Below are positions 1-64,000 of a DNA stretch of 64,000 nucleotides, piece by piece (within the stretch, counting starts at the first letter, position 1; each line of letters starts with the position of its first letter). The notes beneath the pieces are model-generated. The model worked only from the letters and a program-made list of their open reading frames with translations, ran no database searches and had not been told where the DNA came from. The stretch comes from Acidobacteriota bacterium (GTDB lineage Bacteria; Acidobacteriota; Terriglobia; Acidiferrales; UBA7541). The stretch is taken from the NCBI GenBank assembly GCA_003224085.1, contig QHYK01000066.1, positions 1 to 64,000 on the forward strand. The letters are read 5' to 3'. The position numbers and the translations under genes were made by a program.

Positions 1-164
1 ACGTGAAGCTGCCGCCGGGCGTCGAGATGGTGATGCCGGGCGACAACGTGAGCTGCGAAGTGCAGCTGATCACGCCGGTGGCGCTCGAGAAAGGCTTGCG
101 CTTCGCGATTCGCGAAGGCGGCCACACCGTCGGCGCCGGCGCCGTCACCGAAGTTCTGGAGTAA
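1..164 (+). CDS. tuf: Elongation factor Tu, C-terminal end (partial)
   Basis: The reading frame entering the window encodes the last 53 residues of EF-Tu, the GTPase that brings aminoacyl-tRNA to the ribosome. The visible part is domain 3, with the highly conserved ending [20 protein letters not shown] followed by VLE and a TAA stop. The 5' part lies outside the window. Its position directly upstream of rpmG, tRNA-Trp, secE and nusG is the classical bacterial tuf-secE-nusG-rplKAJL-rpoBC order, which supports the call. Confidence 0.97.
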
Positions 165-227
165 GAACGTCAGCGGCTGGCCCTGCCCCAGCCAGGGGAC
201 CGTCGCGGAGACCGGGGAGCAGTCGCT

Positions 228-635
228 ATGAACAAACAGGAGCAGCGCAACTATTCGCTGTTGCGGGACGACTTGAAAGCTTTAGGCGGGCAGTTGAAAA
301 GCTGGGGACAGGCGTGGGGACTAAAGGTAAAAACCACGCCCGAAGGGTTGTACGGAGAAGGCCTGCAGGTTTGGAAAAGTCATCAGTTTCTCCGGTTTAC
401 GATTTGCAGCCCAAAGGAAATGGGGCCAGAAACAGAGCGCGATCTTGTATGGGGAGTCAAAATACAGGAAGCGCTCACCAGTGCGGAAGAGCGGCTGGGA
501 CGATGGCCCGGCGGATGGTGCCGCTATGATAAAGGGAATCAGCGCTGGGAAGAAACGCAAGTATGGCCTTTTACAGAATCTGTGGTGCGCCAGCTCCTGA
601 ATCTGAGCGATCAGGCGAAGTCGGCGATTGCTTAG
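228..635 (+). CDS. Hypothetical tryptophan-rich protein between tuf and rpmG
   Basis: This is an open frame of 135 codons starting with ATG eight bases after a GGGGAG ribosome-binding site. I do not recognise a family. The product has eight tryptophans, no signal peptide and no membrane segment. A short stretch near residues 92-100 (RWPGGWCRY) and a second Trp-containing stretch, QRWEETQVWPF, suggest a compact folded domain. It sits in the same direction between tuf and rpmG, a place normally free of extra genes, so it may be co-transcribed with translation genes. Its base composition is somewhat less GC-rich than the flanking genes. The function is unknown, and I cannot exclude a lineage-specific insertion into the cluster. 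Confidence 0.6.
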   Translation: MNKQEQRNYSLLRDDLKALGGQLKSWGQAWGLKVKTTPEGLYGEGLQVWKSHQFLRFTICSPKEMGPETERDLVWGVKIQEALTSAEERLGRWPGGWCRYDKGNQRWEETQVWPFTESVVRQLLNLSDQAKSAIA

Positions 636-969
636 GAGATTTACGCGGCAGTATGGAAATCATTATTGGGGGATGGCCAGCGGGCGGGCAGGAGCGAAAA
701 CAAGCTGCAAGGGGTGCTTTTCCGTGTTTGCCGATGCCGGACAGCGGATGGAGCAAAACTTACAGACGATGCTTGCTGTTCAAGCTGAACCGGACACAGG
801 TGGGTTGACATGACCATGTTCCGGAGTCAAATGACGGTGGCTTGTGGTGCGCAGGGAGTACCAGAATGGAGGGCATCTACTGTTGATCGGTTGGGACTAC
901 GTTTTAGCCATGGATGTGAGTGCCGGGGAGATCAGAACTGAGGGCTTGGTTCACTAGGGCAGGAAAACG
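636..969 (+). other. Intergenic region with no recognised gene
   Basis: About 330 bases separate the Trp-rich protein from rpmG. Overlapping open frames in several registers here have no ribosome-binding sites and no recognisable sequence. I found no tRNA cloverleaf and no clear terminator. A promoter for rpmG/secE may lie here, but I cannot point to a convincing one. Confidence 0.4.
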
Positions 970-1119
970 ATGCGCGAGACGATTACATTGCAGTGCGGCG
1001 AATGCAAAAACCGCAATTATACGACGACGAAGAACAAGAAGAAGCACAGCGAGCGTCTGGAAACAAAGAAATTCTGCAATACGTGCCGCAAACAGACGGC
1101 GCACAAAGAAGTGAAATAG
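970..1119 (+). CDS. rpmG: 50S ribosomal protein L33
   Basis: A 49-codon gene starts with ATG and begins [20 protein letters not shown]. It encodes L33, a small protein of the large ribosomal subunit near the exit site. Two CxxC knuckles (C9/C12 and C36/C39) are kept, so this is the zinc-binding C+ form. The body [19 protein letters not shown] and the Lys-rich tail are typical, and the length matches the family. The gene is followed after 41 bases by tRNA-Trp and then secE, the common rpmG-trnW-secE arrangement. It is shorter than 60 codons and was found by reading the frame. Confidence 0.95.
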
Positions 1120-1160
1120 TTCTTGCTCGGAGGGTCTAAAGGCAGACCGGATTTGCATTT

Positions 1161-1235
1161 AGGGGAGTCGTCCAACGGTTAGGACTCCGGTCTCCAAAAC
1201 CGGGTATGGGGGTTCGAATCCCTCCTCCCCTGCCA
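1161..1235 (+). tRNA. trnW: tRNA-Trp, anticodon CCA
   Basis: A full cloverleaf can be drawn. The acceptor stem pairs AGGGGAG with CTCCCCT, with discriminator G. The anticodon stem CCGGT/ACCGG encloses the loop CTCCAAA, giving anticodon CCA. The T arm is GGGGG-TTCGAAT-CCCTC with one G-U pair. The 3' CCA is encoded at 1233-1235. Location between rpmG and secE is the standard place for tRNA-Trp in this cluster. Confidence 0.97.
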
Positions 1236-1313
1236 GAGTTGGGCGTTCCGGGGAAACGGAACACCGTTGCAAGCGGTAGGGCAATGGCTTCCGCGGAAGT
1301 GAATGAGGTAAAG

Positions 1314-1604
1314 ATGGCGACGGACGCGGTAAAAGTAAAGACCAGTGAATCACAGGGCAGCGCCATCGCCGGAGTAGCGTCCGGTGTAGGCGAGAAAGTC
1401 AGCGGTTCGCTGGCCGAGGTAAAGGAATTTCTCCACGACACCCGCGTGGAATTGAAGCAGGTCACTTGGCCAACGCGCGAAGACGTGGTGTCAACCACCT
1501 GGGTGGTCATGGCCACCGTGGCTTTCTTTGGAGTTTTTCTCTGGTTAGTCGACTTGGGCGTGCAACGCGCTGTTCAGGCGATTTTCAAGAAATTTGGTTT
1601 GTGA
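1314..1604 (+). CDS. secE: Preprotein translocase subunit SecE
   Basis: The C-terminal half carries the SecE signature: an amphipathic helix ending VELKQVTWPTREDVVSTT, then one membrane helix (VVMATVAFFGVFLWLVDLG) and a short basic tail. SecE clamps SecY in the SecYEG channel. The protein is of the short, single-membrane-segment type. The chosen ATG is preceded by GAGG at good spacing. An in-frame ATG at 1284 with a weaker AGG site is the alternative, and anything earlier would run into tRNA-Trp. nusG follows after 16 bases, so secE and nusG are very likely co-transcribed. Confidence 0.92.
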   Translation: MATDAVKVKTSESQGSAIAGVASGVGEKVSGSLAEVKEFLHDTRVELKQVTWPTREDVVSTTWVVMATVAFFGVFLWLVDLGVQRAVQAIFKKFGL

Positions 1605-1620
1605 AGGGGAAGAGCAGCCG

Positions 1621-2154
1621 ATGGGAATGCAGTGGTACATCATCCATACCTACTCGGGCTTTGAAAAGAAAGTGAAAGAGAGCCTGGAGAGCCGCGTTGC
1701 GGCATTCAGTCTTCAGGACAAGATCGGCCGCGTGATGATTCCCATGGAGGAAGTGGTGGAGGTCCGCGGGGGCAAAAAAGTGGTTTCGCCAAAAATGTCG
1801 TATCCCGGCTACGTGCTGGTGGAGATGGACTTGGATGAAAACACCTGGCACATCGTGCGCTCGACTCCGCGAGTCACTGGCTTTGTCGGTTCGGCCACTT
1901 CGCCCTCCCCGCTCAGCGAAGCGGAAGTGGACGCCATCATCAACCGCGTCCATGTTCCGACGGACCGTCCGAAGCCAAAAGTGGTCTTCGAGCGCAACGA
2001 GCAGGTTCGTATCGTGGACGGCCCGTTCGCGAATTTCAACGGCAGCGTCGAGGAAATCGACAGCGACCACAGCCGGTTGAAGGTTTCGGTCACGATTTTT
2101 GGCCGCTCGACGCCCGTGGAACTGGATTTCGCCAGCGTGGAAAAGCTGGGCTAG
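1621..2154 (+). CDS. nusG: Transcription termination/antitermination protein NusG
   Basis: The gene encodes 177 residues. The N-terminal NGN domain starts MGMQWYIIHTYSGFEKKV and includes MSYPGYVLVEMDLDENTWHI. The C-terminal KOW domain includes EQVRIVDGPFANFNGSVEEI. NusG binds the clamp helices of RNA polymerase, increases processivity and links polymerase to Rho or to the ribosome. I started at ATG 1621 because NGN domains begin a few residues before the WY motif; the frame stays open a little further upstream. The gene is part of the secE-nusG-rplKAJL run. Confidence 0.97.
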   Translation: MGMQWYIIHTYSGFEKKVKESLESRVAAFSLQDKIGRVMIPMEEVVEVRGGKKVVSPKMSYPGYVLVEMDLDENTWHIVRSTPRVTGFVGSATSPSPLSEAEVDAIINRVHVPTDRPKPKVVFERNEQVRIVDGPFANFNGSVEEIDSDHSRLKVSVTIFGRSTPVELDFASVEKLG

Positions 2155-2255
2155 ACAAGCTTGAGGCGGTAAGAAGGTGGGATTGTTTAAGAAGCTGATC
2201 CCGACTCTGGGGATGGCATTGGCGAGCACCATTGAAAGATTGAGGACCAACCAAG

Positions 2256-2687
2256 ATGGCGAAGAAAATCCAGACGACGATTAAGCTGCAATTGCCGGCG
2301 GGCAAGGCCACGCCTGCTCCGCCAGTCGGCACGGCGCTCGGCCCGCACGGCCTGAACATCATGGATTTCTGCAAGCAGTTCAACGCCAAAACGGCGAAGG
2401 AACCCGACGGAATGATTTTCCCGGTTTTGGTGACGGTGTACAGCGACCGCACCTTCACCTTCGTTCTGAAGACGCCGCCGGCATCGGTGCTGCTGAAGCG
2501 CGCCGCCAACATCGCCAAGGGTTCTGCTGAACCGAACCGCAACAAAGTCGGCAAAGTGACCAAGAAGCAAGTGGAAGAGATTGCCAAGATTAAGCTTGTC
2601 GATCTCAACACCACCAATCTGGAGTCCGCGATGCGCACCGTGATGGGCACGGCGCGCAACATGGGTCTGGAAGTTGTGGAAGCCTAG
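2256..2687 (+). CDS. rplK: 50S ribosomal protein L11
   Basis: The 143-residue product begins with [20 protein letters not shown] followed by [22 protein letters not shown], the conserved N-terminal domain of L11. The C-terminal domain includes [22 protein letters not shown] and the RNA-binding end [19 protein letters not shown]11 forms the GTPase-associated centre of the 50S subunit with 23S rRNA and L10. It is followed by rplA after 35 bases. A possible short upstream open frame overlaps its start (see findings). Confidence 0.98.
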
Positions 2688-2722
2688 AAGTTCAGGCGCT
2701 AGGGGCCGAACGAGGTAGCCAA

Positions 2723-3430
2723 ATGAAGAAGTCAGGAAAGCACGTGGAGAATGCGCGCAAGCAAGTCGAAGCGCGTCCGTACAAGCTCGGCGACGCCGCT
2801 GAACTGCTGAAGAAGCTGCATCACACGAAGTTTAACGAAACCGTAGAGCTGGCCATCAATCTGGGTGTGGATCCCAAGCACTCTGACCAGGTGGTGCGCG
2901 GTACCGTGGGCTTGCCCAATGGCCTGGGCAAAACCGTGCGCGTTCTGGTGATCGCGGGCGGCGAAAAAGTCCGCGAAGCGCAAGAAGCGGGCGCGGATTT
3001 CGTCGGTGGCGAGGACATGGTGGAGAAAATCATGGGAGGCTGGACCGATTTCGACGCCGTGATTGCCACGCCGGACATGATGCGCTCGGCGGGAAAACTC
3101 GGCAAGGTACTTGGCCCTCGCGGCCTGATGCCCAACCCCAAAACCGGCACTGTCACGTTTGAAGTGGCCAAGGCCATCAAGGAAGTCAAAGCCGGCAAAG
3201 TGGAATTTCGGGTTGACAAGGCGGGCATTGTCCATTGCGCGATTGGAAAAATTCAGTTTGACCCGCCCAAGCTGGCGGCCAACGCCCATGCCGTGCTCGA
3301 AGCCGTGGTCAAAGCCAAGCCGGCGGCGGCCAAAGGCAAGTACGTCAAGAAAATTACACTGACCTCGACGATGGGTCCGGGAATCACCGTCGACTTGGCC
3401 GAAGCGGAGGCGCTGGCAACAGCCGCCTGA
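2723..3430 (+). CDS. rplA: 50S ribosomal protein L1
   Basis: The 235-residue product is a full-length L1. It has the conserved [20 protein letters not shown] and the hinge stretch [20 protein letters not shown], followed by KTGTVT. L1 forms the mobile stalk that moves E-site tRNA. In many bacteria it also represses its own operon by binding mRNA near rplK; no clear copy of that site was recognised here. The gene lies 35 bases after rplK and 28 bases before rplJ. Confidence 0.98.
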
Positions 3431-3458
3431 TGGCGTTGGAGCGCAGCGGAGCAAATCT

Positions 3459-4025
3459 ATGAAGAAGCGCAGCGAAAAACAAGCAGACCTCGACAAGTTG
3501 AAGTCCGAGCTGGCCAAAGTCTCGACCGTGATTCTCACCACCTTTCAGGGCATCAAGGTGGATGAGGACACCAAGCTTCGCCGGGCCGTGCAGGCCGCCG
3601 GCGGCAAATACAAGGTGGTAAAGAACACTCTTGCGGAGCGCGCCGGCGCCAGCACGCCAGCCGAGAACCTGCTCAAGAACCTGACCGGCACAAATTCGAT
3701 TGCCTACACCGAAGCCGACCCGGTGGCGCTGGCAAAGGCCATTACCAAGATTGCCAAAGACGTTCCGGCATTTCAGTTCAAGTCCGGCGTGGTGGAAGGA
3801 CGCGTGGTATCCATCGCGGACATCAAGCAGCTCGCGAACCTGCCGTCCAAGGAAGAGCTCATCAGCAAGATCATGTTCCTGCTGAATGCTCCGGCGCAGC
3901 GCATGGCCGTCGCGCTGAACGCGTTGCCGCGCAACCTGGCGGTCACCGTGAACGAAGCCATCAAGGCCAACAAGTTTGGGTCTGCCGGAGGCGGCGCTGC
4001 ACCCGCTCCCGAAGCGGCCCAGTGA
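3459..4025 (+). CDS. rplJ: 50S ribosomal protein L10
   Basis: The 188-residue product starts [20 protein letters not shown] and has the L10 core motifs [14 protein letters not shown] and [20 protein letters not shown]. The C-terminal helix that binds L7/L12 dimers follows. L10 anchors the L7/L12 stalk on 23S rRNA. Only 28 bases separate it from rplA, so the long L10 leader found upstream of rplJ in Escherichia coli cannot be present in the same form. rplL follows after 46 bases. Confidence 0.97.
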
Positions 4026-4071
4026 GCTCAATAAGTTCAAATTTATAGTTTTGAGAGGAGAAGAAAGAGTC

Positions 4072-4455
4072 ATGGCCAAAGTCGATACGATCCTGGAGGA
4101 AATCAAGGGGCTGACGTTGCTCGAGGCGTCCGAACTGGTAAAGAAAATGGAAGAGGCCTTCGGCGTCTCTGCGGCTGCGGCGACGGTCGTTGCGGCGGGT
4201 GGTGGGGCGGCGGCAGCTGGCGGCGCCCCACCGGCCGAAGAGAAGACGGAATTCTCCGTCGTGCTCACCGAAGTCGGCGGCAACAAGATCAACGTCATCA
4301 AGGCGGTCCGCGAAGTCACCAGTCTGGGCCTGAAAGAAGCCAAGGACCTGGTGGACGGCGCGCCCAAGACCGTCAAGGAAGGCGTCAACAAGGAAGAAGC
4401 CGCGGCCATCAAAAAGAAGTTCGAGGAAGCGGGCGCCAAGGTGGAGATCAAGTAG
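4072..4455 (+). CDS. rplL: 50S ribosomal protein L7/L12
   Basis: The 127-residue product has the N-terminal dimerisation domain ([20 protein letters not shown]), an Ala/Gly-rich hinge at about residues 36-55, and the C-terminal factor-binding domain. The C-terminal domain includes [20 protein letters not shown] and [19 protein letters not shown]. It forms the stalk that recruits EF-Tu and EF-G. A GAGAGGAG ribosome-binding site precedes the ATG. It is the last ribosomal protein gene before the long leader of rpoB. Confidence 0.98.
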
Positions 4456-4686
4456 TTTTCGCCTTCGACCAGGTTTCCGGACCGGCGCGGCCTTTCGGGC
4501 GAGGGGCCGTGCCAGAGGGCATCGGCTACGCACGTTGAGGCTGGGCATTACAACCACTCCAAGCGTTCCGCTGGGAACGCCGTTAGCGGTCTGCGCACGG
4601 ACTTCGGGCAAGTCCTGCTGCGCGGCGGCTGCGTGTCTGCTTCGACTATTCCGCAGGTTGCCCGAAAGGGATGAGGTAGACTAAGC
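4456..4686 (+). promoter_or_regulatory. Structured rplL-rpoB intergenic leader (candidate attenuator)
   Basis: The 231-base gap can form three ordered hairpins. The first pairs 4484-4492 with 4505-4513 (9 bp with one G-U, no T-run after it). The second pairs GCGTTCC at 4563-4569 with GGAACGC at 4574-4580, with a 4-base loop. The third is long-range: TTCGGGCAA at 4603-4611 pairs with TTGCCCGAA at 4658-4666, and CCTGC at 4614-4618 extends it with GCAGG at 4653-4657. It ends seven bases before the GAGG of rpoB at 4673-4676. In E. coli the rplL-rpoB gap holds an attenuator and an RNase III site. A similar role here is inferred from position and folding only. Confidence 0.5.
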
Positions 4687-9120
<4,434 letters not shown>

Positions 9121-9131
9121 AAAGCTCCCGT

Positions 9132-9156
9132 GGGGGGACGATTTTATCGTGCCCCC
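9132..9156 (+). other. Hairpin in the rpoB-rpoC gap
   Basis: In the 148-base rpoB-rpoC gap, GGGGG plus ACGAT (9132-9136 and 9138-9142) pairs with ATCGT plus CCCCC (9146-9150 and 9152-9156), around a 3-base loop with one G-G mismatch. No T-run follows, so it is more likely an RNA-processing or stability element than a terminator. rpoC must be read through it. Confidence 0.45.
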
Positions 9157-9268
9157 TGCGGAGCGGACGATTTGGACCTGCAGTTTTGTAAGGGGTTCTC
9201 AGCCGGTCGGATGTTCCAGAAACATTCGACCGCGGCCCTGATGAAAGTCAGGGAGGGAGGAAACAACC

Positions 9269-13471
<4,203 letters not shown>

Positions 13472-13555
13472 CCTCGCTTCTCTGGGTGAACTCGATCGGC
13501 ATAAAACCTGACTTGCTTTTGGCCTTGAAGGCCAAACCGGGCAACTGGGTTCAAG

Positions 13556-13592
13556 CGGGGCCCCACCACCAGTTGGGGCCCCGTTTCTTTTT
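13556..13592 (+). terminator. Rho-independent terminator of the rpoBC operon
   Basis: A ten-base-pair GC stem (CGGGGCCCCA at 13556-13565 with TGGGGCCCCG at 13574-13583) closes an 8-base loop and is followed by TTTCTTTTT. It lies 85 bases after the rpoC stop and ends the long translation/transcription operon. Confidence 0.93.
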
Positions 13593-13746
13593 CCCGGCGC
13601 CCTTTCTGGTTCAAGACGTATAGACCGTTGCCTTACAGGAACTCCTGCATTGCGCTTTTGTTGAAGGCCGGTTCGTTGAGTCCATACAATGAAGTGGACT
13701 CGCATGGCCGGCGGTTGGCCGATTCAAGGGCCCTTCGTCCCTTTTA

Positions 13747-16611
13747 ATGAACGATAAAAACCAAAACGCGCAGGGCGGCAAGAAGAGCTCTTCGTCCAAA
13801 GAGGCCCGCCGCTCCGCCCTTTCCTCGAGCTTCGAGCAGTTCGAAAAACGCCAGAATGAGCTTTGGCGGCTCACCTATCTTATTCTCTTTCTCTTGGGTC
13901 TCGCTTACGCCTGGACTTCCTGGGGCTCGCTTCGCTCCCTGACGCACCGCTTCGAGGCTCTGCCGGTCGGCCTGGTCGTTCTCGTGCTTCTCTTCGGCGC
14001 TTACATGTGGAAGAAGACCCGCGAAATTTCCGAGCTTCGCGGGCTCTTGCGCGGCCTGGAAGAGCGCGACACGCAGCCGCCCAGCGACAAGCAGTTAGAC
14101 CAGCTCTTCGACATCATTTCCAGCTCGCAGCAGGGCTACCGCGATTTAATCGACTCCTTCGACGACATTTTGATGGCCGTCACCATGGACGGCAGGATTC
14201 GCGCCGTTAACCGCATCTTTACCGATCTGGTTGACACGCCATTCCAGCAAGTCATCGGCAGCCCGCTTGCTGAATTTGTTCAGGCCGGTTCCCAGCAGGA
14301 AACCGATCTCCTCGAGCGGGCCAGGCCGCGCTTCATGGAACGCCGTCATTGGACCGGTGTCGTTCAGGTTCGGCTGAAGAATCAATCCGCGCCGTTTTAT
14401 TTCGATTGCGTGGCCCACGCCATGATGCGCGGCGACACCATCAATGGCATCACCGTTCTTGCGCGCGACGTTTCCGCTCTTCGCCGCAACGAAACGCGCT
14501 TCACCGAACTTTTCGAAACCCTCCAGGAAGGTATCTACATCACCACGCCCGAAGGCCGCATCCTCGACGCCAACCCCGCGCTGGTGCGCATGCTGGGCTA
14601 CGAATCCAAAGAGGACTTGCTCAAACGGCAAGTCTCCGAAATCCTCGTCGATCCCGCAGAACGCAAAGCACTGAAGCACCAAGTCGAGACTCAGCCCATG
14701 GTGCAAGGCCGCGAAATCACGCTTCTGCGCAAGGACGGCACTTCCATCGTTTGCATCAACAGCGCCGCCGCCGTTCGCGACAACACCGGCAAAGTGGTTC
14801 GCTACCAGGGCGCGGTCATGGACATCACCGAACGCCGCGAGATGGAGCACCGCCTCCATCGACAGCAGGAATTCGCACGCCGCCTGGTCGACAATTTCCC
14901 CGACCTGATCCTCGTACTCGACGCCGACTCCCATTACACCTTCATCAGCCCGCGCTGTAAGGACGTGCTGGGCTACTCGCTTGAGGAAGCGCAATACATG
15001 GAGTTCGGCGGCCGCACCCATCCGGAGGATTTGCCGGCAGCCACATCCATCCGCAAGGACATTCTTGCCGGGAAGCAGACCGTTGCTTCCATGGAGCTCC
15101 GTGTCCGCCACAAGCAAGGCGATTGGCGCCGCATTCGTTTCACCTTCAGTCCGCTCTCCGATGAAAGGGGTAACATCGAAGGCGTGGTCCTTTCTGGCCG
15201 CGACGTCACCGACATCAAGCGCCTCGAAGAGCAGCTCATCCAGGCGGAAAAACTCGCCGCCATGGGCCAGATGCTTGCTGGCGTCGCCCACGAGCTGAAC
15301 AATCCTCTCACTGCCGTCCTCGGCGTTACCGAACTCCTTCGCGAGCGCGCTCCGGCTGACGAATCCTTCCGCCGCCAGCTCGATTTGACGCATCGCCAGG
15401 CGCGCCGCGCCGCCCGCATCGTTCAGAACCTGCTCGAGTTTTCACGTCCCGCCTCGGCGCAAAAGAAGCTCGTGGAGGTCAACAATCTCGTCGAGCGCAC
15501 GCTCCAGCTCCACGAACATTCGCTGCGCCGCAACAACATCGAAGTTGATTTTCGCCCGGACACCACACTGCCCGGCGTCATCGCCGACGCCAACCAGCTC
15601 ATCCAGGTCTTCCTCAACCTGGTCACCAACGCCGAACAGGCCATCCGCGAAGTCCGCGATTCCGGCCGCCTCCAGATTCGCCCCGGCCTCAGCGGCAACC
15701 GCATTAGCATCACGTTTCAGGATGACGGCGTCGGCATTCGCCCCGAAGCCCTGCCGCGCATCTTCGATCCCTTCTACACCACCAAGCGCCCCGGCGGCGG
15801 CACCGGCCTCGGCCTGAGCATCTGCATGTCCATCATTCGCGAGCACGGCGGGCTCATCGGAGCCGAAGCGCTCCCCGCCGGCGGCACCGTGTTCACCGTT
15901 TCTCTGCCGCCCGCTCCAGCGGAAAAATCGCTGGCGGAGAAACTCGAAACTTCCGCTCCTTCCGAAGCGGGAGCCGGTTCCTCTTCCGCCGTGGGCATGC
16001 TTGGCGTCGCGCCCGAGGAATCCAGCTTTCCTTCCCTCCCCGCCGCATCGGCGAAATCTGCGGCCCCGAACGCCATGGCCATGACGCCCTCGGCCGAAAT
16101 CCTCAAAGGCCGCAGCGTGCTCGTCCTCGACGACGAAGAAAGCTTGCGCCTGCTCTTGCAGGAAGGCCTCTTCGCCCAGGGCCTCCGCGTGGACTGCGCC
16201 GCCACCACCGAAGACGCGGTCGCTCTCATTCGACGCTTCTGGGAAAACGGCCCGATGTCTTTGAACACTGACATCGGGGACAATGGCGGGCGCTCCTCGG
16301 ACGCTGTTGCGTCCTCACCTGAAAATGGCGCGCGCCCGGGCTACGACATCCTGCTTTGCGACCTGCACCTTTCCGCCGGCGGCCACTTCGTGGACGGCCG
16401 CCAAGCCGCTGCCCGCCTCCTTGAAGCCGCAGTCGCCGCCGGTCTGCCAAAGCCCATTGTCGTCTACATGTCCGGGGACCTGATGGACCTCGGCCCGGAA
16501 ACTCCCTCCCGCGGCGAACCCTTCTTGTTGCAGAAGCCCTTCCGCATCTCCGACGTCCTCGCCCTGTTTAGGGAAGTCCTGACCCCGACTCCTGAACCTC
16601 AGCCCAAATAG
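13747..16611 (+). CDS. Membrane-bound hybrid histidine kinase with PAS domains and C-terminal receiver
   Basis: The 954-residue protein has two membrane helices (about 40-57 and 73-89) with a short loop between them. Three PAS-type sensor domains follow (about 130-245, 250-365, 375-500). The kinase core has phospho-acceptor H515 in VAHELNNPLTAVL, the N box LNLVTNAEQAI, and glycine boxes DDGVGI and GGGTGLGLSI. A low-complexity linker leads to a receiver domain with acidic pair D795/D796, phospho-acceptor D872 and K930. The spacing from the acidic pair to D872 is about 30 residues more than usual, so the receiver has an inserted loop. Signals are probably sensed through the cytoplasmic PAS domains. 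No DNA-binding partner is adjacent, so the output is unknown. Confidence 0.9.
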   Translation: MNDKNQNAQGGKKSSSSKEARRSALSSSFEQFEKRQNELWRLTYLILFLLGLAYAWTSWGSLRSLTHRFEALPVGLVVLVLLFGAYMWKKTREISELRGLLRGLEERDTQPPSDKQLDQLFDIISSSQQGYRDLIDSFDDILMAVTMDGRIRAVNRIFTDLVDTPFQQVIGSPLAEFVQAGSQQETDLLERARPRFMERRHWTGVVQVRLKNQSAPFYFDCVAHAMMRGDTINGITVLARDVSALRRNETRFTELFETLQEGIYITTPEGRILDANPALVRMLGYESKEDLLKRQVSEILVDPAERKALKHQVETQPMVQGREITLLRKDGTSIVCINSAAAVRDNTGKVVRYQGAVMDITERREMEHRLHRQQEFARRLVDNFPDLILVLDADSHYTFISPRCKDVLGYSLEEAQYMEFGGRTHPEDLPAATSIRKDILAGKQTVASMELRVRHKQGDWRRIRFTFSPLSDERGNIEGVVLSGRDVTDIKRLEEQLIQAEKLAAMGQMLAGVAHELNNPLTAVLGVTELLRERAPADESFRRQLDLTHRQARRAARIVQNLLEFSRPASAQKKLVEVNNLVERTLQLHEHSLRRNNIEVDFRPDTTLPGVIADANQLIQVFLNLVTNAEQAIREVRDSGRLQIRPGLSGNRISITFQDDGVGIRPEALPRIFDPFYTTKRPGGGTGLGLSICMSIIREHGGLIGAEALPAGGTVFTVSLPPAPAEKSLAEKLETSAPSEAGAGSSSAVGMLGVAPEESSFPSLPAASAKSAAPNAMAMTPSAEILKGRSVLVLDDEESLRLLLQEGLFAQGLRVDCAATTEDAVALIRRFWENGPMSLNTDIGDNGGRSSDAVASSPENGARPGYDILLCDLHLSAGGHFVDGRQAAARLLEAAVAAGLPKPIVVYMSGDLMDLGPETPSRGEPFLLQKPFRISDVLALFREVLTPTPEPQPK

Positions 16612-16795
16612 CCTCCCACCCACCTCTCCAGCACCGGGACGGGACTGGATACAAGCTATAACTTCCCGGCCTCCGCGGGGGGAGAGGGACGAATTTTTCT
16701 CTTGACATCCTCTTTGCCAAGTCCCAGGAAGGTGGTGGGCTTACGGCCTTACTTAAAGCTAAGTCGGCCGTTTCATATGTTCGGTCACGTATTTT

Positions 16796-17937
16796 CTAGG
16801 CTGCCTTGACCGCAGGGTGGCCCAGTCTCCGCAGCAGTCGAGTAAGATTGTGTCGCGTGAAACGCCACTGGAAAGGCCGGGCGATGGTTTCATAATGCCG
16901 CTCAAAAGCCAGTAGACGGCCTACCAACTCCTGCCGAGAAGAAAAATCGTTGGGCGTCAGGACCTTTCGTTGGATGATCGAGAAATAGATTTCGATTTGA
17001 TTGAGCCAACTGGCATGGACGGGCCCGTGAACGAGCACCAGGTTGGGATACTTGCCCTGGAGCCTTTGGACTGACCGGGGACCTCGATGCGAAGAACCGT
17101 TGTCGACGATCCAGAAAACCCTTCGCGCCCGGCGATAGGGATGCTGTTGCATGACTTGATCAACCAGGCGATCAAAGGGGGCGATTCCGGTTTTGGCTTC
17201 GCAGCGACCGAAGAGTTTGGCTTGGTGGACGTCCAGGGCGGCCAGATAGGCCCAAGCTCCCCGCCGCTCGGATTCATGCTCGACTTTCATCGGCTGACCG
17301 GGTTGTGCGGGTAAAGAGGCCGCCTTTCGGCAGCGCGCCTGAATACTGGTTTTCTCGTCGGCCGAGAGAACGAACTCGTTCGTAGCGAGTTTACGGCCCT
17401 TCCAGAGGCGTTGGTACAACTCCAGGATGCGTCCGGCCTTGGTTTCAAAATCCGGGTCTCGCGGAAAGATCCAGCAGCGATGCTGCCAAGGACGGGATGG
17501 CGTCCTCGTTCAGCCATCGCCAGATGGTGGTGTCACTGAGGGAGGCCGTCAGCCCACAGGCGCGGACATGGGAGCCGAGTTCGGCCACACTCCAGCGAGA
17601 AAGCGGCTCGCCCACGTGAGCAGGGAATTCACAGGCGACGGCTTTAACGCCCACGACCAGCTCTGGGGGAAAAAACCCGGGGTCGGCCGGGGCGGGGAAA
17701 GTCTTCCAGGCCTCCCAGTCGTTTTTCGAAGAACCGTTTTCGCCAGCGGCTGACGATCTCGCGGCGCGTACTGAGGCTGTTGGCGATCTCGTCATTCGAA
17801 AGGCCCTGCTCAGCGAGGAGGATCATCTTGGCCCGCGCCACAATAAAATATGGTAACGTATATTTATTGGCGCGTCGTTCCAGCTCCCCTCGCTCTTTTT
17901 TGGTAAGGACGATCTTGTACGGGCTTCTTCGTGGCAA
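16796..17937 (-). mobile_element. IS630-family insertion sequence, decayed
   Basis: The only recognised content is the transposase reading frame, which is broken. I could not find matching terminal inverted repeats or flanking TA duplications at the ends, so the given limits are those of the coding remnant, not of the element. The flanks (16740-16795 and 17938-18010) are AT-richer than the neighbours. Confidence 0.7.
16796..17937 (-). pseudogene. IS630-family DDE transposase with two frameshifts
   Basis: Three consecutive pieces in three frames together give a complete IS630-type transposase of about 380 residues. The N-terminal piece (17937 to about 17670) has the helix-turn-helix LSNDEIANSLSTRREIVSRW. 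The middle piece runs to about 17487 and contains LSDTTIWRWLNEDAI. The C-terminal piece ends at 16796 and holds the catalytic triad: D in VLSADEKTS, D in VFWIVDNGSSHRG, and E in NQIEIYFSII. Each junction needs a +1 shift. The first lies in a coding-strand run of six T and five C near 17667-17679. The second lies near 17487, after which the frame continues WQHRCWIFPRDPDFE. A -1 programmed shift does not fit, so decay or base-calling error is more likely. Confidence 0.85.
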
Positions 17938-18046
17938 ATTAGTGCCCTCCCCAAGCGAACATAGCAGGGAGGGGCCAAAAACGGCAAATAATACGTTATC
18001 GTATTTATGAAAGAGAGCACTAAGCTAACCACTCGGCGAAGCCGCG

Positions 18047-19054
18047 TCATTTGGAGGCTGGGGGCTTGGCGCCGGAGGCAGCGTCCACGCCAAAGTCCCA
18101 GACGAAGAGGTTCATGCCATCGGAGAGAATTTCCGCCAAGGCGTATTCCCCGGGAGGAAGCGGCTCGCCCAGGGTGAAGCGGAACACAGTCGGCGCAATC
18201 TCCCAGCGCTGTAGCGACATGGTCTGGCGCTTCTCTTCCATTTGTTGCCCGAAGAGGCTCTTGATGGACTCCAACTGCCGCTTCCCGCCCTTGACCGTGG
18301 CGCGCACCAGCTCGACTTCCGGCCCGGACTCGCCCGGGCGGCTGCTTTTCTCGATCGGGGTGACGCGGTCCGGGTCGGGGGGCGCTTCGCGGAGGTAAAA
18401 CTCGAGGTTCGAGCCGGACATGCGCACCTTGGCGCGGGGGCCGGGAATATCAATAATTCTCTTCCCCGGAACGATCGGGACCGGCACGAGCACCTGCTTC
18501 AGAAACTGTTTCTTGTCCGCCCGGATTTCGGCGCCGGCCTGCTCGAGTTGCGTGACGTGCTTGCCGTCAATGACAAACATGCCTTCGCCCGGCGGCAGGA
18601 ACACGCCAGGCGCGACTTGCAGACTCGCGTCCACGTCCATGACGGTGTCAATGCGCTGCGCTTCTTCCTGCGTGTGGACTTTTCGCGCGAAGGCTTCTTC
18701 GTCGGTCTTCTCGGCGGCTTCGGCTTTGGCCGTGGCGTCCCAGTCCACCAGGGCCGCGGGAATCTCTTCCCAAGTGCCGCGCTCGACGCTGTAGTAGCGG
18801 ACGCGGTCGCCCTTGCGCTCGTAGGTGCGCACGAGTTGGAATGAGCCATCCTTCAGCATGAGCTTCTTGCCGCGCGGCAGGACGTACTTGTCGTCGCGGG
18901 GTGCCTTGTCCCTCGTTGGACTTGGCGCTGGGTTGGCCGACTGGGCCTGGAGCGAGCCGCCGACGGGCCTGGCGGATCGCGGGTGTCCGGCGACAATCGT
19001 GGCTGCCAGAAACACACCCAAGGACGCCAAGACGGACAAAAAAGGGAGTCTCAT
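18047..19054 (-). CDS. Secreted protein of unknown function
   Basis: The product has 335 residues with a clear signal peptide, MRLPFLSVLASLGVFLAATI, followed by a Pro/Ala-rich linker. I chose ATG 19054 because the signal peptide begins there, although the frame is open further upstream. A region near the N-terminus (KYVLPRGKKLMLKDGSFQLV ... YYSVERGTWEEIPAALVDWD) looks like a short SH3-like or binding repeat. A later part (VAPGVFLPPGEGMFVIDGK ... PGKRIIDIPGPRAKVRM) is beta-rich. I recognise the style from Acidobacteriota secreted proteins but cannot name a family. It is probably periplasmic. No operon partner is evident; its upstream neighbour is more than 290 bases away. Confidence 0.8.
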   Translation of the reverse strand: MRLPFLSVLASLGVFLAATIVAGHPRSARPVGGSLQAQSANPAPSPTRDKAPRDDKYVLPRGKKLMLKDGSFQLVRTYERKGDRVRYYSVERGTWEEIPAALVDWDATAKAEAAEKTDEEAFARKVHTQEEAQRIDTVMDVDASLQVAPGVFLPPGEGMFVIDGKHVTQLEQAGAEIRADKKQFLKQVLVPVPIVPGKRIIDIPGPRAKVRMSGSNLEFYLREAPPDPDRVTPIEKSSRPGESGPEVELVRATVKGGKRQLESIKSLFGQQMEEKRQTMSLQRWEIAPTVFRFTLGEPLPPGEYALAEILSDGMNLFVWDFGVDAASGAKPPASK

Positions 19055-19220
19055 GGATGTTCTCTTAGTATTGCGATGCATGGGGAACCAGCCCAGTTTA
19101 CCCTCGAAAGGCCAGCATACGCCCTGAGCTTTTGTCCTGGCAACCGGGTTGGGCGGGGTCATTGCTTGAGTTTCCACGGCAGGAGAAGAAAAGACGCGAA
19201 GCAAGCTTAGGCGCGGAGAA

Positions 19221-19243
19221 GGCGGCGTCAAGCCGCCGCACTC
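19221..19243 (+). repeat. Palindromic intergenic element with one-sided tail (GGCGGC type)
   Basis: GGCGGC at 19221-19226 pairs with GCCGCC at 19232-19237 around GTCAA, followed by GCACTCC. It resembles the other short palindromes with a 3' tail in this window (22052, 54309, 54336, 60639, 63869). It lies in the 295-base gap between two minus-strand genes; nothing else was recognised in that gap. Confidence 0.4.
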
Positions 19244-19349
19244 CCCGCCAAAGAGACCTAAATACGATTGGCTCTCTGGCGAGCCATCAAAAATCCCGGT
19301 TTTGGGTGCTACCTTGTCACGTTGCTACGTTGTTACGTTTTCGGCGACG

Positions 19350-19568
19350 TTAGTGAGTGCACTTGGGAAACAGGGTTACCAGAACCATGAGGTCGGAAAG
19401 CGTAAAGAGCCACTGATCGGCCTTTATGCCGGCGGCTTCAGCGGCGCGGGCGATGAAGCCGAGGTGACGGGTCTTGGCGAAATTATGTACGTGCTCGACG
19501 CAAATCCCCGTGAGACTGGAAACTTCCGAATCTGTGAAAATCTTTTGACTCGACTTGACCGTGACCAT
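19350..19568 (-). CDS. Small helix-turn-helix protein, MerR-like
   Basis: The 72-residue product begins MVTVKSSQKIFTDSEVSSLT and continues GICVEHVHNFAKTRHLG, which reads like the recognition helix region of a MerR/excisionase-type winged helix. It ends with DQWLFTLSDLMVLVTLFPKC. The ATG at 19568 is preceded by GAGGAG nine bases upstream, which supports this start over the longer frame. There is no effector domain. It may be a small DNA-binding regulator. Similar small proteins occur in Acidobacteriota, but I cannot name a target. An 18-base perfect palindrome lies 150 bases upstream. Confidence 0.65.
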   Translation of the reverse strand: MVTVKSSQKIFTDSEVSSLTGICVEHVHNFAKTRHLGFIARAAEAAGIKADQWLFTLSDLMVLVTLFPKCTH

Positions 19569-19717
19569 GGCCTTGCTCCTCGGACTTGGGCCCAATTTAC
19601 GCTCTCACTTTTTCTTAGATGCTGTGAGCATCGTATTTGTTCCTATTTCTTCCGAGCAATAGTCGTTCCGTTTCGAATGCCAAAAACCTTCCGGCTAGTA
19701 CTGTCCCCTAAACGCGC

Positions 19718-19735
19718 GAAAAACGGCCGTTTTTC
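19718..19735. promoter_or_regulatory. 18-bp perfect palindrome
   Basis: GAAAAACGGCCGTTTTTC is a perfect inverted repeat. It lies downstream of the DinB-like gene and upstream of the small helix-turn-helix gene, both on the minus strand. It could be an operator or a weak two-way terminator (A-run, GC core, T-run). Sequence alone does not decide. Confidence 0.4.
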
Positions 19736-19803
19736 CGCATATTTTGTGATGGCAAACGAATAGTACGAAGGCGAAAGAAGGAGGAGCGAGGAGAAGGAAA
19801 GTT

Positions 19804-20346
19804 CTACTTATGCAAAGTTGTTACAGTTTTCGGGAGATGCGCGGCGATTTCCTTCAGCTGTTTGGTGTGCCGAATCTGGTGGGAAGCGATCATTTGGAAC
19901 CACTCGCGGAGGTTCAGGGTGCCAAGAAAGGGATGGGGCATGTGATATTTTCTTAGGTTCTTTCCTCTAGTTTTCTCCTCCAGAAAAACCCTGGTTTGCT
20001 GACGCACTTCACGGAGATGGGCGAGCATTTTATCCTTTTCGCAAACTAGTGCGGGATCCAGTGGGATGGGCGTCTTGCGGGGGATGAGGCGCGACTCCAC
20101 TAGGGCCATGGGAAGATGAAAGCGCTTCGAGAAGGGTCGAGGTTTCGGTGGGTTTTGCAGGAGCTTGCCGGCGTTTTGGATGATGAGTGTCTCGACTTGG
20201 ATTAGGTGGCAGGCGAGCTCTCCGGCCGACCAGCGGCCTTCGCAAGGGCAGGACTTCCACTGATCGGCAGGAATGGCGTCGGCAGCGGCCAAAAATTGCT
20301 TCTCCGCACGAGCGAGATTCTCGGTGATGGATTGGAGCGATGGCAC
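19804..20346 (-). CDS. DinB-family protein
   Basis: The 180-residue product has the four-helix-bundle layout of the DinB/YfiT superfamily. A first histidine lies in WSAGELACHLIQVETLI, and two more lie in the last helix, MIASHQIRHTKQLKEIA. These match the three-histidine metal site of the superfamily. Members act as thiol-dependent transferases or have unknown roles. The function here is not known. The GTG start follows GAGG closely. It is a stand-alone gene. Confidence 0.85.
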   Translation of the reverse strand: MPSLQSITENLARAEKQFLAAADAIPADQWKSCPCEGRWSAGELACHLIQVETLIIQNAGKLLQNPPKPRPFSKRFHLPMALVESRLIPRKTPIPLDPALVCEKDKMLAHLREVRQQTRVFLEEKTRGKNLRKYHMPHPFLGTLNLREWFQMIASHQIRHTKQLKEIAAHLPKTVTTLHK

Positions 20347-20537
20347 GGCCTCATTTTATAGCACCAGGTGGGAGGCGCAGAATGGCCCGCTATTTCGCAA
20401 GCGAAACCTGAAAAGGCGAGGCACCCCGCGAGGCAGCTCGCCGCTAGAAGAGAGCGGGAGCGGCGCGAAGAGCGATTCCTCGTCGCTGCTCGCTTCGCTC
20501 CTTGGAATGACAGGCTTTTTTGTTTTTGAGCAAACTC

Positions 20538-21977
20538 TTAGACGTCGGGGCCGCCCGCCTGTTCGAAGCTGTGGGCGAGTTGCAAGACGCGGGCTTCGCC
20601 AAAGGGCGGGCCGAAGATTTGCAGGCCGACGGGAAGCTGGCCGTCGATTTTGCCGCAGGGGACGGAGATGCCGGGAACGCCAGCGAGTGAGCCGGTAACG
20701 GTATAGATGTCGGCGAGATACATCTGGAGCGGATCGCTGGTGCGCTCGCCCAGATGGAAGGGCGGAACGGGAGAAGTGGGTGTGAGGATGGCGTCCACCT
20801 TGGTGAAGGCGGCGCGAAAGTCCCGGGCGATAAGAGCGCGGACTTTTTGACCTTTCAGATAGTAGGCGTCGTAGTACCCGGCGGAGAGAACGTAGGTGCC
20901 AAGGACGATGCGACGCTTCACTTCGGGGCCGAAGCCGGCGCCGCGAGTTTTGCGATACATGGCGAGGAGGGAATCATCGGGGATGCGCAGGCCGTAGCGG
21001 ACGCCGTCGTAGCGCGCGAGGTTCGAACTGGCTTCGGCAGTGGCGATGATGTAGTAGGCCGCGATGGCGTAATCGGTGTGGGGCATGCGAATTTCGACGA
21101 GTTCGCAGCCGAGCTTGCGGAAAAGTGCGACGCCTGCTTCGATTTTTTGCCGGACGCCGGAGTCCATGCCTTCGGCGAAATACTCTTTGGGGATACCGAG
21201 GCGCGGGCGTTTGAGAGGCTTCGCGAGTTCGGCGACGTAGTCCGGAACGGGAGCCGTCGTCGAAGTGGAATCGTTGGGATCGCGTCCAGAGATGGTTTGC
21301 AGGATGGCGGCGACGTCGCGCACTTTAGTGGCAAGGGGGCCGATGCGGTCGAGCGAAGAAGCGAAGGCAATCAGGCCATAGCGCGAAACGCGGCCGTAGC
21401 TGCCCATCATTGCGGGAATGCCGCAAAAAGAGCCGGGCTGGCGGATGGAGCCGCCCGTGTCGGTTCCGAGCGAGGCGACGGCAAGGCCGGCTGCGACAAC
21501 CGCCGCCGAGCCGCCGCTGGAGCCGCCAGGGACGCGGTCGGGCGCGTTTGGGTTTCTCACCGGGCCGTAGGCGGAGTTCTCGTTGGAGCTGCCCATAGCG
21601 AATTCGTCGCAATTGGTTTTGCCCAAAATGACGGCGCCGGCGGCCTCGAGGCGTTCAACGGCGGTCGCGTCGTAGGGAGGAATGTAGTTTTCGAGGATTT
21701 TCGAGCCGCAGGTGGTTTTTGTGCCGCGCGTGCTGAGGACGTCCTTGACGGCCACGGGAACGCCTGCGAGGGGTGGAAGAGGACCGCCGCTTGCGATGAG
21801 AGCGTCAACTCGGTCGGCTTGGCGGCCGGCGCGCTCGGGAGTAAGCGCAAGAAAGGCGTTCAGTTCGGGATTCCGGGCCTCGATGCGCTTGTAGAAGTCA
21901 GCGAGAAGCTCGCGGGCGGAGATTTTCTTCGCCGCGAGGGCTTCTTTGATGCCGTCGATGGTCCACTTGGCGGTCAT
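20538..21977 (-). CDS. gatA: Asp-tRNA(Asn)/Glu-tRNA(Gln) amidotransferase subunit A
   Basis: The 479-residue product is a full amidase-signature protein. It has VPVAVKDVLSTRGTKTTCGS with the catalytic lysine, the Gly/Ser-rich signature PGGSSGGSAAVVAAGLA, and SLGTDTGGSIRQPGSFCGI with the cis-Ser and nucleophile Ser. GatA releases ammonia from glutamine and passes it to GatB, which converts Glu-tRNA(Gln) or Asp-tRNA(Asn). The start ATG has only a weak ribosome-binding site. gatC lies upstream on the same strand with a 142-base gap holding a palindromic repeat. gatB is not in the window. Confidence 0.97.
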   Translation of the reverse strand: MTAKWTIDGIKEALAAKKISARELLADFYKRIEARNPELNAFLALTPERAGRQADRVDALIASGGPLPPLAGVPVAVKDVLSTRGTKTTCGSKILENYIPPYDATAVERLEAAGAVILGKTNCDEFAMGSSNENSAYGPVRNPNAPDRVPGGSSGGSAAVVAAGLAVASLGTDTGGSIRQPGSFCGIPAMMGSYGRVSRYGLIAFASSLDRIGPLATKVRDVAAILQTISGRDPNDSTSTTAPVPDYVAELAKPLKRPRLGIPKEYFAEGMDSGVRQKIEAGVALFRKLGCELVEIRMPHTDYAIAAYYIIATAEASSNLARYDGVRYGLRIPDDSLLAMYRKTRGAGFGPEVKRRIVLGTYVLSAGYYDAYYLKGQKVRALIARDFRAAFTKVDAILTPTSPVPPFHLGERTSDPLQMYLADIYTVTGSLAGVPGISVPCGKIDGQLPVGLQIFGPPFGEARVLQLAHSFEQAGGPDV

Positions 21978-22051
21978 GGCAAAGGTAATTTTTTCCGAAG
22001 GGCGCGATTATCATGCCCTGCGTCTTGAATTCATTGAATCGTCCCAAGCTG

Positions 22052-22076
22052 GGGCGCAGCATGCTGCGCCCGTACC
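22052..22076 (+). repeat. Palindromic intergenic element between gatC and gatA
   Basis: GGGCGCAGCATGCTGCGCCC at 22052-22071 is a perfect 20-base palindrome followed by GTACC. It is the most regular member of a group of short palindromes with a one-sided tail in this window, and it lies inside what should be a gatC-gatA transcription unit. Confidence 0.55.
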
Positions 22077-22119
22077 AATTCGCCAGAAATGGGCCCAGCG
22101 AGACGCCGGCGTTACAAAA

Positions 22120-22422
22120 TCAACGCTCGATCACCTTGGGGACGCGGAAATAGGGCGGCTCAGGATCGGGCGCATGACGCAAAACGTCTTCGCCGACGGC
22201 GCAGGGCACGGTCAAATCCTCGCGCAGAGTTGCATCCGCGCTCTGGTCATCGGCCAAGACCTGAGCCATGGGCTCGACCTTGGAGGTATCCAGCTCGTTG
22301 AGCTTGCCGATGTACTCGAGAATTTCGTCAATTTGCGCGCAGTAAGTCTCGAGCTCGGCCTCGCTCAAATCCAGGTAGGCCAGCTCTGCCACGCGCAACA
22401 CGTCTTCCCGGCTGATTTTCAC
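22120..22422 (-). CDS. gatC: Asp-tRNA(Asn)/Glu-tRNA(Gln) amidotransferase subunit C
   Basis: The 100-residue product starts VKISREDVLRVAELAYLDLS and continues EAELETYCAQIDEILEYI with the C-terminal VLRHAPDPEPPYFRVPKVI. This is the GatC pattern; GatC wraps around GatA and GatB and stabilises the complex. I chose GTG 22422 because it follows GGGGAAA and matches the usual N-terminus, rather than an upstream TTG at 22449. It precedes gatA on the same strand. Confidence 0.93.
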   Translation of the reverse strand: MKISREDVLRVAELAYLDLSEAELETYCAQIDEILEYIGKLNELDTSKVEPMAQVLADDQSADATLREDLTVPCAVGEDVLRHAPDPEPPYFRVPKVIER

Positions 22423-22593
22423 GGCGATTTCCCCATAGGTTCCAAACAACTCAAAATTTTAGCACAGCCTCGGAAGGAGGCCGGTCGCAGGGCTTCGCCC
22501 AGCGGAATTTGGCCTGGTCAACCCTGGTCTTGCGCTTTGCGCCGCACGATTCTAGGCTGATTTTTTGCAGAAGCATACAGAAAGGCACCTCTT

Positions 22594-23628
22594 ATGCGCA
22601 ACAAGAAACATCCCGCCAAAAAGCCCAGCACCGAAAACCTTACTCGCCGGAAGTTCCTAGGAGGGGTGATAGGCAGCTCGGTTCTGGCGGGCCTTGCCGA
22701 TCCTGAGCTCTGGGCCGCAGGCGAGGAAAATGGAATCCCGTACCGCCGCCTGGGCCGAACGCAGGAACGCGTTTCCCTTGTTGGGCTTGGGGGTTACCAC
22801 CTTGGCGTGCCCGGCGAGCAAGAGAGCATCCGCATCATCCGCACCGCCCTGGACAGCGGGATCAACTTCCTCGACAACTGCTGGGACTACAACGGCGGCG
22901 CGAGTGAAGTCCGCATGGGGAAAGCGTTGGCCGACGGCTACCGGAAGAAAGCATTTCTGATGACGAAAATCGACGGCCAGACGCGCAAGGCGGCTACGGC
23001 GCAGCTCGAGGAATCGCTGCGGAGGCTGCAAACCGATCACGTCGACCTTCTCCAGTTCCATGAGGTTATTCGGCCAACGGATCCGGAGCGCATCTTCGGG
23101 CCAGATGGTGGCATGCAAGCGGTTCTGGAGGCCCGGAAAGCGGGGAAGGCTCGCTACATCGGGTTTACGGGGCACAAGAGTCCGGACATTCACTTGAAGA
23201 TGCTCGAGACGGCGTCTTCGCATAAGTTTCACTTTGACGCAGTGCAAATGCCGCTCAACGCGATGGACGCGCATTACGAAAGCTTCGAGAAAAGAGTCCT
23301 TCCCGTGCTGGTGAAGAATGAAATCGGCGTCCTGGGAATGAAGCCGATGGGCTCCGGGCTGTTGCTTCGGAGCAAGACGCTGTCGCCGGTGGAATGTCTC
23401 CACTACGCCATGAACCTGCCGACCAGCGTGGTCATCACCGGCTGCGAATCGATGGAGAATCTGCAACAGGCTCTCGACGCGGCGCGTTCGTTTAAACCGT
23501 TCGCTGCCTCGGAAAGAGATGCACTCTTGGCACGAACCGCGGAAGCCGCACGGAACGGCGAGTTCGAACGGTACAAAACGAGCCACGACTTCGACGGGAC
23601 CTACCAAAATCCACAGTGGCTTGGATAG
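22594..23628 (+). CDS. Tat-exported aldo/keto reductase
   Basis: The 344-residue product begins with a twin-arginine signal (LTRRKFLGGVIGSSVLAGLA) and a likely cleavage site after LWAAG. The mature part is an aldo/keto reductase TIM barrel. It has RLGRTQERVSLVGLGGYHLG, the catalytic Asp/Tyr region NFLDNCWDYNGGASEVRMG, the lysine in KAFLMTKIDG, and the histidine in VDLLQFHEV. Tat export suggests that a folded, NADPH-bound enzyme is moved to the periplasm or membrane; the substrate is unknown. It is transcribed alone, opposite to its upstream neighbours. A broken TetR-type gene lies directly downstream. Confidence 0.9.
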   Translation: MRNKKHPAKKPSTENLTRRKFLGGVIGSSVLAGLADPELWAAGEENGIPYRRLGRTQERVSLVGLGGYHLGVPGEQESIRIIRTALDSGINFLDNCWDYNGGASEVRMGKALADGYRKKAFLMTKIDGQTRKAATAQLEESLRRLQTDHVDLLQFHEVIRPTDPERIFGPDGGMQAVLEARKAGKARYIGFTGHKSPDIHLKMLETASSHKFHFDAVQMPLNAMDAHYESFEKRVLPVLVKNEIGVLGMKPMGSGLLLRSKTLSPVECLHYAMNLPTSVVITGCESMENLQQALDAARSFKPFAASERDALLARTAEAARNGEFERYKTSHDFDGTYQNPQWLG

Positions 23629-23738
23629 CGAGGACTGGGATTTGTTGGCGCTGCCGGAGAGAAGCTCTCTTCGCCCGTTCTTAGCGGCCCACTTGAGAGG
23701 CCAGCTTCGGTTCGAATGGGACTTCGGAGTCGTGCATG

Positions 23739-23961
23739 CTGGGCATGCGCCAATGGCCGCCGGTCAACGAAGCTCAGAAAGCGGGGCACGTGGACCCGAA
23801 GATGGACCCCACACGCCTGGCGTTCGAGGTTCATGCCATGGCCATGGGGGCACACTGGGCCTACCAGTTGCTGGATGACCGACAGGCTCATTCGCCGCGC
23901 CTGTCGTAGGCCACTGCGGGCGTCGGTTCTACAGCGTTTGCAAGCCAAGGGTTGTGGAGTT
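23739..23961 (+). pseudogene. Remnant of a TetR-family regulator (C-terminal part)
   Basis: The frame from 23739 reads VNEAQKAGHVDPKMDPTRLA then FEVHAMAMGAHWAYQLLDDR before a stop at 23907. This is the ligand-domain end typical of TetR regulators, where AHWA and the LLDD stretch are common. After the stop, a neighbouring frame continues PLRASVLQRLQAKG, which matches the expected final helix, so one frameshift is present. The N-terminal DNA-binding domain is missing upstream. The rest of the 23629-24248 gap shows no gene. This is probably a decayed regulator. Confidence 0.65.
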
Positions 23962-24248
23962 TTACTCGATCAGAGCCTTAATAAGTGCCGCGTGAAACAT
24001 CCAAGTAGGTGCTCACATCGCTCAAGATTTTCGAAAGCGCACGAGCGAGTTCATGACCAGCGACGTCACGAGGCAACCTCAAGCAGAGAGGACCTCTCGC
24101 TGTTTGTATCCCTCCTCCGCACTTATGGGCGGATCGTATCTTATGCTCGCGTGGACGGATAAGACAAAGTCGACAAATCCCCATGCAAGCGCCCATAAGT
24201 AGTGCAACGACCAACGACCTGAAAAGGAGCTGTTTCATTGTCGTCCCG
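23962..24248 (+). other. Intergenic region, no gene recognised
   Basis: This is the rest of the roughly 620-base gap between the aldo/keto reductase and ispG; the first part holds the TetR remnant. Open frames here have no ribosome-binding site and are unlike any family I know. The convergent genes on both sides explain the lack of promoters. Confidence 0.4.
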
Positions 24249-25535
24249 CTAGCCTCGGTGCCAGAGGGCTTCGGCGGTTTTGCGGGGGTATTTTTTGGCG
24301 ATGTAGTTGTCGACGAGGGATTGGAAGGCGGCGGCGAGTTCCTCGTAAGTGCCTTCGAGGGTGACGTCTTTCTTTCCGTCGATGTACACGGGGCAGCGCG
24401 GGGCTTCGCCGGTGCCGGGCAAGCTGATGCCGATGTTGGCGGCCTTGGATTCGCCGGGGCCATTCACGATACAACCCATCACGGCGAGGGTCATGTTCTC
24501 GACGCCTTCATATTGCGTTTTCCAGACCGGCATGTTGTCGCGAATATAGCCCTGAATGCGTTCGGCCAATTCCTGGAACGTGGTGCTGGTGGTCCGGCCA
24601 CAACCAGGGCAGGCGGTCACGCTTGGCGCGAACGAGCGCAGGCCGAGAGCCTGCAGCAGCTCGCAGGCGGCGTAGACTTCTTCGCGGCGATCGCCGCCGG
24701 GGCGCGGCGTCAGCGAGATGCGAATCGTGTCGCCGATGCCTTCATAGAGCAGAATTGCCAGTGATGCCGCCGACCAGATTTGGCCCTTCATGCCCATGCC
24801 CGCTTCGGTGAGGCCGAGATGGAGAGGCTGCTCGGTTTTGGCGGAAAGATCGCGGTACACGGTTATGAGGTCGCGGGGCCGCGAAGTCTTGCAGGAGATA
24901 ATGATTTGGTCGTGGCGCAGGCCGGATTCGAGCGCCAGTTCCGTCGATTCCAGAGCGGAAATGACCATGCACTCGTTGATGATTTCTTCGGAATCTTTGC
25001 CTAGATTATTGTCGGTGTTTTCCTGCATCTTGCGGATGACCAGCTCTTGATTGAGCGAGCCGCCGTTGACGCCGATGCGGACGGGCTTGCCGTTGTCGAC
25101 CGCGATCTTGCAGATGGTGGAGAATTGTTCGTCGCGGCGCTGGCCCGCGCCAACATTGCCCGGGTTGATGCGGTATTTGTCAAGCTGCCCGGCGCATTCC
25201 CTGTATTTCGTCAGCAGGACGTGGCCGTTGTAGTGAAAATCGCCGATGATGGGCGCGCGGCAACCGACGTCGAGCAGGCGCTTCTTGATTTCCGCAACGG
25301 CCGCTGCAGCTTCGGGGACGTTCACGGTCCAACGCACAATTTCGGAACCGGCCTCGGCCAGTTCTACGGTTTGCTTGAACGTGGATTCGATGTCGGCGGT
25401 GTCCGTGTTGGTCATTGACTGGACAACGATGGGCGCGCCGCCGCCCACCTGGACCTGTCCCACCTTCACGCCATAGGTCTTGCGGCGCGGATGGCGAGTA
25501 GCGGTTGCGTCAAATCCTTCAATTTGAGTGAGCAT
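24249..25535 (-). CDS. ispG: 4-hydroxy-3-methylbut-2-en-1-yl diphosphate synthase (flavodoxin/ferredoxin)
   Basis: The 428-residue product is IspG (GcpE), the [4Fe-4S] enzyme that reduces MEcPP to HMBPP in the methylerythritol phosphate route to isoprenoids. The N-terminal TIM barrel includes [20 protein letters not shown] and [17 protein letters not shown]. The C-terminal iron-sulphur domain has CPGCGRTT and [17 protein letters not shown], which supply the three cysteines. The length agrees with the long bacterial form. It is transcribed alone toward the TetR remnant. Its presence shows that this organism uses the MEP pathway. Confidence 0.97.
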
Positions 25536-25583
25536 TTCTTTCTATTTTAGCCTGAGTGGCTTGCCGCGCGAAAGTCCGCGCCC

Positions 25584-27044
25584 TTACGGTTTTGCGTCGG
25601 GATATTCCAAGCGATACAAAGGCTCAAGACCGGTCTTTTTCAGAAGCCCTACAACCTCGACGGGAGATAGCCGGCGGCCGGGCCGCTCGCTGGCATTGGC
25701 AAATTGACAGCCAAGCACAGCCATCACGGCGGTGTGAATACCCAGCAGGCTCGGATCGATTTTTTCAAAGGTATCGACGATGGTGTGGTGCCGCACGTCG
25801 TAGTCGCCGCGTTCGACGCGCAAGGCGTATGCCGGCACGCCAGCCACCATGAAGGATTCGTGGTCGGAATCGAAGTCGGCATCCATATAGACGCCGTCGG
25901 CGCCGAGGGGAGCCAGCGGCTTGAGCAGTTTTTTCGTGGCTGCGGCAAGGTCCTGTCGGCCATTGAGCTGAAGGCCGAGGACTGCCTGGGCGCCGGAATC
26001 GGTGTTGATGACGGCGCGGATTTTGTCGAGCTCGGCGTGATGCTGTTCGACGTAGGCGCGCGAGCCGTTGGCCAATTGTTCTTCGCCGGAGAAAAACACG
26101 AATCGGATGGTGTGCTGGGGGCGAATTCTGAGCATTTCAAGGATGCGAGCGGCTTCGAGCACCGTGGCAACACCGGCGCCGTTGTCGTTGGCGCCCTGCG
26201 CGGGGTCCCAGGAATCGAAATGCGCCGTCAATAGCACCATTTCGTTCGCGTCTGAACCTTCCAGGTCGGCGACGACGTTGCGTTCGCGGCCCGGGCCGGG
26301 TGCGAAAGAGTTCTGGACGTCGAGCCGGAGTTTCACGGGGCCCTTGGCAAGCAATCGCCGGAGAAGCGCTGCGTCTTCGGCGGCTATGGAAAGGATGGGG
26401 AGAGGAGCGCGGGGATAAAAGCCAAAGGCCGAAGTGTAAACCATGCGATTCGGCTTGTCGGAGACGATGAACATTGCCGCGGCACCTGCCTGGGCGAGTT
26501 GCCTGGCAATCATGACCCGTGATCCCGCGTACGCGGAGGAAACACCGCTGCTCAACAGGTCGACGATGACGGCGGCTCCGCGCACTTGCTCGCGCGTGGG
26601 GACGTGGTTTTCGCTGGGCGCTCCGAAGTCCGCCAACGGCACTTCGATGGGGCCTGCGGTGCCCGGAACCCATCCGTAGGAGCCGATGTACAAGGCGCGG
26701 CGGACCGGGCTGATCACTTCGCCCTTTGCTGTTCCGTGCCCCCAGACCGAGGCTAGTTCGTATTCTTCGAAGTGCGCGTTGTGGTAGCCCGCTTCTTTCA
26801 GGGTTTTGAGAATGAGTTCGGCGGTGGCTCGAGATTCAGGACCTCCGGTAATTCTGCCACCAATGGTGTCAGTGAGGGTTTCCAGGAAGGTCGATGCTCC
26901 TCCCCGCGCCAAGGAATAGCCCATGATACGAGCAATGTCTTCTTCTGCTGTTGCGCCAACGTCAGGTTTGGGCGGGGCCGACTGGGGCGTGGTGGTCACT
27001 GCGCTAAACAACAAGACAGAGATTGCCGCGAAGAAGTGGCGCAT
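25584..27044 (-). CDS. Secreted M28-family zinc peptidase with PA domain
   Basis: The 486-residue product starts MRHFFAAISVLLFSAVTTT, a signal peptide, after a strong GGAGGAG site five bases upstream. A PA (protease-associated) domain lies at about residues 110-240. The catalytic domain has the two-zinc ligands of the M28 family: H and D in TAHFDSWDPAQGANDNGAG, the E-E pair in FFSGEEQLANGSRAY, D in INTDSGAQAV, and H in RHHTIVDTFEKID. The overall layout resembles carboxypeptidase Q. It is probably a periplasmic or secreted exopeptidase. An HD-domain gene follows upstream on the genome map on the same strand, with no obvious link. Confidence 0.9.
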   Translation of the reverse strand: MRHFFAAISVLLFSAVTTTPQSAPPKPDVGATAEEDIARIMGYSLARGGASTFLETLTDTIGGRITGGPESRATAELILKTLKEAGYHNAHFEEYELASVWGHGTAKGEVISPVRRALYIGSYGWVPGTAGPIEVPLADFGAPSENHVPTREQVRGAAVIVDLLSSGVSSAYAGSRVMIARQLAQAGAAAMFIVSDKPNRMVYTSAFGFYPRAPLPILSIAAEDAALLRRLLAKGPVKLRLDVQNSFAPGPGRERNVVADLEGSDANEMVLLTAHFDSWDPAQGANDNGAGVATVLEAARILEMLRIRPQHTIRFVFFSGEEQLANGSRAYVEQHHAELDKIRAVINTDSGAQAVLGLQLNGRQDLAAATKKLLKPLAPLGADGVYMDADFDSDHESFMVAGVPAYALRVERGDYDVRHHTIVDTFEKIDPSLLGIHTAVMAVLGCQFANASERPGRRLSPVEVVGLLKKTGLEPLYRLEYPDAKP

Positions 27045-27188
27045 GTTCTCCTCCAAGCTGGTTTTGCAAAGACGGTACAACTCTGTGACGGGCAACATAT
27101 CACGCCCGGGCCGATCCGAGGGCGTTTGTGGGAGGGGGCAGAAGTTCGAGGCCCCAGGGCAGGAGGCTGGCGGAGGCCTAGTCCGAGA

Positions 27189-27791
27189 TTAAGACGAGGC
27201 GGCTTGCTGGCCGATTATGCCGCCAAGGCCGAGGGCGTCGGCGTGTTCGCGCATGGCGGCGATGCAGAAGGCGATGTGCTGTTCAAGCGGGATGCCAAGT
27301 TCTTCGGCGCCTTTGCGAACGTCTTCGCGTGAAACCCCTTTGGCGAAGAGTTTGTCCTTCATGCGGCGCTTCACGGAGTCAACCTCGAGATCAAGGATGC
27401 TTTTTGACGGACGCACGTAGGCGCAGGCAGTAAGGAAGCCGGCCAATTCGTCGCAGGCGAAGAGCGTGTGTTCCAGAGCGGACTGGCGTGGGACGTTGCA
27501 GTAATCGGCGTGGGAAAGGATGGCGCGGACGATCTCCTCGGCGTAGCCCTGCTGGCGCAAGATTTTTGCGCCTTCCGAGGGGTGGCCCTGGTCGGGAGAG
27601 TGTTCGTGGTTAGGCCAGCGCTCGTAATCGAAGTCATGGAGCAGGGCGGCGAGGCCCCAAGTTTCTTCGTCGGAGCGAGATTTGCGGGCGTAAGCGCGCA
27701 CGCAGGCTTCCACGGCGAGCATGTGTTTGCGGAGCGATTCAGACTGCGTATATTCGCAGAGCAATTTCCAGGCGTCTTCGCGCGTCGGCAT
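27189..27791 (-). CDS. HD-domain phosphohydrolase-like protein
   Basis: The 200-residue product has the HD superfamily metal site: H23 in SLRKHMLAVEACVRAYA, the HD pair in AALLHDFDYERWPN, then H in AILSHADYC and D in HTLFACDELAGFLTAC. Members hydrolyse nucleotides or phosphate esters; the substrate is not known. There is no signal peptide. Its length and spacing fit the stand-alone HDIG-type group common in many bacteria. It is 144 bases upstream of the M28 peptidase start and on the same strand. Confidence 0.87.
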   Translation of the reverse strand: MPTREDAWKLLCEYTQSESLRKHMLAVEACVRAYARKSRSDEETWGLAALLHDFDYERWPNHEHSPDQGHPSEGAKILRQQGYAEEIVRAILSHADYCNVPRQSALEHTLFACDELAGFLTACAYVRPSKSILDLEVDSVKRRMKDKLFAKGVSREDVRKGAEELGIPLEQHIAFCIAAMREHADALGLGGIIGQQAASS

Positions 27792-28289
27792 GCGGCCCCC
27801 CGAAGAGACAAGAAATAGTTTAGCGCAGGGGCGAAGGAAGGGGGAAGGGAGGTAAGGAGTAGGGACAGAAGAGCGGAGGGGATAAAGGAAGCCAAGGAAC
27901 AGATAAAGGTGCGCGTGCAGCCGAATTTATAGGCGGGTGGTGATAGGGCAGGGCTTTGCTGAATGGGAGACCACGCAGTTAGGGTAGGTCAGCACAAAGT
28001 GGCGCAAAAAAGTGACCACAATCTGTAGGGGAGCGAGGTGCGGGGTGCACAAGGCTTGGCGGAAAAAGGAGGGTGGGGAAGGGGCGGCTGGACGAAAGGA
28101 CAGCGAAAAGGGGGCGTAAAAAGGGAGAACAAACGGAAGCCTCGCAAAGAAAGTACGAAAATACTCTTGACAAGAAAACGCGGTTCACACGATACTCCCA
28201 TCGCGCCAGTAACTGTCTTCCCCCTGTGAGAACGTTCCGACGTTCCTCCCCTATCCGCACGCCGGAAAAAACGTCAGCAAGGAGCACCG
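27792..28289. other. Purine-rich divergent intergenic region
   Basis: About 500 bases separate two divergent genes. Much of the plus strand is G/A-rich (for example 27829-27908 and 28068-28140), giving spurious open frames in both directions without ribosome-binding sites. The only clear element is a promoter at 28167-28196. No RNA gene was recognised. Confidence 0.4.
28167..28196 (+). promoter_or_regulatory. Sigma-70-type promoter of the zinc-ribbon HTH gene
   Basis: A perfect -35 TTGACA at 28167-28172 and a -10 GATACT at 28191-28196 are separated by 18 bases. They lie about 94 bases before the start of the HTH gene. Confidence 0.55.
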
Positions 28290-29048
28290 GTGTCGGCACA
28301 ATTGAATAAAGACGAGATGAACACGCTCGAAATGGACCGGGAAGTGATCCGCTGCAAGACGTGTGGATTGGTACAGTACAGGACGCGCACGGGAAATTGC
28401 CGGCGTTGCGTGCGCGCATTGCCTCAGCGCCTGGAATTCATGATTCCCCCGCCGGCGCCGGCGGAGGAAGCGACGGCCGAGCCAGCCTCGGAGAAGCTCG
28501 TGAATCAGCAAACGGTGGAGAACATCGGGCAGCGAATTCGCCAGTTGCGAGAATCGCGCTCGATGACCCAGAGCCAACTGCAATCGCGCTCGAAAGTGTC
28601 GCGCTCCTATCTCTCAAGAATCGAAAGCGGGCAAATGACGCCCAGCCTCGGCACGCTCGAGAAAATCTCGGAAGCGCTAAACGTGGGGCTGAACCGGTTC
28701 TTCATCCCGGAATCGGACGGCGAAGCGCTGCTGGAGGATCCGTTCATCCAGGGTTTGCGGCCGTTCCTGCGGCAATTGGACTGGGAGCAATGGCAGTCGA
28801 TCCTAAAGAGGCTGCAGGCGATTAGCGATCACCTTCAAGCGGCACCGGTGAATCTCCGCCCTATCGGTAATCCGGCGCGGCTTCCGCAAAGCGCGCCGGC
28901 GAATGGCCATCTTGCCGGACATATCGGGACCGGCCATTCGAACGGCGTTGCGCATGCGCACCTGCATCCGCAAGGCTACGCGGTGCGGCCGAGCGGGCCG
29001 TTTGGCGCTGCGAGCAAGCCGGCGTTTCTGAGGACGCTGGCAAGATAA
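28290..29048 (+). CDS. XRE-type transcriptional regulator with N-terminal zinc ribbon
   Basis: The 252-residue product starts at GTG 28290 six bases after AAGGAG. Residues about 22-41 hold C-x2-C ... C-x2-C (CKTCG and CRRCV), a small zinc ribbon. A Cro/C1-type helix-turn-helix follows: IGQRIRQLRESRSMTQSQLQ and SYLSRIESGQMTPSLGTLEK. A later stretch (FIQGLRPFLRQLDWEQWQSI) is helical, and the C-terminal third is rich in Gly, His and Pro, so probably disordered. There is no cupin or other ligand domain. The gene stands alone between a strong promoter and a terminator. A DNA-binding regulator is likely; targets are unknown. Confidence 0.85.
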   Translation: MSAQLNKDEMNTLEMDREVIRCKTCGLVQYRTRTGNCRRCVRALPQRLEFMIPPPAPAEEATAEPASEKLVNQQTVENIGQRIRQLRESRSMTQSQLQSRSKVSRSYLSRIESGQMTPSLGTLEKISEALNVGLNRFFIPESDGEALLEDPFIQGLRPFLRQLDWEQWQSILKRLQAISDHLQAAPVNLRPIGNPARLPQSAPANGHLAGHIGTGHSNGVAHAHLHPQGYAVRPSGPFGAASKPAFLRTLAR

Positions 29049-29075
29049 TTCCGGTCTCAAAAATCTAAACAAATT

Positions 29076-29111
29076 AACGCGGCGTGACCCCCCGGTTGCG
29101 CCGCGTTTTTT
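29076..29111 (+). terminator. Rho-independent terminator of the zinc-ribbon HTH gene
   Basis: AACGCGGCG (29076-29084) pairs with CGCCGCGTT (29099-29107) and the stem runs into a T-tract ending at 29111. It lies 28 bases after the stop codon. Confidence 0.9.
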
Positions 29112-29148
29112 CTTTGTGAAGGGGTATTTCGTGGGCTGAGCGGGGAAA

Positions 29149-29859
29149 CTATTCGCGGATGACGGAGACTTTGGATTCCGGAACTTCCATGCGCATCAGG
29201 CGGTGGTTGTTGTCGAGCAGGAGCTGGATTTCCAAGTCGGATGAGTCGACCTTCAGGCCTTCGTAGGTTTTGCCATCGGCTTTGGCAGAGCCGGTGGAGG
29301 CCACTTTGACCGTGCCCGGGGTCAATTCTTGCGGGATGAGCACGGGGAAATCTTGTTCGCCGCCCTTGGACCAATCGTACAAGCGGGCGAGGATGCCGTA
29401 CTGATAGTAAAGATTGTTGTCCAGAATAGCGATCCGCGGAGTATTGAAGGAGAGATCTTGTTCGAAGGGATGTAACGGGTCTGCGCCTTTGACCTGGATG
29501 CTGATTTTGGCTACACCGTTGGCAAAAAGGACGTGCGCGTTCATGGTTTTGTCGGTTTGCGTGGTCCAGTCGTAACTGATAGGAGTGCCGTCGGATTGCA
29601 GCGTGAGGGAGCCTGTGACTTTGCTCGGAGCGCCTTGGGGAGGCTTGATGTCTGAAGCGCCTTTCGCAACCCAGCCGCCTTCCGCGGGCGTAATCTCGAA
29701 CTCTTCGTGGCCGACGATCTGCCCAGCAAGCTTAATGGTGAACTTTCCTTTGTCCTGGATAAAGACGCCGGGCGCGGCTTTCTTCTGAGCGGCGAAAGAA
29801 AACGCCGCGCAGACAAAAATCCCCACGCTTAATCCCGAGCATGCGGCTTTGAAATTCAC
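29149..29859 (-). CDS. Secreted protein of unknown function
   Basis: The 236-residue product has a signal peptide (MNFKAACSGLSVGIFVCAAF, cleavage after FAA). The mature part is predicted to be mostly beta strands. It contains DKGKFTIKLAGQIVGHEEFE and SDGTPISYDWTTQTDKTMNA, a pattern like that of periplasmic lipid- or polymer-handling beta sandwiches such as DUF3108/DUF6134-type proteins; this comparison is weak. The start is a GTG. It may be co-transcribed with aroK, which begins upstream on the same strand and ends 30 bases before it. Confidence 0.75.
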   Translation of the reverse strand: MNFKAACSGLSVGIFVCAAFSFAAQKKAAPGVFIQDKGKFTIKLAGQIVGHEEFEITPAEGGWVAKGASDIKPPQGAPSKVTGSLTLQSDGTPISYDWTTQTDKTMNAHVLFANGVAKISIQVKGADPLHPFEQDLSFNTPRIAILDNNLYYQYGILARLYDWSKGGEQDFPVLIPQELTPGTVKVASTGSAKADGKTYEGLKVDSSDLEIQLLLDNNHRLMRMEVPESKVSVIRE

Positions 29860-29889
29860 GGTGTGTCTTACCCCCGTGGTTATTGTCCC

Positions 29890-30480
29890 TCAGGGAAGGG
29901 GTTTCTCAACGGCGAGATGCGCTTGGTTTCCTCCAGGAGCAACCCCGAGGCGCAGGACGTGAGCCGCGATTTCGGAGGGTTCGCCGGAGCTGTCAACGCG
30001 ATAGTCGGCAAGCTGGTAAGAAGGCAGCCGTTGTGCGTAGAGGGCGCGGAAGCTCGGTTCGTCCCGGAACAGGGGGCGTCCCGTCATGGTCATGCAGCGG
30101 GAAAGCAGGACCTCGATGGGGGCGTCGAGCCAAAGAACGGGAACACCCGCGGAACGCAGGAATTCCGGACATCCAGGCTGCGCGTAGGTACCGCCACCAA
30201 GAGCCAGGATGGTGCCTTGCTTGAGTTCTAAAGCGCGGCCAAGCGCGGCGCGGAGCTGATCGGCTTCGAGTTGGCGGAAGAAGGGTTCGCCCAGGCGGTC
30301 GAAAATCTGCGGAATAGGAAGGCCGGCTGACTCCTCGATGCGGTCGTCGAGATCGACAAAGCGCCAGGCAAGTTGCCGCGCCAGAAGCGTGCCAATGGTG
30401 GTCTTACCGGAACCCATGAAGCCGGCGAGGCAAAGAATCGGCACACGCGGGAGGCCGCGCGAAGGAGATGTAGTGCTCAC
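29890..30480 (-). CDS. aroK: Shikimate kinase
   Basis: The 196-residue product has the P-loop LAGFMGSGKTTIGTLLA, the shikimate-binding stretch FVDLDDRIEE, the GGG motif ILALGGGTYAQPG, and the lid arginine in MTGRPLFRD. It phosphorylates shikimate at the 3-hydroxyl with ATP on the way to chorismate and the aromatic amino acids. The start is GTG with a poor ribosome-binding site. It lies 20 bases after the DUF4097 gene on the same strand and may belong to that transcript. Confidence 0.93.
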   Translation of the reverse strand: MSTTSPSRGLPRVPILCLAGFMGSGKTTIGTLLARQLAWRFVDLDDRIEESAGLPIPQIFDRLGEPFFRQLEADQLRAALGRALELKQGTILALGGGTYAQPGCPEFLRSAGVPVLWLDAPIEVLLSRCMTMTGRPLFRDEPSFRALYAQRLPSYQLADYRVDSSGEPSEIAAHVLRLGVAPGGNQAHLAVEKPLP

Positions 30481-30500
30481 AGATGGGAAGCGCGAAGGGC

Positions 30501-31382
30501 TTAGTCGCGCTTCAAGATTCGAATTGTACCACTATAGGTGGAGAGCTCGACCTTGGCTAGGCCGGCACCGAAGGTGCCGAAAAGCCCGCGAAACTTCGAG
30601 CCGAAGCGACGAACAGTGCCGTGGGAGTCAGGCTTGAGAAACGCGGCCGCCTGATTGTCCACGGTGCCAGTGGCGGTTTGCGCTTTGAGATCGAAGGAGT
30701 CATTGCCGGAGAAACGCACTTCCACGAGCCCCTTGCCGCTCTTCATGGAGTACAGACCGGTGCGGATGAAATCGCCGTCGAAGAGAATATTGCCGGTAGT
30801 GGTGCGAAGATTCACGTTGGTAAGAGCAGGCTGGAGGATTTGAGCGCTTCCGCCAACGGAATTGAAATCGAGCTTGCCCGCGCATTGCGTGCAGACCAGC
30901 GAACCGCCGGTGGTCTTCACTATGATGTAACCGGAGACTTCCTTCAGGTGGACCTCCCCGGCGAAGCTCTCCAGGGTCATATCGCCCATGACCTGTTCCA
31001 CATAAATCAGACCGTTCTCGGTTTTGAGCTGAAGTTCTGTTTCCTCCGGCACCGTTAGTTGCAAGCTGGTTTCGAGATCGAGGGGCGACGCGGAGGCATC
31101 CGCGACATTTGCCGTAACGTCGATTCGGTCACCTGCCTGCTCCATCTCAAAGTTAATCTTGCTGGAATTTTGGGTGGCGATCACGGCGACTTCCTGACTC
31201 TTAGAGGATTTCACTTCGATTCGGCCGTTGGCCACGTTTTGTATCACCACCACAGGTCGGCCGTTAACGACGAAATGCCTTTCGATGCGCGGACTAGCCG
31301 CCATCGAAGCCGTGCTTGAGCCAAGCAGAGCTGCGGCGCCAAAAGCCAGCGTGATGCTCCGTCCCATCGACCTGGTGCACAT
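30501..31382 (-). CDS. Secreted DUF4097-type beta-helix protein
   Basis: The product of about 293 residues has a signal peptide (ITLAFGAAALLGSSTASMAA). The mature part is a run of short beta repeats: NGRIEVKSSKSQEVAVIA, SLQLTVPEETELQLKTENG, LIYVEQVMGDMTLESFAGEV, and STYSGTIRIL. This is the pattern of the DUF4097 putative adhesin fold. The start ATG at 31382 follows AAGGAG and lies one base after the stop of the anti-sigma gene, so the two are translated in tandem. A GTG at 31394 is a less likely start. It is probably a periplasmic effector or read-out of the sigma-factor system upstream. Confidence 0.85.
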   Translation of the reverse strand: MCTRSMGRSITLAFGAAALLGSSTASMAASPRIERHFVVNGRPVVVIQNVANGRIEVKSSKSQEVAVIATQNSSKINFEMEQAGDRIDVTANVADASASPLDLETSLQLTVPEETELQLKTENGLIYVEQVMGDMTLESFAGEVHLKEVSGYIIVKTTGGSLVCTQCAGKLDFNSVGGSAQILQPALTNVNLRTTTGNILFDGDFIRTGLYSMKSGKGLVEVRFSGNDSFDLKAQTATGTVDNQAAAFLKPDSHGTVRRFGSKFRGLFGTFGAGLAKVELSTYSGTIRILKRD

Positions 31383-31383
31383 T

Positions 31384-32028
31384 TTAGTTAACACTCCTTC
31401 CGCGATCCATCATCGCGGCAAGCAATTCCGCTTTTTGCTGATAAGCGCTGTAAAGATACTCGCGCGCCAATTCGTCCTGCGGCTCGGCTTTGAGATGGCC
31501 TTCGCAGTCAGCAATGAAATCATCGATTTGCTGCAAGTTTTGCTCGAGGGCCACGTCCACCGGAGAGGCGCCCGCAAGGTGCATGTTCCTGACAAGGCCT
31601 TCCTGCTGGTTTAACTGCTCCAGCGTTACTTGGATGCCCGGTGGAACCGGGGGGAGAGCCTTCTCGGAAGGCTGGCGCAATTGCAGAAGCGCGGCGGCGG
31701 CAATGACGGCGCCAACCGTGACGGTCGCGAGGGCGCGGCTGCGGAGCAGTTGACCGAATCCATCCCACCAGGATGCCGGCGCAACCCTTGCGGGGGCCGC
31801 CGATTCCTTTATGATGCCTTCGCTCTCGAGCCGTGCCAGGAGGGAGGTCCAGACGCGAGAGGGCGGCTCGACCTCAGCGGGCAACTCATACGCCGTTGAA
31901 ACGATTGTTTCAAGGTCGGCGAGGTACCCCTGGCAGTGGGGACACCGAGCTACGTGCATCCGCGCTGCTTCCGGCAATGGCGCCAGGCCATCCTGCTCCA
32001 GAACCTCTTCGACGTCCCTGCACTGCAT
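31384..32028 (-). CDS. Anti-sigma factor with zinc-finger (zf-HC2-like) domain
   Basis: The 214-residue product begins MQCRDVEEVLEQDG and has the zinc motif HVARCPHCQGYLADLE (H-x3-C-x2-C), the anti-sigma signature. One membrane helix (ALATVTVGAVIAAAALLQL) follows at about residues 98-116, and the rest is a periplasmic helical domain with ALEQNLQQIDDFIADCEGH. The cytoplasmic zinc domain should hold the ECF sigma factor encoded upstream. The small gap of about 127 bases to the sigma gene and the one-base gap to the DUF4097 gene support one operon. Confidence 0.88.
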   Translation of the reverse strand: MQCRDVEEVLEQDGLAPLPEAARMHVARCPHCQGYLADLETIVSTAYELPAEVEPPSRVWTSLLARLESEGIIKESAAPARVAPASWWDGFGQLLRSRALATVTVGAVIAAAALLQLRQPSEKALPPVPPGIQVTLEQLNQQEGLVRNMHLAGASPVDVALEQNLQQIDDFIADCEGHLKAEPQDELAREYLYSAYQQKAELLAAMMDRGRSVN

Positions 32029-32155
32029 GGTGCTTCACTCCAAGCCGATGGCAGCCGATGGGCCGGCCGGCTCCGCTTTTTTCAGCTTCTCACTAGAGCC
32101 CCAACTTTTGGCGTCACGGGATCACACCCAACCCTTAAGTGCGCTCATTTGCAAC

Positions 32156-32827
32156 TCAATCGTCGTGCGCCGTCTGCGTTCTTGCGGCGTGGCGTTGCTG
32201 CCGCGCCTGGGAGCGCAATTCTTCCTGCAACAAGTCCCTCAGACGAGTGCGCGCCTTGTGCAATTGCGATTTCGAATTTCCAACCGAGCAACCCATGATC
32301 TCCGCAATCTCGTTATGCTCGTAGCCTTGTACGTCGTGCAGCACAAACACCGTCCGGTAGCCGGGCGGCAGTTTTTCCACCGAGCGTTCCAAATTGACGC
32401 GATCCACCGCACCGCTCAGGCGCAAATCCGGTGCGCCAATATCTTTTCTTGGGCCGCCTGTTTCTTCGTCGGGCTCCGTCGTTTCTTCGAGTGAAGCCAC
32501 CGGGAGCGACTTCTTCCTCAGCCGCATCAGCACAACGTTGACCGTCATGCGATGCAGCCAGGTGGAGAACGCCGACTCACCCCGGAATGTCCCGATTTTG
32601 CGGAAGAGCTGAAGGAAAGCTTCCTGCATCAGGTCTTCCGCGTCAGCCGGGTTATTCACCATCCGGAGACACAGGGCGTAAACGCGCCGGCTATGCAACT
32701 GATACAGAAACTCAAACGCGGCGGCGTCACCCGCCTGGGCCAACCGGATAGCTTCCGCTTCCGTCACCGGTTTGGTGGCCTGCCGGGAAGTCGACGCATG
32801 CGGAGCGCTTGGTCGGTTTCGGGCCAA
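32156..32827 (-). CDS. ECF RNA polymerase sigma factor
   Basis: The 223-residue product has sigma region 2 ([20 protein letters not shown] then [20 protein letters not shown] with [17 protein letters not shown]) and region 4 ([20 protein letters not shown] then [20 protein letters not shown] with [15 protein letters not shown]). It has no region 3, as expected for the extracytoplasmic-function group. The start is taken as TTG 32827; a GTG at 32767 is possible. The C-terminal tail is basic. It forms an operon with the anti-sigma factor and the DUF4097 protein, so its signal is probably at the envelope. Confidence 0.93.
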
Positions 32828-32968
32828 CGGTCCAATTGCGGCGCATCCACCCGTTCGGATGCACCGTATCCCCCTAGAGTTGTCCTGACTTTCGCCCGCG
32901 CGAGCTAAAAAGACACCTCGAGAGGGACCTTCCTTCAGCCCTAGGCTCCTGCAGGCGAGCAGGTACGG

Positions 32969-33685
32969 TTATTGTCCCGCGAATGCGCCCATTCGTCCAT
33001 GGCGCGGAGCGGCCGGATCGCCACTGGCAAGGTGCGATTGGCCGTGGACAGCTTTTTCAAAGTCGCCAAGCTGTCCAGACGGTAGAACAACAAGGAAAGA
33101 TTTAAGCAAAACTATGGTTTCCCGAAGACAGGTGTTGAGATCGTAATGGCCGGCATCGACTTCGTGCCAGCCACGCTCCGGGTCAGGATACAGACCGCCG
33201 GCAAGGTGGTCGGCGACACCGCGAAAGTCGCGATCCAAATCTTCTACCATTTCCTCGAGCGTGCTGACTTTGTGAAGGAACTGAAGTCGGTGGGAAAAGA
33301 GCACCTTATCCAGCAAACCGCTCATGCGGGCCGAGCGTTGGCCTCTTGGCCCATGATAGTTCTCCGGATCCAAGGGGGCCGCATTGGGAACAGTTCCGTA
33401 ATGCTTGGCATGATCGTGCAACGCCCGCAGGGTTCCGGCGAGCGGGCGAGTCAGACGCGCGCAAAGCTCTGAACTCACTCTGATAGCGCTCATGGCTTGA
33501 GCCGGCAGCCCCGTCAGTTTGAGCTCAATCGCCTCATTGAGCGAAACGCTGAACATGTAATAAAGGGAATCCAGATCGTGTTCGTGTTCTTGGAATATTA
33601 AAGCCTTTTCTTCAGGCAGGCATGTGCGCCAGTCCTGTTGAACGGACCTGCCACGGGATAGGGGGGGGCGGCTGCGGGCTTTCAA
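32969..33685 (-). CDS. Conserved hypothetical cytoplasmic helical protein
   Basis: The 238-residue product starts at TTG 33685, with GGGAGG five to six bases upstream. It has no signal peptide or membrane segment. It is mostly alpha-helical: LDSLYYMFSVSLNEAIELKL, AIRVSSELCARLTRPLAGTL, VSTLEEMVEDLDRDFRGVAD. I do not recognise a family; the general form suits an uncharacterised protein widespread in Acidobacteriota. It lies upstream of the sigma gene on the same strand, separated by about 140 bases, and divergently from lysS. Function unknown. Confidence 0.7.
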   Translation of the reverse strand: MKARSRPPLSRGRSVQQDWRTCLPEEKALIFQEHEHDLDSLYYMFSVSLNEAIELKLTGLPAQAMSAIRVSSELCARLTRPLAGTLRALHDHAKHYGTVPNAAPLDPENYHGPRGQRSARMSGLLDKVLFSHRLQFLHKVSTLEEMVEDLDRDFRGVADHLAGGLYPDPERGWHEVDAGHYDLNTCLRETIVLLKSFLVVLPSGQLGDFEKAVHGQSHLASGDPAAPRHGRMGAFAGQ

Positions 33686-33900
33686 GAAGGGCCTCCCAAG
33701 TCACAGGGGGTAGAGTATAGCAAAGGCGTTTCTATTCCTACCACTTCTTTGTGACCCTCAACCACGGGTTGGTGCCGGCTAACCAAAAGTCCTTGCAGCC
33801 TCTTCTCCTACTTTAGAGATTTGCGCCTTCCTTGTGCAAGCCGGTGCTGTATCGGACAGTTGTCTTCCATCCTATTCACTCGATTGACATTGCCCGTTTC

Positions 33901-33930
33901 TTGCTCCCATGCGCTTTGCGCCGCTATACT
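33901..33930 (+). promoter_or_regulatory. Sigma-70-type promoter of lysS
   Basis: TTGCTC at 33901-33906 and TATACT at 33925-33930 are separated by 18 bases and lie 34 bases before the chosen lysS start. A nearby perfect TTGACA at about 33885 has no well-placed -10 partner. Confidence 0.5.
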
Positions 33931-33963
33931 CGGTCTCCGTCTTTAGCGAAAGGATTGTTCTCT

Positions 33964-35526
33964 TTGGAATTCGAGCCACGCGACCAGTTTGAGCAGCGCT
34001 TAAAAAAGATCGAGCAGGTCCGGGCGCTGGGGCACGACCCGTATCCACATGAGTTCCGTTGGACGGACACGCCTGCCACACTTGTGGAAAGTTTCGGCGG
34101 TTCCACGGGACCTGAATTGGAGGCAAACAAACGCGAAGTGCGCGCCGCGGGGCGCATTGTTTCCATCCGGCTGATGGGGAAAGCAGGATTCGCGCATCTG
34201 CAGGGGGCGGGGAAGCGTATCCAGATTTATGTGAAAAAAGATGCCGTGGGAGAGCGGGGATTCCAACTGTTTCATGTGTTGGACTTGGGCGATTCCATCG
34301 GCGTGCGCGGCCACCTGTTTCGTACCAAGACGAATGAATTGAGCATCTGGGTGGACGAGATCTTCTTCCTGGCCAAGGCGCTGCTTCCCTTGCCGGAGAA
34401 GTGGCACGGCCTCACGGACGTGGAATTGCGCTACCGGCAGCGCTATTTGGACCTTATCGCCAACGAGAAATCCCGTGGCGTCTTTGTCACGCGCGCGCGG
34501 ATTATCCAGGAACTGCGGCGGTTCTTCGATTCTCAGGGCTATATCGAAGTGGAAACCCCGATGATGCACCCCATCCCCGGCGGGGCCGCGGCGCGTCCCT
34601 TCGTCACGCACCACAACACTCTGGACATTGATTTGTATTTGCGCATTGCGCCGGAGCTTTATCTGAAGAGGCTGACTGTTGGCGGGTTTGACCGCGTTTA
34701 CGAGATCAACCGGAATTTCCGGAACGAAGGAATTTCCACGCAGCACAATCCCGAATTCACCATGCTCGAATTCTACGAAGCGTATAGCAATTATCGCGAC
34801 CTGATGGACATGAATGAAAAATTGTTCGCGATGCTAGCGAAAAGCATCACGGGATCGACAACCGTGAAGTACGGCGACACCGAATTGGATTTTTCTAAAA
34901 TCGAGCGCCTCTCCATGCGCGAGGCGATTGCGAAGTATTGGCCGCGAGAAGCGGGCGAAGCTCCCACGCTTGCAACCCTGACTTCGGCCGGAGGTGCCCG
35001 GGAAGCGACCAGCAGATATAACACCTGGGCAAAGAAGAGCGGAGCGCCTTATGCAGCGTCGAAGGGCGAATTAACCGATGGCGAGTGGACCGGCCTGCTC
35101 TTTGAAACCATTGCGGAAGACAAGCTTGTTCAGCCGACCATTTTGTACGACTTCCCCACGGACATTTCGCCTTTATCGAAACAGAAGCCCGAAGATCCGT
35201 CATTGACCGAGCGATTCGAGATTTACGTGGCGGGAATGGAAGTGGCCAACGGCTTCTCCGAATTGAATGATCCGGCCGAGCAGGAACGGCGGTTCCTGGC
35301 GCAGATCGCGCAGGGCGGCGAAGAAATGCCCAAGCAGCTGGACATGGATTACATCCGTGCGCTCTGCCATGGCATGCCGCCGACCGCTGGAGAAGGAATT
35401 GGCATCGACCGTTTGACCATGCTGCTTACGGATTCGCCCTCCATCAGGGACGTCATCCTGTTTCCCTTGTTACGGCCCGAGGGTGGCGGAGAATCAAATA
35501 GCACTTCCGAAGCGCACGGCGCGTAA
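33964..35526 (+). CDS. lysS: Lysyl-tRNA synthetase, class II
   Basis: The 520-residue product has an OB-fold anticodon-binding domain (EFEPRDQFEQRLKKIEQVRA with KRIQIYVKKDAVGERGF) and a class II catalytic core. The core has motif 1 around FFDSQGYIEVETPMMHPIPG, motif 2 in FRNEGISTQHNPEFTMLEF, and motif 3 in GEGIGIDRLTMLLTDSPSI. It charges tRNA-Lys. TTG 33964 is the chosen start: it follows AAAGGA and fits the conserved N-terminus, while the open frame upstream overlaps the promoter. lolC follows after 18 bases, a pairing seen in Acidobacteriota. Confidence 0.95.
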   Translation: MEFEPRDQFEQRLKKIEQVRALGHDPYPHEFRWTDTPATLVESFGGSTGPELEANKREVRAAGRIVSIRLMGKAGFAHLQGAGKRIQIYVKKDAVGERGFQLFHVLDLGDSIGVRGHLFRTKTNELSIWVDEIFFLAKALLPLPEKWHGLTDVELRYRQRYLDLIANEKSRGVFVTRARIIQELRRFFDSQGYIEVETPMMHPIPGGAAARPFVTHHNTLDIDLYLRIAPELYLKRLTVGGFDRVYEINRNFRNEGISTQHNPEFTMLEFYEAYSNYRDLMDMNEKLFAMLAKSITGSTTVKYGDTELDFSKIERLSMREAIAKYWPREAGEAPTLATLTSAGGAREATSRYNTWAKKSGAPYAASKGELTDGEWTGLLFETIAEDKLVQPTILYDFPTDISPLSKQKPEDPSLTERFEIYVAGMEVANGFSELNDPAEQERRFLAQIAQGGEEMPKQLDMDYIRALCHGMPPTAGEGIGIDRLTMLLTDSPSIRDVILFPLLRPEGGGESNSTSEAHGA

Positions 35527-35544
35527 CGTATTCTTCCGGCGACA

Positions 35545-36771
35545 ATGCGATTCGAATGGTTCGTAGCCCAGCGCTACCTGCTGTCCCCCTACCGCCCGGC
35601 CGTGCTGCGCCTGGTTACGCTGATGTCCGTCATGGGCGTGGCCGCGGGCGTCGCCACGCTGGTGATTGCGCTGTCCATGAATACGGGGTTCCGCGAGACG
35701 CTTCAGGATCGCTTGCTCGGCGTGACGGCCCACATTTCGCTCACGCGCCCGGGCTCTGGAGGGATTAAGAGCTACGAGGAAATGGCAACGAAACTCGCAG
35801 CCACGCCCGGCGTGCGCTCGGTTACACCAGCAGTTTATCAGACCGTTTTGCTCTCTTTCGGCGGGGAGGCGCGCGGCGTGGTCATCAAAGGAGTCGATCC
35901 GGAACGCGAGCTCAAAAGCGACGAAGCTTTGCAGCGTATTGTCGCCGGTAAGCTAGACTTTTCTCCGGACGCGGATGGCATGGATGGGCTGCTTATCGGC
36001 AAACAACTGGCCGGGGAATGGAAAATCTCGCCCGGCGACTACGTGACCATCACTAGCCCACAAGGAAGGCTGACGCCTTTTGGATTGTTTCCCCGAACGC
36101 GGCGGTTCCGCGTCAACGGGGTCTTTGATTCCGGCTTCTACGATTACGATGAGAATTGGTGCTTTCTGACGCTCGCCGCCGCGCAGGGACTTGCAGGCGC
36201 TGGTGATTTGGTGAATGTGCTGGAATTCCGCTTAAGCCAGCCAGAGCGTGCTGGGCAAATTGCGAAAGAAATCCAACGCGCTGTCGGGCGGGGTTTCTCC
36301 GTCACAACATGGATGGAGGCGAATCATGCATTGTTCCGCGCCTTGCGTTTGGAAAAACTAGTCACCGCCATTTTCATCGGGTTGATCACCTTCGTGGCGG
36401 GGCTCAATATCCTGGTGGTTCTCTCGATGACCGTCACAGACAAGGCAAGAGATATCGCGGTGCTCCGTTCGATGGGGGCGCGCCGCGAGCAGATCCGAAA
36501 GATTTTTCTTTGGCAGGGAATCACCATCGGAGCCGTTGGCACAATCACTGGGCTCCTCTTGGGCTACACGTTCTCGTTGGTTTCGGGGAGCTATCATCTG
36601 ATCCCGCTTGATCCACAGGTTTACGCAGTTCCCAACGTGCCTTTTCACCCGAGTCTGTTCGACGGGCTGTGGATTGCGGCGGTAGCGATGGCAATTTCCA
36701 TTGGAGCTACGATTCTGCCAGCGCGCGCAGCGGTGCGGCTGCTTCCGGTGGAGATTCTGCGTTTTGAATAG
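35545..36771 (+). CDS. lolC: Lipoprotein-releasing ABC transporter permease LolC/E
   Basis: The 408-residue product has an N-terminal membrane helix (LVTLMSVMGVAAGVATLVIA), a periplasmic MacB-like domain (about 50-265), and three C-terminal membrane helices: LVTAIFIGLITFVAGLNILV, GITIGAVGTITGLLLGYTF and LWIAAVAMAISIGATILPA. The motif MTVTDKARDIAVLRSMGARR is the FtsX coupling region that meets the ATPase. With LolD it moves lipoproteins from the inner membrane to LolA. Only one permease gene is seen, so it may act as a homodimer. Confidence 0.93.
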   Translation: MRFEWFVAQRYLLSPYRPAVLRLVTLMSVMGVAAGVATLVIALSMNTGFRETLQDRLLGVTAHISLTRPGSGGIKSYEEMATKLAATPGVRSVTPAVYQTVLLSFGGEARGVVIKGVDPERELKSDEALQRIVAGKLDFSPDADGMDGLLIGKQLAGEWKISPGDYVTITSPQGRLTPFGLFPRTRRFRVNGVFDSGFYDYDENWCFLTLAAAQGLAGAGDLVNVLEFRLSQPERAGQIAKEIQRAVGRGFSVTTWMEANHALFRALRLEKLVTAIFIGLITFVAGLNILVVLSMTVTDKARDIAVLRSMGARREQIRKIFLWQGITIGAVGTITGLLLGYTFSLVSGSYHLIPLDPQVYAVPNVPFHPSLFDGLWIAAVAMAISIGATILPARAAVRLLPVEILRFE

Positions 36772-37107
36772 GGGACCAAAAGAAGAAGGAAATAAACCCA
36801 TTCTGGCTCCGGTTTGGCGCGCGATTTGCTCCTAAGCGAGTCGAGAAAAAGGTGGGTGGGGCCTGGGGCGTTACCCTCACCCTTGGCGCGTGCCAGCGCG
36901 CGCCGCAAACTGCTGAAAATGGAAAGATTAGGAGTGTTTCAATTGGCGCGCAAAGTGCCGTTTTTTCGGCAGGCAAGAGACTGGCGAAAAAGGGAAAGCG
37001 TTTGGGTCATTTCCCTCTGTTTTGCACAAGGCCAAGAAGGCACGTAGGATGCACCAAGAGCATCTAATCCTCAGCAGGGTTCAGGCATAGAAGATGCTGT
37101 AAAGCGA
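36772..37107 (+). other. Intergenic region between lolC and lolD
   Basis: This 336-base gap contains only spurious open frames without ribosome-binding sites. No terminator or RNA gene was recognised. In most genomes lolC and lolD are close together, so the gap itself is slightly unusual. Confidence 0.4.
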
Positions 37108-37884
37108 ATGAAGTCCGACGCACAACCCGCCAATCGAACACCGACCCATGAATCCCTGGACGCCGGCGTGATAATGGAATCGCGCGGCCTCAAAAAAACT
37201 TACGGAAGGGGCTCCCAAAATGTATCGGTTTTGACGGATGCCAACTTGATTTTGCGCAAAGGCGAGATGGTGGCAGTGGTGGCACCCTCGGGAGCGGGCA
37301 AGAGCACTCTACTGCACCTGCTGGCGGCGCTAGACACGCCAACGAGCGGTACAGTATACTTCGATTCGAAAGCGATTGAAACAAGTGATGACGAGGGGCT
37401 CGCGGAATTTCGAAATCGCGCCGTGGGTTTTTTGTGGCAGCGTCACCAGTTGTTGCCGGATTTTACGGCTGCGGAAAACGTAGCCATGCCGCTGCTAGTG
37501 CGCGGCGAGAAATTCACCTCCGCGCTCGAGAAGGCGCGGAAGTGGCTCGCGGAGGTCGGTCTGGAAGACCGGGCTGATCATCGCGCGGGCGAACTCTCGG
37601 GAGGGGAACAGCAGCGCGTCGCGATAGCTCGGGCGCTCGTCACCGGGCCGTCGGTGCTGCTGGCAGATGAACCTACCGGAGACTTGGACGAGCAGAATGC
37701 TTGGGCCATGTTCGAGTTGCTGGAACGACTGCATCGCGTGCACCAGCTGACGTCGCTCATTGCGACGCACAACCTGGCGCTCGCCGCGCGTTGTGACCGC
37801 ATCCTGGGGCTGGAACACGGCGTTCTGCGGTCCCGCGAAGCTGCGGCCATCGCGGGTGGGTTCCCCGGGGGAGAAGCGAGCTAA
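37108..37884 (+). CDS. lolD: Lipoprotein-releasing ABC transporter ATPase LolD
   Basis: The 258-residue product has Walker A APSGAGKSTLLH, the Q-loop region FLWQRHQLLPDFTAAENVAM, the signature LSGGEQQRVAIARAL, Walker B VLLADEPTGDLDE, and the switch histidine in LIATHNLALA. It powers LolC/E. ATG 37108 has no strong ribosome-binding site, and an in-frame ATG at 37174 is a possible alternative. Its stop codon is one base from the clpC start, so the two genes are translationally linked. Confidence 0.92.
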   Translation: MKSDAQPANRTPTHESLDAGVIMESRGLKKTYGRGSQNVSVLTDANLILRKGEMVAVVAPSGAGKSTLLHLLAALDTPTSGTVYFDSKAIETSDDEGLAEFRNRAVGFLWQRHQLLPDFTAAENVAMPLLVRGEKFTSALEKARKWLAEVGLEDRADHRAGELSGGEQQRVAIARALVTGPSVLLADEPTGDLDEQNAWAMFELLERLHRVHQLTSLIATHNLALAARCDRILGLEHGVLRSREAAAIAGGFPGGEAS

Positions 37885-37885
37885 C

Positions 37886-40312
37886 GTGTTCGAACGTTAT
37901 ACAGAGAAAGCGCGTCGTGTAATCTTTTTTGCCAGATACGAGGCCAGTCAGTATGGCAGTCCTTACATTGAGACCGAGCATTTGCTGCTCGGCTTGATGC
38001 GCGAGGACAAAGCCCTGGCCAATCGCTTCCTTCGACAACAAGGCTCGATCGAGTCCATTCGCAAAGAGATTGAAGCCCGCATCACCATCCGCGAGCGCAT
38101 TTCTACTTCTGTCGAAGTGCCCCTGAGTGCCGAATGCAAGCGCATCCTGAACATGGCCGCGGAAGAGGCCGAACGGCTTGGCCACAAGCACGTCGGCACG
38201 GAGCACTTGCTGCTCGGCATCCTGCGCGAAGAAAAGTGCTTTGGGTCAGAAATCTTGATGGAGCGCGGATTGCGCCTCTCGACTCTGCGTGAAGAGCTCG
38301 CGCGCACCTCCGGTGAAAAAACGGCTGCGGCGCGGCCAAAAGAAACCTCCCTGCTTGCAGAATTCAGCCGCGACCTCACGCAAGCGGCCGGCGAAGGTTC
38401 CCTCGACCCGTTGGTGGGGCGCGAAAATGAAGTCGAGCGCGTGATTCAGATTCTTTGCCGCCGCACGAAGAATAATCCTGTACTGATCGGCGAGCCGGGC
38501 GTTGGCAAGACCGCCATCGTCGAAGGTCTGGCGCAGCGCATCGCCGACGGCGATGTTCCTTCGTTTCTTGCTGACAAGCGTATCCTTTCCCTTGATCTAT
38601 CCTTGATCGTTGCCGGAACGAAGTACCGCGGCCAGTTCGAAGAGCGCCTCAAGACCATCATGAAAGAGCTGATGGAGAGCCAGAACGCCATCGTTTTTAT
38701 TGATGAGCTGCACACCCTGGTGGGGGCCGGTTCCGCGGAAGGTTCGCTGGATGCGGCCAACATTCTAAAACCCGCGCTCTCTCGTGGTGAGATTCAGTGC
38801 ATCGGCGCCACCACGCCCAGCGAATACCGCAAATCGGTTGAGAAGGACCGTTCGCTCGAGCGCCGCTTCCAGGCCGTCAAGGTTCCTGCTCCCAGCGAAG
38901 ACGAGGCCATCCAGGTGATTCAAGGTGTTCGCGAGCGCTACGAAAAATTCCACGCCGTCAGCTACACGGACGAAGCGCTTCGCTACTCGGTCTATCTTTC
39001 TAACCGCTATATCCCCGACCGCTTCCTTCCCGACAAGGCCATCGATTTAATCGACGAGGCGGGTGCGCGCGTCAAGCTGCGCCAAGCCACGGTTCCTGAA
39101 GAAGTGGGTGAAGTGCAGAAACGCGTGAAATTCATCACTCACCGCATGGAAACGGCGATCGCCAATCACGAATTTGAAAAGGCTCGCTTCTATTCCGAAG
39201 AAGAGCGCAAGGAAAAGGAAAATCTGCGCGGCCTTCGCGAAAGATATAAGTTGGACGATGCTTCGACGGGCGTGGTTACCCGCGAAGACATTGAGGAAGT
39301 TGTCGCTCGCTGGACCGGCATTGCTGTCACCTCCATCAAAGAAGACGAACAGCAGAAACTGCTGCGCATTGAGCCCGAGCTCCACAAGCGCGTTATCAGC
39401 CAGGACAAGGCCATCACCGCTCTTGCTCGCGCCATTCGCCGCAGCCGCGCCGGCCTCAAGTCGCCGATGCGTCCGGTGGGCTGCTTCTTTTTCCTCGGTC
39501 CAACCGGCGTGGGCAAGACCGAAGTGGCCCGCCGCTTGGCGGAGTTTTTGTTTGGGTCGGAGAAGTCGCTGGTCCGTTTCGACATGTCGGAGTTTATGGA
39601 AAAACACTCCGTTTCGAAGCTCATCGGCGCACCACCGGGGTATGTGGGCTACGAAGAAGGCGGTCAGTTGACCGAGCGCGTGCGCCGGACGCCGTACTCC
39701 GTCATCCTGCTGGATGAAATCGAGAAGGCCCATCCGGACGTCTTCAATATTTTGCTGCAGGTGTTTGAAGACGGACAACTAACCGACGGGCTCGGCAACA
39801 CAGTGGATTTCCGTAACACCATCATCATCATGACTTCGAACCTGGGCGCGCGGCACTTGCAGAAGCGCACGGGCTTGGGCTTCCAGGCGGGTCTTGACGA
39901 GGCCGGCCGCAAGACGATGGAAGACATGGTGATGAACGAAGTGAAGCGGGCGTTCAATCCGGAGTTCCTCAACCGGTTGGACGAGGTTATAATCTTCAAC
40001 CCGCTCGGCGACGAAGACCTGCTCCGCATCATCGACTTGCTCGTGGGCCAGATGAACGATACCCTAATCCACCGGCAAGTGCAGGTTGTCCTCACGCCGG
40101 AGGCTCGTCAGTGGATTCTCGAGAAAACGTGCGCGGACCGCAGCTATGGTGCGCGTCCATTGCGCCGGGCTCTGCAAAAGTACGTTGAAGACCCGCTCTC
40201 CGAGGCGCTGATCCAGGGTGGAATCCAAAGGCCCGCGACACTCCAGATATATGTCGCCGGGGAGGGCCTGTCGTTCCGTCCGGTCGGCGAGGCAACCCCG
40301 GTCGTCCACTAG
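37886..40312 (+). CDS. clpC: ATP-dependent Clp protease ATP-binding subunit ClpC
   Basis: The 809-residue product starts at GTG 37886 with [20 protein letters not shown], the ClpC N-domain. Two N-domain repeats follow, then AAA1 with Walker [14 protein letters not shown] and Walker [18 protein letters not shown]-like linker ([20 protein letters not shown]) precedes AAA2 with Walker [15 protein letters not shown] and Walker [16 protein letters not shown]. ClpC unfolds proteins and feeds them to ClpP. The frame extends upstream into lolD, but the conserved N-terminus fixes this start. Sharing an operon with lolD is notable and may couple protein quality control to envelope supply. Confidence 0.95.
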
Positions 40313-40426
40313 CGAATCTGAAACATCGCACAGCCGGCCCATACCGGGCTCGGCGGGAGAATAACATCTTGTGCTTGGGGGGCGGCGGCCTTGATTGGCC
40401 CATCGGCCGCTCAAAGGAGAGTCTGT

Positions 40427-43400
40427 TTGCCGTCGGAGGGGTTTGCGGCACGCGTGACACAGATCGTCGCGCTCGCTTTTCTATTTGCGAGCGCTCCCCG
40501 CGGTTTTGCGAACGACAACCCCGCTGGCGCTTCCTCGAAGAAGGTACTTTTCTCTGCCTCCCTCGATTTGATCACCGGTAAAGAAATGGTCGAGGACTCC
40601 GCGCCGACTCCTCCCCAGCCCGCTGCCGCACAGCAACCGTCCGGGCAGCAACAGTTTGTCATCGATGGCATCGAGTTCATCGGCAACCGCCGCGTGCGCA
40701 GTGACACGTTGCAGGCGCGCATCTTCAGCCGCAAGGGCGATCCGTATAGCGAAGAAACTTTGCGCCGCGACTTTCAGGCGCTCTGGAACACCCAGTTCTT
40801 TGAGGACGTGAGGCTGCGCGTCGAAGATTCCGCCAAGAACCCCAACGGCAAGATCATTATTTTCGAAGTCAAGGAGCGCCCGCAGATTAGGCGCATCCGA
40901 TACGACGGAATGCACTCCATTTCCGAATCGGACATCCTCGACCGCTTCAAAGAGCGCAAAGTCGGTCTGAGCGTTGAGAGCCAGTTTGATCCCACGAAAA
41001 TCAAGAAGGCAGAAGTAGTGCTGAAAGAACTTCTGGGTGAGCACGGCCGCCAGTTCGCGAAAGTCACCCCCCAATATGAACGCATTGCTTCGAGCAACGC
41101 CGTTATTCTCGTTTTCAAGATCGAGGAAGGCCCCAAGGTCAAAGTCGGCAAAATCAAATTTAAGGGCAATCACGCTTTCAGCGATCGCAAGCTCATTCGC
41201 GCCATGCGCCACGACCGCCCTTATGCCATCCCTCTTTATTTCATGAATATCCCGGTGCTCACGAAAACCTACGACCGGGAGAAACTGAGCGAAGACCTCG
41301 AAGTCGGCATTCGCGGACTCTACCGCGACAACGGCTACTTCAAGGTTTCCGTGGGCGAGCCCATTCTCGAAAATGTGGACACCACGCACGCCCGCCTGGG
41401 CGTTCCGCTCATCACCGGAAGGGGCCACGGCAAGGCCGTCAATATCACCATCCCCATCGAAGAGGGCGAACGCTTCCGCATGGGCACGCTCAAAATCGTC
41501 AGCTCCGACCCGGACAAGGCTCTGTCGCTCAAAGTGGATGCGCTCAAGACCGCGTTCCCTCTCAAGCAAGGGGACATTTTCTCCACCGAAAAAGTCCGCA
41601 AAGCCCTTGAAACCTACGGCAAGATTTATGGCGAGTACGGCTTCATTGATTTCACGCCGGAGCCGGACACCGAAGTAGACGATGCCAACAAGGTCATCAA
41701 CCTGACGCTCCGCTTCGACGAACAGAAACAGTACTACGTCCACCGCATCGACTTCAGCGGCAACACCACCACCCGCGACAAAGTCATTCGCCGCGAACTG
41801 ATGATTGATGAAGGCCAGCTCTTCAACAAGCGCCTGTGGGAGCTCAGCATCCTTCGCCTCAATCAGCTTGACTATTTCGACAAAATCGAAGCGGACAAGG
41901 CCGCCGAAATCAAGCGCAACAGCAAAGCCGGAACCGTGGACATTACCCTCAAGCTCAAGGAAAAAGGCAAGCAGTCCATCGGTTTGCAGGGCGGCGTCAG
42001 TGGCTTGGCCGGCAGTTTTATCGGCCTCACCTACCAGACCAACAATTTCCTCGGTCTCGGCGAAACGCTGACGTTCTCCGCACAGTTTGGAAGCCTTACG
42101 CGCACGTTCATGTTCGGCTTCACCGAGCCTTACTTGTTTGACCGGCCGATCTCCACGGGTTTCACGGTGTTTTCTTCCCGCTATAATTTTGACCAGGCCC
42201 GCCAGGAATCCATCCTCTTCCAGCAACAGGTCAGCATCAACCCGCAATACGTCCAGAACTACGTGCAAAACAGCACGGGCTTCACCGTTTTCGCCCAGTA
42301 TCCGCTTCGCAAGCTTTCTTTCGCGCGCTTTGGCTTGAATTATGGTTTGACGCGCACGAACATCAAGTCATTCAATACCGCTTCCACTCTCTTGTTCGAG
42401 TCCCTGCAGTTCCGCAGCTTGACGGGCCCGAGCGCCCTGAACGGCATCGTTTCCAGCACCATCACGCCCTCGATCTCCTACAACACGGTCGACAACCCGA
42501 TCAATTCGACCCGCGGCAAGAGTTTTTATTATTCGGCGGGCGTCTCCGGGCTCGGCGGCAACGTCAAAACCATCACCAACGTCGTGGACATGAAGTATTT
42601 CCACCCCATCAACAAGCATCGCAACGTGATCGGGTTGCACTTCAGCGCCGCGCACACCATGGGCTACGCCGGACAGGAAGTCCCGCCCTTCAGCCGCTTC
42701 TACATGGGCGGCGAAAGCGACATCCGCGGCTACGACATTCGCGCTATTTCCCCGGTCACCTTCATTCCCGAGCAAACGAGCACGACGCTGCAATATCACA
42801 GTTCGAGCTGCGTGGGTGGGATATGCTTCTTCAATGTTCCCACGCTGATCTACGTTGCGACTCTTCCCGGCGGCGACCTCCAGGGTTTCACCAACGTCGA
42901 ATATCGCATTCCTATTGTTGGCAACATTGTCCAAGCCAGCCTTTTCCTGGATACCGGAACCGACGGCATTCTCCGCCGCAGCGCGCTACAGCTGAATGCT
43001 GACGGATTTCAAAGCTTAATCGATCCGACGAAGGCGATTGGCGGGCAAGCCTTGCCGAATGCCGCGCTCGCGCCTCCGCTGGGCTCTGGTCTTACCCGGC
43101 AGTTGGCGATTGCGCCAGGAACGAATTTCCGCTGGCGCGGCTCCACGGGAATCGAGTTCGTTGTGCAGCTTCCCATCATCCAAGCGCCGTTCCGCATCTA
43201 CTATGCGTACAACGTGCACCGCCTCTACCAAGAAGTACTTGCAAGGCCTCCCTACATCGACTACACCGAGATTTGCGAACCGGCTGGCACGGCCAATGCA
43301 CTGGTAACCTGTCCCAACCCCGGCCAAGTGGGGACCTTGCCGGCCCAGTTCAAGGGGGTAGTGTGGGATGCGTGGAAGCAGTATTTGAGCCAGCATGTAT

Positions 43401-43474
43401 TGAATAATCCCGGCGCGCTGAACTATTTCGAGCCCAAGACGACGTTCCGTTTCACCGTCAGCCGCACGTTCTGA
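40427..43474 (+). CDS. bamA: Outer membrane protein assembly factor BamA
   Basis: The product of about 1015 residues starts at TTG 40427, seven bases after AAAGGAG. A signal peptide follows (VTQIVALAFLFASAPRGFA). Five POTRA-like repeats are visible, for example VIDGIEFIGNRRVRSDTLQA, KVGKIKFKGNHAFSDRKLIR and YVHRIDFSGNTTTRDKVIRR. The C-terminal barrel includes the conserved loop motif MGGESDIRGYDIRAISPV and ends in Phe (RFTVSRTF), the outer-membrane barrel signature. BamA inserts beta-barrel proteins into the outer membrane, which supports a two-membrane cell. It is longer than E. coli BamA (about 810), with extended barrel loops carrying Cys residues. Confidence 0.94.
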   Translation: MPSEGFAARVTQIVALAFLFASAPRGFANDNPAGASSKKVLFSASLDLITGKEMVEDSAPTPPQPAAAQQPSGQQQFVIDGIEFIGNRRVRSDTLQARIFSRKGDPYSEETLRRDFQALWNTQFFEDVRLRVEDSAKNPNGKIIIFEVKERPQIRRIRYDGMHSISESDILDRFKERKVGLSVESQFDPTKIKKAEVVLKELLGEHGRQFAKVTPQYERIASSNAVILVFKIEEGPKVKVGKIKFKGNHAFSDRKLIRAMRHDRPYAIPLYFMNIPVLTKTYDREKLSEDLEVGIRGLYRDNGYFKVSVGEPILENVDTTHARLGVPLITGRGHGKAVNITIPIEEGERFRMGTLKIVSSDPDKALSLKVDALKTAFPLKQGDIFSTEKVRKALETYGKIYGEYGFIDFTPEPDTEVDDANKVINLTLRFDEQKQYYVHRIDFSGNTTTRDKVIRRELMIDEGQLFNKRLWELSILRLNQLDYFDKIEADKAAEIKRNSKAGTVDITLKLKEKGKQSIGLQGGVSGLAGSFIGLTYQTNNFLGLGETLTFSAQFGSLTRTFMFGFTEPYLFDRPISTGFTVFSSRYNFDQARQESILFQQQVSINPQYVQNYVQNSTGFTVFAQYPLRKLSFARFGLNYGLTRTNIKSFNTASTLLFESLQFRSLTGPSALNGIVSSTITPSISYNTVDNPINSTRGKSFYYSAGVSGLGGNVKTITNVVDMKYFHPINKHRNVIGLHFSAAHTMGYAGQEVPPFSRFYMGGESDIRGYDIRAISPVTFIPEQTSTTLQYHSSSCVGGICFFNVPTLIYVATLPGGDLQGFTNVEYRIPIVGNIVQASLFLDTGTDGILRRSALQLNADGFQSLIDPTKAIGGQALPNAALAPPLGSGLTRQLAIAPGTNFRWRGSTGIEFVVQLPIIQAPFRIYYAYNVHRLYQEVLARPPYIDYTEICEPAGTANALVTCPNPGQVGTLPAQFKGVVWDAWKQYLSQHVLNNPGALNYFEPKTTFRFTVSRTF

Positions 43475-43587
43475 TGCGAGCGAGTAGAGGCTCAAGAAAA
43501 GGATGGAGTTTTGCCAGGACCCGGCAAGAGAGTAAGCATGAGGCCCTCTGAGGAATCTTAACCGGCGACAAAGTGTGGGGGAAAATC

Positions 43588-46500
43588 GTGGGTGTGAAAT
43601 TACGAGCAGTCTGGAATGTAGTTGGGATTGGGCTCGCTGCCGTATGCCCGCTCTTATCGGGCTGCGGTGGCAAAGGCAACGCCGCCAATGTCATCACCGT
43701 TACCATTACTTCCTCTTCCGGCATGAATCTCATTTTGGGCCAATCCACGACTCTGACCGCCACCGTGAATGGCGCGAACAACCCCAAGGTGAATTGGACT
43801 CCCGTCTGCCAGTACACCACCACGACGACCGATTCCAACGGCAAGACCACTACATCCAAACCACTCAACTGTCCGCAGGACACTTCCGTCACCCCCCCCG
43901 ACGACAATCACACGATTTTTGGTGTGTTTAGCAACCAGCAGACCACCGGAACGGAAGTCTTTACCGCTACAACCAAGTTGCCTGACCCAAAGACCTATCC
44001 AGGCCTCGTCATCATTGCTACAGCGCAATCGGTGCAAAACACCTCGAGGACCGGAACGTTCAACCTCACCCTCAACTCCGGCATCGGCATAACATTTACC
44101 CCTACCACCGCCAGCGTTCCCGTCAACGAACCACAAACCTTCACCGCTTTTCTCATCAACGACATCGGACAAACCACCGGTGTAACTTGGGCGCTGACCC
44201 AGCAAGTTCCGAATCCCACCGCCGGCTCGAACCCTAACCCGTACACTCCGCTCGCGACTTGCAGCCCGACCTGCGGCTCGCTCAATGTCCCCGACCCCAA
44301 CAATCCCAACACCGTCATCTACACCGCGCCGCCGGCTGTGCCGACCACTATTACCCCAGCGCAAACGAACAACACCAATTCGCCCGCGAACGTCACTATC
44401 TTCGCGGTGTCCAAAGCCGACCCTACGCGCTATGTCCCTGGGACGATCACCCTCACTCCTGGCGGGCCCATTACTTTCAACGGCATCTCGCCTACGATTG
44501 CCCCCCAAGGTGCCACGCTTTGGGACATTTATCTGGACGCGCCGAATATCTCATCCGCGACGACCATTACCCTGACCTACCCTGGCAATGTCCAGAGGAT
44601 AAAAAAATCGGATTCCGGGCAAATCAAAGTCCTCTTCCCGGTCCCTGCTTCTTCCAGTTCAAGCTCCTCTTCAAGCTCCACAACCTGTTCCACTACGACT
44701 CCCTGTTCCACGGGCGCGCGGCTTCGTCTCAATGCCGAGGACTTGGCCACTGCAGGGCCGGTGACCGTTTCTGTTGTGGACCCCGCCGAACCGTGCAACA
44801 CCATTGCCGCAGGGACTCCCTGCACGGCGACAGGCGCGGGGACGTTCACCATCATGCCCGTGCGTCCGACCAGCACGGCCACGGTCCCGGACGATATTGT
44901 TCAGGGCGCCCAGACGCTGAACTTTCCAGTCACCATCGACGGCGGCTATTTTGGTCCTTTTGGCCCGAATGTTACGAGCCCCAGCAATTTCATCCGGGCC
45001 TATTTTCAGTCTCCCGGAAACGACCTCTTAATTAATCCAACCAGCTCCAGTTCGCGTCAGTTGGTTACTTCGCTTCCCGCTAGCAGCATCAACCCGAACA
45101 ATCCTGGCCTCTATCCACTTTACGTTGCCAGCACCGCAAGCCCGGCTCCCACTCCTCCAAACGCTTCCGTCACCAACATAGCCATTTTCCCGGATTATTC
45201 CACCAAGGCGCCGGCCATTCCGGCGTGCTTGAGCTCGATCCCCGCGGGCACGAATCCGAGCGCTGTGGACATCGACACAGCGCTAGGTGTTTTGGTTGTG
45301 GCCGAGGCGGGTTCGCCATCGGCAACCCCCGCCGTGCCCAGCGCATTGCAGTTCTACGGCATCACGACAGTTCCTTGCTCCTCGAATCCCAGCGGGGCTG
45401 CCACAACATTGCAGCCGATCGATGGCAACGGCGCGCCTTGCACTCCGTCTGCATCACCCGCGCCGGGAAGCACCTGTCCCTACGTCAGCAATCCTGCGGC
45501 GAACTACACCATCAACGTTCCTACCGGCATTTCCGTGGATCGAACGAGTCACACGGTGGCGGTGGTCAACTACGGGGACCAGTCCGTGACTGTTTTGCAG
45601 GTTCCTGTTCCAGGAGCTACGCAGTCTGCCTTTACACCCTTCAACATAAGTCTTTCAGGAGCCTTGGAGAATTCTGTAAGTCCCGCGCCCCTTCCTTATT
45701 CCATTGGCGTGGACCCGGATTCGCATCTGGCGCTGGTAGCCTATTCTTCGACCTCCACCTCCTCTGTCGCAAACCTCGGCTTTATCGTCAATTTGAATCC
45801 AGATTCGTCAACTACGCCGAACCGTTACGGATGTCCCTTGGATCACGCTCTCACTCCGTCTTCCACCAAAGCGGGCCAATGCCTCTTCTCGCAGGTTACG
45901 CTGAACACGGGCACCTATCCGCAGGTCGCTGTGTCTTCCCATGGCCACTCGGCGCTGGTAACCCCCGGAGGATCAGGAGTAGTTCGGGAAGTTGACGTCA
46001 CCAAACCTTCCACGGCTAATCTGGTCAGTTCCGCATCGCTTTCGGGGGGAGTTGTGACGGTTGCTGTTGACACGACTCAGTGTCCGCCTGGCGTCTCGCC
46101 AACCTCATCGAGTACTAAGAATCCCTGCCCGCTTACGATGGTTCCCGGCTTTGTCGGCTCGGTGCTCATCACCGGACTAACGGCGAAAAACTCTGCCAAC
46201 AACGCCCTCTTCAATGGCGTGTTTACCGTCAGCGTTACCAGCAACAACACCTTTACCTACGCCCCTCCCAATACCACCGCCACGGACGCGTGCCAACCGC
46301 CCTCCGGGGCCACCAGTTGCGGGGGCGAAGTTTTCTATAGTCAGCCGGACCAAATTTTTGGGCTCACCAACACGTCTCAAGGGATCGCCATCAATCCCAT
46401 CACCAGCACAGCCGCCATTGCCGATGTCAACGCCACCGGCAACATCGGAGCACAAATCAACCTCCTTAGCGGCTTGGACCAATCCACATCCTCCATCCTC

Positions 46501-48333
46501 TTTTCCCCCAACTGCACTGCTTTCACCACCACTTGTTCCACAGGCTCGCCGGAACTGCTCCCGACGGCGGATGTGGCTTGGCAGCCATTCACGAATTTGC
46601 TGGTTTCCTACAATCCGCATTTGAACCAGGTCTCTATTTCTGATCCGGTCAGCCACCGGCGCTATGCTTTTGCCTGCGCAAGTTCCTCTGCCTGTCAGGT
46701 CAATCCCATCGTGTCTAGCCAGATCAGCTTGAGCGGGACAGGCACTGCCACTCTTGCGGTTCAGAACGGCACTACCAACTCGCTCACCCTCTTTGGAGGC
46801 TTGGCGGTTGATCCAGTCACCAATCAAGCATTTGTCGTCAAGTCCGGCAGCGGCGCCATCGACGTTGTCGACTTAGGCGGCGCCACTCCCGTCAAGCCCG
46901 CTCACATTTCGGAAGTAATTGTCCCCAGTCCGCCGAATGCTGGACAAGGCACCATCGGCGGCATCCCCAACGCCTTGGTTCCTCAAGCCGCGCTCACCTG
47001 CACCAATCCGACGCCACCGGCCACTTGTGATTTGCCCGGTGTAAGAATCCTCGGTTCCGGCTTTGCTTCCGGCATGACCGTGCGCCTCGACGGCGTCGAC
47101 ATCACCACCCAGGGCGGCTCAGTTGGTGCGCCCCTTAACGGCGGCCGCGAGGTCGACGTCACTATCCCGGCCTCCGCCCTCACCATGCCCCATCATTTCG
47201 CGCTCGATGTTCTCAGTAGCGGCGCACAATCCAATGCCGTCGAATTCATTGTCGTTCAGTCGATTGATCTCTCCAAAGTGTGCACGGCCAACGGAAGTCC
47301 CACCAACACCATGCCCGCTTCCGTTGCCATTGCCGACCAGATCGCCAATGGCCCCTTCTCGCCTTTTGCCTTAGTCAGCGTTACCGGCTGTAACAGTATT
47401 GTGCAGATCGACCTTAATCCCACGAGCGCCACCTTTGGGCAGCTCCTCGGCGGTCCCATCTCCGTTGGAGCTAATCCGCAGGGCATTGCTATCTGGCAGC
47501 ATCAAGGCTTGGCTGTGGTGGCCAACAACGGGGCTGGCACCGCTTCCGTCATGGACTTGACCAAGAGTCCTCCCGCCCCCGTGCTGTGCGGTTCAAATCC
47601 TTGCGGGGACGTGACCACGGGCACTAATTCAACTGGTGTGGCCATCAACGAGGCTACGGGTGCAGCCATCGTCACGAACACCGGCTCGAACACCATCAGC
47701 ATGATTAATCTCGCGCTGCTCTTCCCGCCTTCGGGTACCACTCCGCCCACAACTCTGACCGCTACCAGCATCGGCGGCGTCCAGCAACCTACCGCGGTAG
47801 CCATCGATCCCGATCGCGGCGCGAATAATCAAGGCCTGGCAGTCGTTGCCTCGATCCAATTGAGCAATGCTTCTGCTCCCAGCGGTTCCTTGACTCCGAT
47901 CGATATTGATAAAGCCCCGCCAAACATCAGCACCGCTTCCCCCGGTTTTGTCTCCAGCATCCCCACAGGCATTGTTTTCGACCCTGCCGTAGCGACTAGC
48001 ACCACGAATAGTGGCGTATTCTTCGCCAATTCCAGCGGGACGAATGCCATTACGGAGTACAACCCTGACAGCGGTGGCGGCAGCTCGGTCAGCGTGGGCG
48101 TCAACCCAACTTCTCTGGCGATCAATCCGCAGACCGGCGCCATGCTCACGGCCAACTCCGCGAGCAACACCATTTCTATCGTTGACACCATCGCAAGCCC
48201 CTTTAAGACACACCAGACTCTCGGCATTCCCGGCTCGCCCACGTTTGGCGTGGCCATTGACCAGTTCACGAATTTGGCGGTCATTGTGGATCAGGCGAAC
48301 ATGCGGGTTTTGCTCTTCCCCATGCCCAATTGA
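43588..48333 (+). CDS. Giant beta-propeller lipoprotein with Ig-like N-terminus
   Basis: The product of about 1580 residues has a lipoprotein signal with lipobox LLSGCGG. The N-terminal part is Ser/Thr-rich and Ig-like (ITSSSGMNLILGQSTTLTAT, a Big_2-like pattern). A poly-Ser linker follows near residue 365. From about residue 540 on there are many repeats of the YVTN/NHL propeller type, for example NPSAVDIDTALGVLVVAEAG, GISVDRTSHTVAVVNYGDQS, GGLAVDPVTNQAFVVKSGSG, STGVAINEATGAAIVTNTGS and TSLAINPQTGAMLTANSASN. An IPT/TIG-like domain (GVRILGSGFASGMTVRLDGV) interrupts them. GTG 43588 follows GGGGG; GTG 43573 and 43594 are alternatives. It is probably anchored to the outer membrane and binds partners or surfaces. 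Confidence 0.85.
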   Translation: MGVKLRAVWNVVGIGLAAVCPLLSGCGGKGNAANVITVTITSSSGMNLILGQSTTLTATVNGANNPKVNWTPVCQYTTTTTDSNGKTTTSKPLNCPQDTSVTPPDDNHTIFGVFSNQQTTGTEVFTATTKLPDPKTYPGLVIIATAQSVQNTSRTGTFNLTLNSGIGITFTPTTASVPVNEPQTFTAFLINDIGQTTGVTWALTQQVPNPTAGSNPNPYTPLATCSPTCGSLNVPDPNNPNTVIYTAPPAVPTTITPAQTNNTNSPANVTIFAVSKADPTRYVPGTITLTPGGPITFNGISPTIAPQGATLWDIYLDAPNISSATTITLTYPGNVQRIKKSDSGQIKVLFPVPASSSSSSSSSSTTCSTTTPCSTGARLRLNAEDLATAGPVTVSVVDPAEPCNTIAAGTPCTATGAGTFTIMPVRPTSTATVPDDIVQGAQTLNFPVTIDGGYFGPFGPNVTSPSNFIRAYFQSPGNDLLINPTSSSSRQLVTSLPASSINPNNPGLYPLYVASTASPAPTPPNASVTNIAIFPDYSTKAPAIPACLSSIPAGTNPSAVDIDTALGVLVVAEAGSPSATPAVPSALQFYGITTVPCSSNPSGAATTLQPIDGNGAPCTPSASPAPGSTCPYVSNPAANYTINVPTGISVDRTSHTVAVVNYGDQSVTVLQVPVPGATQSAFTPFNISLSGALENSVSPAPLPYSIGVDPDSHLALVAYSSTSTSSVANLGFIVNLNPDSSTTPNRYGCPLDHALTPSSTKAGQCLFSQVTLNTGTYPQVAVSSHGHSALVTPGGSGVVREVDVTKPSTANLVSSASLSGGVVTVAVDTTQCPPGVSPTSSSTKNPCPLTMVPGFVGSVLITGLTAKNSANNALFNGVFTVSVTSNNTFTYAPPNTTATDACQPPSGATSCGGEVFYSQPDQIFGLTNTSQGIAINPITSTAAIADVNATGNIGAQINLLSGLDQSTSSILFSPNCTAFTTTCSTGSPELLPTADVAWQPFTNLLVSYNPHLNQVSISDPVSHRRYAFACASSSACQVNPIVSSQISLSGTGTATLAVQNGTTNSLTLFGGLAVDPVTNQAFVVKSGSGAIDVVDLGGATPVKPAHISEVIVPSPPNAGQGTIGGIPNALVPQAALTCTNPTPPATCDLPGVRILGSGFASGMTVRLDGVDITTQGGSVGAPLNGGREVDVTIPASALTMPHHFALDVLSSGAQSNAVEFIVVQSIDLSKVCTANGSPTNTMPASVAIADQIANGPFSPFALVSVTGCNSIVQIDLNPTSATFGQLLGGPISVGANPQGIAIWQHQGLAVVANNGAGTASVMDLTKSPPAPVLCGSNPCGDVTTGTNSTGVAINEATGAAIVTNTGSNTISMINLALLFPPSGTTPPTTLTATSIGGVQQPTAVAIDPDRGANNQGLAVVASIQLSNASAPSGSLTPIDIDKAPPNISTASPGFVSSIPTGIVFDPAVATSTTNSGVFFANSSGTNAITEYNPDSGGGSSVSVGVNPTSLAINPQTGAMLTANSASNTISIVDTIASPFKTHQTLGIPGSPTFGVAIDQFTNLAVIVDQANMRVLLFPMPN

Positions 48334-48570
48334 CGGCGGAAGACAGGAAGCGGTTAAGGGGCGCGACTTGCGTCCTTCTGGACCAAAACGCAGCCCAAGG
48401 GTGCCGCCACAGTTAACGGCAGCATTGCAGGAACGGAAGCGCGTCGGCTATACTTTCGGGTTTCGAGTACCTTCGTTTTACCCGCTGGGGGAGTGGGGAA
48501 ACTCGAGTTTAGCTGGCTTGCGGTTGTTCCGGCTTTTTTCCGAATCGCACCAATGAATAAGGAGAATAAA

Positions 48571-49221
48571 GTGAATTCCAGATTGATAATGCATACGGCT
48601 GCCCTCGCCGCTGCCGGTCTTCTGATTGTCGCCGTCGTTCGCGCGCAGTCGCCTTCGGCTGCAGCGCCAGCGCCGAGCGCGACCGGCAAGGTCGGCGTCA
48701 TCAACATTCGCGGGGCCATCGGCAGCACCGCCGAAGGCAAGCAGGCGCAGGCGGAACTGCAGTCCCAGTTCGCGCCGCGCCAGACCGAACTCGAAAACCT
48801 GAACAAGCAGATCAACGATCTTCGTCAGCGTCTCGCCGCCTGCGAAGGCAAGTGCAGCCAGGACGAGATTCAGCGCTTGACCACGCAGGGCCAGCGCCTC
48901 ACGCAGCAATTCGACCGCAAGAACAATGAACTGCAAGAGGATTCGAACGCGGCCTTAGGCGACGTCATCGACCGCATCGGCAAAAAAATGGTTGACGTCC
49001 TCGACCGCTATGCCCGCGAGAACGGCTACACGATGGTCCTGGATTCCTCTGCGCAGAACAATCCAATTCTGTACTTCTCAACGCAAGTGGATTTCACGCA
49101 GGACATCGTGCGCCTCTATGACCAGGCCTACCCGGTAAAGGGTGGCGCCCCCGCGCCACAGAAGCCCGCCGCCAAGCCGGCTCCTTCTTCGACACCAACC
49201 ACCAACCCGACCAAGCCGTAG
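48571..49221 (+). CDS. Skp/OmpH-family periplasmic chaperone
   Basis: The 216-residue product starts at GTG 48571, six bases after AAGGAG, with a signal peptide MHTAALAAAGLLIVAVVRAQ. The mature protein begins GKVGVINIRGAIGSTAEGKQ, the OmpH/Skp beta strand. Long coiled helices follow (LENLNKQINDLRQRLAACEG, TQGQRLTQQFDRKNNELQED). It ends in a Pro/Ala-rich tail. Skp carries unfolded outer-membrane proteins to BamA, so its place after bamA makes sense. Two extra cysteines (C93 and C97 approximately) lie in the coiled part. A terminator follows. Confidence 0.9.
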   Translation: MNSRLIMHTAALAAAGLLIVAVVRAQSPSAAAPAPSATGKVGVINIRGAIGSTAEGKQAQAELQSQFAPRQTELENLNKQINDLRQRLAACEGKCSQDEIQRLTTQGQRLTQQFDRKNNELQEDSNAALGDVIDRIGKKMVDVLDRYARENGYTMVLDSSAQNNPILYFSTQVDFTQDIVRLYDQAYPVKGGAPAPQKPAAKPAPSSTPTTNPTKP

Positions 49222-49280
49222 TATAGTTCTCAGTTTGGTGCGAGCTTTCGCTCACCAAAAAATCGACAGTTGCTCCCGAA

Positions 49281-49307
49281 ACGCCCCGCTTCCTCGGGGC
49301 GTTTTTT
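49281..49307 (+). terminator. Rho-independent terminator after skp
   Basis: ACGCCCCG (49281-49288) pairs with CGGGGCGT (49295-49302) around a 6-base loop, followed by a run of T. It lies about 60 bases after the skp stop and closes the envelope-assembly block. Confidence 0.93.
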
Positions 49308-49444
49308 GCTAGCGAAGCGACGGACGGGACTCTTCGATCTTCGACTTTTTAACTCTTCAACTGTTGACCTCCTCTTTCGACGGTTAACTGTCGACTGTCA
49401 ACTCTTCTCAAGCTATAGTGTCCCCGAATCCTCAGGAGGTTCCC

Positions 49445-50248
49445 ATGCCACAACCATCGCCATCCGCCGCTTCTCCCGCGCCCAGCACCTTTATGGAGCG
49501 CGTTCCACGTCCACCCGTCTTTGCCTCACCCGCCGAAGAGCGCCGGCATCGCAAGGAGCGCCTCGCCGCCGCCTTTCGTCTCTTTGCCGAATTTGGTTTT
49601 GACGAAGGCGTAGCCGGCCACATCACCGCCCGTGATCCCGAACACGCCGACTGTTTCTGGGTGAATCCCTTCGGCATGCACTTCGGCCGGATTCGTGTCT
49701 CCGATCTGATTTTGGTGGATCATTCCGGCAAAGTCGTCGAAGGCCACTTTGAAGTGAATCTCGCCGCCTTCGCCATTCACTCTCGCATTCACGCGGCGCG
49801 CCCGGACGTGATTGCCGCCGCTCACGCGCATTCCCTTTATGGAAAGTCCTGGTCCTCGCTGGGCCGTCTTCTCGACCCCCTCACGCAGGATGCCTGTGCT
49901 TTTTTCGACGATCACGTCCTGTTCGACGATTACACGGGCCTCGTCGAAGAAACCTCTGAGGGCGACCGCATTGCTCACACTCTGGGAACGAAGAAAGCCG
50001 CCATTCTGCGCAACCATGGCTTGCTCACCGTCGGCCACTCCGTCGACGAAGCCGCTTGGTGGTTCATTACCATGGATCGCTCCTGCCAGGCGCAACTGCT
50101 GGCCGAAGCCGCGGGTGAACCCCGCAAGATTCCCGCGGAAACTGCAAAAAACACTTACGCCCTTGTCGGCTCGCATCTTGCCGGATGGTTCCAGTTCCAG
50201 CCGCTCTGGCAGCGCATCTCTCGCGCCCACCCCGATTTGTTCGAATGA
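49445..50248 (+). CDS. Class II aldolase/adducin family protein
   Basis: The 267-residue product starts at ATG 49445 just after AGGAGG. The class II aldolase fold is clear: LFAEFGFDEGVAGHITARDP, then the zinc histidines in AAAHAHSLYGKSWSSLG, and a third histidine in LRNHGLLTVGHSVDEAAWWF. Members either split sugar phosphates such as fuculose-1-phosphate, or act as decarboxylases or structural proteins. The long Pro/Ser-rich N-terminal tail before residue 30 and the lack of sugar genes nearby make the substrate unknown. It stands alone. Confidence 0.88.
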   Translation: MPQPSPSAASPAPSTFMERVPRPPVFASPAEERRHRKERLAAAFRLFAEFGFDEGVAGHITARDPEHADCFWVNPFGMHFGRIRVSDLILVDHSGKVVEGHFEVNLAAFAIHSRIHAARPDVIAAAHAHSLYGKSWSSLGRLLDPLTQDACAFFDDHVLFDDYTGLVEETSEGDRIAHTLGTKKAAILRNHGLLTVGHSVDEAAWWFITMDRSCQAQLLAEAAGEPRKIPAETAKNTYALVGSHLAGWFQFQPLWQRISRAHPDLFE

Positions 50249-50572
50249 TTTTCTGCTATCTCAACGGGCCAGGACCAGCAGGCTGTATCCGCCCAGAACG
50301 CGGACGGCCATGTCCTTGTGAATCGCGAAGAACAACGCCCGAGGCAGCTTGAGCAACCGCTGTGTCGTGTCCGACCCGAGGCTGTTCGCCCGCGCCGTCA
50401 TGGCTAACCGCAACGTCTGTTTCGAATTCCTAAATGCTGGAGAAAACTCGGTGAGCAGGGAACAGGCGCAGAATGCAACAGGAACCGATCACTCAAACAA
50501 GGAGTTTCAGAACACTTCCCACCAATAATGATCCTCTAAATGTCCGGCCCTGCGGCCCCGTTCAAACTCTCC
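50249..50572. other. Intergenic region with a doubtful small minus-strand frame
   Basis: The gap of about 320 bases has one open frame of 46 codons on the minus strand (50261-50401), reading MTARANSLGSDTTQRLLKLP and onwards. It has no ribosome-binding site. It may be the remnant of a longer gene but is not recognised. Nothing else was seen. Confidence 0.3.
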
Positions 50573-50941
50573 TCAGTAGAACGATGCATGTTGCTCCGCA
50601 CCGGGATGCTCGCCGGTGACGAACGTCCGCAGCTCCCCGGGGCACGCGCCCGACGCTCGCCGCACCGCGCGCGCGAACGAACTCGGCGATTTGAAGCCTA
50701 GGTCGATCGATAACACTTTGATCGGCGCACCCGGCTGTTTCGCGAAAAAGCCCTTCACCCGATCCATCAGGACTTCTTCCCGGTAGTGCCTGAAATTTCC
50801 GCCGGTGGACAACCGCACGGTCTTCTTGATGGTTCTCTTGCTCACTTGCAGGTCTTGCGACAGTTCTTCCAGCGTCTTGCGGGGATTCTCTTTCAAAAGA
50901 GCCGCTATACTCTCAAAGAGTAGTCTTGGATCGTAGGACAT
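50573..50941 (-). CDS. Small AraC-type helix-turn-helix protein
   Basis: The 122-residue product consists almost only of two helix-turn-helix units of the AraC type: LEELSQDLQVSKRTIKKTVR and VLSIDLGFKSPSSFARAVRR, the latter ending with GACPGELR. There is no ligand-binding domain. The SPSSFARAVRRASGACPGEL stretch is the usual second AraC helix pair. It may be a single-domain DNA-binding regulator or the surviving part of a longer gene. The adjacent response regulator is also damaged. Confidence 0.75.
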   Translation of the reverse strand: MSYDPRLLFESIAALLKENPRKTLEELSQDLQVSKRTIKKTVRLSTGGNFRHYREEVLMDRVKGFFAKQPGAPIKVLSIDLGFKSPSSFARAVRRASGACPGELRTFVTGEHPGAEQHASFY

Positions 50942-51224
50942 AGGCGATCCTCCCGGTTTCGCTTTTACGGTCTTCCTGGATCGTGCTTCAGGTTGGTTAG
51001 GCCATATTCAAGCCGGAGCCGAACTCCGCTCTTCAGGACGGCGGGGACGTTGAAGGTTGCACTTGCCGTTCCGGTGACCTAGCGCACTCAATGTAACGGG
51101 CGTGGGATTGCAAGCAATCCGGTCTTTACCCCATTCCAGACTCAGCTTAACGCCGGACGCGAAAGTACTTTACTGCAATTTCACGCGAGGCCCATTGCGC
51201 AACAGAGCCGTTTGTCTGTTGGGA

Positions 51225-51933
51225 TTAGACTCGCGCCATCTTCAGTGATGGTTGTGTTTTTGCGAGCGTCCGCACGACGGCGTAATGTGCCAAACCGCTG
51301 CGGTTCGCTACTCCGCTTTTTCTTAATAAGTAAGATACGTACACCTTCACTGACTGCGGTGACAGACCCATATGGGCGGCGATTTCCTTGTTGCTTTGGC
51401 CCAGGCTTACGTGGCTCAGGACCTCTTCTTCCCGCTCGGTCAGTTTTAGTTCTCTTGAATAGGGCAGCGCGGGAAGAAAACTCATGACCTTTTGAAAAGC
51501 TTTTGCATCGCACCAAGTATTTCCTTCTGCCACCGCGAAGATTGCTTTTTGCAGGTCCTTGATCGAAGCGCTCTGCTCCACAAACCCCACCGCGCCGCCT
51601 TTCAGTCCGGCAAGAAGCATCTCTAGCCGGTCCTCTCGTGTAAGCAGCAGGACAGGAGCGACGCGAGAATACTCTCGAATCAACTGCTCGAGCGCTTCAG
51701 CGTTTTTCGCGAACGTTCCGACGTCAACGAATAACCACATCCGGCTGAAGGTTTGCTTTATTCCAAGGCGGCATGACGTCAACGAATACCACATCCGGCT
51801 GAAGGTTTGCTTTATTCCAAGGCGGCATACCGTTGGAGACTGTTGTGGATAGACCGCGTCCGGAAAGAAGGGACCTTAAAGCGGACCGAAAAACAGGCGA
51901 ATCCTCAACCAAAACTACTCGAACAGTTTTCAC
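51225..51933 (-). pseudogene. LuxR/NarL-type response regulator broken by a tandem duplication
   Basis: Two frames together give a full response regulator of about 210 residues. The N-terminal frame (from GTG 51933) starts MKTVRVVLVEDSPVFRSALR, with the acidic pair of a receiver domain, and runs to VFVDV, which contains the probable phospho-acceptor Asp. It then repeats MPPWNKANLQPDVV and stops. The second frame resumes with VDVGTFAKNAEALEQLIREY and ends with the LuxR helix-turn-helix LTEREEEVLSHVSLGQSNKE, IAAHMGLSPQSVKVYVSYLL. The break is caused by the duplicated 54/55 bases at 51720-51828, where the extra base shifts the frame. Removing one copy restores the frame. The AraC-type gene lies downstream. 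Confidence 0.8.
51720..51828. repeat. Tandem duplication of 54/55 bases
   Basis: Copy one spans 51720-51774 (55 bases) and copy two 51775-51828 (54 bases). They are identical except that one copy has an extra A in ATAACCACA versus ATACCACA. The duplication lies inside the receiver domain of a response-regulator gene and breaks it. Confidence 0.95.
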
Positions 51934-52277
51934 AGGGCCCCGGGCTGGTTATATCGTACTGAGCGTACTCCTACCACTTTCGCCCGCGAATCTACTTTTC
52001 TGCTTTAACCGTGACATTCCTGTGAACCATACATTTGCACAATTGACTCCGCGCTCCAGCAGGTGCAAGGTTTAGCTAACCTATTGGCGGGGGGGAGCCA
52101 GGGGCGGGACTGGGCAAGTACTTCCCGCAGACCACTCGAAGTCGCTCCGACTACAGACGGCCCTTCCCCGATACAGAACATAGCTGGGCCTGATTCCCAG
52201 CATCTTTCCGGGCGCAGGGGGTAACGCTAAAAACTATGGAGGCATTCCTGGATGAATAACTATCCGTGTGACGAAAG
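51934..52277. other. Divergent intergenic region, nothing recognised
   Basis: The 344 bases between the broken response regulator and the haloperoxidase gene contain G-rich and C-rich stretches but no convincing promoter, terminator or RNA gene. Confidence 0.35.
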
Positions 52278-53776
52278 GTGGAAAGAAGAGCTCGCAGTCG
52301 TCGTTCTTTTTTGCTCCAGGCGGGTGCGGCGGCGGCTGTGGCTGTTGCTGCTCGCACGCTGAACCTCGAATCCACGGCAAACGCGCAATCCTCGGGTGGC
52401 TCCGGCTCTGCCTGCGAAATTGGTCCGCTCGGCGACGCGGCGCGCGCTCAAGCGTGCTTGAACCTTCGCGAGAGTGTGGCTCAAGCCGACTTCAATCAAC
52501 CGCTGGTTTCACATCCGTGCAATGGCGATGATTCCCTCTATCCTGACAAATGCGGCAGTTTCACCAAAACTTTGCCGCACGACACCTACGGTCGCGTAAA
52601 TTTGAGCGCCTACCAGAGCCTCATTAATGCACTTTCAAGCGGTAATCCCTCCGACTTCGAGAACATCACTTTGGGCGGCACGGTGAAGCTCACGAACCCG
52701 CAATCCGGTCTCGCCTATGACCTGGAAGGTATGGATGCGCACAACTTGACCGTCCTGGCTCCGCCTACTTTGGCCAGCCCGCAAATGGCCACAGAAATGG
52801 TTGAAATGTACTGGGTCTCTTTGCTGCGCGACGTTCCGTTTGATCAATACCCTTCCAACGCCATGGCTCAGCAGGCCGCGCAAGAGCCTCCATTCCGGGC
52901 AAGACTTCCTGACCACGTTCAATGACTGGCTCACCGTCCAAGACGGGGGGCAGCACCGGTATCCCGGTGCAAGTGGATCCCCAGGTCCGGTACCCGGGAA
53001 ATGGACGGGACTGGGCATCTTTCACGCATGTGGACGTTCTCTCTCAAGCTTACTTCGTGGCCCTCCTTGTCTTGATGACCATGGGCGCCCCTCCAAATCC
53101 CGGTCTGCCTTACAACAATTCGCGAACCCAAGTCGGCTTTGGAACCTTTGGCGGCGGAGACTTCGCCGGCACGCTCAACGAAGTCGCTACCCGGGCGCTA
53201 AAGTCCGTTTGGTTCCAGAAATGGTATGTCCACCGCCGTCTCCGCCCGGAGGCCACCGGAGGACTCGTCCATTTGATGAAAACTGGCCAGGGGAGTCAGG
53301 TAAGCTGCAAGCTGAACAAAACGCTCCTTTACTCCAACGCTGTCCAGCAAAGCTTCAACAAATATGGAAGCTACTTGCTCTCGCAGGCGTTCTCCGAAGG
53401 CTGCCCCACTCACCCGTCGTATCCAACCGGACACGGTACGGTTGGCGGCGCTTGCGTGACCGTTCTGAAGTTCTTCTTCAACGGAAGTTGGACTATCCCC
53501 AACCCCGTCATGCCGTCCGACGATGGCCTCTCTCTGCAGCCTTACTCAGGTCCCTCATTGACGGTGAACGGCGAACTTGCCAAAATCGCGCACAACGTCA
53601 GCTTCGGCCACGGAATCCACGCCGGCATTCACTACCGCAGCGACACCGACCAATCGTTGCTCTTCGGGGAGGCGGTTGCGCTAAGGGTCCTTCAGGACCG
53701 CGCCTCTTGCTACAACGAGAAGTTCTCCGTCTCCATCACCAAATTCGACGGAACCACCGCCACGATTTCCAACTAG
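52278..53776 (+). pseudogene. Tat-exported vanadium-dependent haloperoxidase, two frameshifts
   Basis: Three frames together encode about 497 residues. The N-terminal part starts at GTG 52278 with a twin-arginine signal (SRRSFLLQAGAAAAVAVAAR). The middle resumes near 52885 with HSGQDFLTTFNDWLTVQ, and the last frame begins near 52945 with GGSTGIPVQVDPQVRYPGNG. The C-terminal part has the vanadate pocket typical of the PAP2/haloperoxidase fold: YVHRRLRPEATGGLV, PSYPTGHGTVGGA with the active His, and HGIHAGIHYRSDTDQSLLFG. Both shifts need one extra or two fewer bases; the second lies in a run of six G at about 52944-52949. The rest of the gene is well kept, so it may be a recent break or a sequencing error. 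Confidence 0.8.
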
Positions 53777-54027
53777 CTCGCATTGAAAAACTTCGGGTGG
53801 CCTTCGCTTTGAACCGAAGGCCACCCGTTGAGGCGGGGGGGCGAAACGCCGCCTTTGGCCATCAGGGCGAGGAGGCGAGTGAGATATTCGCGAAGATCCT
53901 CGGCGGAGGAGAATTTTGAGAAGCCGCGGAGGAGTTCTCGCGAGAGATCGGTCTGGTCATCGGGAGCCCGGGGGAAGCCCGCGGCCCTCAGGCGGTCATG
54001 GCGGATAATCTTCGGCTCACGCATGGC
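53773..54027 (-). CDS. Small hypothetical protein, probably truncated
   Basis: The frame of about 84 codons starts MREPKIIRHDRLRAAGFPRA and continues LSRELLRGFSKFSSAEDLRE and YLTRLLALMAKGGVSPP. It resembles a small family seen in Acidobacteriota, but I cannot name it. The last 15 or so codons run across the hairpin at 53794-53827, so the natural C-terminus may have been lost. A run of seven C near 53830 could hide a frameshift. Evidence is moderate at best. Confidence 0.45.
   Translation of the reverse strand, partial: AMREPKIIRHDRLRAAGFPRAPDDQTDLSRELLRGFSKFSSAEDLREYLTRLLALMAKGGVSPPRLNGWPSVQSEGHPKFFNAS
53794..53827. terminator. Strong hairpin between haloperoxidase and the small minus-strand gene
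   Basis: CGGGTGGCCTTCG at 53794-53806 pairs perfectly with CGAAGGCCACCCG at 53815-53827 around an 8-base loop. On the minus strand it is followed by a short T-run, and it lies 18 bases after the haloperoxidase stop. It probably ends transcription from one or both sides. Confidence 0.65.
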
Positions 54028-54308
54028 AGGGCGGCAGATCGCTCGCATCATGCAATGCGCAAGCGAGGACGGGTACGATATGAGTCACGTGCAAATTTTC
54101 CAGGCTGTGCCGTCACGGGCGTCTTGGACTTTTGAGAATATACCTAGGGTGATGTCTCCTTGCGATGCCTGTAAAGGCGACGGCTATCTGGCGATGGATT
54201 CCGACACTCAAAATCATCACCGATGGCGCGGATCACCCGCTCTGTTAATTGATGCCGTCCTTGGCTTTCTGGCGCCCCAGCAGGCGCGCTAGGGATGGTG
54301 TTAGGGCT

Positions 54309-54329
54309 CAGGCAGGAAGCCTGTGCCAC
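54309..54329 (+). repeat. Palindromic intergenic element (CAGGC type)
   Basis: CAGGC at 54309-54313 pairs with GCCTG at 54319-54323 around AGGAA and is followed by TGCCAC. It lies seven bases from the next element of the same kind. Confidence 0.45.
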
Positions 54330-54335
54330 GGAAGA

Positions 54336-54359
54336 GGGCACGACGTGTCGTGCCCCTAC
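54336..54359 (+). repeat. Palindromic intergenic element (GGGCACGAC type)
   Basis: GGGCACGAC at 54336-54344 pairs with GTCGTGCCC at 54347-54355 and is followed by CTAC, matching the form of the elements at 22052 and 63869. Confidence 0.5.
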
Positions 54360-54484
54360 GGGAGAAAGAGCGCGGGTTCACCGCCTCTGCGGTTGCCGCA
54401 TCCCAGCCGCAGTGCCATAATTTCTGGTTGTGCGAGACGGAGAATTTCGTGGCACGAGTCACAAGTTGCGTCTTCACGGTCTGA

Positions 54485-55972
<1,488 letters not shown>

Positions 55973-55997
55973 CGCGACAGGCGACATTTGCGTGGGC

Positions 55998-56405
55998 ATG
56001 TTTGAGGTCAAAGTGAAATTGGCAAATCTGGCTGCTCCCAGCCAAGCCGAAAAAGCGTCTCTACTTGTTGATACCGGCGTGACCTTGTCTTGGATTCCCA
56101 GAGGAGTTCTGCCGAAGCTCGGTGCAAAGCCGATCTCGCGAGTCGCCTTCTCGCTTGCGGACGGCCGTGAGATTGAACGCGAACTGACCGGCATTCTGCT
56201 CGCCATCGACGGAAAGAAAGCTGCGGTTGCGGCCGCTTTCGGTGAGCCTGGGGAAGGGAACCTTGGCGCAACTGCTCCAGAGAGTTTGGGATTCCTGGTT
56301 GATCCTAGCAGCCAGAAACTGCTCCCTCGCAAGTTGCTGTCACTGCGTACGAAGGTTTTAGAGACACATGGTGTGTCAGAAGGAGAGTTTGGGTTGAGGA
56401 GGTGA
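55998..56405 (+). CDS. Retropepsin-like aspartic protease family protein
   Basis: The 135-residue product begins MFEVKVKLANLAAPSQAEKA followed by SLLVDTGVTLSWIPRGVLPK. The VDTG motif is the active-site triplet D-T-G of clan AA aspartic proteases, and LGATAPESLGFLVDP is the typical later strand. Such bacterial proteins act as homodimers. The ATG at 55998 fits the usual N-terminus of the family, though the frame is open to a GTG at 55959 that overlaps thiC. It lies 25 bases after thiC and 4 bases before the next gene, so it may be part of one transcript. Its substrate is unknown. Confidence 0.8.
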   Translation: MFEVKVKLANLAAPSQAEKASLLVDTGVTLSWIPRGVLPKLGAKPISRVAFSLADGREIERELTGILLAIDGKKAAVAAAFGEPGEGNLGATAPESLGFLVDPSSQKLLPRKLLSLRTKVLETHGVSEGEFGLRR

Positions 56406-56409
56406 GAGC

Positions 56410-56682
56410 ATGGAGTTTGTGATTTTTATGGTGCTTCTCTATTTTCTGCCCACGATTGTCGCGATCGTTCTGCTGGAAGACGCTCTTGGCGTTTTTCTGG
56501 TGAACTTCTTTCTTGGTTGGACCGTGATCGGCTGGTGGGTCGCCATGATCTGGGCGGTGGCGGAACGCAAAACTCTTCAGGTGCACCGCGTTCCGGTGAG
56601 CTCCGGCCGATTCTGCAGCCGCTGCGGTACTCTCGCGCCGCCGGGCGCGCAAGTATGCCCTAACTGCGGCAGGGCGGTGTAA
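56410..56682 (+). CDS. Superinfection-immunity-like membrane protein with zinc ribbon
   Basis: The 90-residue product has two membrane helices: FVIFMVLLYFLPTIVAIVLL and FLVNFFLGWTVIGWWVAMIW. The LGWTVIGWWVAMIWA part is the signature of the Imm_superinfect family, first named from a phage T4 immunity protein but common in chromosomes. A C-terminal zinc ribbon follows (FCSRCGTLAPPGAQVCPNCG). It may be a small membrane stress or housekeeping protein; an immunity role is not shown here. It is tightly packed between the protease and the methyltransferase genes. Confidence 0.82.
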   Translation: MEFVIFMVLLYFLPTIVAIVLLEDALGVFLVNFFLGWTVIGWWVAMIWAVAERKTLQVHRVPVSSGRFCSRCGTLAPPGAQVCPNCGRAV

Positions 56683-57399
56683 TTGGCCGATTCGCCGGAA
56701 CCAGGCGCGACGAAGCCGCAATCTGGCGAGGTGCTGCGGGAAGAGTTTAATCGCTGGGCGGAAGCCGGGCGCGGCGAGGGCATGGAGCAGGAGCACCTGC
56801 CCATTACACTGCCAGTGCTCGAAAAAATGCGCCTTGCAGCCGCTGACAATGTTCTCGATGTCGGGTGCGGAGCGGGCTGGCTTTCGCGGCGCCTGGCAAA
56901 ACATGTTCCCCAGGGGCGCGTCGTGGGAATGGACGTTTCCGACGAAATGATTCGCTGCGCGCGGCGCGCCAGCGTGGATGTTGAAAATTTGATGTTCGTC
57001 ACCGGCGAAGTCGAGGAAATTCCGTGGGAGCCGAATTTCTTCGCCCACGCGATTTCAGTCGAATCGTCCTACTACTGGCGCGATCCTGCCGCCGGCATCA
57101 GGGAAATTTTTCGCGTGCTGAAGTCTGGCGGTTCGGCCCGGATTCTTATCAACTACTACTGCGAGAATCCGCATTCTCACCAGTGGGGAGATTTGCTGGC
57201 AGTGAAGACACATCTGCTTTCGGCGGCAGAGTGGAGCGAATTGTTTCGCGCCGCAGGCTTCGGAGAAGTGCAGCACGAACGCATTGCGGATCGCTCGCCG
57301 ACGCCGGACGCGTACACCGGCCGGTGGTTCCGCGACGCGGCACAGCTCCGCGCGTTCAAAGCGGAAGGCGCGCTGCTCGTCCACGGCGTGAAGCAGTGA
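56683..57399 (+). CDS. Class I SAM-dependent methyltransferase
   Basis: The 238-residue product starts at TTG 56683, directly after the stop of the previous gene. It has the SAM-binding motif I NVLDVGCGAGWLSRRLA, motif II VVGMDVSDEMIRCARRA, and the post-motif region HAISVESSYYWRDPAAGIRE with IFRVLKSGGSARILI. This matches the UbiE/COQ5-like small-molecule methyltransferases. The substrate cannot be told. It probably shares a transcript with the small membrane protein upstream; the SDR gene downstream begins 73 bases later. Confidence 0.87.
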   Translation: MADSPEPGATKPQSGEVLREEFNRWAEAGRGEGMEQEHLPITLPVLEKMRLAAADNVLDVGCGAGWLSRRLAKHVPQGRVVGMDVSDEMIRCARRASVDVENLMFVTGEVEEIPWEPNFFAHAISVESSYYWRDPAAGIREIFRVLKSGGSARILINYYCENPHSHQWGDLLAVKTHLLSAAEWSELFRAAGFGEVQHERIADRSPTPDAYTGRWFRDAAQLRAFKAEGALLVHGVKQ

Positions 57400-57472
57400 A
57401 AACGCGCGAACATTTTACGGGAAGGAAATCGTTGGCGAATATTTGAGGAACGCTTTCCCAGGAAGTACTCGT

Positions 57473-58384
57473 ATGTCATTTTTGAGCAGCGGCGTGGCCG
57501 TCGTGACCGGAGCGGGCTCCGGACTTGGCCGGGCGCTGGCGCAGCAGTTGTCGGCAGCGGGCTCAGCCCTTGCACTGGCCGACATTGACGAAGCGACCCT
57601 GCTACAAACGGCGCAGTCTCTTGAAAAAAACAGCGCGTTGCGCGCGACGAAAAAAGGCAGGGCAGTGGACGCAGCCGCGAAGAATGGCCCGCTCATCACC
57701 GCCCATGTTGTCGACGTCGCAAAAGAAGAAAGCGTAAAGGCGTTTGCAGCCGACGTGCACACGCGCCACGGGCGCGTCACATTGCTCATCAACAACGTCG
57801 GTGTCGCGCTTCACGGAAATTTTGAAGAGATTTCGCTCGACGATCTCCGCTGGCTGATGGACATCAATTTTTGGGGCGCCGTCTACGGGGTCAAATACTT
57901 TTTGCCGATGTTGAAACGCGAGCCGCGCGCGCACATCGTGAACTTGTCGAGCCTTTTCGGAATTATCGCGCCGCCCGGCCAAGCCGCTTACTCGGCCAGC
58001 AAGTTCGCCGTGCGCGGATTTACGGAAGCACTGCGCCACGAACTCGAAGACAGCAATGTTGCTGTGAGCTGCGTCCATCCGGGCGGCATTCGATCCTCCA
58101 TCGCACGCCATGCGCGGCTGGGAGCGGCCGCTTCTCCGGCGAGGCGAGAGGAGAGTCTCGCGCGGTTCGAACAATTGGCGCGAACTTCGCCGGAAAAAGC
58201 GGCGGCCGCGATTTTGCGTGGTGTGGAGCGGCGCGAGGCACGGATCCTCGTCGGTATCGATGCCCATCAGATCGACTTTCTACAGCGTTTGCGACCCGCC
58301 AATTACTGGAAATTCCTGGCGCGGAAGCTCAGAGAACCCGTAGCCACGAGCAAAGCAAGCACCCTCAAGCCATCGAGCAGCTGA
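57473..58384 (+). CDS. Short-chain dehydrogenase/reductase
   Basis: The product of 303 residues begins MSFLSSGVAVVTGAGSGLGR, with the NAD(P)-binding TGAGSGLG motif. It has NNVGVALHG and the catalytic Ser-Tyr-Lys set in NLSSLFGIIAPPGQAAYSAS-KFA. The start at ATG 57473 follows AGGAAG at good spacing. The C-terminal extension (HQIDFLQRLRPANYWKFLAR) is typical of the membrane-associated or lipid-acting SDR group. Its substrate is unknown. It is oriented like the methyltransferase upstream. Confidence 0.9.
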   Translation: MSFLSSGVAVVTGAGSGLGRALAQQLSAAGSALALADIDEATLLQTAQSLEKNSALRATKKGRAVDAAAKNGPLITAHVVDVAKEESVKAFAADVHTRHGRVTLLINNVGVALHGNFEEISLDDLRWLMDINFWGAVYGVKYFLPMLKREPRAHIVNLSSLFGIIAPPGQAAYSASKFAVRGFTEALRHELEDSNVAVSCVHPGGIRSSIARHARLGAAASPARREESLARFEQLARTSPEKAAAAILRGVERREARILVGIDAHQIDFLQRLRPANYWKFLARKLREPVATSKASTLKPSSS

Positions 58385-58780
58385 CTCGAGCTGGCAAACG
58401 CACCTTGGCGGAGGCGTTCGGCGGTTGATTCGAAAACAGCGGAACTGGAAGCTAGTTCCGGTTTGACTTGCAAAGAGGACTGCCACAGGATGAGGCGAGC
58501 GACTCAACGCGCGTTGCGAACTTCTTTCGAGCAGTGATCGAGCGCGTGCAGGCGTTGCCGCTCATGCTGCCTTTGGCGTCAAACGGAAAGACGGGATCCT
58601 TCGTCTATGCGGATGTTGAGCGGGCTTTTGCGGGAGGGCGCAGCGCAAGGCGCAAGGCGGATTGTCACTTAAAGCATGAGTTGGCCGCGAGCGCACCAGC
58701 AAGCATTTTTTTGCCTTCGCCAGGATCGTCCAGAGACCCGTCTGGCAACCTTGTGAGCGCAGTGTGCCCAGCCTTTCGAC
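58385..58780 (+). other. Region holding the degraded 5' part of the DUF1186 gene
   Basis: About 400 bases precede the readable DUF1186 frame. The same frame, read from about 58695, gives HQQAFFCLRQDRPETRLATL and then a TGA stop at 58754-58756. It is then joined to AQCAQPFDLAGDTVTEG, where the family continues. No other gene was recognised here. Confidence 0.45.
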
Positions 58781-59380
58781 TTGGCAGGCGACACCGTGAC
58801 GGAAGGCTTGGACACCATTCTTGCTTCGGTTTCGGACGGGGACATGACCGGCATGGCCTCGCTCGTGGAAAACGAACGGGCAAACGAATATGTCCGCTCA
58901 GCGGCCCTCAAGGGTCTCGTGACACTGGCGGCCTGCGGCAAGCAAAGCCGGGACGAAGTGATGGCCTACTTCAAAGGTTTGTTCCGCACGCTCGAACGGA
59001 CTTATAGCCTTATGGGGGATAGCTTGGCCAGTCGTTGCACGGATCTGTGCCCAGAAGAAGTGAGAGAAGATCTTCGCCGGGTCCACGAGCAGGGGCTAAT
59101 TGATCCATTCTACATCCACTACATCCGGTGGGAGGACATCGAAGGCGCGCTCGGCGTCGGCAAAGAAGCCGCCATGAAAGCGCTAATTATAAAGGAGCGG
59201 TATGGATTGATCGATGATGCGGAAAAAGAGATGAGTTGGTGGGCCTGCTTTGAAGAGAACAAACACCGCAAGGTCAAGCTTGGCTGGGACACCCCAATTC
59301 GGAAAGCCCCTAAGGTGGGAGGGAATGAGCCCTGTTCTTGTGGGAGCGGAAAGAAATTCAAAAAATGCTGCGGACCATAG
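58781..59380 (+). pseudogene. DUF1186-family protein with SEC-C motif, 5' part disrupted
   Basis: The readable part (199 codons) starts LAGDTVTEGLDTILASVSDG and includes VRSAALKGLVTLAACGKQSR, which are typical of DUF1186. It ends with the zinc-binding SEC-C motif, EPCSCGSGKKFKKCC. Family members are longer by about 80-100 residues at the N-terminus. Here the upstream frame contains an in-frame TGA at 58754-58756 and lacks a recognisable start, so the gene is probably broken. A shorter start at TTG 58781 is formally possible. It stands alone after the SDR gene. Confidence 0.65.
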
Positions 59381-59551
59381 GGAGCTTAGCGTCCATATCC
59401 ACCTTGCATGAAGGCGGGCCCTTTCAACGCATTTAAGGTCGCTCCTGCGAGACAATGTCGCACTCGTGGCCAACTCATGCTTTATTTCCGGCTACCTCAT
59501 GCTATAAGGGACACGGATGCCACCGCATTTAGCGATGGAGGGCAGAAGATT

Positions 59552-60583
59552 ATGTCTCAAGTCATGCGGTTCGGAAGGAGGGCTCTAGAAGTTTCCGCGT
59601 TCTTGCTGGCCTGGGCTATCTTCAGTCAGCCTACGTCCTACGCTCAAACGTTTGCGCTGAGCGACACGAAAGACCTGGTCCTGATTAACACGAAAGCCGG
59701 AGCCGTCGAATACAAAGGGCGCAAAGCTGTGCGCCTGACAAAGGACGTGCAAAAGGACGGCTTCGCGCTGTTGAAGGGCACAGATTTTCAGGACGGCACC
59801 ATCGAAGCCGACATCGCATTGAAAATTACCACGCCCCCGGAAGTGAGAATGCCTGGGTTTGTAGGCATCGCTTTCCGGGCGCGACCGGATGCATCACGTT
59901 ACGAACTTTTCTACCTGCGGCCGGGGAACTCATACGCGGACGACCAGGCGATGCGCAACCATTCGGTGCAATACACCTCCGAACCGGACTTTGGCTGGTA
60001 CAAACTGCGCCGCGAGTGGCCCTGGGTTTACGAGAGTCACGAGGAGTTGCAAACCGAGACCTGGATGAAGGTCAAGATCGGCGTGAAGGGCCGCTCAGCC
60101 AGGCTTTATATAAACGGGTCCGAGCATCCAAGCCTCGTTGTGGACGGCTTGAAGGGCGAAGATTTGCGGGGCGGCGTCGCGCTTTGGGGTTATCAAGGCG
60201 AGGAGGCATATTTCTCAAACTTGCGTATCATGAATTCCACGCCGCTGCCGGTAAAGAATGGCTCGGACGCCAGCGGCAACTGGCAGGTCAAGTGTTCGAG
60301 CGACGCCGGACCCATTGAAGGAACTGTGCTACTCAAGCGCGACGGCAATAAAGTGACGGGAAGCTGGTCCGGCGAGATGGGCAAAGATCGCTCCATTTCC
60401 GGGACGTGGCGCAACGGCTACGTGGAGCTCAGCTTCAATGTGGATTGGCCCGTCGACGACAAAGGCACGGTCGCGCCCGCTCTTGCCACGCTTTCCGGCT
60501 GGTTCGACGGAGACTCCGCCGGCGGTCGTATGAAGGTAGAAGGCCGAGCCGATGGGCGGTGGACGGCAACGCGGAAGCCGTAA
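59552..60583 (+). CDS. Secreted DUF1080/LamG-like domain protein
   Basis: The 343-residue product has a signal peptide (ALEVSAFLLAWAIFSQPTSY with cleavage after AQ). The mature part starts with a concanavalin-like fold: DGFALLKGTDFQDGTIEADI and VGIAFRARPDASRYELFYLR, the pattern of DUF1080-type proteins that bind or cleave sugar polymers. A second, smaller domain follows (GPIEGTVLLKRDGNKVTGSW). I chose ATG 59552 because it starts the signal peptide and follows GGAGG. It is probably secreted; the substrate is unknown. Confidence 0.83.
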   Translation: MSQVMRFGRRALEVSAFLLAWAIFSQPTSYAQTFALSDTKDLVLINTKAGAVEYKGRKAVRLTKDVQKDGFALLKGTDFQDGTIEADIALKITTPPEVRMPGFVGIAFRARPDASRYELFYLRPGNSYADDQAMRNHSVQYTSEPDFGWYKLRREWPWVYESHEELQTETWMKVKIGVKGRSARLYINGSEHPSLVVDGLKGEDLRGGVALWGYQGEEAYFSNLRIMNSTPLPVKNGSDASGNWQVKCSSDAGPIEGTVLLKRDGNKVTGSWSGEMGKDRSISGTWRNGYVELSFNVDWPVDDKGTVAPALATLSGWFDGDSAGGRMKVEGRADGRWTATRKP

Positions 60584-60638
60584 GTTTTGACGCGAGTTCC
60601 CGCTGCATATATACTCCACGGAGATAAAGGGCAAAGAA

Positions 60639-60663
60639 CGGGTCTGAAGACCCGCCACTACAG
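60639..60663 (+). repeat. Palindromic intergenic element upstream of nuoB
   Basis: CGGGTCT at 60639-60645 pairs with AGACCCG at 60648-60654 and is followed by CCACTACAG. Its form matches the other tailed palindromes; it lies 26 bases before the nuoB start. Confidence 0.5.
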
Positions 60664-60688
60664 AGGCTCTTGTGGGAGTGATGATCAG

Positions 60689-61249
60689 ATGGGTGTTTTA
60701 GACCAACGGTTCGAAAAGAATTTCATGATTACATCGGTGGACTATGTGTTCAACTGGGCGCGGAAGAGCGCGCTGTGGCCGCTGACGTTCGGGCTGGCGT
60801 GCTGCGCCATCGAGATGATCGCGTCGACGACTTCGCGGTTTGACATGGCGCGATTTGGCGCGGAAGTGTTCCGGCCGTCGCCGAGGCAGGCGGACCTGAT
60901 GATCGTTTCGGGTACGGTGACGCTGAAGATGTCAACCGTGATTCAGCGCGTGTGGTCGCAGATGCCGGACCCGAAGTGGTGCATTTCAATGGGAGCGTGC
61001 TCGAGCGTGGGCGGGCCGTTCAATACATATTCGGTTTTGCAAGGCGTGGACCGCATTGTTCCCGTGGACGTGTACATCGTGGGATGCCCGCCGCGGCCGG
61101 AAGGGCTGTTCTTCGGACTGATGAAGCTGCAGGACAAGATTGACCAGATGACTCTGGCAAAGCGGCCCACGGAAATACGGCTGAAGCCGGAGATGGTGGA
61201 GGATTTCAAGAAGGGCGTGATGGTGGCGCAGACGCCGGAGCCCCGGTAG
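60689..61249 (+). CDS. nuoB: NADH-quinone oxidoreductase subunit B
   Basis: The 186-residue product begins [20 protein letters not shown] and has all four cysteine ligands of iron-sulphur cluster N2: the CC pair in [13 protein letters not shown] in [13 protein letters not shown], and C in [18 protein letters not shown]. NuoB sits next to the quinone site of complex I. The start ATG 60689 agrees with the family N-terminus and has GGGAG upstream. In most genomes nuoB sits between nuoA and nuoC/D; here the neighbours are a secreted protein and a Rieske ferredoxin, so this copy is isolated. Confidence 0.96.
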
Positions 61250-61286
61250 AGATCAGAGAATAGGAACAGAGGAGAGGCTGGAGCCC

Positions 61287-61592
61287 ATGGCGCTTGTGCG
61301 AGCTGCCAAGACGAATGAAATCACACCGGGAACGATCCGGGAGTTCCAGGTGGAAGGCAAGGCGGTGGCCCTGGCAAACGTTGGGGGCAAATACTACGCC
61401 ATCAACAATACCTGCCTGCACCGGGGCGGGCCGCTTGGGCAAGGAGTGCTGAACGGGACGGTAGTGACTTGCCCCTGGCATGGGTGGCAATACGACGTCA
61501 CTACGGGGAAGGTGAAGCAGAACCCGGCGGTGGGTGTGGATTGCTACAAGGTCGAGGTAAGGGGCGAGGATATTTTCGTGGATGCAGGATAG
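61287..61592 (+). CDS. Rieske-type [2Fe-2S] ferredoxin
   Basis: The 101-residue product has the Rieske ligands C-x-H in INNTCLHRGGPLGQG and C-x2-H in TCPWHGWQYDVTTG. It is the small soluble type, like the ferredoxin of aromatic dioxygenases or nitrite-reductase small subunits (NirD-like). It starts at ATG 61287 nine bases after GGAGAGG. It lies 37 bases after nuoB and may share a transcript, but no dioxygenase or reductase gene is near, so its electron partner is unknown. Confidence 0.93.
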   Translation: MALVRAAKTNEITPGTIREFQVEGKAVALANVGGKYYAINNTCLHRGGPLGQGVLNGTVVTCPWHGWQYDVTTGKVKQNPAVGVDCYKVEVRGEDIFVDAG

Positions 61593-61755
61593 CGCGGCTT
61601 ATATAGCTGAAAACAAAAGAGATATTCCGGTCTCTAGGCCAAATTTTCCGCGGCACTGTCTTTCCACAGACAAACCGTCTTCGCAGGAATAGCTCCTACA
61701 TTTTGTTTCGCTTTTTGGATGCCACCGTGTATAGTTCTGCGGACTTCAGCGTGCA

Positions 61756-62214
61756 ATGTCGACAACGCCTGCTCAACGACATTATTGGATCTTCAGCGCG
61801 GACCCTCACCACTACCACTGGGACACGCTTTTCGTAAAAGGCAAAGAGATGTGGCACGGGGCGGGGGCCAAGCCGGACGCCATCCGCGCGCTGAAACAGG
61901 TGCGCAAGGGCGACCGCGTGCTGTGTTACCACTCGGCGCCGGAGCGGTCGCTGTATTCCATCGCGGAGGTGACGCGCGACCCGTATCCCGATCCGCATAA
62001 TCACAAAGGGAAAAATCTCGTGGCGGACTTGCGGGTGTTTGAAAAGCTGCCGCGGCAGGTGACGCTGGAAGAAATGCGCGCGAACGCGGCGCTGAAAAAA
62101 ATGAAGCTGCTTAAGAACGTGAGGCTGCTCATTTCGCCCATCAGCGACGCGGAATATCAAGAAATTCTGAGGATGGCCGGGATCGTGCCTACGCCGGGAA
62201 TTCCGTTGCCCTGA
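61756..62214 (+). CDS. EVE-domain protein
   Basis: The 152-residue product is a full EVE domain of the PUA-like fold: QRHYWIFSADPHHYHWDTLF, KGDRVLCYHSAPERSLYSIA, and a C-terminal ending LLKNVRLLISPISDAEYQEI. EVE domains recognise modified bases in DNA or RNA and occur both in housekeeping and in restriction systems. Here no restriction, helicase or nuclease gene is near, so a housekeeping role is more likely. A set of hairpins with T-run ends the gene. Confidence 0.9.
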   Translation: MSTTPAQRHYWIFSADPHHYHWDTLFVKGKEMWHGAGAKPDAIRALKQVRKGDRVLCYHSAPERSLYSIAEVTRDPYPDPHNHKGKNLVADLRVFEKLPRQVTLEEMRANAALKKMKLLKNVRLLISPISDAEYQEILRMAGIVPTPGIPLP

Positions 62215-62228
62215 CGAGCGGATTTGGC

Positions 62229-62312
62229 GCCCCGTCTCCCGGGGCTCAAAATACCAAAAAAATGCTTGCGCGCACCTTGCGCAAGCCTCTGGCCTTGCGG
62301 GCCAGGGGTTTT
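62229..62312 (+). terminator. Terminator region after the EVE gene
   Basis: Three hairpins follow each other. GCCCCG/CGGGGC lies at 62229-62245. GCTTGCGC (62264-62271) pairs with GCGCAAGC (62279-62286). CCTCTGGCC (62286-62294) pairs with GGCCAGGGG (62300-62308) and is followed by TTTT. The last one looks like a rho-independent terminator; the second and third share a base and may compete. Confidence 0.7.
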
Positions 62313-62808
62313 GTGGTTGACGAGACGGTGTGCAGGTTTTCGGTGCCAAGTGGAAGAGAATCCGTTGTGAGATCCGGGCCGAAAAGCCGCTCGCGAAGCT
62401 ACTTCAAGACTCTTTGCGTTGCCACCTCGATTGCGCGAGATCAGCGCTTGCGGAGCCGGCGCCCTGATTCTCCTGAGCTCGGCTCGGTGCAACCGCCTGG
62501 AAGACCAGGGTTGCCGTTACCAGCGAGAGGGTCCAGCAGAAGAATCTGCGAAATGGGGCAAACTCAAGGGAGTTCGTTGCCGACGGGCGACCTGAAGGGC
62601 GCGCATCGCCATGCCCGCCCCGCGCGAATTGGAAGGAAGCAAAACTCGTGGTATTGTCGCGCATGCTCCGTCTGTTCGGTACGCAAGTCAACAGGCAGGC
62701 GCGGGCTTACGGCGGACTCCGCTTTTAGTGTGAGAGATGCGAGACGCAGAGCCACTATGCGAGCGCTGTGTTTCTTGAGCAGTTCCAGTCATTCAGGCGA
62801 AAGCGTGT
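62313..62808 (+). other. Intergenic region, nothing recognised
   Basis: About 500 bases before the cyclase-family gene carry only open frames rich in Arg and Ser, without ribosome-binding sites. I see no promoter with confidence. Confidence 0.35.
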
Positions 62809-63627
62809 TTGCGCAAGCGGTCACCGGATTTGGCGATAAAGGGCACTGGTTTTCTGGCCATCGGCATCGTTGCGGTTCTGACGATGCTTCCACAAATGGC
62901 GAAGCGGGATTCCATGCTAGATGAAATTGCGAGCGGCAAGACGCGTGTCCTTGATCTGAGCTACGCGATCAACGACAAACTGGTGCCGTGGCCGGGAGAT
63001 GAAAAGGTCTTTGAGGCGAAAGTCAACGCTTCGGTGGAGAAAGAGGGATACTTCACGCGCAGCTTCTGGATGCGGGAGCATTACGGGACCCATGTGGATG
63101 CGCCCGTGCATTTTCCGTCGGGAAAAACGACGGTCGATCAGATTCCAGTGAAGCAGCTTTTTGGGCCGGCCGTCGTGATAGACGTGCGCGCGGAAGGCGG
63201 GAAGGATGCGGACTATCAACTTCCGGCGGCGCGCGTGGAGGAACGGGAGAGGCGGCACGGGCGAATTCCCGCGGGAGCGATTGTTCTGCTGAGAACGGGC
63301 TGGGCTGCGTACTGGCCGGACGCGCAGAAGTACCGAGGCCTGGACCCGGAAGGGAGAATGCATTTTCCGGGGTTTTCGGTCGAAGCGGTGAAGCTGTTGA
63401 TCGGGCGGAAGATCAACGGGCTGGGATGCGATACGATGAGCGTAGACTACGGGGCGTCGGCAGATTTTGCGGTGCATCATCTCGCGCTGGGCTCGGGGTT
63501 GTATCATCTGGAAAATCTCGCGGACTTGAGCGGGCTGCCGGAAAGCGGCGCGTTTTTGCTGGTAGCGCCGATTAAGTTGGAAGGCGGGTCAGGCGGACCG
63601 GTGCGGGTTTTTGCGTTGGTACCGTGA
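62809..63627 (+). CDS. Cyclase-family (kynurenine formamidase-like) metal hydrolase
   Basis: The product of about 272 residues has the metal-binding signature HYGTHVDAPVHFPSGKTTVD (HxGTHxDxPxHF) of the cyclase family, which includes kynurenine formamidase and isatin hydrolase. Other blocks are VLDLSYAINDKLVPWPGDEK, IVLLRTGWAAYWPDAQKYRG and GLGCDTMSVDYGASADFAVH. The N-terminus is hydrophobic (GFLAIGIVAVLTMLPQMA), so it may be exported. I give the TTG at 62809, but starts at about 62884 would also work. No tryptophan-degradation genes are near. The substrate is unknown. Confidence 0.85.
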   Translation: MRKRSPDLAIKGTGFLAIGIVAVLTMLPQMAKRDSMLDEIASGKTRVLDLSYAINDKLVPWPGDEKVFEAKVNASVEKEGYFTRSFWMREHYGTHVDAPVHFPSGKTTVDQIPVKQLFGPAVVIDVRAEGGKDADYQLPAARVEERERRHGRIPAGAIVLLRTGWAAYWPDAQKYRGLDPEGRMHFPGFSVEAVKLLIGRKINGLGCDTMSVDYGASADFAVHHLALGSGLYHLENLADLSGLPESGAFLLVAPIKLEGGSGGPVRVFALVP

Positions 63628-63932
63628 GGGCTGTCTTTTCTGCAACATTCTTGGGAGTTTTACGTCTTATCGAATTGGCGGTTTTCGCCTTTGATTTATC
63701 GAAGCGAGAAAATATAGAGTCCGTCGGCTGGGGAAAAAAGCGGCCACTCCACGTGGGTTTGCGGCAATGATTCGAGATTTGACTTGGGGACGGGCCCTTT
63801 GTTCCTACAGGATTAACCAAAGGGCGCCCCGACATAAGGAAGAGTGAGCCGCCGAGGTAGCGCGGCGGGCGCAGCAATGCTGCGCACCTACAACGGTTAA
63901 TCCAGGGATTTGCAAGTTTTCTTGGAGGAGAC
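63628..63932 (+). other. Intergenic region with hairpins and a palindromic repeat
   Basis: The 305-base gap holds a hairpin (GCCCTTTG at 63794-63801 with CAAAGGGC at 63818-63825) and the tailed palindrome at 63869-63891. No gene was recognised. Confidence 0.4.
63869..63891 (+). repeat. Palindromic intergenic element (GCGCAGCA type)
   Basis: GCGCAGCA at 63869-63876 pairs with TGCTGCGC at 63878-63885 and is followed by ACCTAC. It is very like the element at 22052-22076 (GGGCGCAGC core). Confidence 0.5.
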
Positions 63933-64000
63933 GTGCGCGTTCGAATGGCAGTGATGACAGGTGCTTTGCTGACGTTGACTTGCGCGGGAAAGACCCGAGC
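63933..64000 (+). CDS. Start of a secreted protein (partial)
   Basis: GTG 63933 follows GGAGGAG closely and opens a frame that reads VRVRMAVMTGALLTLTCAGK and runs off the window. The basic start and the hydrophobic stretch look like a signal peptide. An ATG at 63945 in the same frame is the alternative start. Nothing can be said about function. Confidence 0.55.
   Translation, partial: MRVRMAVMTGALLTLTCAGKTR

Follow-up and report, generated by a model that had tools for sequence, protein, structure and literature searches.

The 64,000-nucleotide stretch of DNA analyzed here (the window) carries on its minus strand a response regulator gene that begins with a GTG at 51933 and has a short tandem repeat in its receiver half. 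Its divergent neighbor, on the plus strand at 52252-53776, is a vanadium-haloperoxidase-like gene, which is also broken in the window. The features are listed below by coordinates and strand, with repeat copies named in the sense of the regulator gene and with G012, G018, and G030 denoting genomes of relatives.

51225..51719, minus strand: regulator 3′ fragment, with the second half of the receiver and the GerE/LuxR helix-turn-helix (HTH), out of frame with the start
51720..51774, minus strand: 3′ repeat copy, 55 bp, carrying one extra base that shifts the frame
51775..51828, minus strand: 5′ repeat copy, 54 bp, equal to 18 codons
51724..51933, minus strand: regulator 5′ fragment, a 69-aa open reading frame (ORF) with a GTG start that stops just past the extra base and has no DNA-binding domain
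52278..52925, plus strand: 5′ fragment of the haloperoxidase-like pseudogene, with a GTG at 52278 in frame with the fragment
52890..52945, plus strand: further haloperoxidase lesions, comprising a deletion of 179 to 182 nt near 52893 and a single extra base near 52940
52922..53776, plus strand: 3′ fragment of the haloperoxidase-like pseudogene, in a different frame, 79% identical to the G018 orthologue

Judged by its domains and solved relatives, the ancestral gene is a NarL/LuxR-type response regulator, as the initial annotation had proposed. The GerE domain (PF00196) is matched clearly, both by the window 3′ fragment (E 8.1e-16 in Pfam) and by the intact orthologues in G018 (E 4.8e-17) and G030 (E 7.9e-17). 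The receiver match is weak, with PF00072 scores in these two orthologues of 29.7 and 35.0 bits, respectively, at a cut-off of 30.2. With the G030 protein as the query, solved relatives include ChrA, VraR, DevR, and NarL, and the aspartate of its VDV motif lines up with the phospho-acceptor Asp in solved receivers. At what we take to be the position of the conserved lysine of the receiver switch, the G030 sequence GFVEQS aligns with GYLLKD of ChrA and has a glutamine. The motif is GFVEQS in the window's own genome (G000), G018, and G030 and GFVEQN in G012, and the glutamine indicates that the receiver was already atypical before the gene broke. Thus, the intact orthologues share with NarL/FixJ (LuxR-type) regulators the combination of a receiver and a GerE HTH; they differ in their weak receiver match, in the glutamine at the lysine position, and in that no regulator model in an NCBIfam scan reaches its cut-off, while the window copy differs further in being frameshifted. 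Because no sensor kinase was seen with Pfam among the eight flanking ORFs or pieces of ORFs between 48493 and 57396, we term the regulator an orphan.

The near-identical 54/55-bp pair with its one extra base, noticed at first by eye, is recovered by Tandem Repeats Finder (TRF) as an array at 51720-51828 (period of 54, 2.0 copies, 98% matches, score of 211), one of two TRF rows in the 64-kb window, and its placement in the receiver is borne out. Common to both copies is a layout of a 14-bp block followed by a 40-bp block with zero substitutions, and the left copy as printed has an additional A between the blocks, at about 51733-51734. A 54-bp match of such quality is not chance. The 5′ copy encodes MPPWNKANLQPDVVFVDV, the last residue of which is the putative phospho-acceptor Asp. 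By inspection, the flanking bases on either side of the unit do not extend the match, which leaves little or no perfect microhomology for the duplication to use. Scans of the site for inverted repeats, promoters (one promoter-like site versus 0.4 expected), and terminators (two terminator-like sites versus 1.7 expected) were uninformative.

The duplication itself was initially described as breaking the gene. The reading frame is indeed broken at this site, but not at the duplication junction: the gene stays in register through the 5′ copy and past the junction, and goes out of register where the extra base sits in the 3′ copy. By itself, the 54-bp duplication preserves the frame, and it is a separate one-base insertion that breaks the regulator gene. 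Located off the junction, at a distance of 14 bp from the unit's end, the insertion is a second lesion. In place of a single open frame from the start to the HTH, the window copy has the 69-aa ORF; the 3′ fragment sits within a mechanically called ORF of 189 aa (51225-51794), whose ATG lies inside the 5′ repeat copy.

Comparison with relatives, which the initial annotation had suggested, indicates that these lesions are specific to this lineage. A search with the 3′ fragment covered 60 relatives together with the genome of the window, a draft of 159 contigs and 6,802,862 bp; of these 61 genomes, 58 gave some match, nearly all distant paralogues. Close matches to the regulator were found in four: its own genome, G018 (88% identity), G030 (84%), and G012 (two pieces, 84 and 80%). 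The regulator is present in 4 of 36 genus genomes, intact in G018 (238 aa) and G030 (214 aa) and broken in the window's genome and G012, and this count is a lower bound, as several genus genomes are incomplete (63 to 99%). A profile search of the 36 genus genomes at an E value of 1e-30 recovered 3, with the broken G012 copy falling under the cut. Scanning named genomes led to contigs of G018, G030, and G012 again. DNA alignment with G018, G030, and G012 revealed that the repeat unit is single copy in all three orthologues found; across the unit stretch, G018 has 9 additional bases and G030 has 3 fewer, both in frame. No orthologue has an extra base where the 3′ copy of the window has one, as evidenced by codon alignment. 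Given that the orthologues have neither the second copy nor the extra base, each of these features is derived in the window lineage. The G012 regulator (L054, 1578-2045) lacks 178 bp between the receiver and the HTH, which is not a multiple of three, and its break is a different lesion, independent of that in the window.

The divergent gene provides a second record of damage. Its G018 orthologue (588 aa) resembles solved vanadium haloperoxidases (phmmer E 8.5e-76 to 1qhb), and its match to the PAP2 family (PF01569) is under the cut-off. A twin-arginine signal model scores 20.0 bits for the G018 protein (cut-off of 16.7) and has no match for the G030 protein; the haloperoxidase-like protein is probably secreted. 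The gene occupies one frame in G018, in G030, and, over the 417 of 588 residues present on its contig, in G012, whereas in the window it is scattered across three frames. The ATG at 52252 aligns with the start in relatives but is out of frame, following a net deletion near the start, and meets a stop after 36 codons. The deletion near 52893 amounts to 182 nt versus G012 and to 179 nt in all versus G018 and G030, where the aligner splits it into several gaps. In contrast, single-frame matches to the window were obtained for four syntenic G018 proteins, namely an HTH_18 protein (122 of 122 residues), an aldolase (267 of 267), an OmpH protein (200 of 209), and 618 residues of a large, repeat-type protein. 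The syntenic window counterpart of the last is a repeat-protein-like ORF of 1586 aa at 43573-48333, with 68% identity across those 618 residues.

From its divergent position, the haloperoxidase-like gene is a possible target of the regulator. A link between the two outside the clade was considered and rejected, as a related regulator was found at none of nine haloperoxidase paralogue loci (L046 and L089 to L096; E 1e-4) within the stretch fetched for each, which for L092 starts 0.8 kb before the gene. In the window's own genome, contig C14 carries another haloperoxidase gene, a paralogue that is open over 614 aa and 52% identical to the G018 query.

The initial annotation also proposed that gain and loss of a repeat copy could act as a reversible on/off switch of the regulator. 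Precedent exists for the components of such a model: misalignment deletion between direct repeats is established in bacteria, according to passages of PMC4627823, and reversible sequence duplications at pneumococcal capsule loci were reported by Waite in 2001 and 2003, as cited in portions of PMC4243769. The related claim that the gene would read through with one copy fewer proved half right. Losing the copy with the extra base restores the frame; losing the other leaves the gene broken. Moreover, because of the extra base, the copies match in two separate blocks of 14 and 40 bp, and deletions through the longer block leave the gene broken. If the exchange point were spread evenly, about 14 of 54 positions would restore the frame and 40 of 54 would yield a single-copy gene that is still out of frame. 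The absence of the repeat from the three orthologues, which belong to other species, gives no sign of a conserved switch; the neighboring enzyme gene is likewise broken, and the 178 bp missing from the G012 orthologue are not recoverable by slippage. No support for a maintained switch is seen, and we regard a reversible switch as very improbable. Slightly less probable still is that the 54-bp unit acts as an active contingency element of mixed lengths in the population, with the frameshifted form as one transient state; if it did, the in-frame 18-codon form would have a modified receiver in which the phospho-acceptor segment occurs twice. Taken together, the split homology, the broken neighbor, and the different lesion in G012 form a pattern of decay.

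The duplications described in the excerpted text of PMC4243769 for pneumococcal capsule genes (the type 3 locus, cap8E, and tts) resemble the present one in being short, head to tail, within an ORF, and able to stop expression. In contrast to the capsule genes as described there, the gene here is broken by a second, one-base lesion, the duplication being in frame; its neighbor is broken as well, and the case is known from sequence only. Judged by titles and the beginnings of abstracts, a literature search yielded no tandem duplication in a response regulator receiver with a frameshift or reversion. The reports it gave were of other kinds, on a 208.6-kb duplication in Burkholderia thailandensis and on phage susceptibility, again as far as titles and opening lines tell; excerpts of PMC13410964 concern homopolymer slippage. 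The words "duplication" and "tandem" are absent from the phase-variation review PMC11868660.

Substitution patterns bear on the age of the damage. For the regulator 3′ part, private nonsynonymous and synonymous changes number 12:27 in the broken copy, 14:40 in G018, and 13:28 in G030, and the broken copy does not differ from the pooled intact ones (Fisher p 0.84). The short 5′ part gives 2:4 in G000, 9:5 in G018, 9:6 in G030, and 4:2 in G012, and the middle part of the G012 regulator, with codons past the deletion left out, has 6 nonsynonymous and 4 synonymous changes. The first haloperoxidase segment has ratios of 17:24 in the window, 6:14 in G018, 7:20 in G030, and 7:6 in G012, and the second has 34:65 in the window, 23:48 in G018, and 20:35 in G030 (window versus G018 and G030 pooled, p 0.47). 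Among private substitutions of broken versus intact copies, then, no relaxed selection was detected in either gene, and as a clock it was rejected because broken and intact copies are alike. It follows that the lesions look recent or are not real. A pseudogene with no nonsynonymous excess is expected if the break is recent, and the zero substitutions between the repeat copies agree with the original suggestion of a recent event; on these patterns, the damage looks recent, if real.

Low nonsynonymous divergence in the HTH half is also what might be seen if that half were still translated, from the ATG at 51794 or another internal start, as a working regulator free of its receiver. An ORF of 189 aa containing the GerE domain exists, and the receiver was already atypical, with glutamine at the switch lysine position in the G030 alignments. 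Against this, the start of the 189-aa ORF falls within the repeat and does not share the frame of the gene, and recency explains the conserved sequence equally well. We therefore consider a functional truncated regulator highly unlikely.

A further alternative is a local error of assembly or consensus, in which case either or both of the duplication and the extra base would be absent from cells. The genome is a draft of many contigs, the named relatives are soil metagenome scaffolds, and the broken regulator is otherwise conserved like the intact ones. A repeat length of 54/55 is also near a common assembler word length, which we counted in favor of an error. Were the extra base the sole error, the product would be a regulator whose receiver contains an 18-aa repeat in frame. 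Several observations speak against an error. A TRF scan of 1,144,726 bp, window included (17% of 6,802,862), gave 39 rows, 7 with a period of 25 or more, and the window repeat is the sole tandem in that sequence with a period of 25 to 250 and at least 95% matches. The other six have periods of about 27, 30, and 46 bp at 76 to 83% and of 276, 294, and 315 bp at 98, 80, and 94%, respectively. Among 57 contig termini of the 159-contig assembly, there was no exact edge-to-edge overlap of 15 to 250 bases. Moreover, the next gene carries different damage, including the deletion of 179 to 182 nt, and four neighbors have clean frames. A systematic assembler-overlap artifact was rejected, there being no sign of one in the part examined by the tandem scan and the 57 termini. 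The scan and the termini do not speak against a local error, which we judge to be unlikely, albeit the most serious of the alternatives.

Some observations from these scans are of interest in their own right. The repeats of 276, 294, and 315 bp lie at L072 17302-17849, L072 12346-12884, and L099 16541-17134, respectively, and their periods, all multiples of three, perhaps reflect protein repeats. A comparison of 28 termini gave inexact matches only, mostly to a dispersed repeat common to contigs C4, C6, and C17, which at the ends of these contigs (L036, L038, and L049) is about 140 to 220 bp long and 97 to 99% identical. Positions 1-163 of the window are 99% identical over 163 bp to the interior of contig C104 (2760-2922 of 3,759 bases); since the match is interior, it represents a repeat and not a contig overlap. 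The records of the named relatives are of Acidobacteria gp2 metagenome genomes, and gp2 genomes from Angelo soils were assembled with IDBA-UD or megahit, according to portions of PMC6784897.

We propose that the locus probably records the recent decay of a dispensable regulator-enzyme pair, that is, ordinary gene loss and not a genetic switch. A 54-bp segment would have given rise to a head-to-tail copy of itself, probably through slippage during replication or some other short-range misalignment, and one base, as the assembly has it, would have been inserted in the 3′ copy, so that the HTH half is no longer in frame. The expected main product is a 69-aa stub with no DNA-binding domain, and the frameshifts in the divergent haloperoxidase-like gene suggest that the pair is undergoing loss. 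Relative to intact orthologues, both genes carry disabling lesions, as pseudogenes do. The likeness to ordinary small-indel bacterial pseudogenes extends to the kinds of lesion (frameshifts, short deletions, and a short duplication), to the intact orthologues in relatives, and to the confinement of damage to one gene pair among the genes compared, and no difference from such pseudogenes was found. Furthermore, few genomes of the genus have the pair, a second genome also has a broken regulator, and the window's own genome retains another, intact haloperoxidase, all of which argues that the pair is being lost.

Some considerations weigh against this reading. A reinitiation product containing the HTH may be made. 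The regulator and the enzyme are tied together only through their position. In G012, moreover, a broken regulator accompanies a haloperoxidase that is intact over the part present on its contig, and so the two genes need not be lost together. The case for decay is built from the lesions themselves; were they assembly errors, both genes would be alive. By itself, the locus means little, as a small, clean example of the possible decay of a sporadic regulator-enzyme pair in soil Acidobacteria. It also offers a caution, in that a near-identical intragenic tandem repeat is not evidence of a switch when another lesion breaks the frame and the neighboring gene is broken. Lastly, the G012 locus has an ORF of 650 aa between the regulator and the HTH_18-like gene, which by eye has the look of a RecQ-type helicase.
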